A DNA stretch of 24,267 nt from Candidatus Dormiibacterota bacterium. GTDB lineage: Bacteria > Chloroflexota > Dormibacteria > Dormibacterales > Dormibacteraceae. The stretch spans positions 50,496 to 74,762 of the forward strand of contig PLYD01000072.1 in the NCBI GenBank assembly GCA_003151665.1. Reading direction: 5' to 3'. Shown here piece by piece: positions 1-24,267 of this stretch (positions within the stretch are counted from its first letter, which is position 1; each line of letters opens with the position of its first letter). A model generated the notes under the pieces. The model was not told the DNA's origin and searched no databases. It was given only the letters and a program-made list of their open reading frames with translations. A program made the position numbers and the translations under genes.

Positions 1-1326
1 GGAATCAACAGCCTCGACGAGCTGCTCGAGCACCTGCAGCGGCAGATGGCCCAGATGCAGTCCTTGCTCCAGAGCATGAGCCCCGAAGCACGCGAGGAGC
101 TGCACCAGATGATGGATGCGCTTCTACAGGACGATTCGCTCCGCCTCGAGCTCGCCAGGCTCTCGGGCTTCATGCAGGCGATGATGCCGCCGTCCGAGCT
201 GAGCCAGCGGTACCCCTTCTTCGGTGAAGATCCCCTTTCGATGGGGGAGGCGATGGGTCTCATGGAGCGTCTCCAGCAGATGGATCGCCTCGAATCGCAG
301 CTGGAGCGCGGCAGCTTCAGGCCAGACGACGTGGACCGTTCGCTGGCGCAGCAGCTGCTGGGGGACGAGGCCAGGCAGGCAATCGACCAGCTGCGCAAGT
401 TGACCGAGGTACTCGAGAAGGCGGGCTACGTGGAGAAGAAGGGTCGGCGCATGGAGCTCACCCCAAGAGGCATGCGGCGCATCGGCCAGTCGGCGCTGCG
501 CGACGTCTTCGACCAGCTCAAGAAGACGCGCATGGGACAGCACCAGCTGTGGCGCGGCGGCCTTGGCAACGACACGTCGGACGAGCTCAAGGAATACGAG
601 TACGGCGACCCGTTCCTGCTCGACCTTAAGGAGACGCTGTTCAACTCGCTGGTGCGGGAAGGTCCAAAGCTGCCCATGAAGATGGAAGCGAAGGACTTCG
701 TGGTGCATCGCACCGAGCACGTGACGCAGGCGTCGACCGTCCTGATGATCGACATGAGCCGCTCGATGTTTCTGCGAGGCTGCTTCCTTGCCGCCAAGAA
801 GGTGGCAATAGCGCTCGACTCTCTGATCCGCAGCCAGTACCCGCGTGACTCGCTTTACGTGGTGGGTTTCTCCAACTACGCCGTTGAGCTGAAGCCGCAG
901 ACGCTGCCGCAGCTTGCGCTCAACGACTACGTGTACGGCACCAACATGCAGCACGGGTTCCAGCTCGCCCGATCACTGCTTGCGAAGCACCGTGGCAACC
1001 GCCAGATCATCATGATCACGGACGGCGAGCCGACCGCCCACCTCGAGGACAACGGGCGAGCGTACTTCGCATATCCGCCGACGCTCAAAACCATCCAACA
1101 GACGCTGCGTGAGGTGCGGCGGTGCACCCGGGACCGAGTGGTGATCAACACCTTCATGCTGGAGCGCGGCCCCTACCTCACGGAGTTCATCAATCAGATG
1201 ACGCGCATCAACAAGGGCCGGGCGTTCTTCGTGTCTCCAGACCGGCTTGGCGAATACGTGCTGGTCGACTACGTCAGCGGAAAGCAGCGGCGCCGAGCCA
1301 GCAGCAAGCGGTCTCGCATCGCTTAG
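1..1326 (+). CDS. VWA-domain protein, 5'-truncated by the window edge
   Basis: The reading frame is open from base 1, so the true start lies upstream; the first in-frame ATG is at 46. Numbered from that ATG, the C-terminal half is a von Willebrand factor A domain with a complete MIDAS metal site: D236-x-S238-x-S240 after a hydrophobic strand, T299 in YGTN and D326 in MITDGEP. The N-terminal half is helical, charged and rich in Met and Gln, with no recognised domain. VWA proteins of this kind often act with a MoxR/Mg-chelatase-type AAA ATPase in metal-dependent assembly. No such partner is visible here, though it could lie upstream. The VWA assignment is firm; the cellular role is unknown. Confidence 0.85.
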   Translation, partial: GINSLDELLEHLQRQMAQMQSLLQSMSPEAREELHQMMDALLQDDSLRLELARLSGFMQAMMPPSELSQRYPFFGEDPLSMGEAMGLMERLQQMDRLESQLERGSFRPDDVDRSLAQQLLGDEARQAIDQLRKLTEVLEKAGYVEKKGRRMELTPRGMRRIGQSALRDVFDQLKKTRMGQHQLWRGGLGNDTSDELKEYEYGDPFLLDLKETLFNSLVREGPKLPMKMEAKDFVVHRTEHVTQASTVLMIDMSRSMFLRGCFLAAKKVAIALDSLIRSQYPRDSLYVVGFSNYAVELKPQTLPQLALNDYVYGTNMQHGFQLARSLLAKHRGNRQIIMITDGEPTAHLEDNGRAYFAYPPTLKTIQQTLREVRRCTRDRVVINTFMLERGPYLTEFINQMTRINKGRAFFVSPDRLGEYVLVDYVSGKQRRRASSKRSRIA

Positions 1327-1360
1327 ACCCGTCTCCGACGGGCCCTATGGCCACTTCCCT

Positions 1361-2911
1361 ATGATCGGTAGAGTGCCCGCCAGGGAGAGACCCGCGCCCG
1401 AACGCCGCAGCCTGAGCCCGGCTGCCCTCTACGAGCACGCGATCAGGCGGGCCGAAGCCGTGATTGTGTCCACCGGCGCGCTGACCGCCGAGACCGGGCA
1501 ACATACGGGCCGGTCCCCGAAGGACAAGTTCTTCGTCAAGGAGCCCACGAGCCAGGAGGCCATCTGGTGGGTGGCCAACCAGCCGATAGCGCCTGAGAAG
1601 TTCGACGGGCTGCTGCAGCGCGTCGACGAGTTCTGCGACAGCCATGAGGTGTTCACGCAGGACGTTTTCGCCTGCGCCGATCCGCGGTACCGGCTGCGAG
1701 TGCGCGTCGTGAGCGAGCTCGCGTGGCACAGCCTCTTCGCCCGCAACCTTTTCATCCGGCCGAACGCTGACGAGCTGCTCAACTTTGAACCTGACCTCAC
1801 GGTCGTGTCCGTGCCATCGGTGAAGGCCGACCCCAAGCGCGATGGGACGCGAAGCGAGACTTTCATCCTGGTCAACCTGGCGCGCCGCATCGTCATCATC
1901 GGCGGCACCGAGTACGCGGGAGAGATCAAGAAGTCGGTCTTCACCGCCCTCAACTACTTTCTGCCGGCACAGGGCGTGTTTCCGATGCACTGCTCCGCGA
2001 ACGTCAGCAGCGGCGGCTCCGACGTGGCGCTGTTCTTCGGCCTGAGCGGCACGGGCAAGACCACGCTCTCCGCCGATCCATCGCGCCGCCTGATCGGTGA
2101 CGACGAGCATGGCTGGAGTGACTCCGGCGTCTTCAACTTCGAAGGCGGCTGTTACGCGAAGACGATCAGGATCCACAAGGAGTCGGAGCCGGAGATCTAT
2201 GCGGCCACCGAGCATTTCGGCACGATCCTCGAAAACGTCGTCTACGACCCGCGTACGCGTATCCCGGATTACGACTCCGAGAAGCTCACCGAGAACACGC
2301 GAGCCGCTTACCCCGTCGACCTGATCCCGAACGCGGTGCTCTCGGGGACCGGCAAGCACCCAGGCAACGTGATCTTTCTGTCGGCGGACGCGTACGGCGT
2401 TCTGCCTCCGGTGGCGCGCCTCGACGAGAAGCAGATCCGCCACTACTTCCTCTCCGGTTACACGGCCAAGGTGGCAGGCACGGAGCGCGGGGTGACCGAG
2501 CCGGAGCCGATATTCAGCACCTGCTTCGCCGCGCCGTTCCTCGTCCTGCCGCCCGAGCGCTATGCCGACATGCTGATCGAGAAGGTCAACCGGCACCACG
2601 CCGAGGTCTGGATGCTGAACACCGGCTGGGTCGGCGGGCCCTATGGAGTTGGACAGCGCATGTCGATCGCACACACACGCGCGATCGTGCGCGCGGTGGT
2701 TCAGGGCAAGCTGCATGGCATGCCGACTCACGTCGATCCGGTGTTCGGCCTGTCGATTCCCGACCAGGTGCCAGACGTTCCCCAGGAGGTCCTGGACCCG
2801 CGCACGAGCTGGTCTGACCCCGTGGCCTACGACAAGCAGGCCAAGAGGCTGCGCGCGATGTTCGAGGAGAACATCCACACGATCGGCAAGAGCGCATCGA
2901 CAGCCGGCTGA
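1361..2911 (+). CDS. pckA: Phosphoenolpyruvate carboxykinase (ATP)
   Basis: Converts oxaloacetate plus ATP to phosphoenolpyruvate, CO2 and ADP, the entry step of gluconeogenesis, in the cytoplasm. The 516-aa product matches the usual family length of about 530. Visible motifs are SLSPAALYEHA near residue 17, the substrate-loop HTGRSPKDKF at 48-57, GGTEYAGEIKKSVF at 181-194, the P-loop GLSGTGKTT at 227-235 and the metal-binding IGDDEHGW at 245-252. These mark the ATP-dependent rather than the GTP-dependent family. The ATG at 1361 is chosen because an in-frame GTG-type start farther upstream (1247) would overlap the VWA gene by 80 bases and add residues unlike the family. The SLOG-family gene follows after 4 bases. 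Confidence 0.97.
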   Translation: MIGRVPARERPAPERRSLSPAALYEHAIRRAEAVIVSTGALTAETGQHTGRSPKDKFFVKEPTSQEAIWWVANQPIAPEKFDGLLQRVDEFCDSHEVFTQDVFACADPRYRLRVRVVSELAWHSLFARNLFIRPNADELLNFEPDLTVVSVPSVKADPKRDGTRSETFILVNLARRIVIIGGTEYAGEIKKSVFTALNYFLPAQGVFPMHCSANVSSGGSDVALFFGLSGTGKTTLSADPSRRLIGDDEHGWSDSGVFNFEGGCYAKTIRIHKESEPEIYAATEHFGTILENVVYDPRTRIPDYDSEKLTENTRAAYPVDLIPNAVLSGTGKHPGNVIFLSADAYGVLPPVARLDEKQIRHYFLSGYTAKVAGTERGVTEPEPIFSTCFAAPFLVLPPERYADMLIEKVNRHHAEVWMLNTGWVGGPYGVGQRMSIAHTRAIVRAVVQGKLHGMPTHVDPVFGLSIPDQVPDVPQEVLDPRTSWSDPVAYDKQAKRLRAMFEENIHTIGKSASTAG

Positions 2912-2915
2912 CGCC

Positions 2916-3275
2916 TTGAAGGTGGCAATCGTCGGGAGCCGGCACTTCTCCGACCCCGACCGTGTCAGCGACTACGTCGGTTCGTTGCCGCACGGCGCCT
3001 CGATCATCACGGGCAGCGCGAGCGGCGTCGATGCCGCGGCGACCAGGACGGCTCGCGCCAAGGGCATCCCGGTCCAGGTGATCCCAGCCTCGTTTGACGA
3101 GATGGCGGATCCCAAGAAGTCCGCGGCGCGAAACCAGCGCTTGATCGACGCGTGCGATGTGCTGGTCGCGTTCTGGGACGGTGCCTCGACCGGCACCCGG
3201 AACACGGTGGAGCGGGCGTTGGACTCGGGGAAAGAGGTGCATGTCTTCCTGGGTATCCCGCCCGCCGCTAAGTAA
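2916..3275 (+). CDS. Small SLOG-superfamily protein (DUF2493/YspA-like)
   Basis: A 119-aa Rossmann-like protein. It starts with a beta strand and nucleotide-loop motif (VAIVGSRHF), followed by ITGSASGVDAAA at 31-42, the RNQRLID helix at 72-78 and a DGASTGT loop at 88-94 that corresponds to the PGGxGT loop of LOG/DprA-like proteins. This matches the DUF2493/YspA branch of the SLOG superfamily, which is proposed to bind nucleotides or nucleotide-derived ligands; no specific reaction is established. The TTG at 2916 gives MKVAIVGSRHF, the expected N-terminus, only 4 bases after the pckA stop, so the two are probably co-transcribed. No clear Shine-Dalgarno sequence is seen. The fold is likely; the function is unknown. 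Confidence 0.8.
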   Translation: MKVAIVGSRHFSDPDRVSDYVGSLPHGASIITGSASGVDAAATRTARAKGIPVQVIPASFDEMADPKKSAARNQRLIDACDVLVAFWDGASTGTRNTVERALDSGKEVHVFLGIPPAAK

Positions 3276-3285
3276 CATTGGGGCG

Positions 3286-3981
3286 ATGGCAGTCGCGATC
3301 GCGGTGCGCGCGCGGCTCTTCGCCCGGTTGCGCGAGCAGGCCGGCACTGACACTGAGAATGTCGAGCTTCCAGCCGGGTCGACGGTGGCCGACGTCTACG
3401 AAGCGATCCAGAAGCTTCATCCAGGCCTGCAGGCCGACCAGAGCGCTGTTCGTGTCGCGCTCAATCAGGAGTTCACCGACTGGGACTCGAAGGTCGCTGA
3501 CGGCGATGAGGTCGCCTTCATCCCTCCCGTGAGCGGAGGTGGTCACGGCGCCGGTGTCCTCTTTGAGCTCACTGCGCGGCCGCTTGATGCGCGCCGGATG
3601 GAGGCTGCTGTCGCACATAAGGGCGCCGGCGCGATCTGCACGTTCACGGGCGTGGTCCGCGAGTCCTCGCGCGGCCGCTCGGTCACGCACCTCGAATACG
3701 AGGCCTACACCGAGATGGCCACCGCCCAGATGAAAAAGATTGCCGGTGAAATCGAGGAGAAATGGCCTGAAGCGCGCGTGGCGATGGCCCATCGCACAGG
3801 GCGACTGGAGATCGGCGAGCCATCAGTTGTCGTTTCGGTGTCGAGCCCACACCGCGCCGAGGCGATCGCGGCGTGCAAGTGGGGAATCGACCGGCTCAAG
3901 GAGACGGTGCCGATCTGGAAGAAGGAGCACGCCACCGATGGCACGTACTGGATCGAGGGGGACGAAGCGAAGTCACTCTAG
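3286..3981 (+). CDS. moaX: Fused molybdopterin synthase MoaD-MoaE
   Basis: A single 231-aa frame carries both subunits of molybdopterin synthase, which inserts the dithiolene sulfurs into precursor Z (cPMP) in Mo-cofactor synthesis. Residues 1-85 are MoaD (ubiquitin fold) ending in PPVSGG, with G84-G85. Residues from about 90 are MoaE, with its two catalytic lysines conserved as K205 and K212 in LKETVPIWKKE. In ordinary MoaD the Gly-Gly is the free C-terminus that carries the thiocarboxylate; here it is followed directly by GHGAG and MoaE. Mycobacterium tuberculosis MoaX has the same layout and must be cleaved after the diglycine to work, so processing is expected here (inference). The gene lies 10 bases after the SLOG gene and may serve the sulfite-oxidase-like enzyme at 22079. 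Confidence 0.95.
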   Translation: MAVAIAVRARLFARLREQAGTDTENVELPAGSTVADVYEAIQKLHPGLQADQSAVRVALNQEFTDWDSKVADGDEVAFIPPVSGGGHGAGVLFELTARPLDARRMEAAVAHKGAGAICTFTGVVRESSRGRSVTHLEYEAYTEMATAQMKKIAGEIEEKWPEARVAMAHRTGRLEIGEPSVVVSVSSPHRAEAIAACKWGIDRLKETVPIWKKEHATDGTYWIEGDEAKSL

Positions 3982-4190
3982 GGCTTGGTTTGGTGATCAG
4001 TGCCCTTCATGACCCGCAGGTCGTAGCGGAGGCCGAATGGGATTTGAAGCAACATCAGAGCGAGGCCGATGAGAAAGAGCGCCCCGGTCAGCCAGCCGCT
4101 GCGGAATAAGGGCCCCAACACAATCCCAGCCAACAGAACGCCGAGACCCGCCAGCGACAGCCAGCGTTTCCTGACTATCAGCGACACCAA
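3978..4190 (-). CDS. Small two-helix membrane protein
   Basis: A predicted 70-aa protein with two hydrophobic segments (about residues 12-29 and 33-54) and a basic N-terminus (RKRW), typical of a small inner-membrane protein. No family is recognised. It lies directly behind the O-methyltransferase gene in the same reading frame, separated by that gene's TAA and four sense codons. Candidate starts are TTG at 4190, GTG at 4187 and, less usual, CTG at 4199; the last sits 7 bases after an AGGAG. Its stop shares the palindrome CTAG with the stop of the convergent moaD-moaE gene. It is probably the last gene of the minus-strand operon, but its short length leaves doubt. Confidence 0.55.
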   Translation of the reverse strand: MVSLIVRKRWLSLAGLGVLLAGIVLGPLFRSGWLTGALFLIGLALMLLQIPFGLRYDLRVMKGTDHQTKP

Positions 4191-4202
4191 GAACCCCAGG
4201 GC

Positions 4203-4847
4203 TTAACTCCTGACCCGCGCCACAGAAAGGCCATCTCGAATCGGGATCACGACACTGTCCAGGCGTGGATGCTTGGCCACCAGCTCGTTGTAGAACGCCA
4301 CATTTCGCGCCTGCTGCGTCTTCGGCTTCACCACCTCGCCCTGGCGCAGCGCGTTGTCGGCCATCAGCAATGCGCCTCCCTCGAGGTGCTCGATGCACAG
4401 CTCGAGGACGCGCCGTGTCACGTCTTCCGAAGGGAATGAGTTGAGCAGGTCGATGAAGCAGGCATCGAACCGGCCGTCGAGCTTCTCCAGCCCTTGCACC
4501 GCATCCTGCTCCAGGACGATCGCCTGCTTGCCGAAGCCTGCCTCGGCAAAGTTGGCCCGCGCTCGCGCCGCGCGCTTGCCATCGACCTCGAAGCTTGTGA
4601 GGAGCCCGCCGTCCGTGCCGCGAAGCAGCCAGATACCGCTGTAGCCGGTGGCCGTTCCCAGCTCCAGGATTCGCTTCGCGCCGGCGATGCGCACCAGCAG
4701 GCTGAGAAACGCACCCTCATGCGTCTCGACGATCGGGATACCCTCGCGCGCGGCCTCCTCCTCCATACGCGCAAGCACCGCGTCTCGCTTGGGCACCAGC
4801 CGGTCGAGGTAAGCCTGAATCTCGTCGGTGACCTCAACAGTTCTCAT
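4203..4847 (-). CDS. SAM-dependent O-methyltransferase (COMT-like, family 3)
   Basis: A 214-aa class I methyltransferase that transfers methyl from S-adenosylmethionine, probably to a small-molecule hydroxyl or catechol. Motif I is ILELGTATGYSGI at 60-72. The acidic ribose-binding residue is E87 in SFEVD. The metal-ligand region is FID (D133) and ADN (D164, N165), as in cation-dependent O-methyltransferases. The usual FIDADK is changed to FIDLLN, so substrate or metal geometry may differ. The ATG overlaps the stop of the upstream aminotransferase gene by ATGA, implying translational coupling. The substrate is unknown; a joint pathway with the PLP enzyme is inference. Confidence 0.9.
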   Translation of the reverse strand: MRTVEVTDEIQAYLDRLVPKRDAVLARMEEEAAREGIPIVETHEGAFLSLLVRIAGAKRILELGTATGYSGIWLLRGTDGGLLTSFEVDGKRAARARANFAEAGFGKQAIVLEQDAVQGLEKLDGRFDACFIDLLNSFPSEDVTRRVLELCIEHLEGGALLMADNALRQGEVVKPKTQQARNVAFYNELVAKHPRLDSVVIPIRDGLSVARVRS

Positions 4848-5986
4848 CTCGTCACAGCCTCCGGTGCCAGTACCTCCAGGACTCGATCGATCTCATCTTC
4901 CGTGTTGTAAAAATGCGGCGACAGCCGGACGAAGTCGCGATGCGTTCTTGCGATTACCCTCGCGGCGTTCAGATCGCGCAGCACCTCCACGTGAGTCGCT
5001 CCCGGTTTGCGGAACGACACGATCCCAGACGATTCCGCGCGCGTGCGCGGCCACGGCTCGACGACTTCATAGCCACGAGCTGCAAGGCCATCCGCCAGGC
5101 GAGCCGAAAGGCCGAGGACGCGCTCCTCGATCACGTCGGTGCCGACCTCGAGGAGCAGGTCGAGCGCAGAGCCGAACGCGGCGGTGTCGAGCATCGAAAC
5201 GACCGACTCCTCAAACCGTCGGGCCGTCGGCGCGAAGTCAAGCTTGGGGTCGAAATACTGGTCGTGCGCAGCCATTGAGACAACGCCGACCACTCGTGGC
5301 CGCACCTTCTCGAGCAGCTCCGGCGTGAAGTAGCAAAAGCCGATGCCGGGCGGGCCGAGCAGCCACTTGCCGGCGCCGGCGGCGCAGAAATCGATGGGCA
5401 TGCGGCCGACATCGACTCGCAGCGCGCCCACGCTCTGCATCACGTCCACCGCAAACACGATGCCCCGACGGCGGCACTCGGCGCCGATGGCCTCGATGTC
5501 GACACGAAAGCCATTCCAGAACTCGACATGCGAAACGGCGACGACACGGGTGCGTTCGTCGACCATCGAGAAGATGGCGTCCGGCAACACCCTCCCGCCA
5601 ACCAACTTTGCCTGGCGTAACTCCACGCCATCGGCGGCCAATGCCATCCAGGGATAGAGGTTCGCCGGGTACTCCCACTCAGCGCCAACGACGTTGTCCC
5701 CCCGCTTCCAGTCCAGGCCTTGCGCCACCAGCGATAAGCCGTGGGCTGTACTGCGAGTGAGCGCGATGCCGTCGGGCGATCCATTGATGAGCTGGGCCGC
5801 GAGCCCGCGCACCCGATCCGCCTCGTCGAACGCGGCGCCGGCAGGGTACGGCCGGTTGAGGGCGCCGTCGACCACCTGCTCGATGGCCGCGCGGCTGCGC
5901 TCGGTCATGGGCGAAACACCTGCGTGGTTCATGTGGATGTAGTGAGCAGTCAGCGGGATGAGGCTGCGCGCTTCGAGTGGATCCAT
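4844..5986 (-). CDS. Class V aminotransferase family PLP enzyme
   Basis: A 380-aa fold-type I PLP enzyme of the aminotransferase class V/cysteine desulfurase superfamily. The Schiff-base lysine is K207 in AAGAGKWLLGP. The cofactor aspartate is D181 in VDVMQSVGA, with S152-H153 in the preceding strand. The N-terminal YIHMNHAGVSPM is typical of the isopenicillin-N epimerase/kynureninase-like branch. No obvious catalytic desulfurase cysteine loop is seen, so lyase, epimerase or aminotransferase activity is more likely than desulfuration. The ATG at 5986 is preferred because GGGAG lies about 9 bases upstream and the upstream gene stops 5 bases away. The gene overlaps the methyltransferase gene by 4 bases. 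The exact reaction cannot be called. Confidence 0.9.
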   Translation of the reverse strand: MDPLEARSLIPLTAHYIHMNHAGVSPMTERSRAAIEQVVDGALNRPYPAGAAFDEADRVRGLAAQLINGSPDGIALTRSTAHGLSLVAQGLDWKRGDNVVGAEWEYPANLYPWMALAADGVELRQAKLVGGRVLPDAIFSMVDERTRVVAVSHVEFWNGFRVDIEAIGAECRRRGIVFAVDVMQSVGALRVDVGRMPIDFCAAGAGKWLLGPPGIGFCYFTPELLEKVRPRVVGVVSMAAHDQYFDPKLDFAPTARRFEESVVSMLDTAAFGSALDLLLEVGTDVIEERVLGLSARLADGLAARGYEVVEPWPRTRAESSGIVSFRKPGATHVEVLRDLNAARVIARTHRDFVRLSPHFYNTEDEIDRVLEVLAPEAVTR

Positions 5987-5991
5987 TTGCT

Positions 5992-6462
5992 CTATCTCCC
6001 TAGGAACTGGACCATCAACGGTTCGAGTGTCGTGATGTAAGCGCAAAGGCGGTCGCCAGCGTCGTCGAGCACTGCTTCGTCTAGCTGCGGCGCGGCCAGC
6101 GTCTCATACATACGCGACCAGCCGCGGTCCCACGGCTCGAGCTCAGCGCGCGGCAGTCGTGCCTTCACCTCCACCATGCGGCTCCGAAAGAAATCGAACG
6201 CGCGCTGGTTGGCCTCGGCGGAGCCTTCGAAGTGGAGGCCCACCTCGAAGCGTCCGGCGCCAGTGTGGTGCCACGCCTCGTAATGAAACTCGGGGTGGCC
6301 GTAGTGCAGCTTGAAAAGCCGCCCGTGGCCGCGGCTGGTCTCGTAGCCTCGGAGCTCCTGTGGCAGCCGCGCCTTCAGGGCCTTGCGCAGTCCGCTGAAG
6401 AAGTCACTCGGGGCGAGCAAAGCCGCGCGTACCAACCAGCCGAATATATCTCGTAAGCTCAT
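5992..6462 (-). CDS. Conserved-looking protein of unknown function (156 aa)
   Basis: First gene of the minus-strand operon; the aminotransferase gene starts 5 bases after its stop. The ATG at 6462 gives [10 protein letters not shown]; a longer version from 6528 would run into clpP and is less likely. The protein is mixed alpha/beta and rich in aromatic and charged residues, with a block [16 protein letters not shown] around residues 50-65 and EVGLHFEG around 74-81. There is no signal peptide or membrane segment, and I recognise no family. The start lies 4 bases from the divergent clpP start, so each gene's promoter must lie within the coding region of the other. Confidence 0.75.
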
Positions 6463-6466
6463 TCGG

Positions 6467-7087
6467 ATGGCTTTTGTCCCGACCGTCACCGAGAACGAGG
6501 GCGGCAACCGCGAGCGCTCTTTTGACATCTACTCGCGCCTGCTCAAGGACCGCATCATCCTGATCGGGCGTCCGATCGACGACGTCGTGGCCAACCTCGT
6601 GGTGGCGCAGTTGATCTACCTCTCGGCCGACGACCCGGAGAAGGAGATCCAGCTCTACATCAACTCGCCGGGTGGGGCGGTAACCGCGGGCTTCGCCATC
6701 TACGACACGATGCAGTACGTCCGCTCGCCGATCTCGACGGTCTGCATCGGCCGCACGGCCAGCTTCGGGACCGTGCTCCTGATGGCCGGGGCGAAGGGCA
6801 GGCGATTCTCGCTTCCCAACGCGACGATCCACATGCACCAGCCGCTGATCGGTGGCAAAGGCCTCCAGGGCCAGGCCAGCGACCTCGATATCCACGCCAG
6901 GGAGATCCTGCGCATCAAGGATGTGCTCAACGCCCTCATCGTCAAGCACACCGGCCAGCCGCTCGAGCGAGTCGAGCGAGACACGGATCGCGACTATTTC
7001 TTGAGCCCGGAGGAAGCGATCAGCTACGGCTTGATCGACGACCTCATCCAGCAGACGCCGGCGCCGGTTCTCGCCGCCGCGCGATAA
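6467..7087 (+). CDS. clpP: ATP-dependent Clp protease proteolytic subunit
   Basis: A 206-aa serine peptidase of family S14, which forms the barrel chamber that degrades substrates unfolded by ClpX or ClpC. The catalytic triad is S99 (GRTASFGT), H124 (HMHQP) and D176 (DTDRDYF); the last is identified by alignment to the Bacillus subtilis S98-H123-D172 arrangement with a small insertion (GKGLQ) in the handle region. The N-terminal axial-loop segment FVPTVTEN and the head motif INSPGG at 66-70 are intact. The ATG at 6467 has no clear Shine-Dalgarno sequence, so a short leader is possible. The family's usual clpX or tig neighbours are absent, so this may be one of several paralogues. The 3' end overlaps the convergent GT87 gene by 44 bases. 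Confidence 0.96.
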
Positions 7088-8177
7088 GCCCCGCGGCTCG
7101 CAGGCAAAGCCAACCCACGACCAGCACGCCGACGGCCGTGGGCCATGGAGCCGGGACGACCGCAGCGATCGCAGCGCCCACTGAAAGCAGCAGCCAGTCC
7201 TGCCACTGAGCCTTGCCCCACACGGCCAGCGCTACGGCCACCAGCACCAGGTCGGTGGGCAGGGCGTGCGGCGCCACCAAAACTCCACCGGCAATCAGGA
7301 CCGCGGCCGCTGCCCTAATGTCATCGCGGCGCCGGCGCGCCACCCACAGCACTGCCGCGAGCGCCACCAACGAGAGGATCGCGACGGCACCGCCCTGGTA
7401 AGTGCGCGGTAGCAGGGTGCCCAGGTGCGCGAGGTCGACCTCCCTGGCTCCCGGCTGAACGGTGCCGCCGATGGCGGGAAGCCACTGGAGCACCCAGCGC
7501 TGGTTCAGTGAGGCAGAGGCGGCCAGCAGAATCACGCCGGCGACCGCCCAGCCCGCAAGCACACGCCACTGCCGGGTCAGCAGCAATGCCGCGCCAAGCG
7601 GCAGGACGAGCTGCGGTTTGAGCAAGGTCAGGCCGAGGGCCAGGCCGGCGATGAAGGGTCGGGCCCACAGAGCCCAAGCGGCGCCAATTCCCAGCGCGAC
7701 AAAGCCGTCGAGCTGGGCGTTGAGGAGCAGCAACGCAGTGGGTACCGACGCGAATGCCGGAAGGATCGCAGTCGGCGGTCGCGGGCGCACTGCCAGATAC
7801 AGGCCGATCGTCAGGCAGGCAAGCCCGGCGAGGATCCACAACCTGCCCCCCAAGTTGGTGCCCAGCAGGTCGAAGGGCACGGCGAGGAAGGCCACCCACG
7901 CGGGCGCGAGGAAGGGAAGGATGCCGTTGATCCCCAGCGTGATCAGGGTGCGGCCGCCCGTGACCTCGAGCTGGATGCGGCGCTGCGTGTCCATGTCGTA
8001 CAGGTGACTCGGGTTTTCGACGATCAGCCTGCCGCCGGTAGCGAATGCAGGCCAATCCGAGTTGATCACGTCGTTGTTGCTCTCGATCAGCGGATAGATG
8101 ACGAAGCCGAGCGCGATGGCTGTGAGTGCGACGGTGCCCCGCCACCGCCATCTCTCCGCTCCGGTCCTCCCGCTCAC
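7044..8177 (-). CDS. Integral membrane glycosyltransferase, GT87/DUF2029 family
   Basis: A 377-aa multi-pass membrane protein with about ten hydrophobic segments. The first external loop carries an acidic cluster [18 protein letters not shown] (D36, D41) followed by NPSHLYD, and TLLKPQL lies mid-protein; both are typical of DUF2029/GT87, the family of the polyprenyl-phosphate-mannose-dependent mannosyltransferase PimE. It probably transfers a sugar to a lipid or envelope glycan on the outer face of the membrane. The GTG at 8177 is chosen because it overlaps the antiporter stop as GTGA; an upstream extension would be Arg/Pro-rich and out of character. The donor and acceptor are not predictable. 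Confidence 0.85.
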
Positions 8178-9364
8178 TCGGCTTTCTCGATTCTCAGGGC
8201 GCGCGTGACCGGTACCACCAGCCCTCCCTGGACGAGGAGCGACAGCAGGACCACGCCGTACGCGATCAACGCCACGCGACTGTCTACTCCTGGGACGTTT
8301 GCCACCGATAGGGCCAAAGCCACTGAGAGGGCTCCTCGAAGGCCTGCCCAAAAGGTCAGGTGGCGCCACGCCCAGGGAATGGAGGGCGGCCGGATCGCTA
8401 ATACCCCAAGCAATCCATATACGGGGATCGCGCGGGTCACCAGCATGATCAGGAAAGCAACCACCACGAAGCCCAGCACGGGCAGCAGCTGCCAGGCGGG
8501 GAGGGCCGCCCCGACGAGGATGAAGAGCATCGCGTTCAGGACGAAGGCGAGCAGGCTCCAGAATCCGAGGAGCTGGGGCCCGTGCAACCTACCAATTGCC
8601 GATCCGTATCGAGCAACGAGGATGCCTGCTACGACTACGGCGACGATGCCCGAGGCGTGGAGCACGTCGGCGGCAAGGTAGCTCCCGTAGGCGATGACAA
8701 GCGTCGCCAGAATCTCGAGCGGCGCGTCGGCCGCAAATCGCAGTAGGAGAAGGCCGAGGAATCCGACCGCCAGGCCGATCACGGTGCCGCCGGCGGTGAT
8801 CTCCAGAAACCGCAGCGAGGCGTCGCCAATCGATGGAGCTCCGCTGACGATTGTGGCCAGCACCGCCGTGAACACTGCGACGCCGGTGCCGTCATTGAAC
8901 AGGCTTTCTCCCTCGAGGATCGCCGACAAGCCGGCTGGAGCCCGCATCTGGCGCGTCAGCGTGACGACGGCGATGGGGTCGGTGGCAGCGAGGATCGCCC
9001 CAAGCAACATGCCGCTGGCCCAGCTCAATCCAACGATGAGGTGGGTCAACGTTCCGATAAGGAGCACCGTCAGCGCGACGCCGACGGTCGCGAGCAGCCC
9101 GACCGGCAGCAGGCGCCGTCTGAGCTCGGGCAGGTCAAGCGTGAGCGCCGCCTCGAAGACCAACCCGGGCACGAAGGCGAGGAGGATGACGTCCGCGCCG
9201 ACATGTCCGAGCTGCCCACCCGGCAGCAATCCGATCACGACGCCGGCCGCGGCCAGCACGACGGGATAGGGCACCATCCGAGCGCGCTTGGAAATCAGCC
9301 CAAGCACTGTCGCCAGGGCGCCGACCAGGATCAGGAGCAGCAGAAATCTTTGCTGGGGGCTCAT
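8174..9364 (-). CDS. Na+/H+ (cation/proton) antiporter, CPA1 family
   Basis: A 396-aa protein with 12 or so membrane helices, exchanging Na+ (or K+) for H+ in pH and salt homeostasis. Family motifs are ATDPIAVV at 127-134 (ion-binding D129), EGESLFNDGTGVAVF at 151-165 (the ND pair at 157-158) and the WAGLRGALSVALALS helix near the C-terminus. It ends soon after the last helix, so it lacks the long cytoplasmic regulatory tail of many NhaP/NHE proteins. The ATG at 9364 follows a GGGGG run that lies inside a strong hairpin (9370-9407). The gene is translationally coupled to the downstream GT87 gene. Confidence 0.93.
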   Translation of the reverse strand: MSPQQRFLLLLILVGALATVLGLISKRARMVPYPVVLAAAGVVIGLLPGGQLGHVGADVILLAFVPGLVFEAALTLDLPELRRRLLPVGLLATVGVALTVLLIGTLTHLIVGLSWASGMLLGAILAATDPIAVVTLTRQMRAPAGLSAILEGESLFNDGTGVAVFTAVLATIVSGAPSIGDASLRFLEITAGGTVIGLAVGFLGLLLLRFAADAPLEILATLVIAYGSYLAADVLHASGIVAVVVAGILVARYGSAIGRLHGPQLLGFWSLLAFVLNAMLFILVGAALPAWQLLPVLGFVVVAFLIMLVTRAIPVYGLLGVLAIRPPSIPWAWRHLTFWAGLRGALSVALALSVANVPGVDSRVALIAYGVVLLSLLVQGGLVVPVTRALRIEKAE

Positions 9365-9369
9365 GGGGC

Positions 9370-9407
9370 CCCCGCGAACTCGCGGCGTAGCCTCCGAGTT
9401 CGTGGGG
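9370..9407. promoter_or_regulatory. Hairpin between the metallo-hydrolase stop and the antiporter start
   Basis: Arms 9370-9382 and 9395-9407 form a 13-bp stem with one mismatch on the minus-strand transcript (a G-U pair on the plus strand) around a 12-nt loop. The stem ends 5 bases before the antiporter ATG and includes the G-run that would be its ribosome-binding site. There is no T-run, so translational control or RNA processing is more plausible than a classical terminator. Confidence 0.6.
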
Positions 9408-9410
9408 TAT

Positions 9411-10148
9411 TCACACCTCGACGCTCATTCCATCGCGCGCAGCTTTCACCTCGATACCCAGCCGCTGGGTCAGGTCGGCGGCCAGCTCCCACGGATGAGC
9501 GCGCCACACGGTCATTCCATAGTGCGTGAGGATTGCTAGCTTTGGCTTCGCGTCCCGGATGATGCGCTCAGCGTCGTCGAGGCACAGGTGCGGCAGCTCC
9601 GCGCGGCACTGCATCAGAACCGTGTGGATCACCATGACGTCGGCCTTGTGCTGCTCTGCAATGCCGTCGTAATAAGCGGAGTCGGTGACCCAGCCGAGCC
9701 GATCGCCGAATCTGAATCCATAGGTCTCGACCTGGTGCTTGTGACGCGGGGTCGTCGTGAACTCGATGCCGTTCACGTTGTAGGTGGTCTCGGGTTGGAG
9801 CCTCACGACCTCCTGCGGGAAGCGCCGGAGGTACTGCAGCACGACAGGGTCGTCGTCGAGGGCGTCTGATGGGCAGAAGAGCCGGCCGCGATGCGCGAAG
9901 CCGCCTTCGGTCATGGCCTCGACCATCACGTTCACATCGCCGCAGTGATCGAGGTGGCGGTGGCTGACGACGATGGCGTCGAGCTTGGTGAGATCGACCT
10001 TTCGCTTGGCGTACTGAACGATGGCGCCGGGCCCGGGGTCGAGCGCGATGCGCGCCTTGCCGTCCTCGATGTAGAGGCCACCCGAGGCGGCAAGCTGCTT
10101 GGCCACCATGAACCGAGCGCCGGCGGTGCCCATGAAAGTGAGCTTCAT
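9411..10148 (-). CDS. MBL-fold metallo-hydrolase, RNase Z-like
   Basis: A 245-aa metallo-beta-lactamase-fold hydrolase. Metal ligands visible are H63-x-H65-x-D67-H68 (SHRHLDH), H136 or H138 (PRHKHQ), D156 (VTDSAYY) and H209 (LTHYGM), the two-zinc set used by RNase Z-like enzymes. The N-terminal LTFMGTAG also fits RNase Z relatives. The RNase Z exosite that grips tRNA is not evident, so a general phosphodiesterase role or an unknown ester substrate is possible. The ATG overlaps the DNA ligase stop as ATGA, so it is co-translated with the ligase; a nucleic-acid role is inferred from that. Confidence 0.88.
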   Translation of the reverse strand: MKLTFMGTAGARFMVAKQLAASGGLYIEDGKARIALDPGPGAIVQYAKRKVDLTKLDAIVVSHRHLDHCGDVNVMVEAMTEGGFAHRGRLFCPSDALDDDPVVLQYLRRFPQEVVRLQPETTYNVNGIEFTTTPRHKHQVETYGFRFGDRLGWVTDSAYYDGIAEQHKADVMVIHTVLMQCRAELPHLCLDDAERIIRDAKPKLAILTHYGMTVWRAHPWELAADLTQRLGIEVKAARDGMSVEV

Positions 10149-11800
10149 GTCTCAGCGACCTCGCTGAGCGCCGCTTCCGTCTCGCCGCCGAAATAGCGTT
10201 CGTACAGCTCCTCGACGCGCTCCAAGGTGTCGATCTCCCCAACCGGTTTGTCGTCACGGATTCGCACGATTCGCGGAAATCGCAGGGCGAAGCCGCTGGC
10301 GTGCCGGTTGGAGTGCTGAATGGAATCGAACGCGACCTCGAGCACGACCTCCGGCTTGACGGCATAGCCCCAACCGCGGTCTTCGAGCGTTATCGCCTTG
10401 AAGCGCTCGGTCATCTCCGCAATCTCCGCGTCGGTCAAACCCGTGTATGCCTTGCCCACGTTGACCAGCTTGCCGGTCTTCGTGTCCTGCACCGCGAACG
10501 TGTAGTCGGAGAGGACGCCCTTGCGCTTGCCATGGCCCCACTCGGCGGCGGTAACCACCACGTCCAACGTCGCAAGCGGGCGCTTCAGCTTCAACCAGGC
10601 CAGCCCTCGCCGGCCAGGCGTGTAGGGACTCAAAGGGTCCTTCACCATCAACCCTTCGTGGCCGCGCTCGCGCGTGTCCGCAAAGATCCGATCGAGGTCA
10701 TCCGGGCTGGTCGCCTCCTCGACCCGCGCGAGAAGGAAGGGCGATTCGACGCCGAGCTCCTCGAGCAGGCGGCGCCGCGTCTCCAAAGGCTCGTCGAGCA
10801 ACGAGCGTCCATCAAGGTAGAGCAGGTCGAAGATCACGAGCACCACCGGGACTTCGCGTCGGAGCTCATCCGTCACCTTCTTGCGACCCAGGCGGTGCTG
10901 CAGCTCGAAGAATCGCAACACCTTGCCATCGCGGTGCGCGAGCACCTCGCCATCGAACAGGACTGCGTGACCGTGACGTGGTGCCGCTTCAGCCAGCTCG
11001 GGAAAGGCGCCCGTAGTTTCTTTCAAGTCCCGAGAGAAGAGCTCGACCCGGCCGTTGTCGTGGTGAAGCTGGCAGCGCACGCCGTCGTACTTCTCCTCGG
11101 TCCACACCTTCTCCGCACCCATCCTCTCGAAAGCCTCGCCTGCTATCGCGACCGGGCTTGCGAGCATGAAGCGAATCGGCTGGAACAGCGTGACAGTCGA
11201 CGTTTCCAGCTCGCCCCGCTTGCATCGGACTGCGGTCTCTCCGATGTCACCGGTGACGAGATGGATCTTCTTGACCTTGGTTACCGGCAGGTCGAATGCC
11301 GCAGCTATCGCGGCCTCGACCAACCCTTCGCTCAGACCGATGCGCATCTCGCCCGAGATCACCTTGACCGCGAACCTCGCCGCCTCAGGGTGAAGCCGCC
11401 TCAGCAGAGCTTCAAGCGGCGCCGCCTTGCGCGCACCTCGCGCGGTCCTAATCGTTTCTAGCGCCTCTGCGAATTCCGCGAGCGAGACGGGCTCCGCTTT
11501 GGTCTGGCCTTCGAGGGCCTCGCCCGCCCAGTCGCCGACATCGGAGTGCTTGCGAAAGATCGCCGAAAGCTCGTCCGGATCCCGCCCCGAGATCGACTCG
11601 ACGACCTTGCTGACCGTCGACCAACCGAGGCCGAGCGTTCGGCGTTGGGAAGGGCTGAAGGCACGGCCGCTCATGAAGACGGCCGCGCGCCTCAGGTCAT
11701 CGTCGTCGAGGGTGCGAAAGTGGTCGGCGAGGATTCGCGCTTTCTCAGAAGTCGCTGAGGTGACGCCGACCGCGGCCGCGGCGCGGGCGACCTCCAGCAT
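10145..11800 (-). CDS. lig: ATP-dependent DNA ligase (archaeal/LigB type)
   Basis: A 551-aa ligase that seals nicks in duplex DNA using ATP, probably in repair alongside the usual NAD-dependent LigA. Numbered from the chosen start, motif I is KYDGVR at 237-242 with adenylated K237, motif III is around FDLLYLDG at 324-331, motif IV is EGLMVKD at 382-388 and motif V is WLKLK at 402-406. The first 200 residues form the helical DNA-binding domain of this family and the C-terminus is an OB fold with RFPRIVRIRDDK. The ATG at 11800 is preferred over that at 11818 because GGAGAAGG lies 7 bases upstream of the former. It is coupled to the metallo-hydrolase gene downstream. Confidence 0.96.
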   Translation of the reverse strand: MLEVARAAAAVGVTSATSEKARILADHFRTLDDDDLRRAAVFMSGRAFSPSQRRTLGLGWSTVSKVVESISGRDPDELSAIFRKHSDVGDWAGEALEGQTKAEPVSLAEFAEALETIRTARGARKAAPLEALLRRLHPEAARFAVKVISGEMRIGLSEGLVEAAIAAAFDLPVTKVKKIHLVTGDIGETAVRCKRGELETSTVTLFQPIRFMLASPVAIAGEAFERMGAEKVWTEEKYDGVRCQLHHDNGRVELFSRDLKETTGAFPELAEAAPRHGHAVLFDGEVLAHRDGKVLRFFELQHRLGRKKVTDELRREVPVVLVIFDLLYLDGRSLLDEPLETRRRLLEELGVESPFLLARVEEATSPDDLDRIFADTRERGHEGLMVKDPLSPYTPGRRGLAWLKLKRPLATLDVVVTAAEWGHGKRKGVLSDYTFAVQDTKTGKLVNVGKAYTGLTDAEIAEMTERFKAITLEDRGWGYAVKPEVVLEVAFDSIQHSNRHASGFALRFPRIVRIRDDKPVGEIDTLERVEELYERYFGGETEAALSEVAET

Positions 11801-11834
11801 GCCGCCACCTTCTCCCATGGGTGGCCTATCGTAA

Positions 11835-11846
11835 GTCGCATGCGAC
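11835..11846. repeat. 12-bp perfect palindrome centred on a start codon
   Basis: GTCGCATGCGAC reads the same on both strands and contains the ATG of the 11840 gene at its centre, in the 39-base gap between that gene and the divergent ligase. It could be an operator controlling both genes. About six palindromes this long are expected by chance in a window of this size, so only the position makes it notable. Confidence 0.35.
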
Positions 11847-12052
11847 GGTGTCCTTACCTCGAGGAGTATTTGAAGGAGCGGCGCTCAGTCCTGCGCGTGT
11901 ATCGATTCGATTGCCATGTCGATCGAAAGTCGAAGCGCAAGTACGCGTTGAGCGACAGCCCGCCGATCTGCGTGCGCAACTATGAGGATTGCCCCCTGTA
12001 CCAGGCGGAGAAGCGTCGCGAGGATCAAACGATCACGCGCTACACGGATTGA
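11840..12052 (+). CDS. Small Cys-containing protein of unknown function (70 aa)
   Basis: A 70-residue basic protein with four cysteines (C4, C25, C44, C51) that could form one metal site, and many Arg, Lys and Tyr residues. No family is recognised. It is divergent from the DNA ligase, with 39 bases between the two starts. Its TGA overlaps the TTG start of the next zinc-ribbon gene, so the pair is likely translated together. No Shine-Dalgarno sequence precedes the ATG, so a very short leader is possible. The setting between a ligase and a ligase-associated nuclease suggests a DNA-related role, by association only. Confidence 0.7.
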   Translation: MRRCPYLEEYLKERRSVLRVYRFDCHVDRKSKRKYALSDSPPICVRNYEDCPLYQAEKRREDQTITRYTD

Positions 12053-12399
12053 ACTGCGCGATCTGCCAGGCTCCGGCCCTGCCCCTCGATGGAGCCTGCG
12101 TCTTCTGCCACTCGCCGATCGGCGCTGATGAGGACTCGGAGGAGCTGCTTGATTACCTGGCTGAAAAGATTCCGATCGCCAAGGTCAAGAGAAACCGCGG
12201 GCGCATCACCGATCTGACGGTTGAAACGCGTGGGCGAAGCTGCCGGGCGTACTTCAACAAAAAGGAAGCCCTCGAGCTCGTGCCGCCTGTCCGCCTGACC
12301 GCGTGGGTGGACCTGCTGCTGAACCGGCTCAGCGATGCCGCGGCCACCGACGGGAATATTCGCCGAGCCTACCTTCGATCGGGCTGGGCGCTTCGCTAG
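12049..12399 (+). CDS. Zinc-ribbon protein of unknown function (116 aa)
   Basis: The N-terminus is a compact zinc ribbon, CAIC at residues 3-6 and CVFC at 17-20 (CxxC-x10-CxxC). The rest is a basic alpha/beta segment with KVKRNRGRITDLTVETRGR near residues 45-63. TTG at 12049 is chosen because it overlaps the previous TGA and places the ribbon right at the N-terminus; the frame is open upstream to another TTG at 11989, but that extension would lie over the previous gene. Zinc ribbons commonly bind nucleic acid or protein partners. The stop shares CTAG with the stop of the convergent exonuclease gene. No known family is recognised beyond the ribbon. Confidence 0.72.
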   Translation: MNCAICQAPALPLDGACVFCHSPIGADEDSEELLDYLAEKIPIAKVKRNRGRITDLTVETRGRSCRAYFNKKEALELVPPVRLTAWVDLLLNRLSDAAATDGNIRRAYLRSGWALR

Positions 12400-13364
12400 A
12401 GGGCCAGCGCGAGCTGTTCAGTGCCTTCCAGTGCGGACGCCTTGATGCCTCGCTTGCGCAGGTGCCGGGCGAAATCGTCGGTGTATCCGTGCACCGTGTA
12501 GACCTGCTCGGCGCCTGAACGCTCGACGACTTCGAGCAGCTCGTCGAAGTCGCAGTGATCTGAAAAGTCGAATGTGGCATCAGCCCCAAAGATTCGCGAG
12601 AACTCCGCATCTTTGGCCCAGCCCGAGACCAGAGCCGTGCGGTAGCGACCTAGCCTGCGCACCTCGTCCTTGCCAGCGGGCGGCGCGATCACCACGCGAC
12701 CGGGCTCGACCTCACCGTCGAGCTCGACCCAATCCGGGAGTGACCTACCGGCCATGGCGTACGCGTGCGCGCAGGGGACACACCGTTTCTCCAGCGCGAA
12801 CTTGAAGCCGTAGCCGGACAGCGCGAGCATGATCTCCTCAGTTTTGCCCAGCGCGTGGCACAGAAGGACCGGCGTCACGCGGCTGTCGATGGCGAGGCGG
12901 CACCAGCGCGCGATCGCCTCGATCGTTGAGTCAGGGTCGCCGAAACGGAAATGAGGCCGGCCGTAAGTGCTTTCAATGACGAGGACATGCGCCTTGGGCA
13001 CATGGGTGGGCTGCATGCCGCCAGGCTGGCGAAGCTTGATGTCGCCGGTATAGAGAACCTTCGTGCCCTGATGCTCGAACAAGAGCTGCGCCGAACCCAG
13101 CATGTGGCCGGCCGAATGCAGGGTGACGGTGGCCGGGCCGATCCGCATCGGCTCGTCATACCCGAGCATCCGCCAACCACGGGGGCGCCTCGCCTCAGGA
13201 ATGAGGGCAAGTGTTTGCGGGGTCAGCAGCGCCTCCTTGTGGCGCCGCGCGTGATCGGTATGCGCGTGCGAGATGAACGCGAAAGTTCGAACCACCAGCG
13301 GGTCAAGCCACAACCGATGCCCTGCGATAGAAACGCCGCGATCCCAGATGACCTGTGTGCTCAA
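12396..13364 (-). CDS. Beta-CASP MBL exonuclease, DNA ligase-associated type
   Basis: A 322-aa metallo-beta-lactamase/beta-CASP nuclease. Metal-site residues are HAHTDH at 33-38, H87 in SAGHMLGSAQ, D108 in YTGDIK, H270 in SDHCDFDEL and H292 in VHGY. The sequence resembles the ligase-associated DNA-damage-response exonucleases found beside ATP-dependent ligases, related to SNM1/Pso2 and to mRNA 3'-end-processing nucleases. It likely trims DNA ends or crosslinks before ligation (inferred from family and neighbours). The start is TTG at 13364, overlapping the stop of nnrE as TTGA. The ligase-associated Lhr-like helicase that often completes such clusters is not in this window. Confidence 0.9.
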   Translation of the reverse strand: MSTQVIWDRGVSIAGHRLWLDPLVVRTFAFISHAHTDHARRHKEALLTPQTLALIPEARRPRGWRMLGYDEPMRIGPATVTLHSAGHMLGSAQLLFEHQGTKVLYTGDIKLRQPGGMQPTHVPKAHVLVIESTYGRPHFRFGDPDSTIEAIARWCRLAIDSRVTPVLLCHALGKTEEIMLALSGYGFKFALEKRCVPCAHAYAMAGRSLPDWVELDGEVEPGRVVIAPPAGKDEVRRLGRYRTALVSGWAKDAEFSRIFGADATFDFSDHCDFDELLEVVERSGAEQVYTVHGYTDDFARHLRKRGIKASALEGTEQLALAL

Positions 13365-14056
13365 CTCTTGAAACCGCTCACCTGAAAGATGTCGCCCTTC
13401 GCGAACAGGTCACGCGGCACCTCGACGCCAACGGCGGCGTATGCCTCTAAAGGGACGCCGATGTCTGCGAGCCACACATCGCCGGCCTTCGCCGGACCGT
13501 CGCCTTTCAACAGGCCGGGCTTGGCCAGGCCGAGGGTCACGGTCGTGTTCGCGCGCACACATGGAGCGTAGGCGACCCCGGTATCGGCGTCGAGGCCGGA
13601 AGGCACGTCGATTGCGATCACTCGCGATGGCGAGTCGTTTATGGCTTCGATCCACGCCGCGAATTTGCCTTCGGGCGCTCGAGACAGCCCGGTTCCGAAC
13701 AGCGCATCGACCACGACCTCGGCGCCATCCAGCCTCAGCTCGTCGGAGATATCGACCCCAAGCCTGCGCAGGGCGTCCCTCTCCAGAGCCGCCGCTCCAC
13801 GCAGCCGGTTGGCATCCACGCAACTGACCGCGCTAAGCCGGCCCCAACGATGGAGGTGCCGCGCAGCTGCTAGCCCGTCGCCGGCGTTGTTGCCGACGCC
13901 GCAGACGACTGCCGTCCTCCCCTCGCAAAAGCGGGCGACCTGCCAGCCGGCCGCCTCCATCAGCCATTCGACGGAGATGCCGAACCGCTCCTGCGCCAGG
14001 CGGTCGACCTCGGCGACCTGCCGGCTAGTGAGCGTCGGTGGGGCGCTGAACGACAA
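13361..14056 (-). CDS. nnrE: NAD(P)H-hydrate epimerase (YjeF N-domain only)
   Basis: A 231-aa protein that interconverts the R and S forms of hydrated NAD(P)H (NAD(P)HX) so that a dehydratase can repair it. Motifs are GVGNNAGDG at 53-61, DALFGTGLSR at 117-126 and the catalytic AIDVPSGLDADTG at 148-160. Only the epimerase domain is present; the NnrD dehydratase half found fused in many bacteria is absent and must be encoded elsewhere. The start is taken as TTG at 14056, which overlaps the upstream regulator gene by 32 bases; no better start gives the full N-terminal helix. It is coupled to the exonuclease gene by TTGA. Confidence 0.9.
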   Translation of the reverse strand: MSFSAPPTLTSRQVAEVDRLAQERFGISVEWLMEAAGWQVARFCEGRTAVVCGVGNNAGDGLAAARHLHRWGRLSAVSCVDANRLRGAAALERDALRRLGVDISDELRLDGAEVVVDALFGTGLSRAPEGKFAAWIEAINDSPSRVIAIDVPSGLDADTGVAYAPCVRANTTVTLGLAKPGLLKGDGPAKAGDVWLADIGVPLEAYAAVGVEVPRDLFAKGDIFQVSGFKS

Positions 14057-14666
14057 AGGAGCAGTAAGGGTCGTGACGATGGATGGAATCTGCCTGGGAA
14101 ACGGCAGTGCCGAGCAGCTGGGAGATGAGGTGCGGGGTGATGGTGCAAACCTGCGGAAACTTGAGCGCCGTGTTGCGGAACGGGCAGTTGTGGATAGTCA
14201 CCTTCACGCCTTCGGGGGTCTCGGTCTGCTCGGCCAGGGTGCCGGCTCGCCCGATCCACGCGACCACCCGCTTCAGCTTCTCGTCGAACTCGAGCCCTTC
14301 GAGGTTGCGCGAGATGGCCCCCGCATGCCGGGTGGCCATTCGCTCGAACACCTCATCCAGAGCGTCTGGCCCATCCATCTCCTGGACCTCCTGGAGGACC
14401 ATCGTGGCGAGTTGGCCGTAGCGCTTGGGGAACACGGAGTCCGCCCGTTCGGTCAAGGAGAACAGGAGCGAAGGGCGGCCCCGGCGGCTCTTCTCCGGGC
14501 TGCTGACCACGAAACCGTCCCGTTCCAGGTTCGTCAGGTGTTGACGGATCGCGTTTGGGGTAACTAAGAGCTCGGAAGCGATGGTTTCGGCGCTGGCGTG
14601 GCCCTTGCGCCGGAGCAGCTCCAGGACTTCCATACGGGTGGAATGGCCGGCAAAAGGTTGGCTCAT
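14025..14666 (-). CDS. SufR-like Fe-S-sensing transcriptional regulator
   Basis: A 213-aa regulator with an N-terminal winged HTH (about residues 8-75; SELLVTPNAIRQHLTNLERD is the recognition region, with RRGRPSLLFSLT as the wing). The C-terminal sensor carries C161, C174 and C202, spaced C-x12-C-x27-C, the pattern of SufR proteins that bind an Fe-S cluster and repress suf (Fe-S assembly) genes. The fourth ligand of cyanobacterial SufR is absent; His or Asp in IHRHDPY could substitute. No suf genes lie nearby. It is divergent from the 14770 gene across a 103-base region and is followed by nnrE. The target is therefore open: itself, the divergent gene, or suf elsewhere. Confidence 0.85.
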   Translation of the reverse strand: MSQPFAGHSTRMEVLELLRRKGHASAETIASELLVTPNAIRQHLTNLERDGFVVSSPEKSRRGRPSLLFSLTERADSVFPKRYGQLATMVLQEVQEMDGPDALDEVFERMATRHAGAISRNLEGLEFDEKLKRVVAWIGRAGTLAEQTETPEGVKVTIHNCPFRNTALKFPQVCTITPHLISQLLGTAVSQADSIHRHDPYCSFVVQRPTDAH

Positions 14667-14719
14667 CCGGTCGGTTGGCGGCGATGCTAGCACAGCCGGG
14701 AACCATTTATTACATACGG

Positions 14720-14734
14720 ATCTTGACAAAAGAT
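14720..14734. promoter_or_regulatory. Short inverted repeat over the -35 box (possible operator)
   Basis: ATCTT-GACAA-AAGAT is a perfect 5-bp inverted repeat with a 5-base centre that covers the TTGACA of the 14770 promoter. It could be the operator of the divergent SufR-like regulator. The arms are short and the match to known SufR sites is not clear. Confidence 0.3.
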
Positions 14735-14750
14735 TTAGGGGCCGTAAAAT
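14723..14750 (+). promoter_or_regulatory. Strong sigma-70-type promoter of the 14770 gene
   Basis: TTGACA (14723-14728), a 16-base spacer and TAAAAT (14745-14750) are near consensus. They are followed by a short leader and a good ribosome-binding site, GGAGAG at 14758-14763, 6 bases before the ATG. The segment is noticeably AT-rich against its surroundings. The minus-strand promoter of the regulator must lie in the same 103 bases; TAGCAT and TATGTAAT are weak candidates there. Confidence 0.75.
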
Positions 14751-14769
14751 TGGCTTCGGAGAGAGAGAA

Positions 14770-15084
14770 ATGACGATGATCAAGCAGGCTAGCCGCGCCA
14801 TCGAGCACATGACCGCACGCGAGCGTCGCGTCCAGCGGGCCAAGTACGCGCGCCGCAACAAGATGCACTACATCGACAAGCTCCTGAACGAGCTCGAGAT
14901 GCTGAACCTCGCCGACCAGAGGCAGATGCCGCCCGTCCTTTCGGTGGCGATCAACAAGGTGATCGAAGAGTCGCCCGAGGTCACAGTCCTGGCACAGGCC
15001 AAGCCCGGCTCCGTGATGGAGGCGATGGACGCCCTGTACGAGATCCAGGACAGCCTGATGTACAACCAAATAGAAGACGAGTAA
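14770..15084 (+). CDS. Small helical protein of unknown function (104 aa)
   Basis: A basic, mostly helical 104-aa protein. Residues 1-35 are rich in Arg and Lys (TARERRVQRAKYARRNKMHY), followed by an acidic Leu/Met-rich helix, a VLSVAINKVIEESPEVTVLA segment and an acidic C-terminus ending SLMYNQIEDE. No signal peptide, membrane segment or known motif is seen. Start choice is firm: GGAGAG lies 6 bases upstream and a strong promoter precedes it. It is divergent from the SufR-like regulator, so Fe-S or redox-linked control is possible. Its last codons and terminator are duplicated at 23449-23535. High expression is implied by the promoter; no function can be named. Confidence 0.8.
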   Translation: MTMIKQASRAIEHMTARERRVQRAKYARRNKMHYIDKLLNELEMLNLADQRQMPPVLSVAINKVIEESPEVTVLAQAKPGSVMEAMDALYEIQDSLMYNQIEDE

Positions 15085-15142
15085 CTAGCCCTCGCAGTCT
15101 TCTTAAGGCCGGTTTCGAATACGATTCCGATCTTTTCTTTGC
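15056..15142 (+). repeat. Left copy of direct repeat: gene 3' end plus terminator
   Basis: Aligns without gaps to 23449-23535 (offset 8393) with 66 of 87 bases identical by eye. It includes a perfect 24-base block (15106-15129) and an 11-base block, CTTTTCTTTGC. The repeat covers the last nine sense codons' region of the 104-aa gene, its TAA stop and the terminator hairpin. Differences in the coding part are mostly synonymous (CAA/CAG, GAA/GAG). Confidence 0.85.
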
Positions 15143-15404
15143 TTGGCCTGGTCCGCGCACCCAGTTGCAACCAGATCGGGTACGCGAACTCGGACCTTAT
15201 GCGGTCATGTAGTAACCAGATCGGTTTGTAACCGTTCTCTTGACAACCAGATAGATCACGGGCGGCACAGCCTCCAAAGGCTCGGGAGAGGCGCTGACGA
15301 TCCTCTCGAGGAGGAACAACGGACTCGGACGCGCTGACACCGGATCCCCCGGCGCCCTATTTCCGTGGACACCTGTTTGGGAGCTAGTCTCCCTGGGACA
15401 GGAG
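15085..15404. other. Gene-free stretch with short dispersed repeats
   Basis: After the terminator no convincing coding region is seen. AACCAGATCGG occurs at 15169-15179 and 15214-15224, with a variant AACCAGATAG at 15245-15254. The gene end itself (AACCAAATAG, 15064-15073) and the right repeat (AACCAGATCGA, 23457-23466 region) are related. A small hairpin CGGTT-TGT-AACCG lies at 15222-15234. From about 15255 to 15360 nothing is recognised. Confidence 0.5.
15106..15142 (+). terminator. Rho-independent terminator of the 104-aa gene
   Basis: GGCCGG (15107-15112) pairs with CCGATC (15127-15132) with one G-U pair and one mismatch. An inner TCG-AATA-CGA stem-loop adds to it, and TTTTCTTT follows. 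The stem is weaker than in the right-hand copy, where it is perfect. Confidence 0.7.
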
Positions 15405-15410
15405 GTGTCC
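15367..15410 (+). promoter_or_regulatory. Nested hairpin that holds a transposase ribosome-binding site
   Basis: The outer stem is GGACACCT (15367-15374) with AGGTGTCC (15403-15410), perfect over 8 bp. The inner stem is GGGAG (15379-15383) with CTCCC (15389-15393) around CTAGT. The perfect Shine-Dalgarno AGGAGG at 15400-15405 overlaps the right arm, 5 bases before GTG 15411. Such structures are common just inside the left end of insertion sequences and limit transposase translation. Confidence 0.6.
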
Positions 15411-15548
15411 GTGAAACCAGCAGACGTCGCAGCAAACAACGAAGACCGAGGTCGTTTCTCAGCTCGTCGTAAGACCAAAGCCATCCTTCGGTTGCTCCGA
15501 GGAGAGGACATCGATGTCGTCTCCCGCGAGCTCGGTGTCACCGCTGCC
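15411..15548 (+). pseudogene. Truncated transposase OrfA (IS3-type HTH domain)
   Basis: From GTG 15411 the frame encodes a basic N-terminus and then RKTKAILRLLRGEDIDVVSRELGVTAA (residues 20-46, here split by its motifs RKTKAILRLLRGED and SRELGVTAA). This is the helix-turn-helix start of OrfA-type transposases, in which GVTAA is normally followed by the recognition helix. Here the homology stops at residue 46 and the frame continues through unrelated sequence to a stop at 15707. The catalytic DDE part (OrfB) is missing from the whole window. It is a dead insertion-sequence remnant. The break coincides within one or two bases with the start of the hairpin-rich segment at 15550. Confidence 0.7.
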
Positions 15549-15549
15549 T

Positions 15550-15701
15550 GTGGGATGCAAATATCCCACCACGGGTCGACCGGGGAACTCACTACGGCCA
15601 TCGAGTGGCCGTTCGGGCACGCTCCCGGGAGATCACAAGGGAGTAACCGGCATGTCGATCGAGCGAAGAATCGCTATGCCGCCGGAGCATGGTTCCGGGC
15701 G
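15550..15701 (+). ncRNA. Hairpin-dense segment, candidate structured RNA or element remnant
   Basis: Five stems lie in about 150 bases. They are GTGGGAT/ATCCCAC (15550-15556 with 15563-15569), GGCCA/TGGCC (15596-15600 with 15606-15610) and CTCCC/GGGAG (15622-15626 with 15639-15643, or the self-palindrome CTCCCGGGAG). The fourth is CGGCAT plus AGCGA with TCGCTATGCCG (15648-15653 and 15662-15666 with 15671-15681). The fifth is CGCCGGA/TCCGGGCG (15680-15686 with 15694-15701). No credible protein is encoded. The family is unknown; the strand is chosen only by neighbour direction, and stems alone do not prove an RNA. Confidence 0.35.
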
Positions 15702-15829
15702 CCTTGAAACGTCGACTGCTAGCCTAGACTCGCCTTGAATTCCAGTCCATCTTCGGCGAATGCCCAGCTTCATCAACTCGATGGGCGGCTGTTCCGAATC
15801 CAGGTGCCGGTGCGAGAGCTCGGCTAAGC
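15702..15829. other. Non-coding spacer before the CMD-family gene
   Basis: No gene is recognised. A weak promoter-like pair (TTGAAA near 15704 and TAGACT near 15726) has a short spacer of about 15 bases, so it is not called. The ribosome-binding site before the next GTG start is poor. Confidence 0.4.
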
Positions 15830-16357
15830 GTGGCGAGGCTGCCGTATGTACAAGCGGGGACATCGCCGGCGGTCGACGGTCTCTACACCGAGGTCGCGCG
15901 CATGGGCCGGTCGGTGCTCAACCTCTATCGGGTGCTGGCCAACCAGCCGCCGGCGTTGGCGGCGTTCCTCGAGATGTCGCGATACGTAAGGTCACAGTCG
16001 AGCTTGGACCCAGGCCTGCGTGAGCTAGTGATCCTGGCCACCGCCCACGAGCTGGGCCAGGAGTACGAGATTACTCATCACACCGAGGCGGCGGAGCGGG
16101 CGGGAGTCTTGCCCGAAAAGGTTGCGGCGACCGCGGCGGCCAGCTCGCTCGACACGCTCACTCCGCTCGAGCGCAGTGCGGTGGAGTTCGCTCGGCAGGC
16201 TGCGCGCACGCGCTCGTGCGATGAAGTTTTGTTCCTCAGCCTTCGCTCACTCTTCTCGACGGAGGAGATAGTGGACCTGGTGGTGACGACGGCCTGGTAC
16301 CACCTGTGCGCGGTGATCCTTAACTCGCTGGAGGTGGAGCTGGAGGCGGAACGCTAA
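15830..16357 (+). CDS. Carboxymuconolactone decarboxylase (AhpD-like) family protein
   Basis: A 175-aa all-helical protein of the CMD/AhpD superfamily. The signature helix region is LRELVILATAHELGQEYEITHH (residues 61-82, read as RELVILATAHELG plus YEITHH), with the conserved Glu and His pair. A later helix, EEIVDLVVTTAWYHLCAVIL, is also typical. The CxxC of peroxidase-active AhpD is absent, so a decarboxylase or other small-molecule lyase/hydrolase role is more likely than disulfide reduction. The GTG at 15830 gives a plausible N-terminus; GAGAG lies about 12 bases upstream, so the site is weak. The gene stands alone between a transposase remnant and the ABC transporter operon; its substrate is unknown. 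Confidence 0.85.
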   Translation: MARLPYVQAGTSPAVDGLYTEVARMGRSVLNLYRVLANQPPALAAFLEMSRYVRSQSSLDPGLRELVILATAHELGQEYEITHHTEAAERAGVLPEKVAATAAASSLDTLTPLERSAVEFARQAARTRSCDEVLFLSLRSLFSTEEIVDLVVTTAWYHLCAVILNSLEVELEAER

Positions 16358-16443
16358 TGATCGCGAGCAGGACGGTCGATGAAGCTTCGCGGTTGAGCGC
16401 CTTGTTCAAGGGCCGTCGCGCTGTCGGATGGAAGTGGTGGTAG
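16357..16443 (+). CDS. Possible 28-codon coupled ORF
   Basis: The ATG at 16357 overlaps the TAA of the CMD gene as TAATG, the classic reinitiation arrangement. It encodes a 28-residue basic peptide ending in GWKWW. No family is recognised. It could be the remnant of a longer gene cut by rearrangement, or chance. Reported because of the overlap geometry. Confidence 0.25.
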   Translation: MIASRTVDEASRLSALFKGRRAVGWKWW

Positions 16444-16725
16444 TCAGTAGGCCAACCAAAGCGATAGCCAGAGCGCTACCATTGGCATGGCGATTCGGGT
16501 TGGGTATGCAAAGTCCATCGAGTTTGTAGTCGAAATCGCAAACGCGCCATTGCGAACGATCTGTGCCGATGGCCCATCGACACGATATCTGATCGCTTCA
16601 ACGGGTCGGCCAAGACGTACGACCGCCTCTGGATGCAGCGCTTCATCTTCGCCCAGTCCACCAGGCGGTACTGCAATTGGCAGAGCAGGAGATTGCAGTG
16701 CCTCGGCGAACAGCCAACATCGCTC
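16444..16725. other. Gene-free stretch upstream of the transporter operon
   Basis: Several frames are open here, but none has a ribosome-binding site, plausible composition or a recognisable motif. Small inverted repeats (for example TAGC/GCTA near 16455-16475) are weak. It may be decayed coding sequence, in keeping with the accessory character of the surroundings. Confidence 0.4.
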
Positions 16726-16754
16726 TTGCGGAGCTTACAGCAATCGTGTACATA
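16726..16754 (+). promoter_or_regulatory. Candidate promoter of the ABC transporter operon
   Basis: TTGCGG (16726-16731), an exact 17-base spacer and TACATA (16749-16754) lie 41 bases before the first gene. Spacing is ideal and both boxes are moderate matches. Confidence 0.45.
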
Positions 16755-16755
16755 T

Positions 16756-16791
16756 CGAAGCGTCTGCGTAAATCAGACTTCGAAGGAGGAG
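16756..16791 (+). promoter_or_regulatory. Leader hairpin abutting a strong ribosome-binding site
   Basis: CGAAG-CG-TCTG (16756-16766) pairs with CAGACTTCG (16774-16782), with a two-base CG bulge and a 7-base loop. The Shine-Dalgarno AAGGAGG (16783-16789) begins at the next base and lies 6 bases before the ATG. The hairpin may stabilise the mRNA 5' end or modulate initiation. Confidence 0.5.
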
Positions 16792-16795
16792 TGCC

Positions 16796-18046
16796 ATGAC
16801 CCATCGACCGCATGCATCCTTGTGGATTGCGAGTGTCCTCGCTCTTGCCGCCGCCGGCTGCGGCGGGGGCTCCACATCTTCGGGAGGATCGACGGTGACC
16901 TTTGCCGCTCCGGTCTCTCAGACCGGAGCGTTCGGGCAGGCTGAGGGCCTTTACACCCTTCAGGGCTACAAGTTCTGCGTCCAAACCTTCAACTCGGCAG
17001 GTGGCATCACTTTCGGTGGTAAGACGCATCAGCTCGCCCTAGTGACTCAGGACGACCAGAGCGTTGCGGCCACCTCTGCCCAGATCGTCGATCAGTTCAA
17101 CGACCAAGGCGACAAGCTCATCCTCGGCCCATACGGTTCGCCGGCGACGACGGCCGTCGCGCCGGTGGTCGAGCGAAATGGGCAGGTTATGGTCGATAGC
17201 AACGGCGCAGACACGGCTATCTTCACCCACGGCTACAAGAACACCTTTGCCGTGCTTTCGCCAAGCAGTGCCTACGTCACCGCCATCGTCGACGCCCTGG
17301 CGGCGCTGAACCCGGCTCCCAAGACCATCGCCGTCATCGCCGCCAACGATGGCTTCAGTCAGCACGCCGCCGAGGCGGGTGTGAGTGAGGCACTGGCAAA
17401 GGGCATGACAGTCGTACCGTCCGCAAATGCCTACACCTCCTCGACCAAGGTCGCAGCCAATACCACCGACGTGTCAAGCGCACTCATCGCGATCAAGGGC
17501 ACCAACCCGGACGTGATCATCATCTCCGGACACCTGAACGAGGCGGTCGCCGCCGTCAAGCAGAGCTCTGAGCTCGGAGTGACGCCAAAGTTGGGCTTTG
17601 CAGCCACCGTGGCTCCACCAACTCCCGCATTCATCACCGCTCTCGGAAAGTCTGCGGAGGGTGTCATCGGCAGCACCCAGTGGGTGCCCGAGTTGTCCGG
17701 CTCGGACAACATCTTCGGTAGCGCCAAGCAGTTCTTGACCAACTTCACCAACACCTATGGTTGGGCTACAACTCAGTACCCATACCAGGCCGCGGATGCG
17801 GCTGCGGCATGCGAAGCGTTGGCGCTGGCCATCGAGAAGGCCGGTTCAACCGATCCAGCCGCGGTTCGAAGTGCGCTCGCCGGACTGAGCGCCGACACGT
17901 TCTACGGCCACATTCAGTTTGACTCGACAGGACAGAACAGCACCAAGCCGATGGCCGTGATCCAGATCCAGAAGGCGTCCTTCGTCACGATCTACCCCAG
18001 CAACCTGGCCACCAAGCCCGCTGTCTGGCCTGCCATCTCCTCTTGA
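16796..18046 (+). CDS. ABC transporter substrate-binding lipoprotein, branched-chain amino-acid (HAAT) type
   Basis: A 416-aa extracytoplasmic solute receptor that delivers ligand to the permease pair downstream. The N-terminus is a lipoprotein signal peptide: THR start region, a hydrophobic stretch and lipobox LAAAGC with acylated C22, then a Gly/Ser linker. The mature part is a type I periplasmic-binding fold of the Leu/Ile/Val family; FAAPVSQTGAFG opens the first lobe and GPYGSPATTAVAPVVE matches the ligand-binding strand region. Ligands in this family include amino acids, urea, short amides and aromatic acids, and the sequence does not decide which. It is the first gene of the five-gene operon; its TGA overlaps the TTG start of the first permease. 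Confidence 0.94.
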   Translation: MTHRPHASLWIASVLALAAAGCGGGSTSSGGSTVTFAAPVSQTGAFGQAEGLYTLQGYKFCVQTFNSAGGITFGGKTHQLALVTQDDQSVAATSAQIVDQFNDQGDKLILGPYGSPATTAVAPVVERNGQVMVDSNGADTAIFTHGYKNTFAVLSPSSAYVTAIVDALAALNPAPKTIAVIAANDGFSQHAAEAGVSEALAKGMTVVPSANAYTSSTKVAANTTDVSSALIAIKGTNPDVIIISGHLNEAVAAVKQSSELGVTPKLGFAATVAPPTPAFITALGKSAEGVIGSTQWVPELSGSDNIFGSAKQFLTNFTNTYGWATTQYPYQAADAAAACEALALAIEKAGSTDPAAVRSALAGLSADTFYGHIQFDSTGQNSTKPMAVIQIQKASFVTIYPSNLATKPAVWPAISS

Positions 18047-18930
18047 GCCAGTTCCTCCAGGCGGCAGCCTACGGCGTCATCCAGGGCGGCTTGCTCGCCC
18101 TGGTGGCCGTGGGCTTCTCGCTTGTCTGGGGAATCACGAACATCATTAATCTGAGCCATGGATCGCTGGCCATAACCGGCGCCTACCTGGCCTGGTTGTT
18201 GAACGTCCAGTTCGGCATCGATCCGTTCCTGTCCATCCCCATCGTCGCCGTCTGTCTGTTCGTGCTGGGATACCTCATCCAGCGAGGGCTGATCAACCTT
18301 GTCATCAACGCTCCGATCTTTCTCACCTTGTTGCTCACCTTCGGGCTCAACCTGGTGATTCTCAATGTTCTGCAGCTCATCTTCACCGCCGATGACCGCT
18401 CCATCGAAACCACCTACGCATCCCAAAGCTTTGTCGTCGGCACAGTCAACATTCCTTATGGCCGCCTCGCGGCTTGCCTCCTCGCGGTTGTCATAACCGT
18501 GCTCCTGGCGGTGATCATGAACCGCACGCGCCTCGGCCGCGCCATCCGTGCCACCGGGATGGATCGCGGCGCGGCCAGGCTGATGGGGATCCGCGCACGC
18601 CATGCCTACGCGATGACTTTTGGGATCGCATCGGCGCTGGCCGGGATCGCGGGCACGATGATCGCGACCGTCGGATCTTTCAACCCCACGACCACTCCCA
18701 CGCAGCTCACCTTCGACGCCTTCGTGATTTCAGTCCTAGGCGGCCTGGGCAACATGTACGGCGCGCTTGTCGGTGGCTTGGTGCTTGGCGTCGCCGAATC
18801 GCTGGGGGGGCTCCTGCTGACCGGCACCTGGGTGAATGCGATCGCGATGGCCGTTCTGATCATCACGCTGATCGTTCGGCCCTCGGGGCTAATTGGTAAA
18901 GCGCTCTATGGCGGGCGAGTGGAGGTGTGA
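18043..18930 (+). CDS. livH: HAAT ABC transporter permease, LivH type
   Basis: A 295-aa inner-membrane permease with eight or so hydrophobic segments. The N-terminal GVIQGGLLALVAVGFSLVWG and NLSHGSL (residues 36-42) are hallmarks of LivH. The EAA-like coupling region is around GRAIRATGMDRGAARLMGI near residues 165-183, and FVISVLGGLGNMYGALVGG follows. It forms the channel with the LivM-type subunit. Start TTG 18043 overlaps the previous stop as TTGA. The symbol denotes family position; substrate is not established. Confidence 0.93.
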   Translation: MSQFLQAAAYGVIQGGLLALVAVGFSLVWGITNIINLSHGSLAITGAYLAWLLNVQFGIDPFLSIPIVAVCLFVLGYLIQRGLINLVINAPIFLTLLLTFGLNLVILNVLQLIFTADDRSIETTYASQSFVVGTVNIPYGRLAACLLAVVITVLLAVIMNRTRLGRAIRATGMDRGAARLMGIRARHAYAMTFGIASALAGIAGTMIATVGSFNPTTTPTQLTFDAFVISVLGGLGNMYGALVGGLVLGVAESLGGLLLTGTWVNAIAMAVLIITLIVRPSGLIGKALYGGRVEV

Positions 18931-20003
18931 GCACCGCCGACCAACGAGCGCCTCTGGCCGCGATCCTTCACGGTCAGCGGCGCAGCCGACAAGAGCAACT
19001 GGTTGAGTGGATCCGATCGCGGACATTGGCCAACTCATGGCCGCTGCTCGTTGGCATTGCGGCCTTGCTGGCCATGGTCGGCCTGCAGCAGGTGATCGAG
19101 CCCGGGACGCAGCGCCTGCTCACTTCCGTCTTCATGTTCGTGGCGCTGGCTCAGGGGTGGAACATCATCGGCGGCTACACCGGGTATGCAAGCTTTGGTC
19201 AGGTTGTGTTCTTCGGCCTGGGCGCTTACGCGGCTGCAGTCCTTATGACCAACTATCACGTCTCGTTCTGGATCGCGATGCCGTTTGCCGTCCTGTTCGG
19301 CACGACATTCGCAGTCGTGATCGGAGTGCCGCTCCTGCGCTTACGCGGCCACTATTTCGCGATCGCGACCTTGGGAGCTGCTGTGGGCGCCCAGGAGGTC
19401 ATCACCAACCTCACCCCAATCACGGGTGGTGGCGGTGGCATCACGATTCCGACTTTTGGCCTACAGGCGCCCACCGCGTATCTGGGCAAGCCCGGCTTCT
19501 ACTTGGCGTTCCTTATGGTCGCGGCCGCGTCGGTTGCGATCGCCGCCATCCTGTCTCGAAGCCGATTCGGCTACGCCATGGTGGCGGTGCATCAGGATGA
19601 GGACGCCGCGGGTGCGATGGGCATCAACACGACGACGGTCAAAGTGATCGCCTTTGGCGTGTCGGCCGCAATTGTCGCGTGCGCCGGCGCCTTCTACGCC
19701 TTCCAGCAAATCGAGTTCTACCCGACCGACGTTTTCGACGTCAACTTCACCGTGTTGATGGTGATCATGGTGGTGATAGGAGGCAGTGGGACGGTAATCG
19801 GTCCTTTGTTCGGTGCGATCGGGCTTGAGCTTCTTTCACAGTTCCTCCGGGTCAATCTCGGAACTTACAACCAACTCATTTTCGGCGCCATCATCGTTGT
19901 GGTGGTGATTCTCTTTCCGCAGGGCGTCGTCAACTTCTTCCGCGATGCCATGCGCACGCGCCACCTCTCGGTCCTGGACAACGTCAAGCGGTATCGGCTT
20001 TGA
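18927..20003 (+). CDS. livM: HAAT ABC transporter permease, LivM type
   Basis: A 358-aa membrane permease, the second channel subunit. It has a roughly 40-residue cytoplasmic N-terminus before the first helix, then YTGYASFGQVVFFGLGAYAA, LRLRGHYFAIATLG (the LivM cytoplasmic loop motif), SRFGYAMVAVHQDEDAAGAMGI (the coupling helix) and GGSGTVIGPLFGA near the C-terminus. The GTG at 18927 overlaps the livH stop as GTGA; GGAGG is immediately upstream but only one base away, so initiation probably depends on coupling. Ends in TTGA overlap with the first ATPase gene. Confidence 0.93.
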   Translation: MSTADQRAPLAAILHGQRRSRQEQLVEWIRSRTLANSWPLLVGIAALLAMVGLQQVIEPGTQRLLTSVFMFVALAQGWNIIGGYTGYASFGQVVFFGLGAYAAAVLMTNYHVSFWIAMPFAVLFGTTFAVVIGVPLLRLRGHYFAIATLGAAVGAQEVITNLTPITGGGGGITIPTFGLQAPTAYLGKPGFYLAFLMVAAASVAIAAILSRSRFGYAMVAVHQDEDAAGAMGINTTTVKVIAFGVSAAIVACAGAFYAFQQIEFYPTDVFDVNFTVLMVIMVVIGGSGTVIGPLFGAIGLELLSQFLRVNLGTYNQLIFGAIIVVVVILFPQGVVNFFRDAMRTRHLSVLDNVKRYRL

Positions 20004-20797
20004 TCGCCGAGCCAGCCGGCAGGAGCACGAGCTCGCCGCCGGCACCCATCGCGAATGCGATCCTGGAAGTGCGTAACTTGTCCAGGCGCTTTGGCGGGTT
20101 GTGGGCGCTGCGTGACGTCACCTTCTCCGTCGCCGAAGGTCAGATCGTCGGGATCATCGGTCCCAACGGTGCCGGCAAGAGCACGCTCGTCAATCTGATC
20201 ACCGGTCATTTTCGTCCCACAAATGGCCAGGTTTTGATCGACGGGAAGGATGTTACGGGAGCGCGGCCGTGGGTCATTGCACACGAGCGCGTGGCCCGAA
20301 CATTTCAGATCGTGAAGCCATTTCGCGGCCTGACCGTTCGTGAGAACGTGGCCATCGGTGCGATGCATGGCAACGACAGGGACCACAGTGTTCGGGACGC
20401 TCTTGCCACTGCTGACGAGCTCCTCAACCTGGTTGGCATCGCCCAGCATGCGAAGGCTGCGCCAAGCCATCTGAACATCGCCGACGCCCGGCGGCTCGAG
20501 CTGGCCAGGGCGCTCGCCTGTCGGCCGCGTCTACTGCTCCTGGACGAGGTCATGGCCGGCCTCAGGCACCAGGAAATCGACGCGGCGGCCCAGCTGATCC
20601 ACCGGCTGCGCGACAGCGGCATCACAATCGTCGCCATCGAGCACGTGATGAAGGCGATCATCTCGATCAGCGACCACGTTCTCGTCCTCCATCACGGGTC
20701 GATCCTCGCCGAGGGTCCGCCCCGTCAGGTGCTCGCCGACCAACGGGTGGTCGAAGCCTACCTCGGCCATCGATACGCGCGACGGAGCTCGCGATGA
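20000..20797 (+). CDS. livG: HAAT ABC transporter ATPase, LivG type, with a non-standard signature
   Basis: A 265-aa cytoplasmic ATPase. Walker A is GPNGAGKST at 54-62, the Q-loop Gln is Q103, Walker B is LLLLDE at 178-183 with catalytic E183, and the H-loop is H215. The EVMAGL segment is typical of LivG. The ABC signature, normally LSYGQ or LSGGQ, reads LNIAD at 158-162 while the following RRLELARAL is intact. Related divergent signatures exist in some LivG proteins, so this may be a subfamily trait and not a defect. TTG 20000 overlaps the livM stop. It pairs with the LivF-type ATPase that follows. Confidence 0.93.
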   Translation: MIAEPAGRSTSSPPAPIANAILEVRNLSRRFGGLWALRDVTFSVAEGQIVGIIGPNGAGKSTLVNLITGHFRPTNGQVLIDGKDVTGARPWVIAHERVARTFQIVKPFRGLTVRENVAIGAMHGNDRDHSVRDALATADELLNLVGIAQHAKAAPSHLNIADARRLELARALACRPRLLLLDEVMAGLRHQEIDAAAQLIHRLRDSGITIVAIEHVMKAIISISDHVLVLHHGSILAEGPPRQVLADQRVVEAYLGHRYARRSSR

Positions 20798-21498
20798 GCC
20801 TTCTCGAGGTGCGCAAACTCACCGCCGGCTACGGGCGCATCGAGGTGTTGTGGGACGTAAGCCTGCAGATCGAGCCAAATCAGATAGTGGCGCTTGTCGG
20901 CGCCAACGGCGCGGGCAAGACGACACTGCTCCGCGCGATCTCAGGAATGATCGCCGGCAAATCCGGCAGCATCTGTCTCCAGGACCGCGAGATCACCCAT
21001 GCATCGATTGAAACCATTGTCGACCTCGGCATCGCTCATGTACCTGAAGGTAGACGCCTGTTCTCGGGACTCACAGTGCGCGAGAACCTGCTGCTCGGCG
21101 GCTGGCGACTGAGGAACGGCGATCTGGATCGAGTCATAGAACTGTTTCCGGTCCTGGGCCAGCGGATCAATCAGATCGCAGCCACCATGTCTGGAGGCGA
21201 ACAGCAGATGTGCGCGATCGCGCGCGGTCTGATGAGTAAGCCGATCCTGCTGATGATTGACGAGCTGTCTTTAGGTCTGGCCCCCAAGGCAGTGGACGAG
21301 ATTGTCATGCGGCTCCCCGACATCACCGCGTCAGGAAGTGCTGTTCTGCTCGTCGAGCAGGACATCGATATCGCCCTGACCGTATCAGAGCACGCGTACG
21401 TACTTGAGTCGGGGCGGATAACGATGTCTGGCCTTTCGACACAACTGCTGGCTGATCCGCTGATCCAGCAGACCTATCTCGGTCTCGCCCCCGGCTGA
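20794..21498 (+). CDS. livF: HAAT ABC transporter ATPase, LivF type
   Basis: A 234-aa ATPase with Walker A GANGAGKTT at 36-44, the family motif AHVPEGRRLFSGLTVREN at 81-98, canonical signature MSGGEQQ at 132-138, Walker B ILLMIDE at 151-157 and SLGLAPK. In the heterodimer with the LivG-type subunit, its normal signature would complete one ATP site while LNIAD of the partner completes the other (inference). ATG 20794 overlaps the previous stop as ATGA. A 6-bp inverted repeat (CCGGCT 21491-21496, AGCCGG 21515-21520) begins inside the last codons and may be a weak terminator, with only a short T-run. Confidence 0.94.
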   Translation: MSLLEVRKLTAGYGRIEVLWDVSLQIEPNQIVALVGANGAGKTTLLRAISGMIAGKSGSICLQDREITHASIETIVDLGIAHVPEGRRLFSGLTVRENLLLGGWRLRNGDLDRVIELFPVLGQRINQIAATMSGGEQQMCAIARGLMSKPILLMIDELSLGLAPKAVDEIVMRLPDITASGSAVLLVEQDIDIALTVSEHAYVLESGRITMSGLSTQLLADPLIQQTYLGLAPG

Positions 21499-22078
21499 TC
21501 GAAATGCTCGCTCGAGCCGGCTTTGACCCATACGGAAACTACCGCAGAACTACTGCAGTAGGACATCGCCGTTGTCACATTTACTCCGGGCGAGGGCGAA
21601 CTTTGAATTCAAAATCGGGGGCCCGGGATTGTTTGACCCATCGATCGAGCAGCATGTCGGTGCAATTCAGAACCGCCGGACAGCGCAGGCCGGGTAGCCC
21701 GGATCGCGCGATGAGCTTTCAGTGGGCGTGCCAATAAGCCATCGACGCAACCGCGCCAGCCCGGATACCTTAAGCACTTTCGAATGATGCCCTTGACGGC
21801 ACCAAATCGGGATGGGCCCAGCCGCCGCATCCAAGAGTCTGGTTAGGATTTGCAGGCCATCCCGCTAGGCCCTCGTCGCGTTGGATTGCTCTTCCCAAAT
21901 CCTCCGCTGAGCACCTGGCAGGATCTCGCGTTGGTTGACCGTGACGATAGCCGAAAGCCGGAAAGCTTTCGAACCACATACTGCTGCGGTCCGTGTATGT
22001 CGCCCATGGGGCACCGACGGCGGCGCCTGGTTGAATTACAGTAAGTTCGACGTTGCTGCTGCCTGGGAGAAATAAGGC
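21499..22078. other. 580-base gene-free stretch with palindromes
   Basis: No coding region is convincing on either strand; a minus-strand frame over 21770-22240 overlaps the sulfite-oxidase gene and shows no known motif. Perfect palindromes are CTACTGCAGTAG (21550-21561), TTTGAATTCAAA (21602-21613) and GAAAGCTTTC (21961-21970), plus CCGGG-TAG-CCCGG near 21692. They could be regulator sites for the downstream enzyme. The region may be decayed sequence. Confidence 0.4.
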
Positions 22079-23221
22079 TTGACTGGGAGGGTCACCGATT
22101 CGCTTCCGGCGGGAACCCTGATTGACGTTCCCGAAATCACGCAAAGCGAGCTGCAACTCGCGGTTCGCAACCATTCCATGCCGCTCGAGGCCCTCCGGTA
22201 TGCGATCACTCCGATTGGCCTCCACTACCTGCTGATCCACTTCGATATTCCAGCCGTTGATCCCAACGATTGGACTCTCACCGTCGGCGGCCGTGTACGC
22301 AACCCCATGCGGCTAACCCTGGAACAGTTGAAAGCCAGACCGTCAACAACGATCGCGGTGACCCTCGAGTGCGCTGGCAACGGCCGGGCTCGGCTTTTAC
22401 CTCGCCCGCTGAGCCAGCCGTGGCTGGTCGAGGCAGTTGGAACGGCCGAATGGACGGGTACTCCCCTACGACGCCTACTGGACGAGGCCGAGCCCCTCAA
22501 CCACACGGGCGATGTCGTGTTCACGGGACTCGATCGGGGCATGCAAGGCGATGTCGAGCAGCAGTACGAGCGAAGCCTGCCAGTTGCGGAATGTCGTCGC
22601 GACGAAATCCTGCTCGCTTACGCCATGAACGGGCAACCATTGGCTCCGCAGCACGGTTTCCCGCTGAGGCTTATCGTCCCAGGCTGGTATGGGATGGCCC
22701 ATGTCAAATGGCTTCGCGCGATCACTCTGCTCGATGACACCTTTCTTGGCTATCAGCAGGCAACCGCCTACCACTACCGCCTTTCGGACGATGACCCTGG
22801 CGTGCCAGTTACGCGGGTTCTTCCGCGAGCGCTGATGGTGCCGCCGGGGATTCCGGACTTTATGTCTCGCGTTCGATTTTTAGGACTGGCTCGGGAGGTC
22901 CTTACCGGTCGCGCATGGTCTGGTTGCGCACCTATTGCGAAAGTTGAACTCAGCGTGGACGGAGGTCTAACGTGGACTGCGGCCACGCTCGGGAATTCGG
23001 TATCACCTTATGCGTGGCGCTCATGGAGCTATGTCTGGGATGCGACAAAGCCTGGCGAGTACGAGCTCTGCGTGCGCGCTACGGATGGGGCAGGCAATGT
23101 CCAGCCGACCCAGCAAAATTTGAATCTCGAGGGGGTCCTGAATAACTCCGTTCAGCGAGTGCAAGTCGTGGTCGTCGATTCTGGTCATCAGATTCAAGCT
23201 CCCGCCGACCAGCGACCCTAA
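22079..23221 (+). CDS. Sulfite-oxidase-like molybdopterin oxidoreductase
   Basis: A 380-aa enzyme with the sulfite oxidase fold. Residues about 35-225 form the Mo-pterin domain with molybdenum-ligating C98 in TLECAGNGR; GTAEWTGTPL and PLAPQHGFPLRLIVPGWYG are further family motifs. Residues about 240-360 form the Mo-co dimerisation domain (AKVELSVDGGLTW). Likely reactions are oxidation of sulfite or reduction of a related oxo-substrate. There is no Tat or Sec signal and no haem-binding motif, so a cytoplasmic enzyme with an external electron partner is suggested; many relatives are exported. Start TTG 22079 follows GGGAG by about 10 bases; the start is uncertain. The cofactor synthase gene at 3286 would serve it. 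Confidence 0.9.
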   Translation: MTGRVTDSLPAGTLIDVPEITQSELQLAVRNHSMPLEALRYAITPIGLHYLLIHFDIPAVDPNDWTLTVGGRVRNPMRLTLEQLKARPSTTIAVTLECAGNGRARLLPRPLSQPWLVEAVGTAEWTGTPLRRLLDEAEPLNHTGDVVFTGLDRGMQGDVEQQYERSLPVAECRRDEILLAYAMNGQPLAPQHGFPLRLIVPGWYGMAHVKWLRAITLLDDTFLGYQQATAYHYRLSDDDPGVPVTRVLPRALMVPPGIPDFMSRVRFLGLAREVLTGRAWSGCAPIAKVELSVDGGLTWTAATLGNSVSPYAWRSWSYVWDATKPGEYELCVRATDGAGNVQPTQQNLNLEGVLNNSVQRVQVVVVDSGHQIQAPADQRP

Positions 23222-23448
23222 GTCCGGTCCCAGACCAGAACGGACGTCGCCTTGCGATCGAAAGCTGGCGATATCGAATCCGTTATCGACAGCATGTGTC
23301 AGCTTGAAATACGTATCGCCGTTCGCGACGACCGCTAGTTCTGCAATCGGCGATCGAACCTTCGGCAAGGCCTCGTGGGGTGGCAAAAGTCCAAATCCCC
23401 ATCAGGCGGCACGTTAGGCGCTGTTAAGAGCCTGATGTTCAATCCGCG
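23222..23448. other. Spacer between the molybdoenzyme gene and the right repeat
   Basis: No gene or clear terminator is recognised. At 23431-23448 the text CCTGATGTTCAATCC resembles the start of the right repeat itself (TGATGTACAACC), a partial tandem near-duplication shifted by 18 bases. Confidence 0.4.
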
Positions 23449-23477
23449 TGATGTACAACCAGATCGAGGACAAGTAA
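23449..23477 (+). pseudogene. 3' remnant of a second copy of the 104-aa gene
   Basis: ATG-TAC-AAC-CAG-ATC-GAG-GAC-AAG-TAA encodes MYNQIEDK and a stop, matching the MYNQIEDE end of the 14770 gene. Third-position changes are mostly synonymous, so this was once coding sequence. Nothing upstream matches the rest of the gene. Confidence 0.65.
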
Positions 23478-23498
23478 CCCGCTCTAGGGAAGACTCCG

Positions 23499-23535
23499 AG
23501 GCCGGTTTCGAATACGATTCCGGCCTTTTCTTTGC
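23499..23535 (+). terminator. Rho-independent terminator, perfect stem
   Basis: GGCCGG (23500-23505) pairs perfectly with CCGGCC (23520-23525), with an inner TCG-AATA-CGA stem-loop, followed by TTTTCTTT. It now stands just before the promoter of the GntR gene and would insulate it from upstream transcription. Confidence 0.85.
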
Positions 23536-23540
23536 CTTCC

Positions 23541-23570
23541 TTGACAAAATAAAGGCGACCGTGCTAGTGT
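23541..23570 (+). promoter_or_regulatory. Promoter of the GntR-ABC operon (nearly leaderless)
   Basis: TTGACA (23541-23546), an 18-base spacer and TAGTGT (23565-23570). The expected transcription start is about 23577, only some five bases before the ATG at 23582, and no Shine-Dalgarno sequence exists. Translation of the first gene is therefore probably leaderless or nearly so. Confidence 0.7.
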
Positions 23571-23590
23571 CCTAGTGATCTATGACACTA
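23565..23590. promoter_or_regulatory. Inverted-repeat operator for the GntR regulator
   Basis: TAGTGTC (23565-23571) and GACACTA (23584-23590) are perfect 7-bp arms separated by 12 bases. They cover the -10 box, the start point and the start codon. CTAGTG is repeated once more inside the spacer. YtrA-type GntR repressors bind AGTGTA-like inverted repeats at their own promoters, so autorepression is likely. Confidence 0.7.
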
Positions 23591-24013
23591 GTGCACTCGC
23601 GAGGTACTACAGGCGCGATCACCTTTCGCAAGGACACGGCCTCGGGGTTGACCCAGTACCTGCAACTCGTGCAGCAGGTCACGCATGCGCTCCGCCTCGG
23701 CCAATTGAAAATGGGGGATCGGCTACCGACCGTCCGCGACGTCGCGGCTCAACTTGCAATCAACCCCAACACGGTGCTGAAGGCCTACCGACACCTGGAG
23801 ATGCAGGGTCTCCTCGAGAGTCGGCCTGGGACCGGGGTCTTTGTGGCGATGGAGTTGCGCGGGCCATCATCACACGACCAAGCCGCACTTCGGCGGGAGC
23901 TGTTGCGATGGCTCGGCCACGCCAAGGACGCAGGTCTAGACGCCGAGGGCGTGCAGGCACTGTTCGCAGATACGAGCCGGCAGTACGCCATAGATGAAGT
24001 GGTGGCGTCGTGA
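23582..24013 (+). CDS. GntR-family transcriptional regulator, YtrA subfamily
   Basis: A 143-aa regulator with a winged HTH at about residues 22-90 (GDRLPTVRDVAAQLAINPNT, then YRHLEMQGLLESRPGTGVFV) and a short helical C-terminal dimerisation tail, the layout of the YtrA subfamily. Such proteins usually repress an operon of ABC transporter genes that follows their own gene, and respond to cell-wall stress, antibiotics or unknown ligands. The gene starts about five bases after the predicted transcription start inside a perfect inverted repeat, and overlaps the next ATPase gene as GTGA. The family is firm; the inducer is unknown. Confidence 0.93.
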   Translation: MTLVHSRGTTGAITFRKDTASGLTQYLQLVQQVTHALRLGQLKMGDRLPTVRDVAAQLAINPNTVLKAYRHLEMQGLLESRPGTGVFVAMELRGPSSHDQAALRRELLRWLGHAKDAGLDAEGVQALFADTSRQYAIDEVVAS

Positions 24014-24267
24014 ATGTGCTCGAGGCTCGCGGGCTCGGGAAGCGTTATGGGCGCACGTGGGCCCTCAAAGACCTCACCCTCGACGTGCCCGGGGGCCGGA
24101 TCGTCGCCTTGGTCGGACCCAACGGCGCGGGCAAGACGACGTTCCTGCAGCTGGCCATGGGCTTCGGCGAGCCTAGTGCCGGTACTGTTGTCGCCTTTGG
24201 CCTTTCGCCGCGTCGCGACGCTGCCGCTTTCCTACCCAAGGTTGAGCCTTTGTCAAGAGGTGTGGAA
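24010..24267 (+). CDS. ABC transporter ATP-binding protein, 3'-truncated by the window edge
   Basis: Open from GTG 24010 to the end of the window, 86 codons. It begins MNVLEARGLGKRYGRTWALK and has Walker A GPNGAGKTT at 36-44, then FLQLAMGFGEPSAGTV, the start of a DrrA/CcmA/YtrB-like ATPase. The remaining signature and Walker B lie outside the window. Overlap with the GntR gene stop (GTGA) shows it is part of the same operon and likely regulated by that repressor. A permease gene is expected next. Substrate unknown; efflux is common for this type. Confidence 0.9.
   Translation, partial: MNVLEARGLGKRYGRTWALKDLTLDVPGGRIVALVGPNGAGKTTFLQLAMGFGEPSAGTVVAFGLSPRRDAAAFLPKVEPLSRGVE

Follow-up and report, generated by a model that had tools for sequence, protein, structure and literature searches.

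Dehalococcoides hosts are members of the Chloroflexota. Their ssrA-specific islands, as set out in PMC3146451, lie downstream of one gene and have repeats of that gene's 3' end at their borders; fifteen of them lack an integration module and are perhaps cis-mobilizable according to the authors of that work, and the cargo is metabolic. Cis-mobilizable elements (CIMEs), as defined in PMC5704250, have attL and attR flanks with no integration or transfer genes, and such decayed elements are often arranged in tandem with further elements through accretion. PAISt, an island at the bacA 3' end in Streptomyces, uses a tyrosine recombinase and has att sites that are duplicated gene ends, decayed relatives retaining an integrase remnant and degenerate att sites (PMC4057263).

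The DNA analysed here, a stretch of 24,267 nucleotides (the window), comes from a soil bacterium of the Dormibacterota and includes a block of 8.4 kb that encodes a transporter of amino-acid type together with a sulfite-oxidase-like enzyme. The segment between two copies (A and B) of the 3' end of p104, a small conserved gene, is, on sequence comparison, very probably an integrative genomic island that entered this 3' end through tyrosine-recombinase site-specific recombination and whose integrase is gone. Like a CIME as characterized in PMC5704250, the putative island has att flanks, no integration or transfer genes and a position in the 3' terminus of a conserved gene whose frame is left intact, although target gene and lineage differ and both its origin from a complete element and its mobilisation are putative. 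The Dehalococcoides islands of PMC3146451 involve a tmRNA gene and a serine recombinase, whereas here the target is a protein-coding gene and the recombinase, found in the relative G004, is a tyrosine recombinase. With PAISt (PMC4057263) the locus shares a protein gene's 3' end as target, att copies that are duplicated gene ends and a tyrosine recombinase, but PAISt spans hundreds of kb and its target gene and cargo are unrelated. The attachment gene p104 had not been encountered before in this study, and the kind of element looks already known: a decayed island of known kind is indicated because a related genome has an integrase-bearing element at the same spot, and the CIME-like form fits because searches of the segment turned up neither integrase nor transfer genes. 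Since no integrase gene was found within it, the segment is kept apart from complete prophages, ICEs and IMEs.

Copies A (15056-15142) and B (23449-23535; offset 8,393 bases) are direct repeats of the p104 3' end, identical without gaps at 66 of 87 bases, and the p104 frame is intact to 15084. Their identity runs include the 13-base TGATGTACAACCA (15056-15068 and 23449-23461), a core identical at 13/13 bases by which attL and attR are both retained in sequence, and the 24-base AGGCCGGTTTCGAATACGATTCCG (15106-15129 and 23499-23522); an earlier sequence-only reading had noticed the repeated gene end and terminator with this perfect block, and both were confirmed. The two copies form the top ungapped 87-base pair in the window, the runner-up being 61 identities between two ABC ATPase genes, and the maxima in four first-order Markov sequences of window length were 47, 48, 48 and 49. 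The likeness ends abruptly at the left edge (15056/23449) and also stops soon past 15142/23535, and the 21 mismatches in 87 bases are above expectation for a fresh insertion. A dispersed terminator or REP-type repeat was ruled out, none of the seven relatives searched having more than one copy: the 26-base terminator GGCCGGTTTCGAATACGATTCCGGCC (up to three mismatches allowed) was single-copy in two and had no match in five. The GC content of 15143-23448 is 0.610, lower than the 0.651-0.657 of 68 overlapping same-length windows in the left flank. No tRNA or Rfam feature was found within the window, and p104 gave no Pfam or NCBIfam match at an E value of 0.001.

Table 1. Features of the p104 locus and of the predicted island (window coordinates).
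Feature	Coordinates	Strand	Match or comment
p104, 104-aa conserved gene, target; 3' end = putative attachment site	14770..15084	+	378 homologues
attL core TGATGTACAACCA (predicted); strand exchange placed inside the 13-base identity	15056..15068	+	same left edge cuts the second copy in G004
Putative element-borne replacement p104 3' end (CAA ATA GAA GAC GAG TAA), 3' UTR and terminator	15069..15142	+	
Element DNA next to att; three AACCAGAT(C/A)G repeats, starting at 15169, 15214 and 15245	15143..15258	+	
Insertion-sequence remnant (end and start of transposase frame)	15345..15548	+	74.6% to G031:C13, 205 columns
Carboxymuconolactone-decarboxylase/AhpD-like protein (CMD), cargo	15830..16357	+	PF02627, E 1.9e-16
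Short relic of another sequence	16570..16662	+	85% to G032:C259, 95 columns
Periplasmic substrate-binding protein, branched-chain-amino-acid-type ABC transporter, cargo	16796..18046	+	PF13458, E 1.6e-41
LivH-like permease	18043..18930	+	PF02653
LivM-like permease	18927..20003	+	PF02653
LivG-like ATPase	20000..20797	+	PF00005, PF12399; best NCBIfam model LivG, below its cut-off
LivF-like ATPase	20794..21498	+	PF00005
Sulfite-oxidase-type molybdoenzyme, cargo	22079..23221	+	PF00174, E 2e-56; PF03404; best NCBIfam model SorA, below cut-off
Right element end TCAATCCGCG (predicted), adjoins core	23439..23448	+	G004 attR has TCAGTCCGCA at the equivalent place
attR core TGATGTACAACCA (predicted)	23449..23461	+	
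Putative p104 3' end and terminator pushed downstream (CAG ATC GAG as usual, then GAG>AAG)	23462..23535	+	
GntR-type regulator, starts the operon right of attR	23582..24013	+	PF00392

Pfam matches support the transporter operon, with liv-type genes, and the molybdoenzyme, of sulfite-oxidase type (Table 1), and the supposed dead transposase is borne out by its likeness to one of the ends of a G031 insertion sequence whose first frame matches HTH_Tnp_1. The absence of a visible integrase was also upheld, as integrase searches detected neither an integrase nor a remnant of one in the segment; these searches and Pfam on the main frames returned no integration or transfer gene. Main-frame Pfam matches were to the transporter, CMD and the molybdoenzyme; none was to a structural, replication or conjugation gene such as a prophage or an ICE would carry. 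Among the matches listed, cargo homologues are located elsewhere in relatives.

The upstream neighbours of p104 are conserved at the loci of 34 of 35 relatives. In the closest relative, L001 (94-96% identity over the upstream 10 kb), the site is empty, with 140 bp from p104 to a conserved xer gene; in the distant L031 and L032 this gap is 87 and 73 bp. Of the 36 loci, 27 have the xer gene at this position, among them loci of distant relatives (L009 has only a 24-residue piece, and L012 and L017 have partial pieces at contig ends). The tyrosine recombinase beside p104 in L001 was ruled out as an element integrase, being this conserved gene, which is XerC-like (TIGR02224 is its best model, with a score under the cut-off). 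Across the 27 loci with xer found, the gap ranges from 73 to 6,405 bp; many gap genes are common to clades, so that the interval is mostly not a random hotspot. A search for degenerate second copies in the gaps of other relatives yielded no persuasive case: the best match, 17/26, was reached in six gaps, and a single shuffle of each of these six gave 14-16.

On the right side, no GntR match follows p104 in any of the 35 relatives' loci, and in the eight family genomes that hold both a GntR match and p104 the two are on different contigs every time. By this comparison the GntR-ABC operon right of B is accessory and not a native neighbour, so the right side offers no simple empty-site flank, and the DNA there is further accessory DNA, perhaps from an older island. 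The sequence-only reading had suggested looking for an empty site in which p104 is directly followed by GntR-ABC; none was found at the 35 loci, the next gene in L001 being xer, and L001 does provide a close relative with an empty site.

The 3'-end signature of the gene is present in 33 of 110 class genomes and in two copies in G004 only, the one clear parallel case, where the p104 end and the second-copy end sit on different contigs, so that a single element joining them is presumed. Copy 1 in G004 ends an intact p104 and is followed by the terminator, a repeat array of the window type and a tyrosine integrase gene (307 aa, PF00589); copy 2 is cut at the same base as B and is followed by a cNMP-binding gene and xer, which are the p104 neighbours in relatives. 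TCARTCCGCR precedes the attR core in both the window and G004, and the G004 element encodes Replic_Relax and coupling-ATPase-like proteins. A search pattern was built from the window and G004, and since it was derived from these two it necessarily matches G004 exactly; with three mismatches it was found in six other genomes, against one genome for the reversed control. Viral elements were set aside: six integrase relatives occur in viral contigs, the best at 53% over residues 55-306, and an att pattern had 0 matches there.

Because of this twin case and the empty L001, A is read as attL and B as attR. The att geometry, the G004 integrase element at the same base, the shared element ends and the empty relative are established here by comparison of sequences. 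An element would have entered at the p104 3' end, with strand exchange within TGATGTACAACCA, bringing along the final codons, the stop and the terminator seen in copy A; p104 would have stayed intact since the element supplied this tail, and the resident end (copy B) would have been displaced 8.4 kb downstream, at 8,393 bases from crossover to crossover. The lost integrase was presumably of the G004 kind, its loss may have accompanied the insertion sequence near attL, and the island may still be movable in trans in the manner of a CIME. The proposal from the sequence-only reading that the two ends come from different homologous genes is supported. Compared with L001, copy A shows three synonymous changes in the last 17 bases and eight differences in the first 298, and these three changes occur together in none of the 33 class genomes with the site; B has the usual codons, with one difference from L001 in the last five codons (three in A). 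The UTR scores against L001 are 28 for B and 20.5 for A, the UTR being nearer to A than to B in two of nine relatives (L016 and L023). The odd codons of A do not characterise the element family, because the tails beside the G004 integrase and beside the array of another genome, G034, have usual codons. The B UTR agrees more closely with those of L020 and L017 than with that of L001, and the terminators of B and of the G004 element side are identical over 26 bases, with the L001 terminator differing at three; these affinities suggest more than one event.

Deletion between tandem p104 paralogues would likewise yield a cut 3' end with terminator, leaving a truncated B and making the genes between ordinary chromosomal genes, and B indeed has normal p104 codons. 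However, p104 is matched in 38 of 42 family genomes and a full-length pair in none (metagenome-assembled genomes may be incomplete), which is why tandem paralogues were rejected; two intact paralogues in relatives were what the sequence-only reading had held against an island. The identical cut point and element-end bases beside the integrase element in G004, and the empty relative L001 without these genes there, further count against such a deletion, which we regard as hardly credible. The preferred explanation, an element in the gene's 3' end whose att sites are A and B and whose mobiliser has disappeared, had been put forward from the sequence and is supported by G004, by L001 and by the lack of full-length p104 pairs.

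It is also improbable that integrase-free homologous or illegitimate recombination with a donor p104 end took place in a p104-xer interval that is merely variable. The wide range of this gap with its clade-shared genes is in keeping with such an origin, as is G034, where the array persists, an AbiE pair is present and a second copy is lacking; the cut point common with G004, the integrase of G004 and the TCARTCCGCR end would nevertheless be left unexplained. A composite of two islands extends the island explanation rather than opposing it. The A-B segment would be the younger island and the GntR-ABC side the remains of an older one, joined by tandem accretion, a serious possibility that falls just short of an even chance: native xer is absent from the 732 bp right of B, none of the 35 relatives has GntR at its p104 locus and the B terminator is of the G004 element-side type. 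Against it, the window, which ends 732 bases past B, yielded no third att copy, and B is not followed by a repeat array.

Returning to the single island, its comparison with G004 narrows the attachment site to 13 bases and supplies a candidate integrase, for a lineage here known only from metagenome-assembled genomes; a candidate integrase-attB pair is now on offer. The best literature matches included no paper on integrative elements or islands in Dormibacterota, which is not proof of none. The locus suggests a route by which transporter and molybdoenzyme genes, apart in relatives, are gathered at one place. We tentatively propose, with the balance somewhat against it, that p104 could be a dedicated docking gene for one family of integrative elements, whose members would keep arriving and stack up there, each leaving its own last codons and terminator; AACCAGATCG element repeats would copy the target end, and integrase-less islands may be moved by incoming relatives.

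The array DNA at 15143-15258 is 90% identical to G034 and 86% to G004 (locus L027), over 50 bases each and at the same place, and its repeat spacing of 45/31 is as in G034. In G004 the array sits between p104 and the integrase gene; in the window this integrase-preceding DNA lies close to the insertion-sequence remnant, where no integrase fragment was found. The array is possibly a regulator's operator rather than a set of integrase arm sites, and its position inside the G004 element is independent of which of these two readings holds.

The copies of the 3' end and terminator of the 104-aa gene p104 that bound the ~8.4-kb segment (A on the left, B on the right) are real; they are identical at 66 of 87 bases and form the best such pair within the window. 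A homologue search returned 378 homologues of p104, which matches no family of Pfam or NCBIfam at E 0.001. The genes upstream (at least the exo and naxE frames) were the same in 34 of 35 related loci, p104 being the sole match in L035; 34 loci belong to MAGs titled Chloroflexi or Dormibacterota and one (L032) to Bacillota. A convergent XerC-like gene (xer) lies downstream in 27 of 36 loci (these 35 and that of the relative G034), only partly on the contig in L009, L012 and L017; among loci lacking it, L002, L018, L022, L024, L033 and L035 have just 1.6-5.1 kb of downstream sequence, and it was not found in 10 kb downstream of p104 in L027, L028 and L034. The p104-xer gap measures between 73 and 6405 bp, and since many gap genes are shared within clades (for example, a cNMP-binding gene in 16 of 36 loci), the interval is variable without being a free-for-all. 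The closest relative, L001 (titled Dormibacterota; 96.4% and 94.0% identity to the window over two stretches of ~5 kb each), has a gap of 140 bp and is an empty site as far as the segment is concerned.

Coordinates of features in the window and in the related locus L001
Feature	Sequence	Coordinates	Strand
Frame with ThiS-family and MoaE domains	window	3157-3981	
p104	window	14770-15084	+
Copy A	window	15056-15142	
End of p104 resembled by the repeats	window	15056-15080	
Repeat array	window	15143-15258	
Repeats resembling the p104 end	window	15169-15258	
Copy B	window	23449-23535	
Inverted-repeat stretch	window	23562-23588	
Stretch beyond xer	L001	10453-20312	
Second tyrosine recombinase	L001	12674-13726	
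Long frame	L001	14876-16669	

A parallel element was found in the relative G004, where p104 (locus L027) is followed by its own terminator, the repeat array and a gene for a 307-aa tyrosine integrase. A DNA search located a second, short p104 match on a different G004 contig. It consists of the last p104 codons, truncated at the base where B too is cut, and has downstream a further terminator, then the cNMP-binding gene and xer. With one mismatch allowed, the p104 3'-end pattern had 34 matches, spread over 33 of the 110 class genomes; only G004 had two copies. The G004 element, as read across the two contigs, covers at least 30.1 kb of one and 1.06 kb of the other; its genes for a Replic_Relax protein and for a coupling-ATPase-like protein make it plausibly conjugative or mobilizable. 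Another relative (47%) of its integrase lies about 11 kb from p104 in G001.

The array, past the terminator of A, matches the same place in G004 (86%) and G034 (90%) over 50 bases, with motif spacings of 45 and 31 common to the window and G034 and of 31 common to the window and G004. Because the matching DNA in G004 lies within the element, we place A on the element's side and interpret it as attL. The repeats AACCAGATCG adjoining it look like the target's own end, ACAACCAGATCG; they may serve as arm sites for the integrase or, alternatively, as an operator for a regulator. In the p104-xer interval of G034 (L068), which has one p104 end only, an AbiEi/AbiEii toxin-antitoxin pair stands beside the same array, perhaps a more decayed island at this site.

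Compared with L001, the window's p104 carries 8 differences in its first 298 bases and 3 in its last 17, the latter synonymous and yielding CAA ATA GAA; this combination occurs in none of the 33 class genomes with a p104 3'-end match, among which ATA alone appears in G013 and a GAA in G005. The codons of B are the usual ones, followed by GAG>AAG. Of nine relatives used for comparison, seven score better with the UTR of B than with that of A, L020 and L017 most of all, whereas L016 and L023 score better with that of A. The ten bases ahead of the 13-base identity that B shares with A, TCAATCCGCG, equal TCAGTCCGCA of G004 except for two purines. On the strength of these codons, UTR scores and shared element end, B is read as attR, with the exchange point placed within the 13-base identity. 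A pattern built from these right element ends of the window's segment and G004 matched exactly in G004 only, by construction, and with three mismatches in six others of the 110 genomes (reversed control, 1); no third right element end was found with it.

The segment's main frames encode, by Pfam, a carboxymuconolactone-decarboxylase-like (CMD) protein, a branched-chain-type ABC transporter and a sulfite-oxidase-type enzyme, with no integrase or transfer gene among them; an insertion-sequence remnant begins 87 bases past the array. Searches with the G004 integrase and 19 relatives gave no convincing match, the lowest E being 0.34 within the segment and 0.20 to the right of B. Among the matches listed for 42 family genomes are hits to the liv operon (74-76%) in at least six, to the molybdoenzyme in over 20 and to the CMD gene in at least four; the modules occupied separate contigs of each genome, MAG contigs being short, except in G016, where a weak liv-like match (67%, 283 bases) lies ~129 kb from the molybdoenzyme. 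The cargo appears to have been brought together, not passed down as one unit. Elsewhere in the window, one frame with ThiS-family and MoaE domains is a candidate fused molybdopterin synthase.

We consider it very probable that the segment is an integrative island that entered the p104 3' end and has since lost its integrase, its mobility being something we infer; that recombination without an integrase produced the A-B arrangement appears quite improbable. In G004 and G034 the corresponding p104 tails show the usual codons, and the odd codons of A are therefore a property of the window's island, not a family mark; because these related elements lack them, the island reading is slightly weakened and integrase-free recombination slightly strengthened. 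As an island, the segment is taken to belong with elements that keep attL and attR but have lost integration and transfer genes, termed CIMEs in passages of PMC5704250, which also describe accretion at a gene end, and with islands at gene 3' ends. Passages of PMC3146451 describe Dehalococcoides islands with repeats of the ssrA 3' end at their borders, of which 15 lack an integration module, and those of PMC4057263 describe PAISt, which targets the bacA 3' end via a tyrosine recombinase, whereas the target here is p104.

To the right of B lie a GntR gene and an ABC ATPase gene. The sequence-only reading had looked to relatives for this operon straight after p104, an expectation that failed, GntR following p104 in none of the 35 related loci. 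GntR homologues occur in 29 of 110 genomes (best match 73%, G021); eight family genomes match both GntR and p104, in each case on different contigs. The DNA on this side is additional accessory material and may be an older island; the window ends soon after B. In L001, the stretch beyond xer holds a second tyrosine recombinase (31% identity with the first) together with a long frame that is tape-measure-like by eye alone; the stretch is perhaps a prophage. Ahead of the window's GntR gene, a 27-base stretch with CTAGTG/CACTAG inverted repeats, of which 92.6% is conserved in G021, looks like the operator of the GntR regulator.
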